Part shown: positions 1-58,250 of the stretch, piece by piece
Numbering within the stretch: the stretch's first letter is position 1
How the letters are laid out: each line of letters opens with the position of its first letter
Origin: Candidatus Cloacimonadota bacterium
Lineage (GTDB): Bacteria; Cloacimonadota; Cloacimonadia; JGIOTU-2
Length of the DNA: 58,250 nt
Assembly: GCA_016932035.1 (NCBI GenBank)
Contig: JAFGDR010000057.1
Coordinates: 1-58,250 of the forward strand
Direction of reading: 5' to 3'
Translations under genes and position numbers: made by a program
The notes under the pieces: generated by a model
What the model saw: the letters and a program-made list of their open reading frames with translations, nothing else
The model's database searches: none
Told to the model about the DNA's origin: nothing

Positions 1-91
1 CCTTATTGTTAATGGGCTGTTGAAGATCATTAGTCCATATCATTCCTACGAGCACGAAAAGCATCATGCTAAACATAACAATCTTTTTCAT
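1..91 (-). CDS. N-terminal fragment of a secreted protein (cut by window edge)
   Basis: Only the first 30 codons are inside the window. The ATG at 91 follows a strong Shine-Dalgarno (GGAGG, 7 bases upstream). The peptide begins MKKIVMFSMMLFVLVGMI, a basic N-terminus followed by a hydrophobic stretch, which is a typical Sec signal peptide. The gene lies on the same strand as the redox operon but is separated from it by the terminator at 367-397, so it is probably its own transcription unit. The product cannot be named. Many neighbours that start this way are secreted proteins with a C-terminal sorting domain, so that is possible here, but nothing visible proves it. Confidence 0.6.
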   Translation of the reverse strand, partial: MKKIVMFSMMLFVLVGMIWTNDLQQPINNK

Positions 92-257
92 TATAATCCT
101 CCATTGTTGTAGTTAAATAAATCGTCTAAATTTTCTTTGTTTCCATTTATTCATAATAATTTTCCGTCCGATCCAATATAATACCAGCTTCAACTTTACT
201 TTTATTGTAAACTCTCATTTTATACTTTCTTTGTCAAATTTATTACATTTCCTCAAC

Positions 258-350
258 CTCCGAATGTATCCGGTTTATCTGGATTATCGGAGTGTTGAAA
301 TTGGTGAGTTACCCAATTAAAACACTCGGATGTCCTCACCAGTTCGGACA
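258..350. repeat. Three consecutive inverted repeats in a 332-bp intergenic region
   Basis: The gene-free stretch 92-423 holds this cluster, a TTGACA (minus strand, 237-232) and the operon terminator. Hairpin 1 pairs CTCCGA (258-263) with TCGGAG (287-292), with inner ATCC/GGAT arms. Hairpin 2 pairs GAGTGTT (290-296) with AACACTC (321-327), with inner AATTGG/CCAATT arms. Hairpin 3 pairs TGTCC (331-335) with GGACA (346-350). Hairpins 1 and 2 share three bases and so compete. None has a U-tract, so they are not obvious terminators. They could be a decayed repeat, an operator region or a structured RNA. Confidence 0.5.
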
Positions 351-366
351 ATCAGAGGTTTTATAT

Positions 367-397
367 AAAAAAAGAGCAGGACGATGTTTCCTGCTCT
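367..397 (-). terminator. Rho-independent terminator of the redox operon
   Basis: On the minus strand AGAGCAGGA pairs perfectly with TCCTGCTCT (9 bp) around a 7-base loop, and a T-run follows. It sits 27 bases past the stop codon of the selenoprotein gene and is the only strong terminator after dsbD, so it marks the end of the eight-gene operon. Confidence 0.88.
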
Positions 398-423
398 ATA
401 GTATTTGCTTAATTAGTTTTATC

Positions 424-2601
424 TTATCTCATCAGAATAAGTTTTTGTGTTGTTTCTATATTATCCGTTTTGATTGTATAGAAATAGATGCCATTTGAAA
501 CGCTCTTTCCTGAATTATCTTTTCCATCCCAGATTGTATTATAACCGGTTACAGATGGTTCCAATTCAAGTGTTTTTACAACCTCGCCTTTAATATTATA
601 AATCGTTACATCTTCCAATTCTTGAATATGCGATTTTGAGGAAAATGATATGGTTGTTTCATCAGTAAAAGGATTCGGATAACTTCGCATCGTCATTTCA
701 GGTAGTTCAGGATCGTCGATTGAAATATTCTGGTGATAATATAGTGCCCCCATATCAGCTCGTGTTCCATCAGGATCAAGCGGTGATGTAGGATCTCCAG
801 CGTCTATGCATGGTGAGGTTTCCTGCAGACTCCAATCTGCTTCAAGACCATTAAAGCTCGGTCCATCTCCAGTAGTAGGATCAACAAACAAAGGATCATC
901 ACTGATATTACCGGTTCCAGCATAACCGCCAGACAGGTCGGAATAAGTAACAACTGGATTACTTGAGAAATTAATAAAGACATCTCCAGTTTGCCTGAAA
1001 ATAGAATTGTCAATAATTGGATTGGATGATGAGAATAGATAAAATGTATAGTTGGAAAGATTATTAGCAACAGTGTTATGGGTGATTTCAGGACAGGATT
1101 CATTCTTCATACTAAAAGCACCTGCAAACATAGCTTCATTATTCACAATGATGTTCCTTGCAATCACCGGGGACGAATCATCCAAACTTATTGCCCCACA
1201 CAAACTTGAGCTTGTATTATTTGAGATCAGATTCCATTCAATGAGAACATCATCAGAATTACGAACGTTGATCGCCGGACCTTTTTGTGAAGTAGTCGAG
1301 TTTTCATAGATCGTATTGTGCCCAACAACAACACGAGCATTGTAGATATCTACTGCACAATCCACTGAGCCGGTTATCTGAGAATACCCAAGAGCATTCT
1401 CGTAATCATTATTGAAGAAATACAGCCCACTCCATGTATTGTCAGTAGTGAAGATAATATTTCCTCTGTCATTACCAATTGCAGAAAAGTATCCTTCGAT
1501 TGTTATCTTACTTCCGTTATTCGTGTGAACCTCAACATTCGGTTCTATCTCAAGCATGTTTTCATCTGCAAGATGTGCGTCATCCGTTATTATATAAGGA
1601 CTATATGCCGAAGTCCAAATACCTGAAAGTTCTCCGCTTATGTCGGCTGTGCTTGTTACAGTAATGTAATCTTCGGCAGTAGCGGTTGCGGTTTCCACAC
1701 CATCAGAAATACGAAGGGATACATCATAGGTTCCAATCGTATCATATAAATGATAGGGATTCTCTTCTGTACTGTCCCATGTTCCATCTCCGTCAAAATC
1801 CCATTCATATGATACAATTCCAGTATCAGGATAGGATTCGTTGTAGAATTGCACACCCAATTGCGGCGGTCCGGATTGAATATTGCTGCTGAAAATTGAG
1901 AAAATACCGCTCACCCCACAGGTGGCTGCCTGATGTATTTTGTAATTGCTTGAAAAAGTCTGAACAATCGCCACTGCTTTCAAATCCGGTAATACCCAAT
2001 CCGGATCATAGGTAAATGAATAGGAAAAACTTCCGGTCTGACCTACTGTGGTAAGATTAAAATTCTCATCGTGATATGCAACGACCGCACAAGTATAATC
2101 ATCAGTGTATTTATAGGTGAGTAGAAGAATGATCTTGTTGTTAGTAGTAGTGATATTTCCAGTCAGTTCAACATCAGCCTGAACATCAATGGTCGATTTT
2201 GAGGTAACATCCATCGTAATGTCAATTGCACATGGACTATCCAGGGCATTAAGTGTATTGTAATGAGGAAGGTAATAATTATACATACTACCACCAGAAA
2301 TCCCACCAACTTCTGAAATATATCCTCCAAACCGAGCATGAGGAATACCGCCGACACCGTACATACCTCCACGAGTGCTGTAATTGGGACTTGGCATCCC
2401 CACGTAGCCGCTTGTGCTTTGCCAGAAAATCGGAATAAAGTTATCGAAATTAGCTTGAAGATCTCTCAACCCGGCCCGGGCTGATGGACAGTATCCTCAA
2501 GACGTGGATGTAAATACTTCCCCGACCACGTTCATTTGTGTTGCAGAAAGTATCATAGGAAGAAGTATGATACCAGCAAGTAGTATAAGTAATTTTTTCA
2601 T
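424..2601 (-). CDS. Secreted selenoprotein: thioredoxin-like (UxxC), PKD, beta-helix, sorting domain
   Basis: Read from ATG 2601 (GGAG 8 bases upstream), the frame is open to 424 except for one TGA at codon 35. If that codon is selenocysteine the product is 725 residues. In order it shows: a signal peptide (1-20); an Omp28/thioredoxin-like part with redox motif TSTSUGYCPSARAGL (U35, C38) and a GIP cis-proline-like loop near 85; a beta-sandwich; a PKD domain around 243-316 (YEWDFDGDG); a right-handed beta-helix-like region of about 325-605; and a C-terminal sorting domain (SYPNPF, TIYNIKG, GIYFY). The upstream paralogue in the same operon has TGTWCPNC, so U35 aligns with a catalytic Cys. A bacterial SECIS hairpin follows the TGA. 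A conventional reading would start at TTG 2469 and lose the signal peptide and redox motif. The alternative is a nonsense mutation. The seleno reading is an inference, but a strong one. The substrate is unknown. Confidence 0.82.
2466..2484 (-). promoter_or_regulatory. Bacterial SECIS element
   Basis: Minus-strand RNA UCAGCCCG (2484-2477), loop GGC (2476-2474), CGGGUUGA (2473-2466) forms eight consecutive pairs including one G-U. The apical loop starts with GG, and 20 bases separate the UGA from the loop. This fits the known bacterial SECIS rules: a stem-loop just 3' of UGA, a small loop with G at its start, and about 16-37 bases of distance. The GC-rich patch is out of character for this AT-rich gene, which suggests selection on RNA structure. 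Confidence 0.78.
2497..2499 (-). other. In-frame UGA, predicted selenocysteine codon
   Basis: The minus-strand codon TGA is preceded in frame by ACA TCC ACG TCT and followed by GGA TAC TGT, giving a U-x-x-C redox motif. Upstream in the same frame are a good ribosome site, an ATG and a signal peptide; downstream the frame stays open for 690 codons. The codon takes the place of the first Cys of the CxxC motif seen in the paralogue at 10308-11387. Confidence 0.8.
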
Positions 2602-2623
2602 GATAAACTCCAAATTAAGTTAC

Positions 2624-5227
2624 TTATTGTATTATTGTGCATTGTTTTACTTGTTTGACTTGATTATTAACTGATAATTTATAAAGATAAGTTCCAGTTG
2701 AAACCGGAACGCCATTAACATCTTTTCCGTTCCATTGAATGAAATGATCCCCGGTAGTCATATCCCGGTCGATCAGTTTCTTAACCAGCTGCCCTTTGAT
2801 ATTATAGATAGCAATTTCTACTTGCGCTTGTTTCTCAAGAGTAAAAGATATTTGCATTTCTGTATGGTGTGTTAAACTGAAAGGATTAGGATAATTCTGA
2901 TAGAGTTGTGAAAGTACCTGCTGCTGTGGTTCAGGATCAGTACTAACAATGATCTCATCCAGGTCGATCTTGTATGCAGAACAGCCATAGGTGCCGATCA
3001 CCATAAATCTGTCTGGATTATAAATTTTAATATCAACAACTGGAACATTTGGCAAACCTTCAGAAAGACTGTGCCACTCAAAACCACCATTGTCAGTAAA
3101 AAATACCCCTGAATCAGTGCCGACAAAAAGCTTATTAGGAATGTCAGGATCTATAGCAATGACGTTAACTGGTATCTGTGGTAAATTCCCGCTAATATTG
3201 TACCAGTCCTGACCTAAATTTGGTGATTTAAAGACATGCGGAGCTTCTTCATCCCAGCGGAAACCGGATACTGTTGCATAAATCGTATTAACATCATGAG
3301 GATCACATGCAACACGGGTGAACCAACGGTCAGGTAATCCGGCAGAAATATCATTCCATGATGAACAGTTATCTGTTGAAATATGCACTCTTCCATCATC
3401 AGATCCGGCAACGATAATGCTTGGATCGAGCTCAGATATTGCAATTGTCGTGATCGTATGGTAGCTGCTGCCGTCATCACCCTGTGTCAGGTCTCCACTT
3501 ACCGAAGTCCAGCCTGATCCACCATTCGTGGTTTTCCAGATTCTGTATGTTCCAAAATAAAGGATATCAGGATTGGTTGGGTGTATAACATATGGTGAGG
3601 ACCAGTTCGTCCTATCACCGGACATTGGACCAGCAATATAGCTCATATATGAGCCACCGTTTGTTGATCTATAGAGATTTCCCCATTGATATTCCGCAAA
3701 GATAGTGTTGGGATTCGTGTAGTCTACAAGACAATAAAAACCATCTCCACCAAGGATTGCTTCCCAGTCGTTCAACGCACCGGTCATCGTACGTATGGTG
3801 TTGTTATCCTGTGTTCCGCCATAAATTCGATAGGGATATGTCTGATCAATCTCAATAGCATAGAACTGTGTCATGGGCAGATTGTTGATTTTCGTCCATG
3901 AGCTTCCGTTTGTCGTGCTCTTGTATAATCCCCCATCATTTCCTTCCAGAATGAATAAAACATCATCATCGATATACATTGCATGATGATCGACATGCAT
4001 ACTTGAACCAACTTGACTCCAGTTATTTCCACCGTTCGTAGTTCGATAAAGATACACACCCATAACATATACCATATCTGGATTATTCGGATCAACTCGT
4101 ATCTGACCAAAGTACCATCCAAAGGTGCTGTTGATACCCTGAAGCGACCCATCGTTTGTTGGAATCCAAGTATTTCCCCCATTATCGGTTTTAAAAACAT
4201 CAACCTGGTTCGTTCTATCATAAAATGCATAGAGTCTATCTGGGTTGGATTTTGAGATTGCCAAACCGATTCTACCGACATCGCTGCCGGTGGGAAGTCC
4301 TGAAGTTAACTCGACCCAGGTATCTCCACCATCTGTGGTTTTCCAAATCCCTGAACTTGGTCCAAAAGATCGTCTGTAGGTCAAACCTCTCATGCGCTCC
4401 CACATCGCTGCATAAAGAATATCAGGGTTTGTAGTATGCTGCACCAGATCGACTGCCGCTGTGGAGTCAGTAATGAAGAGCTTTCTCTCCCAGGTCTGTC
4501 CACCATTCTCGCTTCGGAATACACCGCGCTGTTCGTTTGCCGAAAAAAGGTTTCCGCAAGCAGCAACATAGACTCTCTGGGAATTGTTATAATCTACAAT
4601 GATCCTACCGACGTATCCTGACTCTTCCAATCCGATATGATCCCAGGAAAGACCACCATTAGTGGATTTATACATTCCATTACCCAGGAAGCTGTAACTG
4701 GAAGCATTTGCTTCACCAGTTCCAACATACAGTGTATTTTCATCATTAGGATCAAGAGCAAGAGCTCCAATTGATATGACTGGTGCTTGTGTAAAGACAT
4801 TCTCCCATGTGTTTCCAGCATCGATTGTTTTAAAGACACCACCCGATGCAGCTCCAACATAGAATTTATCAAGGTCGCTCGGGCAAACAGCAAGGTCGGT
4901 AATTCGACCACCAATATTGGTTGGACCCACAAGCTCCCAGGAATATTTATAAGCTGAAGCTGATTCATGCATTTTCTGCGCTTCATCCATACTCTGGAGA
5001 TAGTTGTCGATTTTGATCTTATTATGGGGATACACCCGTTGATATGCCATCCATTCATTAGGAAGCACATCAGGTTCTTTTAGAACTGCTTCACCATGAG
5101 GTCGTTCGACCCATCGATCTGCCGGTTTTCCCTTTTTGTGAGTTGTAGGTACTGTTACGAGAATGACAACTACTGCAATGACAAGAAGAAAAATGATCAA
5201 ATATGTTTTATGCTTAAAAATGTTCAT
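2624..5227 (-). CDS. Secreted Asp-box (BNR/sortilin-like) propeller protein with sorting domain
   Basis: The product is 867 residues. An N-terminal hydrophobic segment (about 9-27) acts as signal or anchor. From about residue 95 to 760 there are roughly ten Asp-box turns such as YKSTNGGLSW, FRSENGGQTW, WKTTDGGDTW, FKTDNGGNTW and YRTTNGGNNW, the signature of VPS10/sortilin-like or sialidase-fold beta-propellers. The last 90 residues are the sorting-type domain (YQNYPNPF, IYNIKGQLVKKL, GTYLYKL). Such propellers bind proteins or glycans and no catalytic residues are evident, so an adhesive or structural role is more likely than hydrolysis. It ends 22 bases before the selenoprotein ATG and starts 4 bases after the subtilase stop, so it lies inside the operon. 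Confidence 0.85.
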   Translation of the reverse strand: MNIFKHKTYLIIFLLVIAVVVILVTVPTTHKKGKPADRWVERPHGEAVLKEPDVLPNEWMAYQRVYPHNKIKIDNYLQSMDEAQKMHESASAYKYSWELVGPTNIGGRITDLAVCPSDLDKFYVGAASGGVFKTIDAGNTWENVFTQAPVISIGALALDPNDENTLYVGTGEANASSYSFLGNGMYKSTNGGLSWDHIGLEESGYVGRIIVDYNNSQRVYVAACGNLFSANEQRGVFRSENGGQTWERKLFITDSTAAVDLVQHTTNPDILYAAMWERMRGLTYRRSFGPSSGIWKTTDGGDTWVELTSGLPTGSDVGRIGLAISKSNPDRLYAFYDRTNQVDVFKTDNGGNTWIPTNDGSLQGINSTFGWYFGQIRVDPNNPDMVYVMGVYLYRTTNGGNNWSQVGSSMHVDHHAMYIDDDVLFILEGNDGGLYKSTTNGSSWTKINNLPMTQFYAIEIDQTYPYRIYGGTQDNNTIRTMTGALNDWEAILGGDGFYCLVDYTNPNTIFAEYQWGNLYRSTNGGSYMSYIAGPMSGDRTNWSSPYVIHPTNPDILYFGTYRIWKTTNGGSGWTSVSGDLTQGDDGSSYHTITTIAISELDPSIIVAGSDDGRVHISTDNCSSWNDISAGLPDRWFTRVACDPHDVNTIYATVSGFRWDEEAPHVFKSPNLGQDWYNISGNLPQIPVNVIAIDPDIPNKLFVGTDSGVFFTDNGGFEWHSLSEGLPNVPVVDIKIYNPDRFMVIGTYGCSAYKIDLDEIIVSTDPEPQQQVLSQLYQNYPNPFSLTHHTEMQISFTLEKQAQVEIAIYNIKGQLVKKLIDRDMTTGDHFIQWNGKDVNGVPVSTGTYLYKLSVNNQVKQVKQCTIIQ

Positions 5228-5231
5228 GTTA

Positions 5232-7310
5232 TCATCTCAAAATAATGAATTTATTCAAGTAATTTGTGTTTTGTATCTGATAAAAATAAACACCTGTGTT
5301 GAGAGATTGCACATCGAGCTGCGCAGTTCCATTGTTGCCACGGACTTGTGTAACAAATTCACCTTTTACATTATAAATCGAAATGGCAGGATCAATGTGC
5401 TGAACATGTTGTGCATAGTGTATGGTCAATGTAGTTGCAACAGGATCTGGATAATGAGAAACGATCATGTTTGTTTGAGGATTTTCATCAATTCCGACAT
5501 TTGTACAACCTTCTGCAAAAACATCTAAGAAAAACATATAGAATGGTTGCTGATTTATCGCAATTTCACCATCATAACACTGTGCACAGGAAGGACAGAA
5601 TGTAAGATCGAATGCCTGGCATGAACCGCTTGCAACAGCATAATTAAGAGCATTTCTTGCAGGATCGTCGGAATCCCTGAGAGTTACAGTAAATCCGTCC
5701 GGGGTTGAGATCGTACCGCGAAGAGTATCACCGCCAACATTTTCGATATAGAACTGCAATGTCGAATCGGTTCCAACAAAAACATTCCCAAAATCAAGAG
5801 TTGTAGGAAAGAAATTCATTATAGGACTTGGAGCTGGAACCTGATTGATTGCTTCCAATGCATCGATTCTTCCTGATCCAAATGTATTGCTTTTATTGGT
5901 AGAAAGTTGATAAGCAGTTTCTTCAAGAATTTGATCGATATCAGCAGGAGTTAGGTTATTGTTTTTTGAGAGCATAAGTGCCATGACGCCAGCAGCACAG
6001 GGTGTTGCCATCGATGTACCGCTCCACCCGCTTTCATACCCGTAATTGCTGTAATGTGCAAGAGATTTGATATTTTGTCCAGGGGCAACAACATCAGGAC
6101 GGATCAAACCCATTTCCGGAGAATAGGGATAATCATTAAATCCAGAAATGTATTCCCATGTAACAGGTCCTCGTGCTGAGAAGGATGCAATTCCATCACC
6201 GGAATTCGTTGCACCAATACAAATAACTGAACTAATGCCGCCTGTGAGTGTCTGATCCGGATGAAGCCAGGGAGGAGGGCAGTCTCCAGGAGTCCTGATA
6301 TTGTCCGGAATGGGATACATATATTGCTGATCACCCTCATTACCCGCTGCAACAGAAGCTGGTATGCCAGCAGCAAGCAGTGTATTCATCGTATTTCGCC
6401 AGGTTATCCTATTTGGACTCCATGCATGAAGCCATCCGAGTGACATACTGATAACATCAGCACCATTATCAATTGCAAATTGAATGGCATTCCATACACC
6501 GGATTCGGAACCCCCACCACCGTTATCGAGCACCTTAAGGCACATAATTTGAGCATCAGGTGCCATACCGGTCTGTGACCCAGCAGTTCCATCTCCAGCA
6601 ACCGTACCTGCACAATGTGTTCCATGTCCATGATCATCCATAGGATTGTTATCATTATATCTGAAATCCCAACCGTGGTAGGGATAGCTGGGATCAGTCC
6701 AGAGGTGGTCTGCAAGGTCGACATGATTATAGTTCACACCGGTATCGATAACTGCAACTGTCACACCGCTTCCTGTATAACCAAGATCCCACACATCATC
6801 AGCTTTGACTTTGGTAACATTCCACGTGATCTCACGGGTCGTAGGGAAAGCTGGCTCACCTTTTTCAAACATAAGCATGTTACGAATCTCGTCATGATCG
6901 ATCAGATCTATATCATCTCGATTAATAAGGGTATAAATAACTTCGGCAGTTGCCTTACAAGAAATGACATTTGATACCCACAGAGGAGTAATATCTTTCA
7001 CAATACTATTGAAAGAGAAGTTCTCCAGATCATAGAGTAAATCTTGCTGATGGTATTCGCTAAAGGATTTCAGTTCCTGAATAACAAAATCTCTTCTTTC
7101 AGATTCTGGTAAATATGCACTTTGCTGCAACAAATCCTGATGATCATATTGTTGTTTCATTATTATGTTGACGGGTATGAGTTCTGTTGTTTCACTCTGC
7201 TGCAATTTTTGTTCAAGCTGCGGAGTAAGTATATCTTGGTTTCCATACAATGCTGAGAAGCCGCTCGTGACCAACAACACTGCAATGAAGAGGGAAAGTT
7301 TAAAACGCAT
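5232..7310 (-). CDS. Secreted subtilisin-like serine protease (S8) with sorting domain
   Basis: The product is 692 residues with a signal peptide (1-22). A propeptide-like region runs to about 150. The catalytic triad is visible as D189 (AVIDTGVNYNHVD), H229 (DDHGHGTHCAG) and S433 (GWSGTSMATP), with the oxyanion Asn in AAGNEG. A choice-of-anchor-D/HYDIN-like sandwich follows (TTLDFGNVFVGTDSTLQF). There is an unusual cysteine cluster (FCPSCAQC), and then a somewhat diverged sorting domain (HYPDPVATTLTI, IYNVKGEF, GVYFYQI). A strong AAGGAG precedes the start. The cysteine-rich segment in a DsbD operon suggests that its disulfides may be managed by the neighbouring redox proteins; this is inference. 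The protease family call is secure and the substrate unknown. Confidence 0.93.
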   Translation of the reverse strand: MRFKLSLFIAVLLVTSGFSALYGNQDILTPQLEQKLQQSETTELIPVNIIMKQQYDHQDLLQQSAYLPESERRDFVIQELKSFSEYHQQDLLYDLENFSFNSIVKDITPLWVSNVISCKATAEVIYTLINRDDIDLIDHDEIRNMLMFEKGEPAFPTTREITWNVTKVKADDVWDLGYTGSGVTVAVIDTGVNYNHVDLADHLWTDPSYPYHGWDFRYNDNNPMDDHGHGTHCAGTVAGDGTAGSQTGMAPDAQIMCLKVLDNGGGGSESGVWNAIQFAIDNGADVISMSLGWLHAWSPNRITWRNTMNTLLAAGIPASVAAGNEGDQQYMYPIPDNIRTPGDCPPPWLHPDQTLTGGISSVICIGATNSGDGIASFSARGPVTWEYISGFNDYPYSPEMGLIRPDVVAPGQNIKSLAHYSNYGYESGWSGTSMATPCAAGVMALMLSKNNNLTPADIDQILEETAYQLSTNKSNTFGSGRIDALEAINQVPAPSPIMNFFPTTLDFGNVFVGTDSTLQFYIENVGGDTLRGTISTPDGFTVTLRDSDDPARNALNYAVASGSCQAFDLTFCPSCAQCYDGEIAINQQPFYMFFLDVFAEGCTNVGIDENPQTNMIVSHYPDPVATTLTIHYAQHVQHIDPAISIYNVKGEFVTQVRGNNGTAQLDVQSLNTGVYFYQIQNTNYLNKFIILR

Positions 7311-7319
7311 TACATCTCC

Positions 7320-8048
7320 TTATTTAAGTAATAGTAATTTATCTGTAATTATAGTTTCATCTTCAAAAGATGTTGAGTAAAAATATACCCCATTTGGAAC
7401 AGATTCTCCATTTTGATCTGTTCCGTCCCAGGTGACTGAGTTCATATCTGGGGTAATGTCGAGGATTTTTATCGTTTCACCTTTGATATTATAAATCGTA
7501 ATATCTGCAATTTTGTTGAAGTTATTCTGCGAGGTAAATGAAATCGTTGTTGAGCCACTGAAGGGATTGGGTGAATTTTTAACAGAGATCTGGTTCTGGA
7601 TTTGAGGATCATCAACCGATACACCTGTTGTGTATTCAAAATTTACATTAACCGGAACGGGAAGACTTGCCGCAGTAAACTTATAGGAAAAACTCATTGA
7701 TCCTGCTGAGGACACTGTTATAGTGAAATCAAGTTTGAGTGTGTCACCGGCACCAAGAGTAATATGCCATGGAAAACCCGGTAAATGGCATGCGCCAGCA
7801 CCTTGATACAAATGGCACCAAATCATCGACCAACCGGTTGGAATATCGACATAATCAACCATCACAGTGAAATCATCCTCTGCACCAGTATTGACCACAT
7901 CGAAATATTCTGATTCATAATTATACGTTGAATCATTGTATGCAGGTCCGATAACTTGAGGATCAAAGGGAATATGAATACTCAGATCTGCATGTAGACT
8001 TATGGCAGTAAAGATCAGTGCGCTTATTAGTATTATTATTTTTTTCAT
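7320..8048 (-). CDS. Small secreted protein with beta-sandwich and sorting domain
   Basis: The start is the ATG at 8048, seven codons of signal after AAGGAG; an upstream in-frame ATG at 8063 lies inside the previous gene's stop region and is less likely. The product is 242 residues: a signal peptide (MKKIIILISALIFTAIS), about 120 residues of beta-rich sequence that looks Ig- or PapD-like, with two cysteines (IWCHLYQGAGAC), then the sorting-type domain (NSPNPFSGSTTISF, TIYNIKGETIKIL, GVYFYST). No enzyme motif is visible. Its position between the DUF6029 barrel and the subtilase suggests an accessory exported partner. Confidence 0.8.
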   Translation of the reverse strand: MKKIIILISALIFTAISLHADLSIHIPFDPQVIGPAYNDSTYNYESEYFDVVNTGAEDDFTVMVDYVDIPTGWSMIWCHLYQGAGACHLPGFPWHITLGAGDTLKLDFTITVSSAGSMSFSYKFTAASLPVPVNVNFEYTTGVSVDDPQIQNQISVKNSPNPFSGSTTISFTSQNNFNKIADITIYNIKGETIKILDITPDMNSVTWDGTDQNGESVPNGVYFYSTSFEDETIITDKLLLLK

Positions 8049-8062
8049 ATATGCTCCTTCCA

Positions 8063-9493
8063 CTAAAATGTGGTAATTAATTCAGCTCGTAAACCCTCAA
8101 ACTGTTTGCGATATTTGCAAATACCATTTCGGCAAACTTTTCCGCCCTTCTCTTTTCCAACAAACAACCGAAGCGTGGTATTCTTGAGAACTATCTTACT
8201 GATCTCTGCACCAAGCCATGGTGTTTTTTTACCGATCTCTTTTAAATTTTCGCAGGAAGATTCTGCGATCACAGAGACATCGAAATCAAAGATGTTTGTA
8301 TCGATCTGAACAAGAGGTTCCCAGTGATGTGATTTTTCCTGCTGGTAGTGTTTATCAAAATATTGAAGTTCAGTTTTGATAGAGATTGGCATTTCACCGA
8401 TCATGAAATCGTACATGACAGTTGGTGTTACTTCTTTTTCCCAGTGCTGAACATTATTATCCTTTCTTTCAAGGTGTGAAAAACTGGCAGTCAGTGTCGA
8501 CATATCAAAATAATGAATGCCTTCAATCCATAGGTCAGTCTGCCGTATCGACCAGTCATCATTCCATTCTTCTGAATAATTCAATATGAGTTCATTGAAG
8601 TCGTTTGGCAGGAATGAGATCTCTCCCATTGCACCCTGTTGATCTTTTCCAATCGGAGAATCATACATGGGTTCATTGCTGTGATTAATGATAGGTAAAT
8701 CGTTAAGCCGGGAAACAAAATTTAAATAATTGTTGTATGCAACTGTAAAAGAGAAAATATTGAAGTACGTGTTCAGATTTGCGTAAAGTGCATGACCGAT
8801 CTTTGAGATACCCTCCGATTGATCCAGGTAGCCATATTCAGCGTTGAGGTCAAACCAGCTTGCATTGAGATTTGTTCGTGCTGCAAAGATCTTTCTGTCG
8901 AGATAATTATCTCCTGCCTGCCATTCACGGACATTCACAAATGAAGCGCCAAGTTTTACTGCTTCAAAGATATCTTTCTGAAAATCAAGACCAGCTACAA
9001 CATCATTCTTTGTAACATTATCTTCGTTTGGAAGCGCTGCATATAATGCTTTTGCCTGGAAAGATCTAGGGAATATTTCAGCAGAGAATCCATTAAGACG
9101 TGTATCGATATTAAAATCTCTGTCTCTGTATGCTCGCAATGCAATACCGGATCCGAATACCTGTTCAAAATTTCCTGCACGAGCAGAGAAATTATCGATC
9201 TTATATTCGAGGAATCTTTCATCCCACCTATAGGAAATCGACTGAGAGGTGAGTTCTTCCATTGCCGCATAATCATCATACTTTGGAAGTTCAGCAATAA
9301 ACTTCATCCCAAAGGTAAAATTCTTATATGTAAAACGAAAACTGAACTCATCAGAGAAGTAATTTTTTAAAGAGTCTTCTGCATTCTTGTACACATAGAT
9401 CGCTTCGTTCAGTCCACTGATACGTAGATCCTGTACGGCAAATAAAGCTGATGTTATTGAAATGATAAAAAGTATGAGTATTATTCTTTTCAT
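8063..9493 (-). CDS. DUF6029-like outer-membrane beta-barrel protein
   Basis: The product is 476 residues with a signal peptide (MKRIILILFIISITSALFA). The rest is alternating polar/aromatic strands typical of an outer-membrane barrel (FSFRFTYKNFTFGMKF, FSARAGNFEQVFGSGIALRAY) and a C-terminal block with a Cys pair (VCRNGICKYRKQFEG), ending in Phe. This resembles the DUF6029 family, which I recall near thioredoxin-family genes in FCB bacteria; that recollection needs a search. It lies 2 bases after the TlpA-TonB gene stop region and 14 bases before the next start, so it is co-transcribed. It may form a channel or an outer-membrane anchor for the redox proteins, which is inference. Confidence 0.72.
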   Translation of the reverse strand: MKRIILILFIISITSALFAVQDLRISGLNEAIYVYKNAEDSLKNYFSDEFSFRFTYKNFTFGMKFIAELPKYDDYAAMEELTSQSISYRWDERFLEYKIDNFSARAGNFEQVFGSGIALRAYRDRDFNIDTRLNGFSAEIFPRSFQAKALYAALPNEDNVTKNDVVAGLDFQKDIFEAVKLGASFVNVREWQAGDNYLDRKIFAARTNLNASWFDLNAEYGYLDQSEGISKIGHALYANLNTYFNIFSFTVAYNNYLNFVSRLNDLPIINHSNEPMYDSPIGKDQQGAMGEISFLPNDFNELILNYSEEWNDDWSIRQTDLWIEGIHYFDMSTLTASFSHLERKDNNVQHWEKEVTPTVMYDFMIGEMPISIKTELQYFDKHYQQEKSHHWEPLVQIDTNIFDFDVSVIAESSCENLKEIGKKTPWLGAEISKIVLKNTTLRLFVGKEKGGKVCRNGICKYRKQFEGLRAELITTF

Positions 9494-9495
9494 GA

Positions 9496-10308
9496 TTACC
9501 TCTCGTATTTTTCAATTCTGAATCGTATGGGATAAAGAAGTCTTGTTTTCATCGGCTCTTCCCCGATAAGGACGGGTTCAAATACCCATTGCTGAACAGC
9601 ATTCATCGCTGCATCCTCAAAGCCATAAGATGCATCTTCGTTAATACTTACAACACAAAGTTCACCAACTGCGCCGTCTTCGAGTATTTCCAGATCGAGA
9701 ATCACATCTGCGATTATGTTAGCTTCATGTGCTTCAGCCGGATAATCCGGTCCGACCCATGTTGTTGGCTCCATACGTTCCTCAGAAGGGTACATCTCTT
9801 CCAACTGTGCAATCGTGATATCTTTGAACATGATCTTTCTTAGTTCTGTTTCAAGTTCGTACTCATCACCCTGCGTATAACCTTCGTGGGTATAGACAAA
9901 CTCACCATCGTTGTTTATGATATATGTTCTGGGAATTGTATTCACGTTTAGAAGTTGTGATACGCTTTTTTTGGCATCGAACAAGGTTATAAATTCATAT
10001 CCTTTCGATTTAACAAAGGATTTTGCCTTGTCTTTATCACGAGGTTTATCGATCGTAATACACACGACATTGAGAAGATCATCATATTTTTTCTGCAGGT
10101 CATTAAGATGAGGAAGCGCTTTCTTACAAGGATTACACCATTTTGCCCAGAAATCTATGATAACAGCTTTTTTAGTAAGTAATTCCTCTGAACTGACCAG
10201 ATCTCCATTGATATCTTCGAGTGTAAATTCTGGTAATATATCTGCAGCACTCACTTGAGATAAGATTAAAAATATTCCAATAATTATGATTACAAGCGTC
10301 TTTTTCAT
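9496..10308 (-). CDS. TlpA-like thioredoxin fused to a TonB C-terminal domain
   Basis: The product is 270 residues with a signal peptide (1-21). Residues 24-165 are a TlpA/ResA-type thioredoxin fold with active site WAKWCNPCKK (C58, C61) and the cis-Pro loop NTIPRTYI. Residues about 185-268 match a TonB C-terminal domain (YPAEAHEANI, AAMNAVQQWVFEP, PIRFRIE). The family role is periplasmic disulfide reduction with electrons from DsbD/CcdA. The TonB-like domain would bind a periplasmic partner or an outer-membrane protein. Its ATG overlaps the preceding gene's stop as TAATG, so the two are translationally coupled. The fusion is unusual, because there is no transmembrane TonB anchor and so energy transduction is unlikely. 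Confidence 0.85.
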   Translation of the reverse strand: MKKTLVIIIIGIFLILSQVSAADILPEFTLEDINGDLVSSEELLTKKAVIIDFWAKWCNPCKKALPHLNDLQKKYDDLLNVVCITIDKPRDKDKAKSFVKSKGYEFITLFDAKKSVSQLLNVNTIPRTYIINNDGEFVYTHEGYTQGDEYELETELRKIMFKDITIAQLEEMYPSEERMEPTTWVGPDYPAEAHEANIIADVILDLEILEDGAVGELCVVSINEDASYGFEDAAMNAVQQWVFEPVLIGEEPMKTRLLYPIRFRIEKYER

Positions 10309-11387
10309 TATTCACTCCCCTTTCCTGCTGACATATCCTCTTCAATCACATTATATATTTTGCATGTATCAGCATTATATGGATCGGCAACAGTTTGAAG
10401 CCAGACGTACAGGACAATATCATCGGGAACAGTTGACGGCATTTCCAGTTCGAATGAAACAGGTGAATCAAGGTTTTCTGCACTGATATTCTTCATTCCC
10501 TTGGTAATGACCACTTGCTCGCATGGTCTGCCATTATATCCATTAACTGATGATACTTTTTCAACAAGTGTAAATTTTAGATAAAGATCATCTGATGAGA
10601 GAGCATCTGTTTTATCAACAGTTATTTCGCCGAATAATGTATCTGATATGGTATAGGAAAGATCTTTTAATTCTGCCAGAGCGTCAACATCAATGAATGT
10701 AATAAGCGTATTTTGATATTGAGCGTATGTATCTGCACCACCGCCGGTTACACGAACCTGACCCTGAAACATCGATTGCGGAGCAGAATAATCCATACCG
10801 TAGTATTGGATCACTTCGATGGCTCCTATATCGAGTACATCATTCCAGTGATACTCCATATAATATAGTTTATCTCCATATTCATCTTTCAACTGCTTGA
10901 GAGCATCTTCTGCATAATGACAATTCGGACACCATGTTCCGGTAATCATTTCAACAACTACCTTTTGGGGAACGGGTGGTGAAATTTGGTTGCCGATAAA
11001 AAGGAAGCTATCTCGTAGAGCTTGAGCATAGTCTATAAAGGTTGTATCAACACCTGCAGCTACTATTTGATATGACACCTTTAATTCTGCTTCAGATAAT
11101 ATCTCGATCTCCATCGCAATGCTGTCCGGTGAAGCATCTGCAAGCGAAGAATAGAAATTCTCCATATCTGCTTTTTCCATTCCGTTGTTCAGATATGTAT
11201 CCGAATAGTAAGTCATGATCGATGCAACATCATCATAGAGAACACCTTCCTCTACATGGTCTGTGAAGCGCATCAGGAAGTGTTCAAATTCGGTTAGCAC
11301 AGGATCAAAATGATGGGAGAACCTATCGCAGGAAAACATGGATACTATCAATACAGTCACGAGAATGAGGAGTGTAATTTTTTTCAT
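10308..11387 (-). CDS. Omp28-like thioredoxin-fold lipoprotein (CPNC)
   Basis: The product is 359 residues with a lipoprotein signal ending VSMFSC (lipidated C20). An N-terminal helical region (about 25-130) is followed by a thioredoxin-like domain with VVVEMITGTWCPNCHYAEDA (C153, C156) and a beta-sandwich C-terminus resembling Omp28-related outer-membrane proteins. The redox segment aligns without gaps to the selenoprotein at 424-2601, where the first Cys is replaced by UGA. It is therefore the cysteine paralogue that supports the selenocysteine call. It lies 19 bases after dsbD and overlaps the TlpA-TonB start. The likely role is a membrane-tethered periplasmic thiol oxidoreductase fed by DsbD. 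Confidence 0.8.
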   Translation of the reverse strand: MKKITLLILVTVLIVSMFSCDRFSHHFDPVLTEFEHFLMRFTDHVEEGVLYDDVASIMTYYSDTYLNNGMEKADMENFYSSLADASPDSIAMEIEILSEAELKVSYQIVAAGVDTTFIDYAQALRDSFLFIGNQISPPVPQKVVVEMITGTWCPNCHYAEDALKQLKDEYGDKLYYMEYHWNDVLDIGAIEVIQYYGMDYSAPQSMFQGQVRVTGGGADTYAQYQNTLITFIDVDALAELKDLSYTISDTLFGEITVDKTDALSSDDLYLKFTLVEKVSSVNGYNGRPCEQVVITKGMKNISAENLDSPVSFELEMPSTVPDDIVLYVWLQTVADPYNADTCKIYNVIEEDMSAGKGSE

Positions 11388-11406
11388 GTTTTTATCCCTT
11401 TATAAT

Positions 11407-13062
11407 TTATTTAGGTACAAGAACGACATAAGAGGGTAGCCCGAGAACACCAAAATAATCGAGCAATTCTTTTGTTGGTGATTTTTTTAAATCCTCTGCT
11501 TGATAACGTACAAGAACAAAATCTTTCAATACTTCCTCGACACGATCATCTTTGAATGTTGTTGCTTCCATTGCAAGACAGTTTTTACACCAAGTTGCCC
11601 AAAAATCAATGAGAATTGGTTTATCTTCCTCCAAGGCATTTTGCATTCCTTGTGTTAATGATGGCGTCCAGTATAGATCAGAACTTTCTTCGGTTGCATG
11701 ATGCTCTTCAATATATTCTTTTTCTCTAGATTGTGAAGAGAAAATATGAATTGCTGTATAGCCATAATACAGAGCAATCACCATAATAATTATACCAAAA
11801 ATATATTTAATCCACTGCATCCATTTTCCAGGTTTAGGAAGAATCGAAAGCCCAGCACCCACAAAAGGCCAAGGTAAAGCCATACCTGCTCCCAGAAGGA
11901 ATGGGAGTAGCAATCCTGCAGGATTACCAGAACTATATAATGTAACTGAGTAAAGGATCACAGATATTAGTACAGGAGCAACGCATGCTCCAGCAAGAAC
12001 TGCAGCTATTACTCCTAGAATAAATACAGTAATATATTTACCTTTTCCAGTTTTCTTATTAGCTACTTTGCCTGATTGAAATCTTGTAAAATCTATAGGA
12101 AAAACATCAAACATTGCCAGAGCAAGAAGGATAAATATAATTGCTATTACTATATTGAACCAGGGAGAGGAATTGATACCGCCAAAGCGAGAGCCGGTTA
12201 GTACAACGATCAAACCAAGCCCACCATATGCGAGCATCATACCTATTCCGTATAATCCTCCGATCAAAAATCCCTTTCCCTTTGATTCCGCCTGAGTACC
12301 TGCTCCAAGCACCGCAATAGTTATTGGCATCATCGGAAGCACACAAGGAGTGAGATTAAGAGCAACGCCGCCAATAATTATCAGGAGTAATACAAGCCAG
12401 ATATTCATTCCAGCAAATCTATTTGCAGATGAACCATCCGAAGTGGTTGCTTTTTCTGCGAATGCTATAAAGTCACTACTTTTTAAGTACCCGGCAGCAA
12501 TATCCTTCATAACAAATTTGTCGAGATCAATTTTTAATTCGGAGAATTTTGATTCAGTTGATTGGTCTTTAGGATCCTCTTGCTTTGTCGTAAGCTCTTC
12601 TTGTGTGGGATGAATAGCTTCTTCACCAGTCACGATTAGTTCCATTACAAGTTCTTCTTCTTCAGGAAAGTGACACATTCCTGCATCATCACAGAACTGA
12701 TAACCGGCATATATTGTTAATGACTTCTCCCCGATCACAGTATCTTCGGATACGATAAATTCCATGGTTAGTGTTACTGAGTCATAATAATCAGTACTAC
12801 CTTCATGTACAATACCGTCCGGATATTGAACTGGCAAGAATTCAATCCCATCAACTTCTTCTGGTTCGATATAGAAGTAATCTTCCTGCAAACTTTGATG
12901 CATACCTTCAGGGATTGTGAACGTGACGGAGATGACTCCTTTGTCTCCCGGGGAAATTTCTGATTGTTGAACTGAAATTGTGGCTACATTTCCTTGTGCA
13001 TACAATATCTGCATTGAGATCATGAGCAGTACAAGTGCAGCAATAACTTTCATATATTTCAT
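11407..13062 (-). CDS. dsbD: DsbD, transmembrane thiol:disulfide interchange protein
   Basis: The product is 551 residues in the classic three-part layout: an N-terminal periplasmic alpha domain with FCDDAGMC (C124, C130); a transmembrane core of about eight helices (about 220-440) with the paired cysteines LTPCVLP (C240) and GACVAPV (C360); and a C-terminal thioredoxin domain with ATWCKNC (C492, C495). It moves electrons from cytosolic thioredoxin across the inner membrane to periplasmic thiol proteins. It is the first gene of the operon, with GGGAG 6 bases before ATG. All six conserved cysteines are present and the length fits the family. Its downstream neighbours are plausible clients. Confidence 0.95.
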   Translation of the reverse strand: MKYMKVIAALVLLMISMQILYAQGNVATISVQQSEISPGDKGVISVTFTIPEGMHQSLQEDYFYIEPEEVDGIEFLPVQYPDGIVHEGSTDYYDSVTLTMEFIVSEDTVIGEKSLTIYAGYQFCDDAGMCHFPEEEELVMELIVTGEEAIHPTQEELTTKQEDPKDQSTESKFSELKIDLDKFVMKDIAAGYLKSSDFIAFAEKATTSDGSSANRFAGMNIWLVLLLIIIGGVALNLTPCVLPMMPITIAVLGAGTQAESKGKGFLIGGLYGIGMMLAYGGLGLIVVLTGSRFGGINSSPWFNIVIAIIFILLALAMFDVFPIDFTRFQSGKVANKKTGKGKYITVFILGVIAAVLAGACVAPVLISVILYSVTLYSSGNPAGLLLPFLLGAGMALPWPFVGAGLSILPKPGKWMQWIKYIFGIIIMVIALYYGYTAIHIFSSQSREKEYIEEHHATEESSDLYWTPSLTQGMQNALEEDKPILIDFWATWCKNCLAMEATTFKDDRVEEVLKDFVLVRYQAEDLKKSPTKELLDYFGVLGLPSYVVLVPK

Positions 13063-13088
13063 ACGTGCTCCCTGCGTATGTTTTTTAA

Positions 13089-13131
13089 ATTATATATTAA
13101 TCAAATTTTTTTGAATGTAAATAATTGTCAA
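13089..13131 (-). promoter_or_regulatory. Promoter elements upstream of dsbD (imperfect)
   Basis: The minus strand has TTGACA at 13131-13126 and a perfect TATAAT at 13094-13089, but they are 31 bases apart, too far for one sigma-70 promoter. Either the TATAAT works with a weak -35, or two start sites exist. TATAAT lies 27 bases before the dsbD start, a suitable distance. Confidence 0.4.
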
Positions 13132-13154
13132 ATTTGCTGGGGGTATTTATTAGT

Positions 13155-13177
13155 TCAAAGGGAGTATCTTTTCTCCC
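13155..13177 (-). terminator. Weak hairpin after the HD-GYP regulator gene
   Basis: GGGAG (13160-13164) pairs with CTCCC (13173-13177) around an 8-base loop, and only TTTGAA follows on the minus strand. The stem is short and the T-tract poor, so it is at best a weak terminator between the sensory island and dsbD. Confidence 0.35.
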
Positions 13178-13181
13178 AGTT

Positions 13182-15380
13182 TTATGTATGTTTTGTATTA
13201 AAAACGAAGCTGCCACTTTTCAGTATTTTCACAGCATGATCGACTACCACAGGATCATAAAGAGAACCTTTATTGTCTATTATTTCTTCGAGGGCTATAT
13301 CCAGACCGAGACTTTGACGATACGGTCTGTCGTTTGCCATAGCTTCTACGACGTCCGCCACAGCAAGGATTCGTGCTTCTAAAAGGATGTCTTTCTTTTT
13401 CAAGCCATTTGGATAACCGGAACCGTCGATGCGCTCATGATGTTGATGGACCATCTTTGCGACCTGCCATGGGAAGTCGAGATCCTTCAAAAGTTCATAC
13501 CCAACTGTCGGATGGTTCTTTATTTGCTCCCACTCTTTGTCCGTGAGCATTTCTGATTTATTCAATATTCTGATTGGGACCTTGATCTTGCCGATGTCAT
13601 GCATTGTTCCGCCTATGCGGATGCCTTCGAGCATATCCTCAGAGCAACCCATCTCTTTGGCTATTGCAATGCCAAGCTGTGCAACATTGTGCTGGTGACC
13701 AGCAGTATAGGGATCTCGCAATTCAACAACATTTGCAAGCACATTTACAGTGTCCTCGATCAGTTTTTGTAGCCGTTCATAACTTTCTTTAAGTTCATCC
13801 TCAGCACGCTTTCTGTCACCGATATCACGGTATATGCCATAAACAGCTATCTGTTCTCCATCTATAATAATTGGTGCTCCGAGTACAGATACATCGATCA
13901 TGGTTCCATCTTTTGCAATACGTTTTGTTTCAAAGGATATATCTATACCTTGAGTCAGCTGTTGGGTTGATTTCTCTGCTTCCTGCAAGAGCTCCTCGGG
14001 GGTAATAAGTTCATCGATATGTTTACCTTTGATCTCATCAATCGTATATTGGAATAATTCGGAAAAAGCATTATTTATTTGAAGTATAAAACCATTATTA
14101 TCGGCAACAATAATAGCTTCGGGTGCACTTTCAAAAAGGCGCTCGAAATATACTTTCTGTTCCTCAAGTGCTGCTTCTGCCTGTTTCCTGTCTGTAATAT
14201 CACGCCCCATACCCTGCACAAATACAACCTTGCCATTATCATATATTGGTCTGAGTTTCAGCCAGAACATGCGAACAGAGCCGTCTTTACAGATCACGTT
14301 CGTTTCGTATTCGATATATTCGCCTTTGACAGCTTTTCTATAATTCTTGATTGACTCTTCTCTCTCCTCTTTCTTGATCGTAAATATTGATTGCTTCCCT
14401 TCAAGTTCCTCCTTTGAATAACCGAGAAATGCTTCGAACATCCGGTTGACCATTAAGTATTTTCCCTCGAGATCAGATAACCAGATCACATCATTGGCAT
14501 TTTCAAAAAGATCCCTGAATTGTTCTTCGCTCTTCCGTAATGCTTCATCAGCTTCTTTACGTTTTGAAATATCACGAACAATCCCCCAATATCCGATTTT
14601 CTCACCTTGTTCATCTTTCTGAAGATATGTTCGGCATTCAATAGGAATAATTGTACCGTCTTTTCGAATATACTCTTTTTCGTAGAGATGAGAATATCCT
14701 TGTTTTAAAACCTCACTCTGAATAATATCAGTTTCAATCCTATGCCATTTTTCAGGTGTTATATCACGCGTAGTTTTGGTATACAACTCCTTTTCAGTGT
14801 AATCCAATATTTTTTGAAAAGCCAAGTTACAATTTATGATTTTACCATCAAGATCAGCTCGCACAGATCCATCTCTCATATTTTGATGAAGCTCAGCATA
14901 TTGTTTTTCGAGGGTTAGACGTGCGTTTTCAGCCTTGGTGCGTTCATCTTCTTTTTGAACTATTTCCATTTGCAGCAGAAGATTCTTACCCATCTCCTGA
15001 ATCGCTTCCATGAGTTGATTCACATCCACCGGTTTAAGAATGAAACCGTGAACTCCAAGCTCTATTGCACGTATAAAATAGTTGGTTTCCCCATAGGCAG
15101 AAACAACGATGAATTTTGTGGTGGGTTCAATTTCTTGTATTTTTTCGATCATGGACAAACCATTCATAACGGGCATTTTAATATCAGTGACCACGATCTG
15201 AGGTTTATGTTTTATGAAGGTTTCTAATCCGATTTTCCCGTTGGTTGCAATATACACATTTTTTATTTTCCGTTCCAACATAGATGTAACAGAACGGAGA
15301 ATGACGACCTCATCCTCTACATACATAATAGATAATGGAAGAACTTCTCTTTCTGGTTTTGAACTAAGTTGCTGATTCAA
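13182..15380 (-). CDS. Response regulator with PAS domains and HD-GYP output
   Basis: Domain order: receiver (phospho-acceptor Asp in VVTDIKMP, Lys in ILKPVD), a short coiled coil, three PAS domains ending in the usual DI(S/T/G)xRKxA linkers, and a C-terminal HD-GYP domain (GGTMHDIGKIK, HHERIDGSGYPNG). HD-GYP proteins hydrolyse cyclic di-GMP, so this is probably a phosphorelay-controlled c-di-GMP phosphodiesterase. No good ATG exists: an in-frame TTG at 15380 has AAGGAG 11 bases upstream, a farther TTG at 15407 has none, and the ATG at 15326 would cut the first receiver strand. A TTGACA lies at 15525-15520. It is the last gene of the sensory cluster, and the kinases upstream are candidate partners. 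Confidence 0.92.
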   Translation of the reverse strand: MNQQLSSKPEREVLPLSIMYVEDEVVILRSVTSMLERKIKNVYIATNGKIGLETFIKHKPQIVVTDIKMPVMNGLSMIEKIQEIEPTTKFIVVSAYGETNYFIRAIELGVHGFILKPVDVNQLMEAIQEMGKNLLLQMEIVQKEDERTKAENARLTLEKQYAELHQNMRDGSVRADLDGKIINCNLAFQKILDYTEKELYTKTTRDITPEKWHRIETDIIQSEVLKQGYSHLYEKEYIRKDGTIIPIECRTYLQKDEQGEKIGYWGIVRDISKRKEADEALRKSEEQFRDLFENANDVIWLSDLEGKYLMVNRMFEAFLGYSKEELEGKQSIFTIKKEEREESIKNYRKAVKGEYIEYETNVICKDGSVRMFWLKLRPIYDNGKVVFVQGMGRDITDRKQAEAALEEQKVYFERLFESAPEAIIVADNNGFILQINNAFSELFQYTIDEIKGKHIDELITPEELLQEAEKSTQQLTQGIDISFETKRIAKDGTMIDVSVLGAPIIIDGEQIAVYGIYRDIGDRKRAEDELKESYERLQKLIEDTVNVLANVVELRDPYTAGHQHNVAQLGIAIAKEMGCSEDMLEGIRIGGTMHDIGKIKVPIRILNKSEMLTDKEWEQIKNHPTVGYELLKDLDFPWQVAKMVHQHHERIDGSGYPNGLKKKDILLEARILAVADVVEAMANDRPYRQSLGLDIALEEIIDNKGSLYDPVVVDHAVKILKSGSFVFNTKHT

Positions 15381-15599
15381 AGGACCGAATTTCTCCTTTC
15401 TTAACAAGCAAGAGTGTTTGAAAGTAAAACAATTTCTTTTCTCTATCTGATGTTGACATATACAAACCTGTTTCTGTTCAAGAAAATTTATCTATTGAAA
15501 CGTTGAGACTGAATTATTTTGTCAATTAAAAATTCAATGATTGAGAATATTTTAAAACAATTGTATATAATTTTGATGTTTTAATTATGGGCATATTAA

Positions 15600-18500
15600 T
15601 TACAAAAGAATCGTAAACTTTACTCCATCTTTGATATTCTCGGCTGCAATCGATCCCCCCATGTTCTTTTCAATGATCATCTTGCTCATATAAAGTCCCA
15701 GTCCCGTACCTTCAGATTCATGCTTCGTGGTAAAATATGGATCGAAGATCTTTTTCATAATAGTTTTGGGGATTTGACCGGCATTATTTGAGATAGTTAA
15801 TGAACTCGAATATTTCTGACCTTTAAGTTGTTTCAATGAGATTCTTACATGAGCATGAGCTGGTTTTACACGTTTTACTGCATCCTTGGCATTGTTCATG
15901 ATGTTCAGTATGACTTGTGTGTATTCATTTTGGAATCCCCGCACAATGCATTGGTCCACTATGTCCACGTCTATTTTAATTTCATTGTGTTTGAAGCTGC
16001 TTTCAATAAATTTCACGGTGCTCGTAACTGCTTCATTAATACTGAAGTTTTCCTTCTCTTTGTTTGGTAAAAAGAAATTCCTGAAATCATCAATTGTTCG
16101 CGACATATACCCGATCTGATCCATGGTGATCTTAATAGATTCGCGCAGGTATTTTTCATCCAATTCTCCATATTTGTAAGCCTCTTCAATATCCTGCACG
16201 ATTGCTGCAACTGCAGTAAGGGGTTGTCTCCATTGGTGGGCGATATTTCCGATCATTTCTCCCATTGCGGCATGACGGGACTGCTCAATAATAATATGAT
16301 CTTTTTCACGAAGTTCCTTAACCTGTTTCTCGACCTTTTTTTCCAACTCAGCCATAAGTTCTTCTAATTTCTTATTAGTTTCTCTGAGTTTATTCTCGAA
16401 CTCTTTTCGATTTGTTATATCATGCAGGACGATGAGCGGTCTTTCCGATTCTTCCCATTTGACCTTTGTAACAATAATTGATGCAATTTTTGTTCTACCC
16501 TTTTCATCATTGATTTGAATTTCTTTGCCGTTATCTCTCATGTGGTAAAATTCGAAATCTGAACCAATAAGTTCTTTTTCTTTTTTTCCAAAAAGATTTT
16601 GTGCAGCCGGATTAGAATAACCGATCCTTCCTTTTACATCAAGGATAAGTATCCCATCGAGATTACTCTCAACAATATTAATAAAATTCTCTTGCGTTCT
16701 CTGCAGTTCCATTTCAGCAAGTTTTTCATATGTTATATCCTCATGACTGCCAATAATACGCACAGGCATATCTTTCTCATCCCATTCAACAACTTTTCCC
16801 TTTGTTCGTATCCAACGATAGCCGCCATTCTTACTTATCATACGAAATTCATCAACATAATTTTCCTGACTTGTTTCAATTAACTCAATTTCTTTTCTCA
16901 CTGCTTCTTCTCTATCGTCGGGATGGATGAGTTCTCTTGACTTTTCTATAGATGGTTCAAAGTCATATGGTTCATAACCAAGCATATGATAATATTGTGG
17001 ACTGAAATACATTGAATTTGTACGAAGATTGATTTCCCAAACACCTTCGGCAATTGCACCGACAGTTTCTTTCAATTTCCTTTCACTCTCCTCAAGTGCT
17101 TCTAGAGCTTTCTTTCTTTTTGTGATATCAAGAATCACTCCATCAAGATATTCGATCTCTCCTCTTTTATCAAAAGTTGCTTTATAATTTGCAGACACCC
17201 ATATTTTCGATCCGTCCTTCTTATATTCCTGGGTAACAGATCCCTTAACAAAACCATGCTTTTTCAATTCGGAAAGCATATGTTCTCTATCTTTAGAATC
17301 ACAGTAGAGCTCCTTTGCATCAGCTTTCATTAATTCTTCCGAACTGGAATATCCATACATCTCAACAATAGCTGGGTTGAGAGCGAGAAGTTTACCCGCA
17401 GGTGTTGATCGGCTAATGCCGACAGGAAGGTTGTTTACCAGAGTACGATATTTTTCTTCACTCTCAAAAAGGTACCTTTCGAATTTTTTCCGTTCTATAC
17501 CTAATGCGATTGTGTTCGAGACAAGTTCGAGAATACGGACATCATCCTTTGAGAATGCCTTCTCATTGGTATAATTCTGAACCGCAAGAACACCGATGGT
17601 TTCATTCTCATATTTGAGGGGAACGCCAATCCAGATCTGTGCTTCAGTTCCTTTGTCTGCTTTTCCGATCTTTCCTTCCTTTTGTAGTTTCGCTAATACT
17701 TTCCTATCCGCGTAGAGAGATTTTCCATTTGTAATTACATATCCACTCAGGGTATTTTCAGCGGCATGAGTTTTAAACGTAACCTTTTCATCGGCGTGGA
17801 ACGGAAATTCCAGTATATCATGTTCTTTATTATACAGAACAATATAAAAATTCTTTACATCCAAGATATGAGACAGGTGTTCATGAACTGAATGATATAG
17901 TTCATCGAGATTTGTTGTTGTGTTCACCGCTTCGGATATTTTATACAAAACATTCTGTACTTCCTCATCATGATGTCTCTGGGTTGTATCTGTACAGAAA
18001 GCAATAATATTGTTTTCATCAAGCATCACAGCATCAAGTATCGAATACACCTTTTTCCCGGATTTATGCAGCATTGAAATTTCCTGACGAACTGGCTTAC
18101 CTTCAAGAAGTTTTGAAAAAGTTTTCAGATTTTTTTCATAATCATCAGGATGTGATACATCTTTTATGTTCATTGAAAGGAGTTCTTTCTCAGAATATCC
18201 TAGCAGGTGGCATGCTGCATTGTTTACATAAGTATATTCTCCTATGCTATTCGCAATAAAGAAGGGAGTGGGAGAACTGGTGACATAGGTTTGGAATTTA
18301 CGTTCTGCTTGTTTTCTGCCAGTAATATCTTCATGATTTCCTATCATTAATATTGCTTCACCATTCGTATCTCTTTCCACAACTTTTGCCAATGCATGTA
18401 TACAGAGGTAGGTACCATCCTTTGTTCTCATTCTAAATTGATTTTCATATACATCTGGTTTTTCTTGTAAGTATTCCTCAGCAGTCTTGATTGCTTCATC

Positions 18501-19817
18501 TTTATCACGTGGATGAAGTAACCTCACCCAACTATCATAAGTTGCAGGAAACTCATCTGGCTCATAACCAAGCATGGTATAATACTTGGGACTGAAATGT
18601 AATTCGTCAGTTTTAAAATTCCATGTCCAAATTCCATCAGTGGTTGCCTCTAATACTTGCTCAAGTTGTTTCTCAGCTTTTTCCCTCTCCGTTATATCCA
18701 TTCCTAATTCAATGAGGTTTGTAACATTTCCTTCTTCATCCAATACAGGATATCCTCGCAATGACCAATACCTTCCATCATGAGTTTGCGCTTTACCACT
18801 TTGCGGTTGTTTAGTTTCCTTTGCCTTGAGTACAATGCATCCTTCACAAGGTTCCTTTCTTTTTTGCCAAACTTCATAGCAATACTTGCCAACCATTTCT
18901 TCAGGTGGTATTCCCACAGAGTCTGCAGAAGCTTTGTTAGCCCAGATTATTCTCAAGTTAATGTCATAAAATGCAAACATCTCCTGGGTTGTATTGAGTA
19001 TGATATCCTTCTGGACTTCACTCCTAAGCAGTCTTTGTTCAATCTCTTTGCGACTAGTAATATCCCTTGAAACTGAGAGTAACTTCTCGACCTTTCCTGC
19101 GTCATCATATATCGGTGAAATTAACACTCCCCACCATTTGGGAGTTCCTTTTTCGGTTGGACAGTATCCTTCAAAATATCCAACCTTTCCCTTTTTTGCT
19201 TTATTGACTGCTTCCTGGGCTTTTTTCCTATCTTCACCTTCCCAAAATTCTATCCAGTTCTTGTTAAGATATTTGTTTACATCCTTGATTTCCAATAATC
19301 GCTGTCCACCAATGCTCATATAAAGCAGATTACCTTCAAGATCAAGAATTTTAATACAATCCTGGCTGTTATCAATAATTGCTTTTGTTAATTCAAGTGT
19401 ATTCCTCAGTTCCTCTTCCCGCTCTCTTTTTTGGATAAGTTCTTCACGATATTTTATAGCATTTCTTACTGCAGGAACAAGCTGATGTAAATGTTGTTTG
19501 ATGACATAATCCCATGCCCCTTTTTTTATACATTGTACTGCAGTTTCTTCATTAATAGAACCTGTAACAATAATAAAAGGAATATCTGGCACTTTTTCTT
19601 CAGCAACCATGAGTGCACGCATTCCATCATACCCCGGAAGGGCATAATCAGACAAGATAATATCAGGTTTGAATTCCTGAATTGCTTGTATGTATGCAGA
19701 TTCGTTATGAGTAACTTTGGGTTCGATATTCAGATCAGATTTTTTTAATTCTCTGATAATAAGTTCTGCATCTTCTATATTATCTTCCAGCAGAAGAACT
19801 TTCAAGATTTTATTCAT
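15600..19817 (-). CDS. Large hybrid sensor: REC, seven PAS, GAF, histidine kinase
   Basis: The product is 1405 residues with no signal peptide or transmembrane segment, so it is cytosolic. Order: receiver (1-125; D57 in ILSDYALPG), four PAS domains (about 143-625), GAF (about 640-790), three PAS domains (about 800-1155), a coiled coil, a DHp domain with the histidine in GNIAHQWRQPL, and a HATPase (NNAKDAV, NNAGQIP, GTGLGLYMS). The N-terminal receiver means it is itself a phosphorelay target. It lies 22 bases after the CheY-like gene at 19840. The DHp/ATPase part is closely similar to the frameshifted kinase at 27557-29366, which indicates a duplication. Signals sensed are unknown; PAS and GAF domains usually bind small ligands, haem or flavin. 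Confidence 0.93.
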   Translation of the reverse strand: MNKILKVLLLEDNIEDAELIIRELKKSDLNIEPKVTHNESAYIQAIQEFKPDIILSDYALPGYDGMRALMVAEEKVPDIPFIIVTGSINEETAVQCIKKGAWDYVIKQHLHQLVPAVRNAIKYREELIQKREREEELRNTLELTKAIIDNSQDCIKILDLEGNLLYMSIGGQRLLEIKDVNKYLNKNWIEFWEGEDRKKAQEAVNKAKKGKVGYFEGYCPTEKGTPKWWGVLISPIYDDAGKVEKLLSVSRDITSRKEIEQRLLRSEVQKDIILNTTQEMFAFYDINLRIIWANKASADSVGIPPEEMVGKYCYEVWQKRKEPCEGCIVLKAKETKQPQSGKAQTHDGRYWSLRGYPVLDEEGNVTNLIELGMDITEREKAEKQLEQVLEATTDGIWTWNFKTDELHFSPKYYTMLGYEPDEFPATYDSWVRLLHPRDKDEAIKTAEEYLQEKPDVYENQFRMRTKDGTYLCIHALAKVVERDTNGEAILMIGNHEDITGRKQAERKFQTYVTSSPTPFFIANSIGEYTYVNNAACHLLGYSEKELLSMNIKDVSHPDDYEKNLKTFSKLLEGKPVRQEISMLHKSGKKVYSILDAVMLDENNIIAFCTDTTQRHHDEEVQNVLYKISEAVNTTTNLDELYHSVHEHLSHILDVKNFYIVLYNKEHDILEFPFHADEKVTFKTHAAENTLSGYVITNGKSLYADRKVLAKLQKEGKIGKADKGTEAQIWIGVPLKYENETIGVLAVQNYTNEKAFSKDDVRILELVSNTIALGIERKKFERYLFESEEKYRTLVNNLPVGISRSTPAGKLLALNPAIVEMYGYSSSEELMKADAKELYCDSKDREHMLSELKKHGFVKGSVTQEYKKDGSKIWVSANYKATFDKRGEIEYLDGVILDITKRKKALEALEESERKLKETVGAIAEGVWEINLRTNSMYFSPQYYHMLGYEPYDFEPSIEKSRELIHPDDREEAVRKEIELIETSQENYVDEFRMISKNGGYRWIRTKGKVVEWDEKDMPVRIIGSHEDITYEKLAEMELQRTQENFINIVESNLDGILILDVKGRIGYSNPAAQNLFGKKEKELIGSDFEFYHMRDNGKEIQINDEKGRTKIASIIVTKVKWEESERPLIVLHDITNRKEFENKLRETNKKLEELMAELEKKVEKQVKELREKDHIIIEQSRHAAMGEMIGNIAHQWRQPLTAVAAIVQDIEEAYKYGELDEKYLRESIKITMDQIGYMSRTIDDFRNFFLPNKEKENFSINEAVTSTVKFIESSFKHNEIKIDVDIVDQCIVRGFQNEYTQVILNIMNNAKDAVKRVKPAHAHVRISLKQLKGQKYSSSLTISNNAGQIPKTIMKKIFDPYFTTKHESEGTGLGLYMSKMIIEKNMGGSIAAENIKDGVKFTILL

Positions 19818-19839
19818 GGAACTCTCACAATTAATATCT

Positions 19840-20280
19840 TTATGGCACCTCGTTCATAAGCAACCAGTATAATCCAAGATCAGAGACCGATTGAACGAAC
19901 TTATCAAAATCTACCGGTTTTGTTATATAGCTGTTCACCCCCAATTCATAACTCTGGATGATATCCCTTTCCTCGCGGGATGAAGTCAGCACAACAACGG
20001 GAATTGTTTTGGTCGTCTTATTATTTTTGATCTGTCGTAACACTTCGAGGCCATCGACTTTTGGAAGTTTGAGATCAAGAAGGATCAATTTGGGCTTATC
20101 TTTGATACTTCTTTCTGAGAAATCATTGCGTCCAAAGATAAAATCTAATGCTTGCTCACCATCGCGCACACATTGAACTTTGTTCTCAAGCTTATGTTTC
20201 TTTAATGCTCTGAGTGCAAGTTCTTCGTCATTCGGATTGTCCTCAACTAACAGGATTAGAACTTCTTTTTTATCAGTCAT
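19840..20280 (-). CDS. CheY/Rcp1-type single-domain response regulator
   Basis: The product is 146 residues and only a receiver domain: acidic pair VEDNPNDEE, phospho-acceptor D69 in [13 protein letters not shown], Thr in VVLTSS, Lys in YITKPVD. The long loop after the third helix ([10 protein letters not shown]) is typical of Rcp1-like regulators that pair with phytochrome-type kinases. Its ATG overlaps the kinase stop as ATGA, so it is translated with the kinase at 20277-23204, and that kinase (with [13 protein letters not shown]) is its likely phosphodonor. No output domain is present, so it acts through protein contacts or as a relay to the next hybrid kinase. Confidence 0.95.
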
Positions 20281-23204
20281 CTATCCTCCATATGATTTGT
20301 TTTTTGTGGAAAAGAAAAATAAAATGTCGCTCCATTACCCTCCTCGCTTTCTGCCCAAATTGTACCATTATGTCTTTCAACGATCTTATGAGCTAGCGCA
20401 AGTCCAATACCGGTTCCCTCAAAATCTGCTGAAGAATGAAGTCGTTGGAAAACCTGGAAGATTTTATCTTTATATTTCATATTAAAACCGACGCCATTAT
20501 CCTGAACAGCTATTATGACATTATTTTTTTCAATTTTCGATGAGATAGAGATTTCAGTTTTTTCTCTCATACGAGAGTATTTCACAGCATTCTGCAAAAC
20601 ATTTTCGACAACCTGCTGGAAGAGTGTTCGGTCTGCCCATATCGTGTTCAAATGTGAGAGATTGAATTCAATATTTCTTTCAGGATTCAGCGTTTTCACT
20701 CTTTCGATTATTTCCCGGAATACTTCATTTGTGTCAATTTCTACAACATTTATTTTCTGGCGTCCGGTTCGAGAAAATTGGAGCAGATCAGTGATCAAGT
20801 TATTCATATCTTGAGAATTATTGATCACTATTCCTAAGAGCCTTCTTCCTTCATCATCAAGCTTATTGCTGTATTCTTCCTGGAGAATTTTGGTAAAACT
20901 ATCGATTGCTCTGAGCGGTGCTCTCAAATCATGGGAAACAGAATAAGAAAATGATTCTAACTCTTCATTGGCTTCTTCGAGCTTCTTGTGGGCTTGAGCT
21001 AACTTCTCGTGTGTTTCATTCATATCCTCCATAAGATACATTAGAGCTTGCCTGGATTCATCGAGTTCAGCATTTCTCTTTTCCAGTTCTCTTGTTCTCT
21101 CGTCAACCATGTCCTTCAACTTTTCCTGGTATTTACTCAATGTCTGATCAGCTTCTTTACGTTCAGTAATATCAGTATGAGTTCCTATCATTCGCAGCGG
21201 TTTTCCATTTTCATCCCATTCAATGACCTTTCCCCTATCGAGAATCCATTTATACGATCCATCTTTACATAAAAGACGATGTTCATTCATATATAGGATA
21301 GTTTTATTTTCCAAATGTGCATTAATATCCTTATATGTTTTTTCCTTATCATCCGGATGAACTCTTTTGTCCCATTCATCAAGGTTGTTTGATATTTCAT
21401 CCTCTTCGTATCCGATCATAGCTTTCCATTTTTTTGAAAAAAATACTGTACCCTCTTGTACATTCCAATCCCAGAGTCCAAGACCACTTCCATCGATTGC
21501 GAATTGCCATCGTTCTTCACTTACACGGAGTTTTTTTTCTGCTTCGATACTTTTTTCAAAATCTTGCTTTAATGCTAAAGTCTTTTGTTTTACCTGCTTT
21601 TGTAATGATTTATTCCATGACATAACAAGTAAAACAGAAAGTCCTGCAGCGCTGATTATTGAAATCAATATGATGAATAAAAGAGTATTAGAAATGAACG
21701 GTTTAGGTTCAAGGTGTATCCACTTATTGTAAATCTGCTTCTTTGTCTCAACGGGAATACTTTTCAATGTTTTATTCATTATCGAATTCAAAATTGGCCA
21801 ATCTTTACGGGATAATATCGATAATTTTGTTTCATAAGCAGTTTCCCCAGCAACAACGAGGTTATAAATACCCTCTTTTTCGATATAATATAGTGCAATA
21901 GGTAATGTTGCAATGAATGCATCAATATCTCCGATTGAAACCTTACGTAGTCCAGAGGTTATATCTTCAACAGCAACAATTTCAATCTGAGGATAATCTC
22001 TTCGTATAAATTCTTCCCAAACATAGCCAGATACGACACCAACTTTCTTACCATATAATTTTATTATCCTATCCAGATTATCATTTTGCTTCGTTGTAAT
22101 TATGACTCCAGGGAAAATCAGATAAGGTTCGGAAAACAACATATATTCAGATCTATCTGGTGTTTGTGCTGCTGCTGAAAGAAGATCAACATCACGATCT
22201 CTTGCCTTTTGTAAGACTTCTTCCCAGTTTTCACAGTGGATAACTTCAAACTCAATATTAAGCTGATCTTCTATCAATGCCATATAATCTGCTGCCACAC
22301 CTTTATATTTCCCATCTTCATCAAACCACTCAATAGGTGGAAATTCTGGATCGGGAGCAATACGGATAATCGGATTTTCTCTCAGCCATTCTTTTTCCGA
22401 TTCTGTTAATTGTAACCAGGGTTTCAGTTCATCTTGAGAAACACCCACCCATTTCATATAGAGTTCATTCATTTCAGCTTCAGATATCTCTACGAGCGCT
22501 TTGTTTATGATCGAAACAAGTTCAGGCCAGTCTTTTCTTATCGAATAGACTAGATCCAACTTATATTCACTATCATCAAACACATATGCAATGACAATAT
22601 TATCCAAATATATTTTACGAAATTCGGAGTAAACGCTCAGCGTAATAAAAGCTGCATCTGCTTTCCCTTCCATTACCCGTTTGAATCCTTCATATTCTGT
22701 TTCACAGGGAGTTGTATGCTCAATTGATAGAGACTGGATGATCCTCTTCAACCAATTATTCCCTGCCAGATATGCAATTTTAATGTCTTTCAAATCCGAG
22801 GATTGAACAGATTGTAATTTTATCGGAGTCGTTGCAAGTGCATAATACTGGGTATTGTAACTGTCTGAGAATTCAAAATATTGACCACGGTCTTCACTTG
22901 CTGCTGATTCAACAAGACCATCAATTTCATTATTCTGAGCCATTTGAACGATTTCAGACCATATTCCAGGAACAATTTTAATATTTGTACCTGTTAATGT
23001 GTTGATCTTATTGATCAAATCAACATCAAAACCCCGATGATTTCCATTTTCCATCGGGTAGATAAAGGGACTCCATGCTTGACCAATGCCAAATGTAATA
23101 TTTGGATGATCTTCAATCCACTGGTTTTCCTTAGGAGTTAGTTCCAGAGCAGTAAGTGAGGTAGCAAGTGTTAAAATAATAATGAATAAAATAATCTTTT
23201 TCAT
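20277..23204 (-). CDS. BvgS-like sensor kinase: two SBP3 domains, PAS, histidine kinase
   Basis: The product is 975 residues with a signal peptide (1-19). Two tandem periplasmic amino-acid-binding-protein-like (SBP_bac_3) domains (about 22-265 and 275-505), each starting from a repeated motif ([31 protein letters not shown]), face the periplasm. One transmembrane helix (about 510-535) leads to a PAS domain (about 565-690), a coiled coil, a DHp with [15 protein letters not shown] and an ATPase ([27 protein letters not shown]). The layout is that of BvgS/EvgS Venus-flytrap sensors. It overlaps the CheY-like partner by four bases. The start lacks a clear Shine-Dalgarno, and a 16-base hairpin (23217-23232) sits 13 bases upstream and could affect translation. 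Confidence 0.93.
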
Positions 23205-23216
23205 AGTTTTTCTTTT

Positions 23217-23476
23217 AGGGATTAAAATCCCTGTTTTTAATTAATTTTATATCCCAGGGCTGAATCTCGGGGCTATTCATGATATTATCTCCATTATCGC
23301 TGAGTTGGTTTTCCACTATCTTCAAAATTCTATTCTGGAATAAACTCTTATATGACTTCCCACGACTTTTAAGTCGTGGGAAATAATAGGATAATAAACA
23401 GTCGGACTTTAGTCCCCAATCTTGGATTAAAACTAAATTTGGTTTTAAATCTTTACCATCCCCGAGATAAATCTCG
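23217..23476. repeat. Array of short inverted repeats with AA/TT centres (REP-like)
   Basis: The 287-bp gap between two sensor genes contains at least four perfect hairpins of one design, arms around a two-base AA or TT centre: AGGGATT-AA-AATCCCT (23217-23232), a 12-bp stem TTCCCACGACTT-TT-AAGTCGTGGGAA (23357-23382), GGACT-TT-AGTCC (23404-23415) and CGAGAT-AA-ATCTCG (23463-23476). A weaker one lies near 23426-23449. None has a T-tract. The design resembles REP-type elements mobilised by RAYT transposases, but no transposase is present. The stretch is open in one minus frame by chance; no gene is called here. Confidence 0.7.
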
Positions 23477-23491
23477 TGGCTTTTACAAAAT

Positions 23492-26400
23492 TTATTTTTC
23501 ATCCAATTCATTCTCCAGCTCTTTAACCTTATCTCTCAATTCTTTAATCCTGAACTCTCTGCCTAAAAAGAGTTTATTCATACGTTTGAGTTCAGCATTG
23601 CTATTTTCCAACTCAGCAGTTCTTTCTCTAACAAGTTCCTCCAGTTGCTCTTGATGTTTTCTCAAGCTTTCTTCAGCTTTCTTCAGCTGGCTCGTATCTT
23701 CGTACACTGCTACGATCTCACCGGAGGGTAGTTTATAAACATCATTTTCAACCCATTGTTGCATGCGCTCATCTTTATAAAGGACTAGAGGATGATGAAG
23801 TTTTTTCCCTGTTTTATAGGTTTTTTGAAATATTTCGAAGAGTCCCATCTCTTTAACAAAAGGAAAAACCTCTGTGACCTTTTTCCCAACTACCTCACTT
23901 TTCTTAATATTACTTTGAATTTCTGCAGCTTTATTTACATCCTTGAAAATAAAATCTTCTCCATCATTATACGGTTCATAAACCGCAACATAGCTTCCCA
24001 TAGTATTAAACAGTTCTCTAAAGCGTTCTTCGCTTATTTTAATTTCTTCTTCACTTTTTTTCTTTCCTGAGATATCTTGAAAAGCACCGTGGATACCAAC
24101 AATTTCACCTTCTTCGTTCTTTATTGCTCTACCAATCGTACGAACCCAAAGACGTTTGCCTTTCTGTGTAAGAATCTCCATTTCTTCATCATACGGAATT
24201 CCTCTTTCAGCACAGTCGTTGAAAACTTTCGTTATTCTGTCACGCCATTCTGGTGCATAGAAATGAATCCCTTCTTCAACAGGAGGTGAATAGCCATGGG
24301 GTACTTCATGGATATCTGCCACAGCGTCAGACCATACACAGGTATTAGTTTTTAGATCAACAGTCCACCCTCCAAATCTTGCAGTCTCTCCAGCAAGATG
24401 GAGCATTCTATAATTTGATTCGATAATTTCCTCTGCTCTCTTTTGCTCATCAATATCAATTGCCATTTCATATCGAACAGTACGACCATCCGGCCATTTA
24501 AGTGCCCTGTCGATGCAACGATACCATCGTCCGTTAATTTCATTCTGGAATTCCCAAATATATGACTCATCTTTATAATCACCCTGGATTTTATCATTTG
24601 TACAAAATGGACATGGTTCATCTCTATTCTGCAGGTACTTATAGCATTTTTTATGTGCAGGATCTCCAAATATATCTTCTACTACTTGATTCACAAAAAT
24701 AACGTCATATGTGTCCATATCAGCAATATAAATTGGCTCTTTTATACCATTCAAAATTGCTAATAATCTCGCATGGCTTTCCTCTAGTTTATCCTGTATT
24801 GTCTTACTATCGGTGATATCATTGACAAGTCCAAATATTTGTTTTGGTGTACCGTCTTCCAAACGAAGGTATATTGATTCGCGGCAATTAAGCCAGCGCC
24901 AGGAACCGTCTTTATGCTTCATACGATATTCGTGATACAGCAATTCACCATCCAGTAAATCTTTATATTTAGGATATGTTTCATTCAAATAGACTTGTAA
25001 GTCATCGGGATGCATCAACGTAGCGATCAATTTATTACCCATTTCCTGAATTTCTTTAATGGAATATCCCAAAATTTTATTCAAACCTTGGTTGGTATAG
25101 ATATTTATATACTCAAGAATATCATAAATATAAATAATATCAGGGGAGGTATCAAGAAGAGTTTTATTGAAATTTAGTGCTTCCCTGAGTTCTTCTTCAA
25201 CTTTTTTTATCGGAGTTATGTCCTGGAATGTACCGAATAATTTTATAACTTTACCACCTTCAAGAATAGGTTCGCACATTGTGTGTGTTATCAAATTTTT
25301 ACCTTTAGCAGTGATGAAACGCAAAGTCAGATCATAGGGTTTTCCTTTTTCAAGGGCATTTGTAATTGCTTTTTGAAGAATTGGTCTGTCATCAGGATGA
25401 AAAAAATTAATCGCATCTGCGAGGGGAGGTTCTTGATCTAAAGGAACTTCGTGGATCCTATATGTTTCCTCTGACCAATACACTTTTTTCGTCTTGGCGT
25501 CCAGTTCCCATCCACCAACCTTCGCCATTTTTCCTGTAGCGCGAAGCAATTCTCCTTTCTGCTTGATTTCTTTTTCAGCGATTACTCTTGCAGTTATATC
25601 TTCAATTGATGCTACCATGCCAGAAAAAGTGTTTGTTTCTGTGAATAGAGGAGCAGCATTTATTGAAAGATAAACCATCTCACCATTTTGTAATTTAATT
25701 GCATGATGTATTTCTTTAACATGTTCTCCAGTATTTTTCACTATAGAAAATGGTAATTTTTCATTCGGTAATGGATTCCCATCAAAATCAACAATCTGCC
25801 ATTCCGGATCATCATATGTTCTTGATGTAATTTCACTTTTTTCCAAATGTAGAATTTTTTCAGCTTCAGGATTGGCAAAGGTTAATAAGCCATCTGCATT
25901 AACTTGTACAATTCCAACAGGACTGGTATCTGTTATGGTGTTAAGGAAATTTGTTTTTTCTTTAATAGCTTCCTGGGTCTGTTTTCTTGTTGTTATATCA
26001 CGAATGACACCAATGATACGCTTACTTTTTTTATGAACATTTGCACTAATTTGCAGATATTTATCATAAAACTCTATTTCAAAAGGTGCTATTTTTTTCC
26101 CAATTAGTGCTTTCCCTATTGTCTTCAGCACCGGCTCTATCATTTTTTTATCCAAGAATTTCTTCGCTAAGGTTATAGCTTTTTTATCTAACAATTCCTC
26201 CTTATTGATATCAACAATTTTACATAGCTCATCATTAACCTCAATAACCGATCCTTTGAGATCAGTATAGATAAGTCCTTCAGGCACATTATCAAAGATC
26301 GAATGAAATTTTTCTTCACTCTCCTTGAGCTTTACTTCAGCATCATGTCTAACAGTAATATCTAATCCATACACATTAACAAGATCTGAACCAGGAATCG

Positions 26401-27466
26401 GTGAAAAAGTTAACGTAAAAAACCGTTTTCCGAATTCGATCTCGTGTTGAATTTGTGTCTGGGATGTCAGCGCTTTTCTTACGAACCTTAATGCTTGATC
26501 AGTTACCTTATTTCCTCCTTTTGCCCCCCATTTTTTAAGGATCATATCACTTGCATCATTCTTAAAAAGAATAGTCCCGTCCATTTTAATTCGCATCACT
26601 GGATAGGGATTTTGCTTGGGGAATTGTGAAAGAAGTTCCAACTCACGTTCAGCTTTTCTCCAATCGGTAATGTCATCAAAGATCACGCAGAATCGATCCT
26701 GCGAATCCCATGGACGATAGACGCGGCAATGGTAGAGTTTTTTTGTTGGTTCATGATAGTTATCAAAGACGAGTGTCTCACCGGTTGTTGCAACATAACC
26801 ATATTTCTCTATCCAGCTTTGCTCGGTTTCGGGCCACACTTCATGGACGGTCTTACCCCGCACCTCATCATTTTTAACACCTGTTATTTTCTCATAAGCA
26901 TCATTTATATATACAAACCGATAGCTTATGAATTTTCCTTTTTTATCAAAAACAGAATCAAAAATAACGAACGCATTGAGCATACTTTTAAGTACGGATT
27001 GCATTTCACGAGATTGTTCATGGAGTTTTTCTTCCACTCCAACTCTATCTGATACATCACGGGCAATAGCAAAGGTCTGACCTCGCTCCTTAATCGGTCT
27101 CGATATCCAATCAAGGTATTTATATGAACCATCTTTGCATCGATAACGATTAATAAAATTGATAACCGTTATACCTTGCTTCAAATTTTCTTCAATGACT
27201 TTAATGGTGGGTTCAATATCATCAGGATGAATAAAATCTAGAAAGGGTTTGTCCAGAAGATCCCCTTCATCATACCCTAACACCTTCGTGAATGAAGGAT
27301 TAACCTTGATAAACGTAGCAGTATTAAAATCTGCAACACATAAAAGGTCTGGTGATATGCTCCATAATGTTTCGAGTTCAAACTTGGTTGGATCAACAGA
27401 TTGAGTAGAGGATGCATTGTGCTTGTGAGTATTGTCTTTCGAATGTGTATTCTTTTTCTCAGACAT
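23492..27466 (-). CDS. Ten-PAS sensory protein without an output domain
   Basis: The product is 1324 residues, cytosolic, with no signal peptide. About ten PAS/PAC units follow each other, each ending in a DIT/DIS-type linker (IARDVSDR, IFDDITDW, VIRDITTRK, SIEDITAR, TFQDITPIK, LVNDITDSK, AFQDISGKK). The C-terminus (about 1250-1324) is a long coiled coil ending with MNKLFLGREFRIKELRD, a tail seen on other PAS proteins. No DHp, ATPase, GGDEF, EAL, HD or methyl-accepting region is visible. It may signal by coiled-coil contact with a neighbouring kinase, for example the broken kinase upstream. A good AAGGAG precedes ATG. It starts 90 bases after the kinase gene and the REP-like array follows it. 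Confidence 0.9.
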   Translation of the reverse strand: MSEKKNTHSKDNTHKHNASSTQSVDPTKFELETLWSISPDLLCVADFNTATFIKVNPSFTKVLGYDEGDLLDKPFLDFIHPDDIEPTIKVIEENLKQGITVINFINRYRCKDGSYKYLDWISRPIKERGQTFAIARDVSDRVGVEEKLHEQSREMQSVLKSMLNAFVIFDSVFDKKGKFISYRFVYINDAYEKITGVKNDEVRGKTVHEVWPETEQSWIEKYGYVATTGETLVFDNYHEPTKKLYHCRVYRPWDSQDRFCVIFDDITDWRKAERELELLSQFPKQNPYPVMRIKMDGTILFKNDASDMILKKWGAKGGNKVTDQALRFVRKALTSQTQIQHEIEFGKRFFTLTFSPIPGSDLVNVYGLDITVRHDAEVKLKESEEKFHSIFDNVPEGLIYTDLKGSVIEVNDELCKIVDINKEELLDKKAITLAKKFLDKKMIEPVLKTIGKALIGKKIAPFEIEFYDKYLQISANVHKKSKRIIGVIRDITTRKQTQEAIKEKTNFLNTITDTSPVGIVQVNADGLLTFANPEAEKILHLEKSEITSRTYDDPEWQIVDFDGNPLPNEKLPFSIVKNTGEHVKEIHHAIKLQNGEMVYLSINAAPLFTETNTFSGMVASIEDITARVIAEKEIKQKGELLRATGKMAKVGGWELDAKTKKVYWSEETYRIHEVPLDQEPPLADAINFFHPDDRPILQKAITNALEKGKPYDLTLRFITAKGKNLITHTMCEPILEGGKVIKLFGTFQDITPIKKVEEELREALNFNKTLLDTSPDIIYIYDILEYINIYTNQGLNKILGYSIKEIQEMGNKLIATLMHPDDLQVYLNETYPKYKDLLDGELLYHEYRMKHKDGSWRWLNCRESIYLRLEDGTPKQIFGLVNDITDSKTIQDKLEESHARLLAILNGIKEPIYIADMDTYDVIFVNQVVEDIFGDPAHKKCYKYLQNRDEPCPFCTNDKIQGDYKDESYIWEFQNEINGRWYRCIDRALKWPDGRTVRYEMAIDIDEQKRAEEIIESNYRMLHLAGETARFGGWTVDLKTNTCVWSDAVADIHEVPHGYSPPVEEGIHFYAPEWRDRITKVFNDCAERGIPYDEEMEILTQKGKRLWVRTIGRAIKNEEGEIVGIHGAFQDISGKKKSEEEIKISEERFRELFNTMGSYVAVYEPYNDGEDFIFKDVNKAAEIQSNIKKSEVVGKKVTEVFPFVKEMGLFEIFQKTYKTGKKLHHPLVLYKDERMQQWVENDVYKLPSGEIVAVYEDTSQLKKAEESLRKHQEQLEELVRERTAELENSNAELKRMNKLFLGREFRIKELRDKVKELENELDEK

Positions 27467-27556
27467 AGTATACTCCTTGACTTGAAAATCCTAAAAACTT
27501 AGGGCAAAATTATACTTTGATATTATTGACGAACCAGCACTTCTTTCATCGAAGTT

Positions 27557-29366
27557 TTATACTTCAATAATAAATTTCACACCACCATCAATATTCTTAA
27601 CTTGTATAGAGCCATCCATATTATTCTCAATAATTGTCTTTGCCATATACAATCCGAGACCTGTTCCTTTCTGGTGTTGCTTTGTAGTAAAGTATGGGTC
27701 GAAAACTTTGTCAATAATATTATTTGGTATCGAACCGGCATTATCCCAAATCGTTAAGATCGTCCTGCCATCCTTTTGATCGAGCATTAACTGGACTTTT
27801 GCATTCTTGGTCTCTTTTTCGAGTATTGCATCTTTAGCGTTGTTAAGTATATTCAGTATCACTTGCGAATACTCATTAGGATACCCCCATGATCTCACAC
27901 TCCTTATGTAGATCGATTTTCAACTCAATTTGGTTATGTTCAAAGCTATTACTGATAAAATCCAAGGTCTTGAGTATTACTGCGTTTGCCGAGAAATTTT
28001 CTTTTAATTTATTAGGTTTGAAAAAATTACGGAAATCATCAATAGTTCGAGACATATACTTAAGTTGATCCATTGTTGTCTTAATAGATTTCTCTAAATA
28101 CTCCTGTGTCAGTTCATCATATTTATATGCCTCTTCAATATCCTGGATAAGAACTGCTATTGCTGTTAATGGTTGCCTCCACTGATGCGCGATATTGCCG
28201 ATCATTTCACCCATTGAGGCATGGCGCGACTGTTTTATAAGGAGGTGGTCCTTATCTCTGATCTCTTTTATTGCATCCTTCACTTTGATTTCCAAATTCT
28301 CCTTCAGTTGCCTTAATTCAATATTTGTTTTTTTCAGTTGCTCTTCAGCTTGTTTTCTTTCAGTGATATCTTCCACAAGACCATCATAATATTGGGGATT
28401 ATCATTATCATCTCTTATGAGCATTACCGTAACCTTTGCCCAGAAGGTTTTCTTATCCTTTCTTTGCAAAAGCATTTCTCGATTTGTCACAAATCCTTTC
28501 TCCATCAACTCCCGATTGAAATCTTCTTTGTCTTTTGTATTTGCATAAAGCTGAACAGCTTTGAGTTGCAGCATTTCTTCCCTGCTGTCATAACCAAACA
28601 TTTTTACAAAAGCCGGATTTACCTCAATAAATGTACCATCCGATTCCACTGAATTTCTATACAATCCTGTATTGATATTATTTATTAGAGTTCGATACTT
28701 CTCTTCGTTTTCTTGAAGTGCTTTTTCAGCGATTTTTCGGAAGGTTATATCCCTTGCAATAATGAGATCAGCTTTGGAACCCTTCCACGTGATAACACCA
28801 GCATTGATTTCTATAAATATCTCTGCTCCGTTCTTATGAAGTATTATGATTTCATACACAGATTCAACATTCTCATTATTCATTCGTTTTTCATAATGAT
28901 CAACTACTTTGGGGATTTCTGATTCTTTAAGTATTTTTGTAATAGAAGCTCCGATCAATTCTCTTGTAGAATAACCGGATATCTCGCAAAATCGCGGATT
29001 CACATATTGTATCTTACCATCAGATATAATGCTGATAGCATCATTAGCTCTTTCAGTTACATTCCTATATTGTTCTTCACTTTCGATCAGTTCTTTTTCA
29101 ATTTCTTTTTGTCTTGAAAGAAATATTATCGTTATCACACCTCCGATAATACAAGCAAAAAGAAAGATCAGACGCCCAATTAATTGGTGTGGATAGACAT
29201 TGAGAATAAGCGTGTCAGCAAAACTTCCAGGTTTTTGAACGATCATCATCCTCAGATGGCTTGAAAATTCGAAGTAATGTATCATGGAATCAGCAATCCA
29301 GAAAAGTAGACCAAAAAGAATTGAAATGAGGATTATCTTAGCGGGAGACCATGATCTTTTTTTCAT
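27557..29366 (-). pseudogene. Membrane histidine kinase interrupted by a frameshift
   Basis: The 5' part (to 27876) encodes two transmembrane helices (about 10-28 and 62-82), two PAS domains and a DHp with GNIAHQWRQPLTAI. It runs out of frame at HKECEIMGVS-stop. The ATPase part (27898-27557; NNAKDAI, DNAGSIP, GTGLGLYMA) continues in another frame. Removing one base from the run of five C (plus strand 27884-27888) restores EIMGYPNEYSQ, which lines up residue for residue with RGFQNEYTQ in the paralogue at 15600-19817. It is either a real one-base insertion or an assembly error in a homopolymer. If intact it would be about 602 residues. It starts 1 base after the binding-protein gene, implying joint function. 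Confidence 0.88.
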
Positions 29367-29367
29367 T

Positions 29368-30522
29368 TTATTCTATAGTATTATAAACCTTGTCAGCAAT
29401 ATCATATAATGTTTGCGGTATTTTGTATTTGATCCTACGGGCTGTTTCCGCATTGATCATAATATGGTTGTTCTCTTCATATATCTGTGAAAGTTCACGT
29501 GGTTTTGCCCCATTAAGAATTTTTGCAATATTAGACGCATACCAGAGTCCAAGATCATCATAATTCTGATGAGTAATACTGAGTAGGACTCCCTTTTTAA
29601 CAGCCGGTTCTCCGAGTACGCACCATGTAGGAACATGAAATTCAAAAATTGGTTCAAGCAATTGCGGAAGAAACTTCGTCGACTCTCCCTGGTGAAGTCC
29701 AATCCACATTGCATCAACTATCGGAGCCAGGATCTGATAACTCTTCATTGCATTTTCAAAGGATCCCTGTTCTGTGTCTTCTTCGTTTGCATGACAGATG
29801 ATAAGTTTGAAATCTCTTTGTTTTGATACCTTCTCAAGATCACTAAAGTTTGCATAGATCCTTCCATCTTCAGAATCCTCAAACATGACACCTAATCGCT
29901 CAAATCCGATAATATCGTGGAATAGTTCGACCTGTTTTTGGTATCTATATGGATCACATTCCACAAAAATATGATCATATCCAGAATCATCTGCACATTT
30001 GATAATACCTGCCTGTATTGGATCACTTGAAGTTATAACCATGGTTGGTACTGAGTGCTCGCTATTAACAAGATCCTGACCCGCCCAGGTCCCAGCTGCG
30101 ATCATGATATCAACATAACCATTTTTGAGTTTATCAAGAGCATCTTTTCTATTCTTTATACGCAGTGAATCATTCCATGCTGATGACCAAAATGCATCTT
30201 TAACAAAAGTAATGAATTTACTATTCACATTCTGTGCAATATGATTCCAGATCAATTCTGTATCGTCATCATCTAAAAACGCAGGTATGTTTATTGGAGT
30301 GATCCACCCAAGCTGTATAAGACCTTTCACCGTCCCTCGAATGCTTAATGAATAATCAATGAAAGGTCCTCCCTCATAATAACCAATTCTCCACTGCTTT
30401 CCATCATTGAGTCTTGGATCTGTAGAAAACACTCGCGGTGAAAAACGGACAATAGCAATAGCGCCAAGAGCTATAATAATACATATGATGATGCACAAAA
30501 TAATCGTATTTTTATATTTCAT
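29368..30522 (-). CDS. Periplasmic ABC-type substrate-binding protein, likely sensor partner
   Basis: The product is 384 residues. An N-terminal hydrophobic segment (about 6-26) serves as signal or anchor. The rest resembles the ABC_sub_bind (PF04392) family: two Rossmann-like lobes (WRIGYYEGG, VDIMIAAGTW, LGVMFEDSEDGRIYAN) and the family-typical C-terminal block (LNGAKPRELSQIY, MINAETARRIKYKIP). No permease or ATPase genes are nearby. Instead, its stop is one base from the start of the membrane kinase, so it probably senses a ligand for the kinase rather than feeding a transporter; this is inferred from context. The ligand is unknown. Confidence 0.8.
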   Translation of the reverse strand: MKYKNTIILCIIICIIIALGAIAIVRFSPRVFSTDPRLNDGKQWRIGYYEGGPFIDYSLSIRGTVKGLIQLGWITPINIPAFLDDDDTELIWNHIAQNVNSKFITFVKDAFWSSAWNDSLRIKNRKDALDKLKNGYVDIMIAAGTWAGQDLVNSEHSVPTMVITSSDPIQAGIIKCADDSGYDHIFVECDPYRYQKQVELFHDIIGFERLGVMFEDSEDGRIYANFSDLEKVSKQRDFKLIICHANEEDTEQGSFENAMKSYQILAPIVDAMWIGLHQGESTKFLPQLLEPIFEFHVPTWCVLGEPAVKKGVLLSITHQNYDDLGLWYASNIAKILNGAKPRELSQIYEENNHIMINAETARRIKYKIPQTLYDIADKVYNTIE

Positions 30523-30585
30523 AGCTCTTTATCCTACCTGTGAGGGTATGAAGTTATCTTATTTTTTTAAAAAAATTCTATTCTA

Positions 30586-33195
30586 TTACTGCACCATCAG
30601 ATCTACATCAGCATTTGGCTCTGATACGAATACAGCTACTTTTCCAAAGTAGGTATTGGCTGCTTGTTGAATGTCTTCAGGAGTAATTTTCGAAAGATTT
30701 TCTTTCAAATGGTCCAGATAATCGTACCCAAATCCAATAGCTTCATAATGTGTCATATAGAATGGGAGCTGGTTATCATCGATATCTGTTTTGATCATTT
30801 TGATATTATCATCGATTGCAGCCTGCAATTCATCCTGAGATACTTTTTCATTTTTAAGAAGTTCAATCTGATTATTAAGTACTGCTATTAGTTCATCTTT
30901 CTTGTCTATAGATGTCTGGCTGGTAATCCTGAAGAAACCGTAGTCTTGTCCGGTGCTATATTGAGCATAACCATAGTAAGCAAGGTCATTTTGACCACGT
31001 ACTGCCTTGTGTATTCTTCCTCTTGAACCATTGAGTACTGCGAGTATAGCTCTCATAGTCCAGTAATCCTTTGTTTCAATATTCCGTGCTGGAGCAATAC
31101 AATTAAGATCAATATTGACTGGCTCAAAATCATATTCCTGAACAAAAGTTTCCTCTATGTTCGGAACGACGAGAGGGTTTTTGGGTTCATCAATATTACC
31201 TTGTGGAAAATTGCTATAAAATCTTTTTGCATAAGTTTCTGCTTCATGCATGGTCAAGTCTCCAAATAATGTTACGATGGCACTCTCTGCTTTAAAGAAC
31301 TTCTTATGCATTGTCATCAAATTCTGCTGATCCAGAGCTTGTTTGAGTTCGAGTTTCTTAAGATTGGACACACCTGCAGATTGCCCCGGATAGAGTTTCT
31401 CACTCCTGAACTCATTATGAATTGACGATGCATTACTCAACGAGCGCTGGTATCGAGCCATAGCATTTTGTTGAGCAAGCATGATCTCGTGTGCTGGAAA
31501 TGTAGGATGATTCATCGCATCAATAATGATGTCCTGAAGCTTTGAAAAATCATCGTTAAGGCATTTAAACTCAATATAGGTTCCATCATCATTTATTCTT
31601 ACATCAAGATCAATAGCATGATCTTCTTTCCATTCGGTCAGATCAAGCGAATTGTATTTCTCTGATCCCTTAAGCATAAGATTTTCCATGAATGAGAGCG
31701 TACCTACTGTTTCAACTGTTTCATATGTATCTCCAATAGGAAGATATAGAACACCACTGATTATCGGTTTCAATGTATTTTGCTTATAAATTAACGTGAG
31801 GTTATCATTGACTTGAACCTTCTGTGGTGTTGATGTCTCGGCAAGTAATTCTTCTGTTGAATCGAGTAATTGTTTCGTTCCTTCAGGAAGTGCATAGAAA
31901 ATCACGCGGTTCTTGGGTACAAGGAATTCTTTGATGCTGTTCATAACATCTTTTGTCGTAAGTTGCTCGAATGCATTAATGAAGAGTTCATCGGAATCAG
32001 TAACCCCAAACATCATGAGATTCCATCCAATATTATTGCAGTCATGATCGACACCTGGAGTGCTCAGAAGCTGGCTGGCTTTGTACCTGGTAATGAGATT
32101 TTGTATATCTGCTTCCTCAATACCTACAATGCTGTACCATTCAATCTCTTCATCAATTATGCTAATGATCTCATCTATTTGTTCAGGATCTTTTGCTTCG
32201 AAACCAATTGAGATGACTCCCTCCGGCATGTCCATTGAAACACTTACTCTTGCATAAATATAGTTTACGAGTTGAAGTTCTTCTACGAGCTTATATTTAA
32301 TAGGTGATTGACGCTTTCCGAAAAGAATATCCAGTGCAGCTATCAAAGCTGGATATTGGTCGAAATCTGCTGAGGATAGTATTGAGGTAATCGCAACAGT
32401 CGGTTGTTGAATCTGGAATTCTTCCATATATTGTATGGTCCCGCTGCGAGGATTTTGTGGTGGAAGATAAACCGGATCAAGCTGTCCTCGTTCGAGTTCA
32501 TTGAATATATCTTCAATTTTTTGAAGCATATCTTCGGCGTCAAAATCTCCGGCTGCTACGAAGATCATATTATTGGGCACATATCTTTTATGATAGTAAT
32601 CTGCGAGTTTATCCCTGGTAATGGTTTTGAATAATTCTGTATATCCGATTACCGGATATTTTCTGTTCGATGTTGGGAACACCAGTTCATTATTCCTTTG
32701 ATACACTTTTGATCGAGGAGGTGTAGACCTCATGACTATTTCTTTGAGGATCACCTGTTTTTCACGGGCGACTTCTACTGAATCAAAGGCACAGGCATGC
32801 ATCTGCTGGAAGAGAATTTCCAAAGCCTGATTAGCATACTGCTTATCAACAGTAATGTAAAATGCTGTGGCATTTGATGTTGTATATGCGTTTACAATAG
32901 CACCCATCTCTTTGGCCATGGCTTCGTATTCTGCTTCGGTATGATAGGTTGTCGATCCTCCTGCAACAACATGTTCAAGGTAATGAGATATTCCTGCTCC
33001 AAGATATTCACCTTCATTAACTGAACCTGTTTTTACAAAACAATAAAAACCGATTGAATTGTTATTATGATTTTCTTTAACTGCTATCTGCATACCATTT
33101 GTTAAGGTCTTATCCAAGATAGTGTCTGCATATGCAAATTCAGATAAACTTAATACAGAGATAACGACAATAAGAACAACAATTTTATAGTTCAT
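30586..33195 (-). CDS. M16-family zinc metalloprotease (pitrilysin-like), secreted
   Basis: The product is 869 residues with a signal peptide (1-23). Zinc-binding motif HYLEH (71-75) sits in GAGISHYLEHVV, with the third-ligand region EKQVILKEI downstream. The length covers the usual two halves: an active N-terminal half and an inactive C-terminal half (starting near IYKQNTLKPIISGVL) that together form the closed chamber for degrading peptides. It is probably periplasmic or outer-membrane associated. It is preceded by a divergent promoter region shared with the LruC lipoprotein gene and followed 63 bases later by the binding-protein gene on the same strand. Confidence 0.92.
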   Translation of the reverse strand: MNYKIVVLIVVISVLSLSEFAYADTILDKTLTNGMQIAVKENHNNNSIGFYCFVKTGSVNEGEYLGAGISHYLEHVVAGGSTTYHTEAEYEAMAKEMGAIVNAYTTSNATAFYITVDKQYANQALEILFQQMHACAFDSVEVAREKQVILKEIVMRSTPPRSKVYQRNNELVFPTSNRKYPVIGYTELFKTITRDKLADYYHKRYVPNNMIFVAAGDFDAEDMLQKIEDIFNELERGQLDPVYLPPQNPRSGTIQYMEEFQIQQPTVAITSILSSADFDQYPALIAALDILFGKRQSPIKYKLVEELQLVNYIYARVSVSMDMPEGVISIGFEAKDPEQIDEIISIIDEEIEWYSIVGIEEADIQNLITRYKASQLLSTPGVDHDCNNIGWNLMMFGVTDSDELFINAFEQLTTKDVMNSIKEFLVPKNRVIFYALPEGTKQLLDSTEELLAETSTPQKVQVNDNLTLIYKQNTLKPIISGVLYLPIGDTYETVETVGTLSFMENLMLKGSEKYNSLDLTEWKEDHAIDLDVRINDDGTYIEFKCLNDDFSKLQDIIIDAMNHPTFPAHEIMLAQQNAMARYQRSLSNASSIHNEFRSEKLYPGQSAGVSNLKKLELKQALDQQNLMTMHKKFFKAESAIVTLFGDLTMHEAETYAKRFYSNFPQGNIDEPKNPLVVPNIEETFVQEYDFEPVNIDLNCIAPARNIETKDYWTMRAILAVLNGSRGRIHKAVRGQNDLAYYGYAQYSTGQDYGFFRITSQTSIDKKDELIAVLNNQIELLKNEKVSQDELQAAIDDNIKMIKTDIDDNQLPFYMTHYEAIGFGYDYLDHLKENLSKITPEDIQQAANTYFGKVAVFVSEPNADVDLMVQ

Positions 33196-33349
33196 TTAAA
33201 CTCCGTTCATAATATAAAATAATAAATATTAAATTTTTTACTGAGATAACTTGTAAAGTTTTATCGATACGGTAATGTATCAATTACCAATAATAAACAA
33301 ACTTTTGTTTCTCTTATTTTTGAATGAAAATATATTTTTTTTGTAATAT

Positions 33350-33377
33350 TTGACAAATTTTACTATATTATTATTAA
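33350..33377 (+). promoter_or_regulatory. Sigma-70-like promoter of the LruC lipoprotein gene
   Basis: TTGACA (33350-33355), a 16-base spacer, and TATTAA (33372-33377) lie 24 bases before the ATG, with AGGAGG between. Other AT-rich hexamers allow nearby -10 choices. The divergent M16 gene shares the 205-bp region 33196-33400, where I see no further clear site. Confidence 0.5.
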
Positions 33378-33400
33378 TTCCTAACACACAGGAGGTACTC

Positions 33401-35125
33401 ATGAAAAAGTACTGGATCTTAGGTTTTTTAGTTTTTGTTTTTTTGATTGCATTAGCAGGATGTAATCTTTTCAATTCTAGCAGCAAGCACGATGATAACA
33501 TGGATGATCTTGTTGCTGATCCTGAATTTCAATTTAATACATCACGTTCTGTAGAACTCGATATCACTTCCATTGATCAATATGGATTCCTTATGCCATT
33601 TGGGCATTTTGAAATATGGAAGGATAATCCAGAAGATGGAGGAACAAAACGTGTTCTTTCAATCAGAACAAATGAAAATGCACAATTCTTTGGTACTATA
33701 GCTTTACCAAGTTATTATGAATCTGTCTTCCTGAAATCAGGCACACTTCTTCAACAAATTTGGTTAAATATTGAAAATTCAACCCAAGCATCTATCCTTG
33801 ATACTTTTGTATGTATTCCACCAGTTTACGAGAGTAAATCAGAGCTAACGAGGGATGAATATGTAATCCAGACTGATAATGGATATACATTCTATTTTTA
33901 TGAAATAGTAGATAATTGTAATGGTACTGCAACAATAAAATTCAAAGTTAAAAACGATAATGATAGGGCATTAAGTCATGTCGCTATAAGTTTACCTGCA
34001 GGTGTGGTTCCCTCTCAACCAGTTAATGGTTCTACTTATTCATCAAACGGCTACACTTATACTATTGAAAGTCCAACTAATAATCCATATTACAGTATTA
34101 AGTTCGAAACTGTTGGGGAGGGACCAAAGAATGGTGATTATAGCTATTTTATCTATATTATACCTAATGACGATGCTGAAACTTTAACAGAAATTACTAT
34201 CGAAGCAAAATCAGCTAATATTATTGGGCAAGTAACATTTGATGTTGATTATACTCCTACATGCAACGACTCTGATGGTGATGGAGTTACCGATGATTGG
34301 GATGATTATCCAGATGATCCAGACAGATCCTTTAATCATTATACTCCTGCTGAAGGTCAGTATGGAACATTCATGTGGGAAGACCTCTGGCCTGAAAAGG
34401 GTGACTATGACATGAACGACCTAGTAATGGATTATAATGTTAATGAAGTTACAAATGCAAGCAATGAAATAGTTGAAGTTATCAATAACTTCTATCTTCG
34501 TGCTGCCGGTGCCGGTTTCCTGACAAATGGATTTGCAATCCAGTATCCAAATTATTGGGAAGTTAATGGTACGATTGATGACGAACTGGATATGGCATAT
34601 GTGGATACTGATAATCGAACCGTGATCTTTTTTGAAAATCATAAAGTTGTATTTAATGTCAGCAGTGCTTCTGAATGGATAAACACATGGTATGAATATG
34701 AGTATGTAACGCCTGTATCATGGTCAGTCACAATTCCAATGACAGAATCAGACAAGTCAAAAGTTGTTGTTCCCTGGAATCTTGCTCCCTTTAATCCATT
34801 CCTGTTGCAAAATGGCGTTCGAAGTCATGAGATTCATCTTCCGGATTATCCCCCTACGTTTGAAATGAATACAGCACTCTTCGATACAGCTGATGATGCA
34901 ACAAATCTCGCTATGGGTATCTATTTCCGTACGGCAAATTATCTTCCCTGGGCTATCCTGATAGCTGAAGGCTGTAACTACCCAATCGAAATGATACAGA
35001 TATCCGATGCGTTCAACTATTTTGTTGAATGGGTACTAAGTGATGGTGCACAGAAAGCGGACTGGTATCTTGATCTACCCGGTTATCAAAATGAAGATAT
35101 GATATACCAGGTACCGAGTAAATAA
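33401..35125 (+). CDS. LruC-domain lipoprotein
   Basis: The start is ATG 33401 (AGGAGG 7 bases upstream), not the in-frame codon 51 bases earlier, because only this start gives the lipoprotein signal ending ALAGC (C21). The mature part has two beta-rich domains, a calcium-binding acidic loop (DSDGDGVTDDWDD) and a C-terminal LruC/DUF4842-type domain (FMWEDLWPEKGDYDMNDLV, then NGVRSHEIHLPDYPPT). LruC proteins are surface lipoproteins; their precise role is unclear. A broken paralogue lies at 53930-55228. It ends at the bidirectional terminator shared with the convergent FG-GAP gene. Confidence 0.88.
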   Translation: MKKYWILGFLVFVFLIALAGCNLFNSSSKHDDNMDDLVADPEFQFNTSRSVELDITSIDQYGFLMPFGHFEIWKDNPEDGGTKRVLSIRTNENAQFFGTIALPSYYESVFLKSGTLLQQIWLNIENSTQASILDTFVCIPPVYESKSELTRDEYVIQTDNGYTFYFYEIVDNCNGTATIKFKVKNDNDRALSHVAISLPAGVVPSQPVNGSTYSSNGYTYTIESPTNNPYYSIKFETVGEGPKNGDYSYFIYIIPNDDAETLTEITIEAKSANIIGQVTFDVDYTPTCNDSDGDGVTDDWDDYPDDPDRSFNHYTPAEGQYGTFMWEDLWPEKGDYDMNDLVMDYNVNEVTNASNEIVEVINNFYLRAAGAGFLTNGFAIQYPNYWEVNGTIDDELDMAYVDTDNRTVIFFENHKVVFNVSSASEWINTWYEYEYVTPVSWSVTIPMTESDKSKVVVPWNLAPFNPFLLQNGVRSHEIHLPDYPPTFEMNTALFDTADDATNLAMGIYFRTANYLPWAILIAEGCNYPIEMIQISDAFNYFVEWVLSDGAQKADWYLDLPGYQNEDMIYQVPSK

Positions 35126-35143
35126 TTCTTCCTTTATACATAC

Positions 35144-35179
35144 AAAAAAAAGCCACGCATAAATCGTGGCTTTTTTTTT
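35144..35179. terminator. Bidirectional rho-independent terminator
   Basis: An A-run, then GCCACG (35152-35157), a 7-base loop, CGTGGC (35165-35170) and a T-run give a stem that extends through A-T pairs. It works on both strands and separates the convergent genes ending at 35125 (+) and 35191 (-). Confidence 0.92.
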
Positions 35180-35190
35180 ATAATGTTGGT

Positions 35191-38091
35191 TTATTTCATA
35201 TAGACCATCTTACTTGTTACCGAATATGAACCACTCTGAATTTTATAGAAGTAGACTCCAGATGAAACTTGTACTCCGTTCAGATTATTACCATCCCACG
35301 TAAAGGAATTTTGCATTGGATCAAGATCGGCTTCTGTAACAAGCTGTCCAATAAGGTTATAGATCTTAATTGTTGATGGGGTTATTTCTCCGTCAGGTTT
35401 TGAAAAGGAGATCGTAGTATTACCAGAGAAAGGATTCGGGTAGTTTTGTGCTATAAGCGAGTTGGAGGAAGTCGGTTCATCATCAATCGAAACAAGGGAA
35501 TTCAAACCACCGGAATAACAAGAAAGAGTGCCTTCTCTTCCACCGATAACCATTTCCATGCTTCCATCACCAACGATATCGGGTATTGCATTGATTCCAT
35601 CGACTGCCTGTCCAAAGTTAAATGAGTGTAAAATATCACCATTAACTCCATTCATAAAATAGCCATAGTTTGTCTGGAAGAGTGTACCGATAATTACATC
35701 ATTGATGCCGTCTCCGCTGATATCATCAATACGAGCAATATTCCAAGGTTTATCCACAAGTGAAACGTTCCAGATACTTCCTGCATTGTAGCCATTCAGC
35801 ATTCTACTGTTTGTGCTGCTATTCTCCAACATAGCATCCCGATATGTATCGCCGTTCACATCATTGAAGATCTCGACATCGAGGAGAAGGCACGATCCCA
35901 TACTGCCTGTATGGAGAACATTGCCGTTTGTTGCGTCGAAATAATAGAAAGTACCGTAGAAATCACCAGCAATAACATCTTTCACACCATCACCATTGAT
36001 GTCATCAAGTTGACCGAGAGCCCATACAGATGAACCTGAAACTCCATAACTCCATAGTTGCGTCCCATTTGCACCGTTTATGCCATACACATATCCATTT
36101 GTCTCGCTTTGGTTAGAGCCACCACCGATGGCATCAGGTATATTATCTCCATTAACGTCATCAACACCGATTGCTGAGAATTTTGGTCCAGGTTGATAGA
36201 ATTCCCATAAGGAAGATCCGTCAGTTCCATCAAGGCAGTAAACTCTTTGCGGTCCTGTATGTGTATCTCCGTCATCACCAGTTGCCGCAACGACATCCGG
36301 TACACCGTCAGCATTGAAATCAAAATCAGCATCGACCTGGTAAACCCATCCACCATCACCATATTCCTGAGTATCATGTGTCCAGATGATTGCACCGGTT
36401 TTTCCGGAAATTGCTCGAATTGAACGATCTCCCCATGGCGTTCCTACAACAAAGTCATAGTATCCATCACCGTTAAGATCCTTTGTCGTAGAAAGTTCAT
36501 GCTGATAGCAAAGAGAACCGCTCGGAATTTCAATTTCCCACAGAACATCTGCCAGCCCGGATGAATTACCATTAAAGCATCGGAAATAATCATCTTCTGA
36601 GGATACAACAACATCAGCAATGCCGTCTCCGTTAATATCTGGGATCGGAGCAATAGCTTTCACGCTGTTATCCCAGCTGGTAGAAATATAATAGTACCAG
36701 AGTTGATTTCCAATTGGATAATCGATGTTGTTTCCTTCTCCTGCTACTGCAACCTGTGTGCACGGACTTGAGGGATCGTTACTGTCAATACTTATTGTCT
36801 CAGTATAGTAAACACCAGCTGCTGGTGTAAACCAAACACCCATTTGTACTGTTTGCAGAGGAGAGAGATTAATGGGATATGTAACAGCATCGTCAATATA
36901 GAAGTGACTGGGACTGCTTGAATAGGCATTCGAAATAGTGAGTGTCTCATCACCAATATTCTCAATTTCAATGTACCACCTACTCAATGAGTTCGCACGA
37001 ACTGTACCATAGTCATGAGTTGGATTCACAACATGAATACTCGGACCTGGATTTACTGCATCCCCGGTCATGGTTACATCAACCTGTGTTGCAAGAGGAT
37101 CGTTTGAAAATACTGAAGCAACACAATTCAATGAACCTGCTTCCGAAGGAACATAGGTAAACGGAATAACAATATTATTGCCAGGTGTGATTGTTTGCGG
37201 GAGTGAAAGCGTGTAGTATACATCCGAGGCGTTTAGACCACTGAGTGTAATATCTGTAACTTCAAGATCTCCGGTACCTGCGCTGTAAACATAACAGTTC
37301 CATGAAGCCGAATCACCTACTGTTACTGTTCCAAAGGGGTAATTCGTATTTGGGATATTGATAACCGGAGTTCCTGCACCGCCAAGATCAACCTTATATA
37401 ACCAGTCATTAGCATAGTCGGAACCATTATCACAATACCAAAGATACTGACCGTCATACACAACACCAGCAGGATCTTCATGTTCAGCAGCATGTGTTTC
37501 TAAAACATTACCAGTATTTGGATCAATTGCATATAATGCATCTCCCCAATAGTCGGCCATCCATACATTTCCATGTTCCATACAGAGATCCCATGGTTGG
37601 TTATCCGGAGCGGTAAATTGTTGAAGAATAGTGCCAGAAGTGTTAACTTTATAAATCGTAGCAGGATCAGGATAGTACGTTGCGACCCAGAAATCACCAC
37701 TATCATAAGCAATGCCGGACATATAATGATCAGGTAGATTGAATTGCGAAATTAAGCTTCCACTCATATTAAATTGCATAGCAACTGCAGGAGTTGAAGT
37801 GCTTCCCGGATGGTCAGTTGTCCATAGATAAGTACCATCATAGGTGAGACCAAAGGCATCACCTTGAGTGCCGGTAAATTGCAATTGATACGAACCATTT
37901 GATGGATCGATCCGATATACATCTCCACCGGCGGAACCGTAAATACCACTGTAAAGGTATGTTCCATCCCATGCAAGCCCTGATGAACCTTCAGGAATCG
38001 GATACTGTGCTAGAATTGTCCATTCTCTGTTAGCTAAAAGAGCAAGCGGTATTAAAAGAAAAATCATAGAAATGAAAATAAATTTTTTCAT
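35191..38091 (-). CDS. Secreted propeller/FG-GAP repeat protein with sorting domain
   Basis: The product is 966 residues with a signal peptide (1-20). An N-terminal YVTN-like six-strand propeller (about 25-235; GLAWDGTYLYSG, GLTYDGTYLWTT) is followed by two choice-of-anchor-D/HYDIN-like sandwiches (about 245-455; FGTVTVGDSASW, YGTVRANSLSRW). An FG-GAP region follows with at least seven calcium-loop motifs (DINGDGIADV, DLNGDGYYDF, DFNADGVPDV, DVNGDNIPDA, DINGDGVKDV, DISGDGINDV). The end is the sorting domain (NYPNPFSGNTTISF, IYNLIGQLV, GVYFYKI). It is likely a surface adhesive or carbohydrate/protein-binding structure. No catalytic motif is seen. Confidence 0.85.
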   Translation of the reverse strand: MKKFIFISMIFLLIPLALLANREWTILAQYPIPEGSSGLAWDGTYLYSGIYGSAGGDVYRIDPSNGSYQLQFTGTQGDAFGLTYDGTYLWTTDHPGSTSTPAVAMQFNMSGSLISQFNLPDHYMSGIAYDSGDFWVATYYPDPATIYKVNTSGTILQQFTAPDNQPWDLCMEHGNVWMADYWGDALYAIDPNTGNVLETHAAEHEDPAGVVYDGQYLWYCDNGSDYANDWLYKVDLGGAGTPVINIPNTNYPFGTVTVGDSASWNCYVYSAGTGDLEVTDITLSGLNASDVYYTLSLPQTITPGNNIVIPFTYVPSEAGSLNCVASVFSNDPLATQVDVTMTGDAVNPGPSIHVVNPTHDYGTVRANSLSRWYIEIENIGDETLTISNAYSSSPSHFYIDDAVTYPINLSPLQTVQMGVWFTPAAGVYYTETISIDSNDPSSPCTQVAVAGEGNNIDYPIGNQLWYYYISTSWDNSVKAIAPIPDINGDGIADVVVSSEDDYFRCFNGNSSGLADVLWEIEIPSGSLCYQHELSTTKDLNGDGYYDFVVGTPWGDRSIRAISGKTGAIIWTHDTQEYGDGGWVYQVDADFDFNADGVPDVVAATGDDGDTHTGPQRVYCLDGTDGSSLWEFYQPGPKFSAIGVDDVNGDNIPDAIGGGSNQSETNGYVYGINGANGTQLWSYGVSGSSVWALGQLDDINGDGVKDVIAGDFYGTFYYFDATNGNVLHTGSMGSCLLLDVEIFNDVNGDTYRDAMLENSSTNSRMLNGYNAGSIWNVSLVDKPWNIARIDDISGDGINDVIIGTLFQTNYGYFMNGVNGDILHSFNFGQAVDGINAIPDIVGDGSMEMVIGGREGTLSCYSGGLNSLVSIDDEPTSSNSLIAQNYPNPFSGNTTISFSKPDGEITPSTIKIYNLIGQLVTEADLDPMQNSFTWDGNNLNGVQVSSGVYFYKIQSGSYSVTSKMVYMK

Positions 38092-38122
38092 CTTCTTTGC
38101 ACTCCTTTTGTTTTTTTCAAGA

Positions 38123-38149
38123 ATCTTATATGTAAGAATATTTTGTCAA
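38123..38149 (-). promoter_or_regulatory. Candidate promoter of the FG-GAP protein gene
   Basis: TTGACA (38149-38144) with TAAGAT at 15-base spacing (38128-38123). The -35 is perfect; the -10 is weak and TATAAG at 13 bases is an alternative. It lies between the groEL terminator and the ATG at 38091. Confidence 0.38.
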
Positions 38150-38173
38150 TTTGTAATCTATTTCTCAAATTTA

Positions 38174-38209
38174 TAAAAAAAAAAGCACCCATGATTGAAC
38201 ATGAGTGCT
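38174..38209 (-). terminator. Terminator of the clpB-groEL operon
   Basis: On the minus strand AGCACTCATG pairs with CATGGGTGCT (10 bp, one G-U) around a 6-base loop and runs into at least ten T. It lies 27 bases beyond the groEL stop. Confidence 0.92.
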
Positions 38210-38235
38210 TGTAAGAATATTTTGGGAACTTCGGA

Positions 38236-39888
<1,653 letters not shown>

Positions 39889-39911
39889 TTATTATTTTTT
39901 GATTCTTAATT

Positions 39912-42512
39912 TTATTTTCGCTTAATGGCAATTTCACCGTCTTTCATGTCAACAAAAAGCTTTCTGTGCTTTTGAGACATTTCTCCGTCTTCAATATTAT
40001 AATCCTTGAGGAGTTCAAGAGCAATTTTATTTTCAACTTCTTTTTGAATTATTCTCTTTAATGGTCGTGCGCCATACTGAGGATCATAGCCATGTTGAAG
40101 AAGAAATTCTTCAGCTTTTTCAGAAAAGTCTATGTCAAATCCTCTGGATGCCAACCGTTTTTTCAGATCACCAAGCTGGATCATCATGATCTCTTTCATA
40201 TCTTCCTGTGATAGTTTGTGAAAGATGATGATCTCATCTAATCTGTTAAGAAATTCAGGTCTGAAATGAGTTTGAAGAGCTTTCATAACAACAGTTCGCG
40301 AAATATCTTCTTTTGAGCTGGCAGCAAAGATTTCCTGAGATGCAATGTTGGATGTCATGATGATCACAGTATTTGTGAAATCGACAGTACGACCCTGTCC
40401 GTCAGTGAGACGTCCATCCTCCATGATCTGGAGAAGAATATTGAATACATCAGGATGTGCTTTCTCGATCTCATCAAAAAGGATAACGCAATATGGTCTT
40501 CTGCGAACTGCTTCTGTGAGTTGACCGCCCTCTTCATAACCAACATATCCGGGAGGAGCACCGACAAGTTTCGAAACTGTATGACGTTCCATGTATTCTG
40601 ACATATCAAGACGGATCATAGCTTTTTCAGTATCAAAAAGAATCTTCGAGAGTGTTTTTGCCAGTTCGGTTTTTCCAACACCTGTTGGGCCGAGGAACAT
40701 AAAGGTTCCTATCGGGCGACCCTCGGGACTGATGCCTGCACGGTTTCTACGAATGGCATGAGATATTGCAACGATTGCTTCATCCTGACCTACTACTCGT
40801 TTATGGAGATCTTTTTCCATATCAACAAGCCGTGCAGCTTCGCTTTCGAGCATTTTAGAAATGGGAATATGTGTCCATTTGGATACGATCTCTGCTATAT
40901 CATTTTCGTCGATCTCTTCTTTGAGGATTTGCTGATTTTTCTGCAGATCCTGGAGTTCTTTATTCTTTTTCTGTAGCTCTTCATTGAGTTTACTCATGGT
41001 TCCGTATTTCAGTTCGGAAGCTTTGGTCAGATCAGCATTTCTTTCAGCTCGTTCCATCTCAGTTTTGGTTTGATCGATATTCTTTTTTATCTCTCTAATT
41101 GAACTGATAAGTTCCTTTTCACGAGTCCAGTGTGTTCGTATATGATTCGCTTTCTCCTGAAGTTCTTTCAGACGTTCCTCAATTTCCTTTTTTCGGGCAA
41201 CTGATTTTTCATCCTTCTCTTTTCTTAAAGAGTGGTTTTCAATCTCAAGTTGGCGGATCTTTCGTTCGATCTCATCTAATTCTGTGGGCAGACTGTCGAT
41301 CTGAATTCGGATATGTGCGCATGCTTCGTCGATCAGATCGATCGCTTTGTCAGGGAGGAATCTATCCGTGATATATCTCTCAGAAAGAGTAGCAGCTGCA
41401 ATAATAGCTGAATCTTTGATCTTCACACCATGATGGATTTCATACTTTTCTTTGATACCTCGAAGGATCGAAATCGTGTCGTTCGTGTCCGGCTCAAAAA
41501 CCATGACCGGTTGAAAGCGGCGTTCGAGAGCAGCATCTTTTTCTATATATTTACGATATTCATTCAATGTTGTTGCACCGATACAATGAAGCTCACCTCG
41601 AGCCAGAGCCGGCTTAAGCATATTTGATGCATCAACAGCACCCTCAGCTGCACCAGCACCCACAACTGTGTGAAGCTCATCGATGAAAAGAATGACCTGT
41701 CCTTCTGCTGATTCGACTTCTTTAAGAACTGCTTTCAAACGATCTTCGAATTCTCCTCGAAATTTTGCGCCAGCAAGAAGGGATCCCATATCGAGTTCAA
41801 CAATATCCTTGCCTTTAAGGTTCTCAGGGACATCATTTTCAACAACGCGCTTTGCAAGACCTTCAACAATAGCAGTTTTACCAACTCCAGCCTCTCCTAT
41901 GAGAACCGGATTGTTCTTCCTGCGTCTCGAAAGTATCTGCATTACTGACCTGATCTCATCATCCCGACCGATAACAGGATCGAGCTTTCCTTTCCGAGCA
42001 AGGTCGGTTATATTTCTTGCATAACGTTCAAGAGCTTGATACTTCGCTTCGGGATTCTGATCGGTGATACGTTGATTCCCCCGTATATCTTTGAGGATCT
42101 GCATAACATCTTTTTCATTAATACCGAACTGTTTAAAAAGTTCAGTCAGTTCATTTTTATCTCGAAGCATCGCAAGAAAGATATGTTCCGTACTCAGGTA
42201 ATCGTCATTTAACCTGTCCGCTTCTTTCTGGGCAGTTGTAAATATCCTGTTCAATTCTGTTGATAGATAGGGTTGTTGTGAACTGCCAGAAACGGATGGT
42301 TTGTTATGCAATATCTTTTCAATTGCATGATAGAACTGGTCTTTATTGACCTCTAACTTATTCAAGATAGAAGGAATAATTCCTTCAGGCTGTTTCATCA
42401 GCACAGCCATAACATGAGCTGGTGTGATCTCTTGATGACCAAACTCCTGGGCAAGCTGAAGTGCTGACTGAATAGCCTCTTGTGCCTTTAATGTAAATTT
42501 ATTTAAATTCAT
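39912..42512 (-). CDS. clpB: ATP-dependent disaggregase ClpB
   Basis: The product is 866 residues, the normal family length. Order: Clp N-domain (1-145; [11 protein letters not shown]), first AAA+ ([22 protein letters not shown]), the ClpB/Hsp104 coiled-coil middle domain (about 410-525), and second AAA+ ([24 protein letters not shown]). ClpB with DnaK pulls proteins out of aggregates. The start is taken at [11 protein letters not shown], as in the family. An in-frame codon 60 bases upstream would overlap the -35 box and lie before the transcription start, so it is excluded. GGAG sits 15 bases upstream, rather far. It is followed by groEL in one operon. Confidence 0.97.
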
Positions 42513-42544
42513 ATAATGATTAAATTTCTCCGATTTTATTAAAA

Positions 42545-42572
42545 AATATAGAGGTATTAATAGCATTGTCAA
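42545..42572 (-). promoter_or_regulatory. Sigma-70 promoter of clpB-groEL
   Basis: TTGACA (42572-42567), 16-base spacer, TATATT (42550-42545). The expected start near 42538 gives a leader of about 26 bases to the clpB ATG. It is adjacent to the CIRCE operator. Confidence 0.68.
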
Positions 42573-42578
42573 ATAATT

Positions 42579-42605
42579 TTGGCACTTAAATTATAAGAGT
42601 GCTAA
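42579..42605. promoter_or_regulatory. CIRCE operator (HrcA binding site)
   Basis: TTGGCACTT, nine bases, GAGTGCTAA: the consensus is TTAGCACTC-N9-GAGTGCTAA, so the right arm is perfect and the left arm has two mismatches. On the minus strand a TATAAT lies inside the spacer and could be a second clpB -10 blocked directly by HrcA. HrcA repression of chaperone genes is well known. The site lies between clpB (-) and gpsA (+), and the heat-shock operon is the natural target. Confidence 0.85.
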
Positions 42606-42669
42606 TTAATAAAAAACTTGTAATATTTTTAATCTTGATGTCAATAGTGTTATTAAAATTTAGAGGAAA

Positions 42670-43674
42670 ATGATGGATAAGATTTCGGTCATAGGAATGG
42701 GAAGCTGGGGTACGACCCTTGCAATATTATTAGCAGATAAAGGATATAAAATCGTAGGCTGGGAATGGATGCGAGACAGAGCCCTGGAAATGCAGAAAAC
42801 CCGGGAAAATCCTTTCTTTTTAAAAGGATGTCACTTCCCAGATAATCTTCATGTAACAAATGACCTGTGCGATGCGGTCGATCAATCACCCATCATTATC
42901 ATTGCAGTACCTTCACATGTTGTTCGTAAAATCATTAGCCAATGCAAAGATATTTTGTTAGATAAAAAAATCGTGAATGTTGCGAAAGGAATCGAGAATG
43001 AGACAATGCTCAGAATGTCTGAAGTAATTCATGATGAATCAGGATTGTCTTATGATAGTATCGCAACGCTTTCAGGACCTACGCATTCTGAAGAAGTGAG
43101 TAAAAAACTACCTGCAACAATCGTAGCTGCTTCTATTGATGAATCGTATGCAAAAGATGTTCAAAATCTCTTTATGACTGATTATTTCCGGGTTTATACA
43201 AGTACAGACATTATTGGAGTAGAGCTTGGTGGATCATTGAAAAACGTTATTGCTATTGGAGCAGGAATTTCTGACGGCATGGGAATGGGAGACAACACGA
43301 AAGCTGCACTTATTACGCGGGGCTTGAGAGAAATCACACGGCTGGGTGTTGCCTGCGGTGCAAATCCCCATACATTCTCTGGTATTTCAGGTATCGGTGA
43401 TCTGATTGTTACCTGTGATAGCTTACACAGCAGAAATCGTTATGTTGGCAATCAACTTGCAAAGGGTTATACTCTCAAAGAGATTTTATCCTCGATGGAA
43501 ATGGTTGCTGAAGGAGTGAATACAACCCGTTCTGCATATCAGCTCTCAAATAAAATGAATGTTGATATGCCCATAACAGAACAGATTCATGAGGTATTAT
43601 TTGGCGCTCTCCCGCCACGAGAAGGTGTCATCACGCTTATGACGAGATCACCAAAAAGCGAGGATGAGTTTTAA
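42670..43674 (+). CDS. gpsA: NAD(P)H-dependent glycerol-3-phosphate dehydrogenase
   Basis: The product is 334 residues with the N-terminal dinucleotide motif GMGSWGTTLA, the LSGPTH and VAKGIE blocks, the catalytic Lys in GGSLKNVIAIGAG, and GISGIGDLIVTC, all typical of GpsA. It reduces dihydroxyacetone phosphate to sn-glycerol 3-phosphate for phospholipid synthesis in the cytosol. AGAGG lies just before two adjacent ATG codons (42670, 42673); either may be used. It is divergent from clpB. No terminator is evident before the EamA gene 129 bases later. Confidence 0.97.
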   Translation: MMDKISVIGMGSWGTTLAILLADKGYKIVGWEWMRDRALEMQKTRENPFFLKGCHFPDNLHVTNDLCDAVDQSPIIIIAVPSHVVRKIISQCKDILLDKKIVNVAKGIENETMLRMSEVIHDESGLSYDSIATLSGPTHSEEVSKKLPATIVAASIDESYAKDVQNLFMTDYFRVYTSTDIIGVELGGSLKNVIAIGAGISDGMGMGDNTKAALITRGLREITRLGVACGANPHTFSGISGIGDLIVTCDSLHSRNRYVGNQLAKGYTLKEILSSMEMVAEGVNTTRSAYQLSNKMNVDMPITEQIHEVLFGALPPREGVITLMTRSPKSEDEF

Positions 43675-43803
43675 TATTGTGTCAGTTCTGTTTTTCATAC
43701 ATTAGATATTTGAGATTAGAAAATAGATCAAATTAATCGTGAAGATACTCAAAGGTATAAATATGAATTTTTTAGTAGTTATCAATCTAGGTGAATATTG
43801 TTC

Positions 43804-44694
43804 ATGAACATCCCTTATTTTGGTGAGATACTCTCTCTTATTTGTGCAATCGTATGGGCTGCAGCGATCATGTTTTTCCGTAAAAGCGGGGAAACAACAA
43901 AACCCTTTGCACTTAATTTTTTCAAAAATACTGTTGCTTCGATTCTCTTTATTTTGACATCCCTTGTCTTAGGCAAAGAAATTCTAAGATCCGCTCCAAT
44001 GAACGACTATCTCATTCTCATCGTGAGTGGTGTCGTTGGTATTGCTTTTGCAGACACCATCTATTTCTCAAGCTTAAATATATTAGGAGCTGGTATTTCT
44101 ACGGTAGTAAATACACTATTCAATCCATTTGTGATAGGGCTTTCATTCATTTTCCTTGGAGAAAAACTGAGCATTATACAATTGATGGGGGCATCGTTGA
44201 TCATACTTGCAATCGGCATTACTACCATAAGAATATCATCATTTGAGATCACGAAGAAGAAGCTCGCACTCGGTATCTTTCTCGGAGTTCTGTCTGTTCT
44301 TGCAATGGCGGGTAGTGTTATTATTGCAAAGCCTATCCTTGATAATTCTCCAATTATCTGGTGTACAGAAATAAGACTTATTGCCGGAACCATTGTTATG
44401 GCGATCATTGGATTATTCCATCCTCAAAAAAGATTGATTTTTGGAACACTCAAGCCTTCTAAGGAATGGAAACACATGATTCCCGGAACTTTTCTTGGAG
44501 CATATCTTGCAATGGTTATATGGCTCGCTGGTCTCAAGTTTGCGTATGCCAGTGTTGCAACTGCGATTAATCAAACAAGCGTAATATTTGTCTTTATTTT
44601 TGCTGCAATATTTTTAAAGGAACGGTTTACATTTCGTAAATTTCTCGGGCTTATTTTATCTTTTGGCGGCATCGTTCTTGTTACGATAGGTTAA
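43804..44694 (+). CDS. EamA/DMT-superfamily transporter
   Basis: The product is 296 residues from ATG 43804 (an in-frame TTG two codons earlier is less likely; AGGTG lies about 11 bases upstream). Ten transmembrane helices form two EamA repeats; the motif NTLFNPFVIGLSFIFLGEK in the first and INQTSVIFVFIFAAIFLKE in the second are the usual helix-4/9 signatures. The family exports amino acids, nucleosides or other metabolites; the substrate cannot be read from the sequence. It is on the same strand as gpsA, 129 bases downstream. Confidence 0.92.
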   Translation: MNIPYFGEILSLICAIVWAAAIMFFRKSGETTKPFALNFFKNTVASILFILTSLVLGKEILRSAPMNDYLILIVSGVVGIAFADTIYFSSLNILGAGISTVVNTLFNPFVIGLSFIFLGEKLSIIQLMGASLIILAIGITTIRISSFEITKKKLALGIFLGVLSVLAMAGSVIIAKPILDNSPIIWCTEIRLIAGTIVMAIIGLFHPQKRLIFGTLKPSKEWKHMIPGTFLGAYLAMVIWLAGLKFAYASVATAINQTSVIFVFIFAAIFLKERFTFRKFLGLILSFGGIVLVTIG

Positions 44695-44734
44695 TGTTGT
44701 AATAATCATTTTTAAAGAGAGTGAGGATAGGCAT

Positions 44735-44763
44735 ACCATTCTGTCAGGGAATGGTCACTGACA
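44735..44763. other. Two mutually exclusive hairpins after the EamA gene
   Basis: ACCATTC (44735-44741) pairs with GAATGGT (44749-44755). TGTCA (44742-44746), which forms the first loop, can instead pair with TGACA (44759-44763). No T-tract follows, so this is not a plain terminator. It lies in the convergent gap 44695-44888. Confidence 0.4.
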
Positions 44764-44830
44764 TCTCATTTTCCCTCAAACTTTGGCACACTCACAATTT
44801 AAAAAAATTAGGATTTGGGATTTCGATATT

Positions 44831-44868
44831 AAAAAAAAAAGACCCTCGAACCGAAGCCCGAAGGTCTT
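44831..44868 (-). terminator. Terminator of the TonB-dependent receptor gene
   Basis: On the minus strand AAGACCTTCG pairs over ten positions (one T-G) with CGAGGGTCTT around a 10-base loop, then a T-run. It starts 21 bases after the receptor stop. Confidence 0.92.
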
Positions 44869-44888
44869 GTGTATATCAACAATGAGAA

Positions 44889-47603
44889 TTATAATCCGAT
44901 TTCAACACCAAGATTTATACTGCGGCGAGGTCCGAAGAAGACTTCAGCAGCACTTGCGGTATGAGGATATTTAGGTGTTCCACCTGCACCCCATGAACCC
45001 CAACAACTGTAGGCACTGTTATCAGTAGCATCCTGAATATAGATTTCATCTAAGAGATTGAATACATGAGCAAAGAAGGTGAATCTCACACCTTTAACAA
45101 TTGTGGGAAGGTCATACAACAGATGAAGATCAATTGTGTAGAAGTTTGGAAGTTTCCAGCTCTGTTTTCTGTCATTTGGATCATCTCTATTTTGTGGATT
45201 CCATGCACTCCAGAAATCTCTGAAATACTTACCAACGATCTTTGCTTCCAAACCATCTATTGGATACACGGTTGCAGCCAGTGAAAGTTGCGTCTGAGGT
45301 TGGTTACCAACCTTGAGATCTTTTACATAAAGGCGAATTGTGTCATTAACTCCACCATATTGCTTAAGTACAGCTTCGATATCATCAGTATATTTCCAGA
45401 AGCCTTTTGAAGCATTTAGTTGGAATTTTACAAGATCCATGGGCTGATAACTTGCCTCAAGCTCTACACCCATGTGGCTTGAGTTCAATCCGCTGATGAA
45501 GAGAGGTTCTTCTGTTCCGGAAGTATCAGTTTGAACCCATTGTCTATAGACTTGATCTTTCCAAAGTGTGTAATATCCGCCTGTTTTGATATTAAGATCA
45601 CCATCAAGCCCAACCCAACTGAAACCTGCTTCTCCACTCATGATCTTCTCATTCTTGGGATCTGGTGCTAATGAACCATCACTATCATCAATAACTTCAT
45701 CAAAGATAGGAGGTTTTGAGATATAACCAGCGTTACCAAAGACACCAAGCTCAGGCATAACGATATAACTTAAACCACCTTTAACCTGGAATCCGGTTAT
45801 CCAATCGGTTTTTGTTTCCATTTCTTTTGTGGGAGCGTCAGGATCTTTCATGAAATGGTTTGTAAAGGTGTATTTAACCATTGATAAGCCAGCAGATCCA
45901 AATGCAGTAAGAGGACCGGCCTTATATTCACCTTGGGCAAATCCAGCTAGCCAGTTGATCGTGTTGGTGTTATTATAGTCGACCTTATCGCCGAGTATCT
46001 TGTGATGATCACCTGTATCGAATTCGTCACCATCCCAGTAATAATATTCACCACCAAGAAGATCTCTAACCTCTCTATAGTGTTTAACCTCTGCAGTTCT
46101 CCAATCTAAACCAAACAAAGTCTTGAGCTCTTGATTGACTTCATATTCTGCTTTGAGAATTCCACCAATAGTCCATTGAGTATTCACACTGTTACGAAGA
46201 ATACCCTTTGAACCATCATCATTCGCTTCGTTGTTTGCAATTGTGGCATCCCAGTCAACTCGTCTTGTTGTACCGGAATAATCCCATTTCATACTTCCGA
46301 ACGTACCAGTACCACCACCTTTTCCGCCAGAATAGTAAACGGTTGAATAGAAGTTCAGTTTATCGGACATCTTACTATACCAGTTAAGATTGACCTGTGG
46401 TTTATGGTAGTAGTTCTCAATCTCATTAAGGAATGAGTATGAATATCTTTCATGGCGTTCGCCATCAAAATACTGCTCACCATCATAGGAAGAATTCATA
46501 GTATTCCAGTTCTGGTTATACAACCAACCCATGTCATTGAAGGTATCAAGCCATTGTTGAGTTGCATTAGGAGAAAGACCGGACAGTTTCTTTGCTTCTT
46601 TATGGCTAAAAGTAGCAATATTCTGAAGATATCTTCTCTGACCATGTCTTTGAGGAGCACCAACAGCATAGAGTTCTAGTCTATTATTGTCATTAATGTT
46701 GTAAGCAGAAGCCAGATAGTATGCATAGGCATCCGTCCATGCACCGTTTGCGACACCGTCTCCTTGTTTACGAACGAGTGCAAAACTTAATGCATACTTA
46801 TCATCAACCATACCGGTATTTCCAACAAGGGTAGTTTTTCTGAAATTGCCTGCACCATATTCCTGCTTAAGATTCACACCAGAAGTCATCTGAGTGGGAT
46901 CAGTGATAATATTCATGGTGCCACCGATTGATGGTACAGCAAGGTTGACTGCGCTGAGACCTCTCTGGACCTGGATTGATGAAGTTGCATCTGACAATCC
47001 ATCCCAGTTTGACCAGTAAACCCAGCCATTTTCCATATCATTAACCGGAACACCATTGATCATGATCGCTACGTTTCTCTGATTAAATCCACGAATGTTT
47101 ACGCGTGCATCACCGGCACCGCCACCCTGATCCGTGGAGTAAACACTTGGAGAACTCTTGAGAACAAGGGGAAGATCGCGAGATCCGAGATCCATAACAA
47201 TGTCTTCTTTGGGAACATCAGTATATGCAATAGGTGTTGTTGATTCTGCTCGATCAGCAAACACAGTCATGCCTGAAATTCCGATATCTTTGATCATAAG
47301 TGTGAAGTTGATGGTGGAAGTTAATCCATCCTTTATCACAACTTCCTTTTTCTGTAATTCATAACCAAGATAGCTTACTGCCACAGTATAGGTACCTTCT
47401 GGAATGTTTTTCAGAAGAAACGTACCGTTGTTACGTGTCAGCATACCATACTCAGTTCCTTCTACATAGACATTAGCATCGGCGATCGCATCGCCTGTTT
47501 TTTCGTTTGTTACCTTACCAGCAAGATTGCCTGCTCCAGCGGCAAATGCCAGCGAAGTAAACATGAAGAACGAAACTAAGAGAACAATAAGTACTTTTTT
47601 CAT
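44889..47603 (-). CDS. TonB-dependent outer-membrane receptor
   Basis: The product is 904 residues with a signal peptide (1-22). An N-terminal carboxypeptidase-regulatory-like domain (about 26-108; GKVTNEKTGDAIADANVYV) is typical of FCB-group receptors. A plug (about 125-235; RGFNQRNVAIMINGVPVND) is followed by a long beta-barrel. It would import a large or scarce substrate using TonB energy; none is identifiable, and there is no SusD partner. GGAGG lies 12 bases before ATG. A TTGACA at 47890-47885 would give a leader of some 250 bases containing a 16-bp palindrome; I see no known riboswitch signature in it. Confidence 0.92.
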   Translation of the reverse strand: MKKVLIVLLVSFFMFTSLAFAAGAGNLAGKVTNEKTGDAIADANVYVEGTEYGMLTRNNGTFLLKNIPEGTYTVAVSYLGYELQKKEVVIKDGLTSTINFTLMIKDIGISGMTVFADRAESTTPIAYTDVPKEDIVMDLGSRDLPLVLKSSPSVYSTDQGGGAGDARVNIRGFNQRNVAIMINGVPVNDMENGWVYWSNWDGLSDATSSIQVQRGLSAVNLAVPSIGGTMNIITDPTQMTSGVNLKQEYGAGNFRKTTLVGNTGMVDDKYALSFALVRKQGDGVANGAWTDAYAYYLASAYNINDNNRLELYAVGAPQRHGQRRYLQNIATFSHKEAKKLSGLSPNATQQWLDTFNDMGWLYNQNWNTMNSSYDGEQYFDGERHERYSYSFLNEIENYYHKPQVNLNWYSKMSDKLNFYSTVYYSGGKGGGTGTFGSMKWDYSGTTRRVDWDATIANNEANDDGSKGILRNSVNTQWTIGGILKAEYEVNQELKTLFGLDWRTAEVKHYREVRDLLGGEYYYWDGDEFDTGDHHKILGDKVDYNNTNTINWLAGFAQGEYKAGPLTAFGSAGLSMVKYTFTNHFMKDPDAPTKEMETKTDWITGFQVKGGLSYIVMPELGVFGNAGYISKPPIFDEVIDDSDGSLAPDPKNEKIMSGEAGFSWVGLDGDLNIKTGGYYTLWKDQVYRQWVQTDTSGTEEPLFISGLNSSHMGVELEASYQPMDLVKFQLNASKGFWKYTDDIEAVLKQYGGVNDTIRLYVKDLKVGNQPQTQLSLAATVYPIDGLEAKIVGKYFRDFWSAWNPQNRDDPNDRKQSWKLPNFYTIDLHLLYDLPTIVKGVRFTFFAHVFNLLDEIYIQDATDNSAYSCWGSWGAGGTPKYPHTASAAEVFFGPRRSINLGVEIGL

Positions 47604-47931
47604 AGGTGTACTATCCTCCCTGTTTATTAATTTGAATTAACAAAATCCACTCATCCGCCAGCTGGCGGACGAAAACCTATTAATGATATTAACATGCCTG
47701 TTTTCGTTCTTTTTCTCAAAGACTTCTTGTTTATATAGAGTACATTTAGATGGATATAGTATTTGTGTGGGTTTCTTATTTTTTAATAACTTCTTTAGCC
47801 TTAAGAAATTTTTCAAAGCTTTTACTAAACTCCTTGCTTTTAGTTTAGAAAACTTTCTCGACCTTAGCAATCCGAATAAATGACTGTCAAATTTTTTTTA
47901 ATAAAATTGCAACAAACGAAATAGAAGAACT
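47604..47931. other. Intergenic region of 328 bp upstream of the receptor
   Basis: It contains the 16-bp perfect palindrome listed separately, a TTGACA on the minus strand (47890-47885) with only a poor -10, and a 7-bp inverted repeat CTAAACT/AGTTTAG (47825-47848). A basic open frame on the minus strand (47870-47637) ends by translating the palindrome and is not convincing as a gene. Confidence 0.5.
47654..47669. repeat. 16-bp perfect palindrome (TCCGCCAGCTGGCGGA)
   Basis: It is perfectly self-complementary and GC-rich in an AT-rich gap 50-65 bases upstream of the receptor ATG. It looks like a short interspersed intergenic palindrome rather than a terminator, since no T-tract follows. It could also act as an operator. 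Confidence 0.65.
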
Positions 47932-48855
47932 TTACGGTAGTTTTCCGCTCAAAGCGTCCTGTTCCTCGTTCTCCCATATTGCCTCTAACTTTCTTCTATA
48001 TCGCTGCTTACGGAGATATGCAAGTATTAGAAGTATCGGTATAATTATCCAAAACAATCCCAATCCCGAATAAAGTAAAGCCATAATTGTATGAGATGAA
48101 ATTGATTTTTTCGCTGTTTCCAAAAATGAAGTCACCGACATGCCGAATACTTGCATAAATGAAACATTAAAATCTTCTCCCAAATGCAGTTTATCAATAA
48201 ATTCATATAATTTCTGAACTCCAAATCTTTTAATTAAATATCTAAAATTGTAATAACTTTGAAGGTAAAAGATCACAACCCGGCTTTTTTGTTCAGGATA
48301 ATGATATGAATACGACTGAAGTTCCAGCATGTTGCCTTTGAGCGCTTCTGTCACGAAATTCATCTCTCGATTAATGTTCCATTCGTCAGCATAATACTGA
48401 ACAAAGCCCTCTTCAAACCACAGTGGTAGATGTTTTATTGGGGCAATGGAATGGAGAACGAGATGAAGATATTCATGGGTGATTACTTTATAAAATTCAG
48501 TATGAGGAGGAAGTTTTTTGGGATTCATGACAATTATTTTATATAATGATGGAATAGCCATTGCAATACTGTTCTCTGGTAAGTTCCCCTGGGTTATATA
48601 TTGATCGAATTCTTTCTTTGAATGTGTAAGCACAAGTTGTACAGCAGGTATATCATAGAATCCCACCTCACGATTTACATCTGATACTATCTTTGAAAAA
48701 TTATCAAGAATGGTTGATGCAACAACTCGATCTTCCTCATTGTAAGAGATGATAACATAGTCATTCTGAATAATCTCAGCAGAAGCTGATGCTACAGTGA
48801 TTATGCTTAATAAAATTATCAAAATCAATACTGTATAGCGAGTTGTTTTGTTCAT
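47932..48855 (-). CDS. MA-like gluzincin metallopeptidase with C-terminal membrane anchor
   Basis: The product is 307 residues from ATG 48855; a TTG 45 bases upstream is the only alternative. It has a signal peptide (MNKTTRYTVLILIILLSII), then a Peptidase_MA-like domain with HEYLH (127-131) and the downstream LWFEEGFVQYYA providing the third zinc ligand. One transmembrane helix near 258-278 is followed by a very basic then acidic cytosolic tail (RKQRYRRKLE). It is therefore an inner-membrane protease with its active site in the periplasm. It is divergent from the lipocalin operon. Confidence 0.88.
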   Translation of the reverse strand: MNKTTRYTVLILIILLSIITVASASAEIIQNDYVIISYNEEDRVVASTILDNFSKIVSDVNREVGFYDIPAVQLVLTHSKKEFDQYITQGNLPENSIAMAIPSLYKIIVMNPKKLPPHTEFYKVITHEYLHLVLHSIAPIKHLPLWFEEGFVQYYADEWNINREMNFVTEALKGNMLELQSYSYHYPEQKSRVVIFYLQSYYNFRYLIKRFGVQKLYEFIDKLHLGEDFNVSFMQVFGMSVTSFLETAKKSISSHTIMALLYSGLGLFWIIIPILLILAYLRKQRYRRKLEAIWENEEQDALSGKLP

Positions 48856-48906
48856 TACTAAAAAGGATACAATATTTATATTTCTTGTCCATAATTTCAA
48901 TATTTA

Positions 48907-48935
48907 TTGACATTTAATATCTGAGAAACAATACT
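48907..48935 (+). promoter_or_regulatory. Promoter of the lipocalin operon
   Basis: TTGACA (48907-48912), 17-base spacer, AATACT (48930-48935), then AAGGAG and ATG at 48952. The spacing is ideal and the -10 matches four of six positions. Confidence 0.6.
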
Positions 48936-48951
48936 TTCTTAAGGAGCAAAA

Positions 48952-49476
48952 ATGGAAAAAAATATAATCATATTTGGATTAATTTTTATGATATTACCTT
49001 GTGTATTGTTTGCAGAAACCACGCTGCAGGTTGTATCTCAGATTGATATCAATAAGTACCTCGGAACATGGTATGAGATAGCACGGTATCCCAATGGTTT
49101 TCAAAAAAACTGTGAGCGTTCCTGGGTTAAATATTCTCTCAGGGACGATGGTAATATTGAGGTTTTAAATAGATGTTTTAAATTCGATGGGAACATAAGC
49201 AAAATCAAAGGAAAAGCATGGATTTATGAAAAGAATACCAACGCAAAGCTAAAAGTACAGTTCTTCTGGCCATTCTATTCTAATTACTGGATCATCGATA
49301 TTGGTGATACCTATGAATATGCTGTTGTAAGTGAACCTAAAAGGAAATTTCTCTGGATATTGAGTAGAACAAAAACTCTATCTGAGGAGCAATATAATAA
49401 GATACTACAAAACCTTATACAACAGGGATTCGATCCATCAAAATTAATAATCGATCCCTGGGAAAAATACGAGTAA
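48952..49476 (+). CDS. Bacterial lipocalin (Blc-like)
   Basis: The product is 174 residues with a signal peptide (about 1-21) and no lipobox Cys at the cleavage site. The first lipocalin motif is DINKYLGTWYEIARYPNGFQ, the third-strand block WVKYSL, and the closing motif EYAVVSEPKRKFLWILSR, all as in Blc. Blc-type lipocalins bind fatty acids or lysophospholipids in the envelope. It is the first gene of a six-gene plus-strand operon (6-base gap to the next). The second lipocalin at 51003 is a lipoprotein, so the pair probably covers a soluble and a membrane-bound pool. Confidence 0.93.
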   Translation: MEKNIIIFGLIFMILPCVLFAETTLQVVSQIDINKYLGTWYEIARYPNGFQKNCERSWVKYSLRDDGNIEVLNRCFKFDGNISKIKGKAWIYEKNTNAKLKVQFFWPFYSNYWIIDIGDTYEYAVVSEPKRKFLWILSRTKTLSEEQYNKILQNLIQQGFDPSKLIIDPWEKYE

Positions 49477-49482
49477 TTTATT

Positions 49483-51006
49483 ATGCAACTACAAGAAAAA
49501 TTCCTGTATACAGCAAAAGAGTCCAAGAAAAAAGTCGCTGTTATCGATAAAACCTTAAATAAAGAATATACTTATGACAAGCTTTTAATCGCTTCCCTGA
49601 TCTTTAAGAACATCATAAAAAAATATCCTGAAAAATATATTGGAATAATGATTCCAACTTCAGCCGCAGCTTTCATCTCGATAATCGCAACATTAATGGC
49701 TGACAAAATACCGGTGATGATAAACTATGCAACGCTTGCTTCACAGAACTGCATGTATGCCCAGGATAAAATTGGATTCAGTACAATTCTTACGAGTAGA
49801 AAGCTCCTTGAAAAACTCGGCCAAAAACCAGTCGCTGGAATGATCTTTCTGGAAGACATACGAACAGAAATTTCGCTACCAATGAAACTGAATGCATTGT
49901 TTTTATCAAAATTACCGATCTCATCGATACAGAAGAAAATACATCATGGCAGCGATGATGAAACGTCCGTAATCATCTTTACCAGTGGGAGTGAGAAAGA
50001 GCCAAAAGCAGTCCAGCTCTCTCATGCAAACATCATGCACCAGCTGGTAACTTTTCCTAAAATATTTAATATTACTTCTGAAGATATTTTCCTTCAAAAC
50101 CTTCCTGTATTTCATATCTTTGGTTTTACATTGTTCTGGCTCGCACTCTCTGCTGGTTCATCAATGGTTACGCATGCAAATCCGCTCGAATATAGGAATA
50201 TTGTTAATTCAATTAAGAAGTACGGAGCTACTATAGTTTTTGGAACACCTACTTTCTATTATGGCTATCTCAAACAATCAGAGCCTGGGGATTTCAAAAC
50301 AATCCGCTATTTAATTGCTGGAGCAGATAAAGTGAGTCAGCATCTTCGTGAAGGTTTTAAGACAAAGCATAATATCGATCTACTCGAAGGCTATGGTACA
50401 ACAGAGACAAGTCCCGTTGTTTCTTCGAACACTCCGGAAGAGAACAAACCCGGAAGTGTTGGTAAGATCATTCACGACATGCAGGTCAAGATTGTACATT
50501 GCGAAACAGGTAAAGAGCTACCCTTCGGCGAATTGGGAGAAATACTTGTAAAAGGACCGTCTGTTATGAAGGGATATTACGGTGATATCGAGGAGACGAC
50601 TCTTCGTTTGAAGAACGGCTGGTATGAAACCGGGGATATGGGCTTGATCGATGAAGACGGCTTCCTTTGGCACAAGGGTCGGCTCAAACGTTTCGTCAAG
50701 ATCGGGGGAGAGATGATCTCTTTGGTTAAAGTTGAAGAAGTCCTTGAAAAATATCTTCCGGATGATATTCTCTTTTGTGTTGTTGATGTCCCGGATGAAC
50801 GAAAAGGTTCAGAAATCGTTGCAGCACTTACCACAAAAGAGATCGATTTTAAGACAATAAAAAAGAAAATGCAATCAGAGCTCCCATCTATTGCAATTCC
50901 TAAAGAATTTTATGTAATAGAAAATATCCCGACTATGGGAAGCGGAAAAGTTGATTTTCTGCGTGTCGAGAAATTATGCAGAGAACTCAGGAAGATACGA
51001 AAATGA
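49483..51006 (+). CDS. AMP-forming acyl-CoA/acyl-ACP synthetase-like protein
   Basis: The product is 507 residues with ANL-superfamily motifs: IIFTSGSEKEPKAVQLSH (A3 P-loop), EGYGTTETSP (A5), WYETGDMG (A7) and KRFVKIGGEMISL (A8), with the late Lys in MGSGKVD. It most resembles the acyl-ACP synthetase half of the Aas lysophospholipid acyltransferase, here without an acyltransferase domain. It would activate fatty acids. Lying between two lipocalins, it suggests salvage of fatty acids or lysophospholipids from the envelope; this is inference. Its stop overlaps the next ATG (ATGA). Confidence 0.88.
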   Translation: MQLQEKFLYTAKESKKKVAVIDKTLNKEYTYDKLLIASLIFKNIIKKYPEKYIGIMIPTSAAAFISIIATLMADKIPVMINYATLASQNCMYAQDKIGFSTILTSRKLLEKLGQKPVAGMIFLEDIRTEISLPMKLNALFLSKLPISSIQKKIHHGSDDETSVIIFTSGSEKEPKAVQLSHANIMHQLVTFPKIFNITSEDIFLQNLPVFHIFGFTLFWLALSAGSSMVTHANPLEYRNIVNSIKKYGATIVFGTPTFYYGYLKQSEPGDFKTIRYLIAGADKVSQHLREGFKTKHNIDLLEGYGTTETSPVVSSNTPEENKPGSVGKIIHDMQVKIVHCETGKELPFGELGEILVKGPSVMKGYYGDIEETTLRLKNGWYETGDMGLIDEDGFLWHKGRLKRFVKIGGEMISLVKVEEVLEKYLPDDILFCVVDVPDERKGSEIVAALTTKEIDFKTIKKKMQSELPSIAIPKEFYVIENIPTMGSGKVDFLRVEKLCRELRKIRK

Positions 51007-51536
51007 AAAAAATAATAGTAGCCTTATTCCTACTCGTTATCTTTTTGATCGCAGCATGTAAAGAGGAAACCATGGAACCTTTAAAGACAGTTGATTATGT
51101 GGACATTGAATGCTTTATGGGAGACTGGTATGTGATCGCCATCATTCCTAACTTCATAGAAAAAGATGCCGTGAACGGCATCGAGTCATACACCCTTCTG
51201 GATAATAACAGAGTTCAGATAGATTATATCTTCAGAAAAAATAGTGCTGATGGAAAACAAAAGCATCTCAAACCAAAAGCATGGATCTATAACACCCAAA
51301 CAAATTCAGAATGGCGCGTTCAATTTATCTGGCCAATAAAAGTTCCCTACCTCATCATCGATCTTGCTGAAGATTATTCCTATACCGTTATCGGAGAACC
51401 AAGCAGAAAATTCGTTTGGATCATGTCACGAAAACCCACATTAGAAGATGAAACATATGAGAACATCATACAAAAACTCAGCCAGGTTGGATATGATGCC
51501 TCAAAAATAAGAAAGATGCCACAAATATGGGACTAA
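51003..51536 (+). CDS. Lipocalin-family lipoprotein
   Basis: The product is 177 residues from ATG 51003, which overlaps the synthetase stop by four bases; an earlier in-frame codon lies inside the synthetase. The lipobox is LIAAC (C19). Lipocalin motifs are DIECFMGDWYVIAIIPNF and YTVIGEPSRKFVWIMSRKP, matching the upstream lipocalin. It is probably attached to the outer membrane and carries a hydrophobic ligand handled by the same operon. Confidence 0.92.
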   Translation: MKKIIVALFLLVIFLIAACKEETMEPLKTVDYVDIECFMGDWYVIAIIPNFIEKDAVNGIESYTLLDNNRVQIDYIFRKNSADGKQKHLKPKAWIYNTQTNSEWRVQFIWPIKVPYLIIDLAEDYSYTVIGEPSRKFVWIMSRKPTLEDETYENIIQKLSQVGYDASKIRKMPQIWD

Positions 51537-52240
51537 ATATCTTACGTATCCTTTTATTATTAATCTTTATCCCCTTTTTACAGAGTGCAGCTGATACCTT
51601 CTCTGCAGAGGTTTACAAACAGGACACTGATCCTCCGTTGCTGCTTTATTATCAATATAATGATTATGAAATTCAAGGTGAAACCGAAGTATTATCTCAC
51701 TATTATCTTCTACCAGACAGCTCTGAAGCTGTAACAGAAAAAGCTATCCTTAGAGATGGAAAATTATGGAAATACAATTCTAATTTCTATGTAACAGATG
51801 AATTTAGCGAAATTATTGTATCTGACGACGAAATATCAATCTCTTATATGAATAATGGAAAAACAAAATCAAAGACATTTCCCTTTAATGACAAGCTCCT
51901 TGTTGGGCCTTTGTTCGTGGAATACCTTGTAAGTAAATGGGACGAACTCATTACCGGCGAGACGGTGAAATTTAGACTGCCTGCATCCGACCTTTTAACA
52001 ACTGCTGGATTCTACCTGAAAAAAATCGAGAATTCACCTTACGAAAAACCAGGTACAGTCGTTATTAAGATGGGAGTATCAAGCATATTCCTTAAGCTTC
52101 TTATCAAATCCAGTTATTTTGTTATGGATATCGATACGAAAAAAGTGCAAGAAATTCATGGTCTTTCCATCCTGCCCCACCAGGATAACGGTGAATGGAA
52201 GAAAACAACAAACGTAAATATTTATTATAAATACAAATAA
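51527..52240 (+). CDS. Secreted protein of unknown function
   Basis: The product is 237 residues. The ATG lies 10 bases inside the end of the preceding lipocalin, indicating coupling. It has a signal peptide (about 1-22), then a beta-rich, acidic mature part with repeated strands (EVLSHYYLLPDSS, DDEISISYMNNGK) and no cysteines, catalytic motif or transmembrane segment. I do not recognise the family. The envelope context suggests a lipid- or membrane-linked periplasmic role, but nothing in the sequence proves it. One base separates it from the next gene. Confidence 0.75.
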   Translation: MGLNILRILLLLIFIPFLQSAADTFSAEVYKQDTDPPLLLYYQYNDYEIQGETEVLSHYYLLPDSSEAVTEKAILRDGKLWKYNSNFYVTDEFSEIIVSDDEISISYMNNGKTKSKTFPFNDKLLVGPLFVEYLVSKWDELITGETVKFRLPASDLLTTAGFYLKKIENSPYEKPGTVVIKMGVSSIFLKLLIKSSYFVMDIDTKKVQEIHGLSILPHQDNGEWKKTTNVNIYYKYK

Positions 52241-52241
52241 T

Positions 52242-53216
52242 ATGAGAATATTTCAGAAGCCCACGATTTTTATCAGCCGATGCATCGAGTTTGATTCTTG
52301 CAGATATAATGGTGATATGATCAGCAGTCCTGAAGTTCGAGCAATGATAGATCATGTTAATTTTATCCATCACTGTCCTGAGGATAAGATTGGATTGGGA
52401 ACTCCGAGAGATGCGCTTCGTCTCGTCGTTATCGATGGAAATAACCTTTTAATTCAATCAAATACAGAACTCGATGTGACAGAAAAGATGATATCTTATG
52501 CAGATAAAATCATCTCACAATTGCCTGAAATGCATGGTTTTATTCTTAAAAGCAGATCTCCTTCATGTGGCATCAAAGACGTTAAAGCATACCCTCGCAC
52601 TGGAAAAGTAGCGATGCTACACAAAAAAGCAAAAGGTATCTTTGCAGAAAGAGTAATCGAATCATTCCAAAATATACCTATCGAAGATGAAGGCAGATTA
52701 CGAAACCTTAATCTCAGAGAACATTTTTTCAGACATATCTTTACGCTTGCAGATTTCAGCGAAGTTAAGAAAAAGCAAAAGATCAGATTTCTTACTGAAT
52801 TCCATTCCAGGAACAAGTATCTATTCATGGCATACAATCAAAAAGAATTGAAAATTTCAGGTGCAATTGCAGCTAATCATGAAAAAAGACCCTTCGATGA
52901 AGTTATTGACCTTTATGAACAATCACTTCATCGTATCTTCAATCGTTTACCTCGAATTTCAACAAACATAAATGTAGCCCAACACATTTTTGGTTATTTT
53001 TCTAAGTTTCTTTCATCAAAGGAAAAAGAGTACTTTCTTTCTGAACTTGAAAGATATATACAAAGGAAAATACCGTTGAGTACAATCATGAGTTTACTGA
53101 AAATGTGGGTCGTTCGTTTTGAGAATCCTTATCTCGAACAACAAACATATTTCGAAGCATTCCCTGAAGCACTACTTAATATCAACACAACTGGTAAAGG
53201 TCGTCTCCAGAAGTGA
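52242..53216 (+). CDS. TudS-like (DUF523) and DUF1722 fusion
   Basis: The product is 324 residues. The N-terminal half (1-150) has the DUF523 cysteine pattern: SRCIEFDSCRYNG (C14, C20), HHCPED (C45) and SRSPSCG (C109). Some family members (TudS) bind an iron-sulfur cluster and desulfurate thiouracil. The C-terminal half (about 175-300) is DUF1722/YbgA (HSRNKYLFMAYNQKELK). This fused form is common in bacteria. It is cytosolic, unlike its envelope neighbours, so its operon link is unclear. The following gene starts within its stop (GTGA). Confidence 0.88.
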   Translation: MRIFQKPTIFISRCIEFDSCRYNGDMISSPEVRAMIDHVNFIHHCPEDKIGLGTPRDALRLVVIDGNNLLIQSNTELDVTEKMISYADKIISQLPEMHGFILKSRSPSCGIKDVKAYPRTGKVAMLHKKAKGIFAERVIESFQNIPIEDEGRLRNLNLREHFFRHIFTLADFSEVKKKQKIRFLTEFHSRNKYLFMAYNQKELKISGAIAANHEKRPFDEVIDLYEQSLHRIFNRLPRISTNINVAQHIFGYFSKFLSSKEKEYFLSELERYIQRKIPLSTIMSLLKMWVVRFENPYLEQQTYFEAFPEALLNINTTGKGRLQK

Positions 53217-53896
53217 AAAGTATTTTCTTAATAATCGTAATAATTTGCTCTAGTTTTACGCTAACGTTAGACAGATTGGAAGGAGAGCAATCCGTGAGTA
53301 ATCTCAAAAAATTAAAAACACCTATTTTCTGGGCTGAGGGTCATCCCGGTAAACTCGACCGTGAAAATTGGAAGATTGAGGTGGCAGGTTTATGTGACAG
53401 TCCTCGAGTTTTTACATGGAATGACCTGCATGCTTTGCCGAAAACCCTTGCAGATGCTCGTTTGACCAGTGTAACCAGATGGAGTGTTCGCGGCAATTGG
53501 GGTGGCGTAAAGCTTTCTGACATATTAGAAAGAGTAAAACCTGATCCATCAGTTCAATATGTACGATTCTGGTCAGTTGGTTATAATTATGACACATCAA
53601 TTCCTCTCGACATCGCATTGAAAGAAAGAACACTGCTTGCATATGAAATTGACGGTGTGTATCTTGAAGAAGATTATGGTGGACCAGTTCGAATATTCTG
53701 TCCCTATTTATGGGGTTATAAATCAGCAAAAAGTCTTGTTAAGATCGAACTGATGGATCATTATGAGCCCGGCTTTTGGGAATTACGCGGTTATTCAGAT
53801 AGTGGTGAAATCAAAGCAGGTAAAGTTATCGATGTCAACGACAACAGAACCATAAAAAAAATACCCGATGGAGAAGTGATCAAATTTATCGAATGA
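53213..53896 (+). CDS. Sulfite-oxidase-fold molybdopterin-binding protein lacking the catalytic Cys
   Basis: The product is 227 residues with a GTG start overlapping the previous stop by four bases and a signal peptide (about 1-18). The oxidoreductase molybdopterin-binding fold is clear: DRENWKIEVAGL, TWNDLHALPK, VRFWSVGYNYDTSIPL, LAYEIDGVYLEEDYGGPVR and GYKSAKSLVKIEL. In related enzymes the metal-binding Cys stands two before TRW (CVTRW); here the codon is AGT, giving S86 in TSVTRW. The protein may bind the cofactor poorly, or have become non-catalytic. It is exported. It lies last in the operon. Confidence 0.85.
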   Translation: MKSIFLIIVIICSSFTLTLDRLEGEQSVSNLKKLKTPIFWAEGHPGKLDRENWKIEVAGLCDSPRVFTWNDLHALPKTLADARLTSVTRWSVRGNWGGVKLSDILERVKPDPSVQYVRFWSVGYNYDTSIPLDIALKERTLLAYEIDGVYLEEDYGGPVRIFCPYLWGYKSAKSLVKIELMDHYEPGFWELRGYSDSGEIKAGKVIDVNDNRTIKKIPDGEVIKFIE

Positions 53897-53912
53897 CCAA
53901 TTCACCATCGGG
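53854..53912 (-). terminator. Terminator of the LruC pseudogene, inside the facing gene's end
   Basis: On the minus strand CCCGATGG pairs with CCATCGGG, extended by three more pairs, around a loop of about 25 bases, and TATTTTTTTTA follows. The A-run of the plus strand (53854-53861) lies within the last codons of the molybdopterin-binding protein. The large loop lowers confidence. Confidence 0.48.
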
Positions 53913-53929
53913 CATCAATACAGCTTAGA

Positions 53930-55228
53930 TTATTTTGGGCTGGGTTCTGTGTATATATTTCCCCAGTCTATATAACCAGATTTATTTATATACCAATCAG
54001 TATATGTTGTTCCTCCACTCTGGGCCCATTCGGCAAAATGATTAAAACCATCAATAATGGGAATTGTTTCTTTCATGTGCACGGTACTTTCAGAGATATT
54101 CACACCCCAGGGCAAGCCATTGGATGTTCGATAATAAATTCCTGCTGCTGGATTTGAATCGTCATCACCTGTTCCAAACAATGAAGTATTCATTGAGTCT
54201 GTGGGAGGATAATTTGCAAGGTGAATCTCGTGTGATCTGATATCATTAACATATATGAATGGATTATAAGGTGGATTGTAAATTGGATTATCCGGATCAC
54301 TCTTCCAATCATCCCAAGCAGGATCAAAACCATTGACATACTCAACAGGAATATGAACAATAAACTCTACAGGATCAAAATATGCCATCGATTCATCCGT
54401 ATTTGTCCACTCTCCTGATGGTGAACCTAAAGCTTCGTGTACATCAAAGATGAATATGATCGTGTTGTTATCCTGCTCAACCTGCAATCCTTGAGGAAGG
54501 TCAGTTGTAACCGTTCCATCAATATAACAGAGATCAGGGAGTTGCACACCAAATGAAATCTTATAACTTGCACCGGTTGCTCTAATGAGGAATCTTGCTT
54601 CGATTTCAAAGATTTTTTTAAAGAAATAGAAAGGTGGGACATAGATGGACTGGTTATTATAATATTTTTCGATCCAGTTACAGTCGATCACAAGGTCATT
54701 TAGATCATAATCACCCTTATTCGGCCATAGGTCTTCAAACATAACCGTGCCATAACAATTTTTAGCTGGATAATAAATATATGTGTAGCAGCATTTTGAA
54801 GATTAACTTCCTGCATAATTTTTGGGAGGCATAAATAGAGAAATAACCTCGCCCTTTGTTGTTGATGTTTTAGTAATATCAAACTTCTCGATATATTCTC
54901 CTGATTGAAGATATACATGGCTGCGGTAAGATGGCAGTGAGATGATATCTTCAAACATTCCTATGGAGTCTGTCATGGTCGATACGACCATTCTATCAAG
55001 AAGCAATGTGTCCTTAGGAGATTTCCCCTCTCCATGATATTCAAGAAAAATATTGATATCAGTATTAACCGGTCCTGTAATATCAAAGGTAACCATACGG
55101 GTCGTATTAAAGGTGAAAGCCGGATCAAAATCAAGATCGTCCATGTTCTTATCTTTGTCCTTGTTCCACCAGGAACAGCTTACAAGGACTGCAATAAGCA
55201 CAAAACTTACCAATAAGATCCTTTTCAT
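53930..55228 (-). pseudogene. LruC-domain lipoprotein gene with an in-frame TAA
   Basis: From ATG 55228 (AGAGGG upstream) the product has a lipoprotein signal ending VLVSC and a beta-rich domain, and then meets TAA at 54805-54803. The same frame continues without a shift: CYGTVMFEDLWPNKGDYDLNDLV, then DIRSHEIHLANYPPT, to a natural end at 53930. This matches the intact LruC lipoprotein at 33401-35125 (shorter here, without the DSDGDG loop). A single base change (for example TAT or TAC) would restore about 433 residues. TAA is not used for selenocysteine, so this is a nonsense mutation or a sequence error, not recoding. Confidence 0.85.
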
Positions 55229-55254
55229 TTTTTGCCCTCTTTTAAAATTTGATA

Positions 55255-55287
55255 ATACCATATTTATGGTATGGATTATTTTGTCAA
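55255..55287 (-). promoter_or_regulatory. Promoter box with an overlapping 18-bp palindrome
   Basis: TTGACA (55287-55282) faces the LruC pseudogene. Ten bases after it lies ATACCATA-TT-TATGGTAT (55255-55272), an 8-bp inverted repeat that covers the expected -10 region. It is a good candidate operator for a dimeric repressor. Confidence 0.5.
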
Positions 55288-55374
55288 CAAATTTAACACA
55301 TTTCTTGACGTGATTTTCTTAAGGATTAGGGATTTATAAGAAAGTTATATGATATATTCATGAGGTTTGATCGT

Positions 55375-56052
55375 ATGAAGAAAAAATACTCTATCGTTAT
55401 ATTGGCAGCACTCATAATATCCTTATTTTTCTTACCTGCGTGTGCCAAGAAGAAACCTGATCGTGTGAAAGATTTGATATCTGATCTGGATTATGTAGAC
55501 AAATTCATACAAATCGAAGCAGCTGAAGAGCTTGCTGAGATAAAAGATCCCCGGGCTGTCGATCCTCTTATCGGCATTCTTTCTGATCCTCATGAAGAAG
55601 TGCGAACTGCAGGCGTTATTGCGCTTGGTAAAATAAAAGATCCCCGTGCTATCATGCCCCTTATCCAGATGTTCCGTGACGAAAGTCTTGGGGTTCGTAA
55701 AAATGCTGCAATTGCTCTCCAGAACATGGGCTTCGAAACCATCGATCCTCTTATCGCATCTTTGAAGGATCCAGATTGGAGGGTTCGAGCAAATGCTGCA
55801 GAAGCACTTGGAAAAAAAGCTGAACCTAAGGCAGTTGTTCCCTTGATCAACCTTTTAGCAGATAAAGACATGGAAGTACGCCAGGAAGCAGTAAATGCTC
55901 TTGCAATGATCGGTGACCAGCGCGCTATCGATCCTCTGGAACAATTATTGATCGTTGAGGTTAAGCTTCAAAATTGGGATATTGTCGAGGATATTCAAGA
56001 CGCACTACAAGCGCTCGGGCAAGCTGAGATTTATTTTAAAGAAAAAGAATAG
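55375..56052 (+). CDS. HEAT-repeat lipoprotein
   Basis: The product is 225 residues from ATG 55375 (GAGG 9 bases upstream; the earlier ATG at 55360 lacks a site). The lipobox is LPAC (C23). Five or six PBS-lyase-type HEAT repeats follow, with the recurring pattern DPRAVDPLIGILSD, VRTAGVIALGKI, DPRAIMPLIQMF, VRKNAAIALQNM, VRANAAEALGKK. Such proteins are protein-binding scaffolds. The stop is 3 bases from the convergent TPR gene's stop with no terminator visible between them. Confidence 0.92.
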   Translation: MKKKYSIVILAALIISLFFLPACAKKKPDRVKDLISDLDYVDKFIQIEAAEELAEIKDPRAVDPLIGILSDPHEEVRTAGVIALGKIKDPRAIMPLIQMFRDESLGVRKNAAIALQNMGFETIDPLIASLKDPDWRVRANAAEALGKKAEPKAVVPLINLLADKDMEVRQEAVNALAMIGDQRAIDPLEQLLIVEVKLQNWDIVEDIQDALQALGQAEIYFKEKE

Positions 56053-56055
56053 TTC

Positions 56056-58074
56056 TTAATCCCAGTCAAAACCTTCCTTTTTCAAAAAAGCTTGTGCCTG
56101 CATATCTCCAAGACGGGCAGCTTTTTTATAATATTCAATTTTCTTTTCTTTATTATCAACCTGCTGGTATGCATCTCCAAGAACTACAAGCGCATTTACC
56201 ATGGTTGAATCCATTGAAACTGCCTTGAGAAGATACTCGATAGATTTATTATAATTTCCCTGCTGATAGTATACAAATCCTGCGTTATCCCATGCCTTTG
56301 GAAAAGTTTTATTGATATCAATAGCTCTTAACAAATAATCCAGGGCTTTATCATTATCTTTCTGAAAAGCATATACTGTTCCGAGACTGTACATAGCCAT
56401 CGCATTTTTAGAATCGAGATCGAGAACATTGGTATATGCTTCTGCAGATTTATCATACTCACCGTTCATGAATGAAGTGTAACCTTCTTTGAACAGTTCT
56501 GCAATCGCTTCACGCTTGTTTGCAAACTCCATTGTTGGCTCATCTTTAAATTTATCTTTGAGAAGAAAACCAAACTGGTTAGATATATCATCCGAAGGAT
56601 TGTATGTAAATTCTTCAGATTGGATCGTTGTTGGTTTTACTTCCTCTGGCAAATTTTGAGCATCTCCGACATTTTGATCTGTTTTACCCAGAAGCTTTTC
56701 AAATTTCTGGTAAAGTTCTTTTGTATTTACGGTCTCATCCTTCTGGTCAATTGGCTGTTGTATAGGATCTTCAGTGATTGTATCTATCTCTCCAGGTTTT
56801 TCGATTTTTACCGTTTCCTGGACTGGTGGCTTTTCTTCGGTTTTGTACACAATAGTGGATTTAATGCCATCATCTTGCACCTGTGTATCTGATCCGATCA
56901 CGACGAAATTATCAGATGATACGTTCTGAGATGTATCACCACTCGAAAAAACGAGATCATCCTGATATTCGTATCCCAAGCTATTCGCATAATTGATATG
57001 CTGAATTCCTTTGTCCATGTCACCCTTCAGACCATAGGTAACACCAAGCCTATAATGAGCTTCTCCATAATTCGGCTTCAGCTCGATCGCTTTTTCAAAC
57101 CATGTAATCGCTTTATCAAAATCGCGTTTCTTTGCATACATATTACCCATACCGAAACACGCATAGGCATTACTTGCATCCAGTTGAATAAGCTTGTTAA
57201 GAACCGCTTCCGCCTTCTCGAATTCTCTCATATCGGTATAGACACGTGCAAGATTATAATAACTATCAGTATAATTGGTTTGAACGCTGATAGCCATCTC
57301 ATAATGTTTCACTGCTTCATGTAGTTTGCCAAGACTTTCGTACGCATTACCAAGATTATTATATACCTGTGGAAGTTCGGGATTGATATTCTTTGCTTCA
57401 TTGAAATGCTGGATCGCTGCTTCATGAGCACCAAGTATGCTCAGGATGATCCCCATATTATTATGAGCTTCGGCATTATTCGGATTCTTCTCAAGTGATT
57501 TTTCATAAAAGGTAAGTGCTTCCTGGTAACGCTTTAACTGCTGGGCTTCGATCGCTTTCTTGAAATACTCATACGCTGATCCGGTTAGCGGTGCCTCATG
57601 AATGTCATCTTTTTTTACGAGCACTTCTTGCGCTTTTTGAGATTCTGTTTTTGTTTGAGGTTCATCTTGTTTGACGACAGGTTTCTGCTGGACAGGTTCA
57701 TCTGAAAATATATCTCTGAAATTGTTCATGATATCATCTTCATTTGCCTGGAATTCAGCATTGATGTAATATACATTATCATCCCTGCTCTCTTCGATAA
57801 TTTCGTTAAGTGTTATCAAAGGTTTCAGTGTCTCAACGTTCTGAGCAGAAAGGGTATCACTCCTGTCGATCGTATTCCAGAGTGTGGTGAATTTTGCATA
57901 AGAAAATAATTCTTTTATCAACTGCGCTTTCATATCCCCTATTGCCTTGACCTGCGCCTGCGTATCGGTCATGGTTCCAGGTGCATAGAATGAGTTTTGA
58001 CGCAAATATGTCTTTGCAAGTGCCACAGTCGAGATTAGACAAAAAACACAAATCAGGAGCACCAGCTTCTTCAT
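56056..58074 (-). CDS. Secreted TPR-repeat protein
   Basis: The product is 672 residues from ATG 58074 (GGAG 9 bases upstream), giving a signal peptide (about 1-21); an in-frame start 78 bases earlier would bury it and lies upstream of the promoter's start point. After a 130-residue N-terminal region come about six TPRs (about 165-370; AEAHNNMGIIL, PQVYNNLGNAYESLGK, GEAHYRLGVTYGLKGD), an acidic low-complexity linker (about 375-515) and four more TPRs (about 520-665). It is probably a periplasmic or outer-membrane assembly scaffold. The partner is unknown. Confidence 0.9.
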   Translation of the reverse strand: MKKLVLLICVFCLISTVALAKTYLRQNSFYAPGTMTDTQAQVKAIGDMKAQLIKELFSYAKFTTLWNTIDRSDTLSAQNVETLKPLITLNEIIEESRDDNVYYINAEFQANEDDIMNNFRDIFSDEPVQQKPVVKQDEPQTKTESQKAQEVLVKKDDIHEAPLTGSAYEYFKKAIEAQQLKRYQEALTFYEKSLEKNPNNAEAHNNMGIILSILGAHEAAIQHFNEAKNINPELPQVYNNLGNAYESLGKLHEAVKHYEMAISVQTNYTDSYYNLARVYTDMREFEKAEAVLNKLIQLDASNAYACFGMGNMYAKKRDFDKAITWFEKAIELKPNYGEAHYRLGVTYGLKGDMDKGIQHINYANSLGYEYQDDLVFSSGDTSQNVSSDNFVVIGSDTQVQDDGIKSTIVYKTEEKPPVQETVKIEKPGEIDTITEDPIQQPIDQKDETVNTKELYQKFEKLLGKTDQNVGDAQNLPEEVKPTTIQSEEFTYNPSDDISNQFGFLLKDKFKDEPTMEFANKREAIAELFKEGYTSFMNGEYDKSAEAYTNVLDLDSKNAMAMYSLGTVYAFQKDNDKALDYLLRAIDINKTFPKAWDNAGFVYYQQGNYNKSIEYLLKAVSMDSTMVNALVVLGDAYQQVDNKEKKIEYYKKAARLGDMQAQAFLKKEGFDWD

Positions 58075-58109
58075 AGGAATGAACTCCTTAAGAATCTTTA
58101 TAAATGATT

Positions 58110-58137
58110 TTTTTATGAATCCCTCAAACCCTGTCAA
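58110..58137 (-). promoter_or_regulatory. Candidate promoter of the TPR gene
   Basis: TTGACA (58137-58132), 16-base spacer, TAAAAA (58115-58110). The start site would fall near 58103, about 29 bases before the ATG at 58074, and excludes the farther upstream start codon. Confidence 0.45.
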
Positions 58138-58250
58138 TGAAAAAATATTCAATCTTCAATATGTTTTATAAAATTCTTTTCGTAATATACTTCGAGTTCA
58201 TTAAACGAGCAACTGCCATATAATTCGGCAAGAATCTAAGTTTATCTCCA

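Follow-up and report, generated by a model that had tools for sequence, protein, structure and literature searches.

The gene on the minus strand at positions 2601..424 of the window (the whole stretch of 58,250 nucleotides of Cloacimonadota DNA analyzed here) very probably encodes a genuine selenoprotein, namely a UxxC oxidoreductase of the HBP35/Omp28 type that is predicted to be exported to the cell surface by the type IX secretion system. The components of this explanation differ in strength: (i) insertion of selenocysteine (Sec) at codon 35 is almost certain, being well supported by comparison of homologs, (ii) export to the cell surface is likely, as suggested by the C-terminal tail and one translocon component (SprA), and (iii) the function of a disulfide reductase or isomerase is an assignment that we regard as evenly balanced.

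The gene comprises 726 codons (725 residues) and ends with TAA. Its ATG at 2601 is preceded by GGAG, which resembles a ribosome-binding site, and its sole internal stop is the TGA at 2499-2497 (codon 35), found in the context VVGEVFTSTS-U-GYC (…CPSARAGL). The signal-peptide-like MKKLLILLAGIILLPMILSA lies upstream of the TGA, and 690 codons are open 3' of it. Translation thus confirms the claim of the first-pass annotation that a single in-frame TGA separates a signal peptide from a 690-codon frame. The same annotation expected conventional gene calling to begin at a downstream TTG; indeed, unrecoded ORF calling opens the gene at TTG 2469 and yields a 681-aa ORF that has lost both the signal peptide and the active site. 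Since standard annotation drops these two elements, selenoproteins of this class are easily missed in databases. The features of the gene are as follows.

424..2601, minus strand: selenoprotein gene with Sec35, combining an Omp28/HBP35-type thioredoxin domain, PKD, beta-helix and a predicted type IX sorting tail (frame, homologs, domains, model)
2542..2601, minus strand: signal peptide, residues 1-20 (sequence; modeled helix 2-18; hydrophobic leader in aligned homologs)
2497..2499, minus strand: Sec codon TGA (Sec35) of the UxxC motif U35-G-Y-C38 (frame and homolog alignment)
2466..2484, minus strand: core bacterial SECIS hairpin, UCAGCCCG-GGC-CGGGUUGA, 8 bp, apical loop 20 nt past the UGA (folding, synonymous null, covariation)
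1897..2541, minus strand: thioredoxin-fold and beta-sandwich (Omp28/HBP35-like) domain with invariant U/C35 and C38 and conserved Pro87 (alignment, model)
1657..1872, minus strand: PKD domain, residues 244-315 (Pfam)
1000..1440, minus strand: right-handed beta-helix region, residues 388-534 (Pfam)
436..681, minus strand: type IX C-terminal sorting domain (Por_Secre_tail / FlgD_ig), residues 641-722 (Pfam, NCBIfam)

Comparison of homologs at codon 35 revealed UGA or Cys codons only and no random stops. Among 79 non-redundant homologs with a residue at this position, 61 have UGA, 18 have a Cys codon, and none has any other codon; four of the 18 Cys homologs carry UGA three codons downstream (CxxU). 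The paralog from the same operon (10308-11387) reads ITGTWCPNC, and its Cys aligns with codon 35, as previously noted. Cys38 and Pro87, like the residues around them, vary little or not at all, and conservation at the protein level is observed on both sides of the TGA. The TGA is retained in dozens of species, at 90% and 77% N-terminal identity within the same genus and at less than 50% elsewhere, and it occupies the equivalent site in other species whose genomes were assembled independently (G002, G003, G033 and others).

The TGA form was found in 35 of 125 Cloacimonadota genomes, and selA or selB is present in all 35. SelA is encoded in 31 of these genomes and SelB in the remaining four (G046, G101, G102 and G095, partial in G101); the latter were considered as exceptions having TGA without selA and were dismissed once selB had been found in each of them. 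Family f3, which lacks selA, has no TGA copy and contains distant Cys forms only. In genomes G050 and G029 (L064:3176-8910 and L065:6548-12285), three UGA genes of this family are arranged in tandem, two of them with UxxC and one with CxxU (EICSGUGGDYS).

The covarying hairpin at 2484-2466 falls inside the interval 2440-2500 that had been proposed for a SECIS search. Its loop starts 20 nt after the UGA, within the range of 16-37 nt expected for bacterial SECIS elements, and has a G in the first two loop positions (GGC). Compared with synonymous recodings drawn with the codon usage of the gene itself, the hairpin is substantially more stable (-10.7 vs. a mean of -1.1 kcal/mol, p=0.002). A comparable hairpin was detected in 53 of 59 UGA genes, with a mean of -6.3 vs. 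-0.85 for the synonymous null. For 28 sequences in a common register, pairing reaches 86% of cells, and it does not exceed 46% once the register is slid; the former figure is biased upward because these sequences were picked for that register; the covariation score is 0.385 vs. at most 0.122 when slid. The bSECIS consensus matches 44 of 60 UGA genes but also 11 of 14 Cys genes, so it was dropped as a discriminating test and replaced by the apical-hairpin test against the synonymous null. The folding energy of the whole stretch, evaluated against the same type of null, gives a weak contrast between the U and Cys genes (p=0.06).

All four genes for Sec synthesis and insertion that the first-pass annotation had proposed to look for, selA, selB, selC and selD, are present in the source genome (G000). 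Contig C2 carries tRNASec(UCA) at 4332-4426, selA at 4449-5834 and selB at 5839-7770, in the order selC-selA-selB. Two selD genes were identified: one has an in-frame TGA (L149, C33:3525-4451), and the other is of the Cys type (L148, C2:19251-20177) and lies within a 747-aa open frame that is probably a fusion.

These data allow us to weigh three explanations that do without Sec. A true stop at the TGA would leave a short peptide and a separate protein starting from TTG 2469, so that the gene would be split or a pseudogene; it is in line with the 681-aa ORF obtained by standard ORF calling and with the normal termination of other ORFs by UGA, as seen for 4 of the 29 long ORFs that the window contains. 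It is nevertheless very improbable, as dozens of species retain the TGA at this codon, with an open frame and a conserved protein on either side of it, the only alternative residue is the Cys of CxxC, and the SECIS hairpin and the sel genes are present. Even less credible is a sequencing or assembly error that hides a TGT or TGC: the draft genome consists of 66 contigs, but independent assemblies have TGA at the same site. UGA has been reassigned in some uncultured phyla, and this general precedent is what favors its reading here as Trp, Gly or Cys. However, UGA still terminates genes in the window, tRNASec(UCA), SelA, SelB and SelD are all encoded, the alternative residue is always Cys and never Trp or Gly, and the codon is coupled to a SECIS hairpin; we therefore consider reassignment to be as improbable as an error. 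Sec insertion remains the preferred explanation of the codon.

The domain architecture proposed in the first-pass annotation, a thioredoxin-fold selenoprotein joined to PKD, beta-helix and a C-terminal sorting domain, is upheld. The PKD, beta-helix and FlgD_ig/Por_Secre_tail domains each exceed their Pfam cut-offs; the sorting domain scores 43 bits with TIGR04183 (cut-off 23) and 37.8 with PF18962 (cut-off 27). The signal peptide, judged by sequence, and the N-terminal domain of approximately 210 residues are the parts not assigned by an above-cut-off Pfam match. AlphaFold2 modeled residues 1-235 with a pLDDT of 90.9 and a pTM of 0.87, and the top PDB match of this model is HBP35 of P. gingivalis (5y1a; E=6e-12, prob 1.00, TMq 0.67, 14% identity); a further match is the Omp28 domain 2r2c (TMt 0.67). 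The protein thus possesses both a signal peptide and a C-terminal sorting domain, and both the thioredoxin plus beta-sandwich fold of 5y1a and the sorting tail. As comparison with homologs shows, Sec35 and Cys38 are its UxxC thioredoxin site. The sorting-tail assignment is strengthened by HBP35 as the top structural match and by the type IX translocon component SprA in the source genome (about 570 bits).

The selenoprotein gene is the last one in a tight operon extending from 13062 to 424 with gaps of at most ~22 bp. The other members of the operon, in the order of transcription, and its terminator are listed below; genome G003 has the same operon order.

11407..13062, minus strand: the gene that opens the operon, for a DsbD-like transmembrane electron conductor
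10308..11387, minus strand: Omp28-like CxxC paralog (WCPNC), a probable lipoprotein that aligns with Cys at position 35
9496..10308, minus strand: ResA/TlpA-like thioredoxin (WCNPC) fused to a TonB_C domain
8063..9493, minus strand: DUF6029 protein
7320..8063, minus strand: small protein with a sorting tail and two invariant Cys residues, C78 and C87
5232..7310, minus strand: subtilisin-like S8 protease with sorting tail
2624..5227, minus strand: sortilin/BNR-repeat protein with sorting tail, in the same order in G003
373..397, minus strand: intrinsic terminator (9-bp stem and T run) that closes the operon 3' of the selenoprotein gene

The small Cys-pair protein with a sorting tail is encoded close to the Sec gene in several lineages, at each of the five loci examined (the window, L064:2427-3158, L065:12294-13031, L250:3570-4319 and L252:1619-2362), and is a candidate partner or client of the selenoprotein. 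The subtilase of G003 (L250, around 2891-2922) has an in-frame TGA where its homolog from the window has Gly (PYH-G-WDFR); since this site is not a Cys, the TGA is probably a mutation or an assembly error rather than a Sec codon.

The proposed mechanism starts with SelB, which would bring Sec-tRNASec(UCA) to the UGA under the direction of the hairpin 3' of codon 35. The signal peptide would then take the protein through the inner membrane, and the type IX system, recognizing the C-terminal sorting domain, would move it through the outer membrane and attach it to the surface, with the PKD and beta-helix modules possibly serving as a spacer or binder. The exported protein would act as a thiol/selenol-disulfide oxidoreductase at the surface. 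Its targets would be disulfides of exported proteins or environmental oxidants, on which it would work by disulfide or selenenylsulfide exchange, probably as a reductase or isomerase. It may be recharged by electrons passing through the DsbD-like protein and the periplasmic thioredoxin-like proteins encoded in the operon, the path and substrate being guessed from gene order.

A different placement or function of the same selenoprotein has to be weighed against this mechanism. It could be a DsbD-fed isomerase that stays in the periplasm or on the inner side of the outer membrane, or it could bind heme or metal in the manner of HBP35 rather than reduce disulfides. The periplasmic partners encoded in the operon fit the former variant, and the latter has a parallel in HBP35, which combines thioredoxin and hemin-binding activity (PMC2907840). 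The above-cut-off sorting tail and the presence of SprA argue against these options, which are unlikely, though far less so than any of the explanations without Sec. Thus, selenium chemistry appears to be used at the surface of this bacterium, given that a Sec-containing thioredoxin-like protein is predicted to be exported and attached and that the whole Sec machinery is found in the genome.

A second selenoprotein gene of the source genome is located on contig C2 (L016:2379-4301, UGA at 2559-2561, 640 aa), with its 3' end 30 bp before selC. Its product has a TlpA-like domain, FFWGGTG-U-GGC, whose match to TlpA/AhpC-TSA is weak, followed by PKD, beta-helix and a sorting tail; it matches none of the NCBIfam selenoprotein models at E<1e-4. 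The hairpin is conserved in all eight homologs of this gene. Homologs at the equivalent place were found in G001, G003, G006, G007, G010 and probably G013, where the gene start was not recovered. In G003, a single contig carries DsbD ... window-gene homolog - second selenoprotein - selC - selA - selB, whereas in G000 the window gene (contig C57) and the sel cluster (C2) are on separate contigs. A further sorting-tail protein starts within positions 1-91 of the window, and its reading frame extends into C2 (L016:1-2078); therefore, C57 and C2 probably abut. The two contigs have a 6-nt overlap, and their in-frame join yields a signal-peptide start, MKKIVMFSMMLFVLVG..NNK/VYIPQ. The overlap, the join and the synteny with G003 make it very likely that the window gene adjoins the sel cluster in G000 as well. 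Because of the terminator at 397-373, the window gene need not be co-transcribed with selC.

Several Cys genes behaved unexpectedly in the apical-hairpin test, which led to the identification of tRNASec with the anticodon GCA. The full hairpin is kept in several Cys homologs (G025, G037, G039 and G052), and the sole tRNASec of these genomes has the GCA anticodon. Among 60 genomes with tRNASec, the anticodon is UCA in 51, GCA in eight, and both types are present in one. The GCA tRNAs (L154, L155, L163-L168) exceed the Rfam tRNA-Sec cut-off, end with G73-CCA and resemble the UCA type of the phylum. An assignment to the selC*-type tRNA-Cys, which have U73, was disfavored by this acceptor end and by the closeness in sequence to the tRNASec(UCA) of the phylum. 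TGA copies of the window-gene family were found in none of the eight GCA-only genomes vs. 30 of 52 UCA genomes (Fisher p=0.005). Hairpin-bearing TGC/TGT copies were found in 6/8 and 1/52 genomes, respectively (p=4e-6), a comparison that is approximate because in the UCA genomes just the non-TGA copies read were examined. The homologs relevant to the GCA set are L025, L042, L043, L076, L081, L096, L217, L218 and L220-L223. Most true Cys homologs, from genomes that lack tRNASec or have the UCA type, have no hairpin.

A similar distribution was observed for SelD, which has TGA in UCA genomes. In G025, G045, G052, G089 and G091, the codon is TGC or TGT and a hairpin follows it. The pattern has exceptions: SelD of G037 lacks a hairpin, and the Cys-type SelD of G000 (L148) has a weak one. 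No selA was detected in the incomplete genomes G089 and G091. Two tandem Cys homologs in G005, a UCA genome, have SECIS-like hairpins (L226 on C63), possibly fossil SECIS elements left after a Sec-to-Cys change, and G057 contains one borderline TGT copy. Genome G028 holds both UCA and GCA tRNASec (L153 and L169) and is possibly a dual-code intermediate.

In the GCA-only genomes, several apparent Cys homologs are probably UGC/UGU sense-codon selenoproteins, because the only tRNASec is GCA, the codons are TGC or TGT, and the hairpin is mostly kept. Taking these observations together, we lean toward a broader interpretation that is less secure than export itself. Many Cloacimonadota may keep a surface-exported selenium redox system comprising Omp28-type UxxC/CxxU and TlpA-type UGGC proteins with type IX tails. 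In the eight genomes, which are spread over several families, the same active-site Sec would be written UGC/UGU and read by tRNASec(GCA) in the SECIS context, so that these proteins would be hidden selenoproteins with one residue traceable through a change of the Sec codon.

In the usual view, selenocysteine enzymes reside in the cytoplasm or periplasm. The Cloacimonadota, a phylum of uncultured bacteria, appear to show selenol-disulfide chemistry at their surface, and two such selenoprotein genes are kept beside, or syntenic with, the Sec machinery. The family is also a natural experiment on the genetic code, in which one catalytic Sec is seemingly encoded by UGA or UGC/UGU according to the anticodon of tRNASec; the evolution of Sec recoding thus becomes directly testable.

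Among known selenoproteins, the N-terminal domain is close to NF045500, the 'Omp28-related selenoprotein', which corresponds to GOS_C according to a 2026 review (PMC13188914); GOS_C was described as 74 marine sequences in the 2008 marine survey (PMC2398784). Residues 19-230 match NF045500 with E=1.6e-23 and 83.7 bits, below the curated cut-off of 200, whereas Neomarinimicrobiota proteins retrieved with the domain from the window score 447 and 587 bits. Since the match is significant but below the cut-off, the protein is a divergent branch with a new architecture rather than a member of an unknown family. The thioredoxin-fold domain with UxxC is common to both; however, the two full members that were scored have ~370 aa and lack PKD and beta-helix, whereas the protein described here has both as well as the type IX tail, and there are lineage-specific UxxC and CxxU paralogs. 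The exported tailed architecture is absent from the selenoprotein catalogs PMC9312934 and PMC13188914, and a literature search on Omp28, type IX or Cloacimonadota selenoproteins found nothing relevant.

The closest fold is that of HBP35, a Por/type IX-secreted surface protein of P. gingivalis with thioredoxin activity (PMC2907840, PMC3120885). It likewise joins a thioredoxin domain to a type IX C-terminal domain, but has Cys in place of Sec and shares 14% identity over the match. We know of no PKD or beta-helix in HBP35. The Omp28 lipoprotein family (PF11551, NF033782; 2r2c) is related by a weak sequence match (E=0.008, below the cut-offs of the family) and by fold, but its members are Cys-containing lipoproteins without a sorting tail. 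Among the Prx/TlpA-like UxxC selenoproteins (PF00578 redoxins), the counterpart is the second selenoprotein, with its weakly matching TlpA/AhpC-TSA-like UGGC domain, which differs in carrying the PKD/beta-helix/sorting tail.

Variants of tRNASec are known to recode Cys codons (Mukai et al. 2016, as cited in PMC8124441, PMC10778597 and PMC5330540), and PMC5330540 credits the same work with a 'Cloacimonetes type' tRNASec structure. As far as those citing papers describe it, the common features are a tRNASec anticodon other than UCA and Sec at the matching codon with a SECIS element, whereas here the codon swap is followed within one protein family and SelD in eight Cloacimonadota genomes. The first-pass annotation knew of no described selenoprotein of this architecture. 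Because the N-terminal domain adjoins the known GOS_C/NF045500 family, this claim holds for the architecture, context and lineage only: what looks new is the tail of PKD, beta-helix and sorting domain, the operon headed by DsbD, the expansion across the phylum, and the second tailed selenoprotein (TlpA-like, UGGC) by selC.

Follow-up and report, generated by a model that had tools for sequence, protein, structure and literature searches.

A gene for a secreted protein in a Candidatus Cloacimonadota genome carries an in-frame UGA followed by a compact, GC-rich hairpin. Is this hairpin a bacterial SECIS (bSECIS), through which the UGA would be read as selenocysteine (Sec)? The stretch of DNA that was analysed (58,250 nucleotides, hereafter the window) contains the coding sequence on its minus strand at 424..2601. 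Direct reading, Pfam and NCBIfam matches and a structure model define it as a putative selenoprotein of 725 residues with Sec at position 35. A candidate Shine-Dalgarno-like motif, GGAG (2608..2611, minus), was read by eye from the sequence 6 nt upstream of the ATG (2601-2599). The UGA (2497..2499, minus) was located by direct reading and aligned with the TGC/TGT of homologues, as the predicted Sec codon of a UGYC redox motif; around the site the coding sequence reads MKKLLILLAGIILLPMILSATQMNVVGEVFTSTS-UGA-GYCPSARAGLRDL. The hairpin is almost certainly a bSECIS that SelB binds, with the UGA read as Sec and the product a secreted, probably cell-surface, UxxC oxidoreductase. As the ribosome arrives at UGA 2499, the C-terminal domain of SelB would bind the GGC-capped stem-loop and deliver Sec-tRNASec(UCA), the UGA would be decoded as selenocysteine instead of a stop, and Sec would act as the attacking residue of UxxC in the product.

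The hairpin, UCAGCCCG-GGC-CGGGUUGA (2466..2484, minus), was recognised from its fold, its covariation and a synonymous null. It begins 12 nt after the UGA, and positions 2484-2477 pair with 2473-2466 in a stem of 8 bp. Its GGC apical loop (2474..2476, minus), the presumed SelB contact, was read directly, and both further UGA genes found in the genome share it. The earlier note had proposed eight consecutive pairs and a GGC loop 20 bases past the UGA, and both hold on direct reading (2476-2474 relative to 2499-2497) and folding, one of the pairs being G·U. It was also right that the stem is GC-rich within an AT-rich gene (74% GC for the hairpin vs 40% for the coding sequence), but its codon split CCC-GGG-CCG-GG was off by frame, the true codons being TCA-GCC-CGG-GCC-GGG-TTG. 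The 19-mer folds alone at -10.7 kcal/mol, with 5 of 200 shuffles equally good, and the stem is retained in the minimum free energy (MFE) structure of 71 nt (z = -1.96). Published constraints for a bSECIS are a loop of 3-9 nt with a G among its first two positions, a stem of 4-16 bp, a spacing of 16-37 nt and an MFE <= -7.5 kcal/mol (PMC13188914). The GGC loop, 8 bp, 20 nt and -10.7 kcal/mol of the window hairpin lie within all of these.

On its own the hairpin is only moderately unusual. It is the sole hairpin with at least 8 bp, a 3-nt loop and at least five G-C pairs on both strands of the window. Resampling codons by the usage of the gene, with the protein fixed, gave such a hairpin with P = 0.011, and an equal or better hairpin follows 13 of 709 arbitrary codons of the coding sequence over the full bSECIS search space. 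A scan of the window with Rfam at gathering score returned zero matches, a scan that says little on SECIS elements within coding DNA. With so modest a signal, the GC-rich stem might be a by-product of the conserved CPSARAGL motif and codon choice, devoid of RNA function; codons for Ala, Arg and Gly are GC-rich, and the synonymous null gives only P = 0.011 for the window gene. We nevertheless regard such a by-product as extremely improbable, and it is the comparison of homologues, rather than the single fold, that carries conviction.

The N-terminal domain was searched in 124 genomes of the phylum and found in 100, and the site codon was read in 109 genes (65 UGA, 44 TGC/TGT). Covariation, which the earlier note had proposed to examine, was scored in 41 in-register homologues, UGA and UGC genes together, and compensatory pairing was found. 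The eight pairs were formed in 82.6% of cells, vs 35-42% with one side slid by 1-3 nt, in genes that were chosen from rows whose hairpin scan placed the loop near register, a choice that favours high pairing. A wider set of 64 UxxC/CxxC rows, free of this choice, was 79% paired vs 31-42% when slid. In the same 41 homologues, 48 cells had two-sided changes, compared with 24 after shuffling; the covariation score was 0.381 vs 0.182 in shuffled alignments (0/500 shuffles). Thus the stem is kept through compensatory change among UGA homologues, as counted jointly with UGC genes. The most telling pair is 21/29, where a synonymous change follows a nonsynonymous one: it swaps among C-G, G-C and U-G through the third base of a synonymous Ala codon when a Gly/Ala residue changes. 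Where Gly (GGG) follows ARA/ARS, the third base of the upstream Ala codon is mostly C or U; where Ala (GCG) follows, it is mostly G. These swaps argue against a by-product of protein sequence, as does the ARQGLL subset (L029, L048, L049), in which the hairpin lies four nt further downstream with the protein motif retained. Some UGA homologues, L027 and L094 among others, showed a weak hairpin in a simple scan.

The UGA itself is widely shared. Of the homologues, 65 from 35 genomes have it, in most cases leading a UxxC motif, and it aligns with Cys of other homologues. Fourteen loci (L097, L099, L100, L082, L084, L086, L087, L090, L094, L095, L098, L103, L105 and L109) have UGA without a following xxC; in these CUGxD and GUGGDY subfamilies the predicted Sec is either a neighbour of Cys or separate from it, which is an unusual setting for Sec. 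Reassignment of UGA (to Trp, Gly or Cys), a nonsense mutation or a sequencing error could also place an in-frame UGA here, and its alignment with Cys fits such an account. Yet 29 of the 35 genomes have a typed tRNASec(UCA) and one has both tRNASec types, and the UGA is shared by the two closest relatives, at 90 and 77% identity, which leaves a reassigned or erroneous codon scarcely credible.

The selenocysteine reading also has its machinery. The home genome contains SelA, SelB, SelD and a tRNASec with a UCA anticodon, with selA and selB directly after the tRNASec gene. Besides the Omp28-like gene it has two further UGA genes, SelD2 and a ResA-like gene, both with a GGC-loop hairpin. Two copies of selD are present, L222 (G000:C33:3525-4451) and L221 (G000:C2:19251-20177), one with UGA and the other with TGT at the active site. 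The hairpin of the UGA copy, UAAGUCC-GGC-GGACUUG, lies 17 nt past the UGA, as does that of the ResA-like gene, CGGC-GGC-GCCG with flanking pairs. The latter gene (L173:2379-4301, plus strand) adjoins selC-selA-selB on the upstream side and encodes a secreted protein with the motif FFWGGTGUGGC and a T9SS-type tail, whose sequence resembles ResA weakly. In another genome, G110 (L174), an Omp28 selenoprotein gene lies directly upstream of the ResA-like UGA gene.

If the hairpin serves UGA decoding, how does it behave where the site codon is a Cys codon? The hairpin score had a median of 15 in the 65 UGA genes vs 9 in 18 homologues of family f3 (p = 3e-8), a comparison limited by the latter being a more distant subfamily (CPGAAMG). 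No f3 genome had SelB over cut-off or a convincing tRNASec; the one tRNA-like match, in G040, lay just above gathering score. Stem loss where Sec machinery is missing again speaks against a by-product of the protein motif, though in this more distant subfamily. The hairpin score distinguishes the classes better than MFE z-scores do, since stable folding of non-Sec homologues has other causes. The closest clean control is L021, a TGT homologue (50% identical) without the stem in a UCA genome (G068). The window holds an internal control, a Cys paralogue: the TGT (10929..10931, minus) of a second Omp28-like gene (WCPNC) has no hairpin, the best being only 3 bp. The stem is therefore absent from true Cys homologues, the non-Sec class being a distant subfamily, with a pair of genes in G108 as an exception and L122 (G093, TGT), whose hairpin score is perhaps due to chance, as borderline. 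Sec machinery, compensatory pairing and stem loss in genomes without the machinery all bear out the earlier view that the hairpin supports the selenocysteine reading.

Fifteen TGC homologues from seven genomes depart from this pattern: they mostly keep the stem, frequently with a GGUC loop, and have a median score of 17. The earlier note had held that a stem conserved equally in Cys-containing homologues would count against its reading; stems do occur in TGC genes, yet almost only in genomes with tRNASec(GCA), and they are absent from f3, L021 and the window paralogue. From the stem in TGC homologues, a tRNASec with a GCA anticodon was predicted for their genomes and then searched for. Rfam matches to tRNA-Sec over gathering score, with GCA at the position of UCA in the tRNASec alignment of relatives, were found in G054, G056, G057, G061, G062, G083 and G104, and also in G103. 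Including G058, which carries both UCA and GCA, the tRNASec(GCA) loci are L131, L132, L138, L140-L143, L145 and L198 (genomes G054, G062, G056, G083, G061, G057, G104, G058, G103); 51 genomes have UCA only. G058 also carries two selB genes. G056, the one genome in which tRNACys was looked at, has an ordinary 74-nt tRNACys as well as tRNASec(GCA). The SelB proteins of GCA genomes cluster with modest support, joined by the second SelB of G058, and may have one origin.

The codons follow the anticodons. A UGA copy of the Omp28 family occurs in no GCA-only genome vs 29 of the 32 UCA genomes in the set (Fisher p = 8e-6, uncorrected for kinship). In GCA genomes the Omp28 site codon is TGC in 15/15 genes and never TGT (p = 5e-4 vs the non-Sec class). 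For SelD, eight genomes that are UCA, mixed or untyped have UGA, as does one of the two home copies, and none of the eight GCA genomes does. After TGC or TGT, SelD of G054, G057 and G083 has a hairpin resembling that of UGA orthologues, and G061 and G062 have a different strong hairpin after the Cys codon; among the eight GCA genomes compared, none was found after the Cys codon in G056, G103 and G104. A search of the Omp28 family found no UGC targets for the tRNASec(GCA) of G058.

These hairpins might instead be fossils of a UGA-to-UGC conversion, with plain Cys at the site. SECIS-like remnants have been recorded downstream of Cys codons (PMC1794560), and G108, in which the only tRNASec found has UCA, contains two such genes, L083 and L110 (contig G108:C63), with TGC/TGT and good hairpins. 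This pair is a true exception to the match between stem and tRNASec. It may represent fossil hairpins, contamination or transferred genes; the assembly is 6% contaminated and has a ResA-like gene with UGA. Fossils are an unlikely explanation for the remainder. The tRNASec(GCA) was found in exactly the TGC-hairpin genomes, the TGC hairpins score as high as those of UGA genes (17 vs 15), and the stem shows compensatory variation among TGC genes (CAGCGC/GCGUUG, CCGCGC/GCGUGG, AAGCGC/GCGCUU), to which the invariant TGC of Omp28 and the five SelD hairpins after Cys codons are added. In GCA genomes the hairpin persists in two families, every Omp28 site reads UGC and UGA members are missing, so the UGC genes are most likely selenoproteins; judged by sequence, the TGC codons of Omp28 homologues in GCA genomes are probably Sec codons too. 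Very probably, UGC encodes Sec via tRNASec(GCA) in seven or more Cloacimonadota genomes of five families (genera g21, g23, g24, g28, g29, g41 and g48), with the same SECIS that follows UGA in the window, and G058 keeps both tRNASec types, which would make the phylum a natural codon-swap experiment in which the codon varies and the SECIS does not.

What would the window gene produce? A signal peptide precedes the UGA and 690 residues continue in one frame beyond it, where synonymous codon changes exceed nonsynonymous ones between the gene and its two nearest relatives. The signal peptide is followed by an Omp28/HBP35-like thioredoxin-fold domain, containing EVFTSTSUGYCPSARAGL with its U-G-Y-C motif, and then by PKD, a right-handed beta helix and a FlgD-Ig/Por secretion tail. 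Pfam matched the beta helix, PKD, FlgD-Ig and Por secretion tail, and the N-terminal domain matched Omp28 weakly. An AlphaFold model built from 43 homologues (pLDDT 92) has a thioredoxin fold whose first helix begins with UxxC; its best PDB match is Porphyromonas gingivalis HBP35 (5y1a), and Omp28 (2r2c) was found too. HBP35 is a surface protein exported by the T9SS. The product would be a secreted, probably cell-surface thioredoxin-fold oxidoreductase related to P. gingivalis HBP35/Omp28, with predicted redox activity and T9SS export. Unlike those proteins, it would have Sec for Cys, and it differs further in its 15% identity and extra C-terminal domains. At 424-8063 (minus) the window encodes secreted proteins in a row with FlgD-Ig/Por secretion tails (Sortilin-Vps10-like, subtilase S8 and the selenoprotein), and this run looks like a T9SS-type export cluster. 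A single-protein scan placed three named relatives, Candidatus Cloacimonadota MAGs, nearest.

The N-terminal domain also matched NCBIfam NF045500 (Omp28-related selenoprotein; E = 5.8e-23, 81.9 bits), although the whole protein stays under the curated cut-off of 200 bits. This family is listed in a review as 'hypothetical protein GOS_C' with UxxC (PMC13188914), and GOS_C was first described from Global Ocean Sampling data (PMC2398784). The window protein has UxxC at the same site in an Omp28-like Trx-fold N-terminal domain but, unlike the family, continues into PKD, beta helix and a T9SS-type tail; by sequence it appears to be a related but divergent protein. The hairpin resembles the E. coli fdhF bSECIS in being a small coding-region stem-loop just past the UGA with a loop-initial G and 20-nt spacing, in a genome with SelB; it differs in that its 8-bp stem is very rich in GC and capped by a GGC triloop, the predicted SelB contact.

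Some bacteria use UGC/UGU for Sec (PMC8124441). PMC10778597 gives ten sense codons for Sec, with UGU in Aeromonas salmonicida, from earlier work taken to be Mukai 2016, and PMC5330540 credits Mukai 2016 with a Cloacimonetes-type tRNASec. Our literature search, whose reach did not extend to Mukai 2016, found no paper on selenocysteine in Cloacimonadota. Like sense-codon systems, the relatives combine a tRNASec bearing a Cys-codon anticodon with a SECIS-like hairpin after the Cys codon; unlike them, the genome of the window uses UCA/UGA, UGC/GCA appears in several relatives and in two gene families, and one Cloacimonadota relative carries both tRNASec types. The bSECIS, the Omp28-related selenoprotein family and Sec at Cys codons via variant tRNASec are all already known. 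The window hairpin is a real bSECIS, surrounded by what is very probably a clean natural swap of codons.

These results support the presence of a surface-type selenoprotein in an uncultured phylum that has been little studied, and suggest that the constant feature is the SECIS rather than the codon. Annotation by in-frame UGA alone would overlook the UGC-encoded selenoproteins of relatives. With UGA/UCA, UGC/GCA, both and neither represented in one phylum, a change of Sec codon identity is open to direct test.
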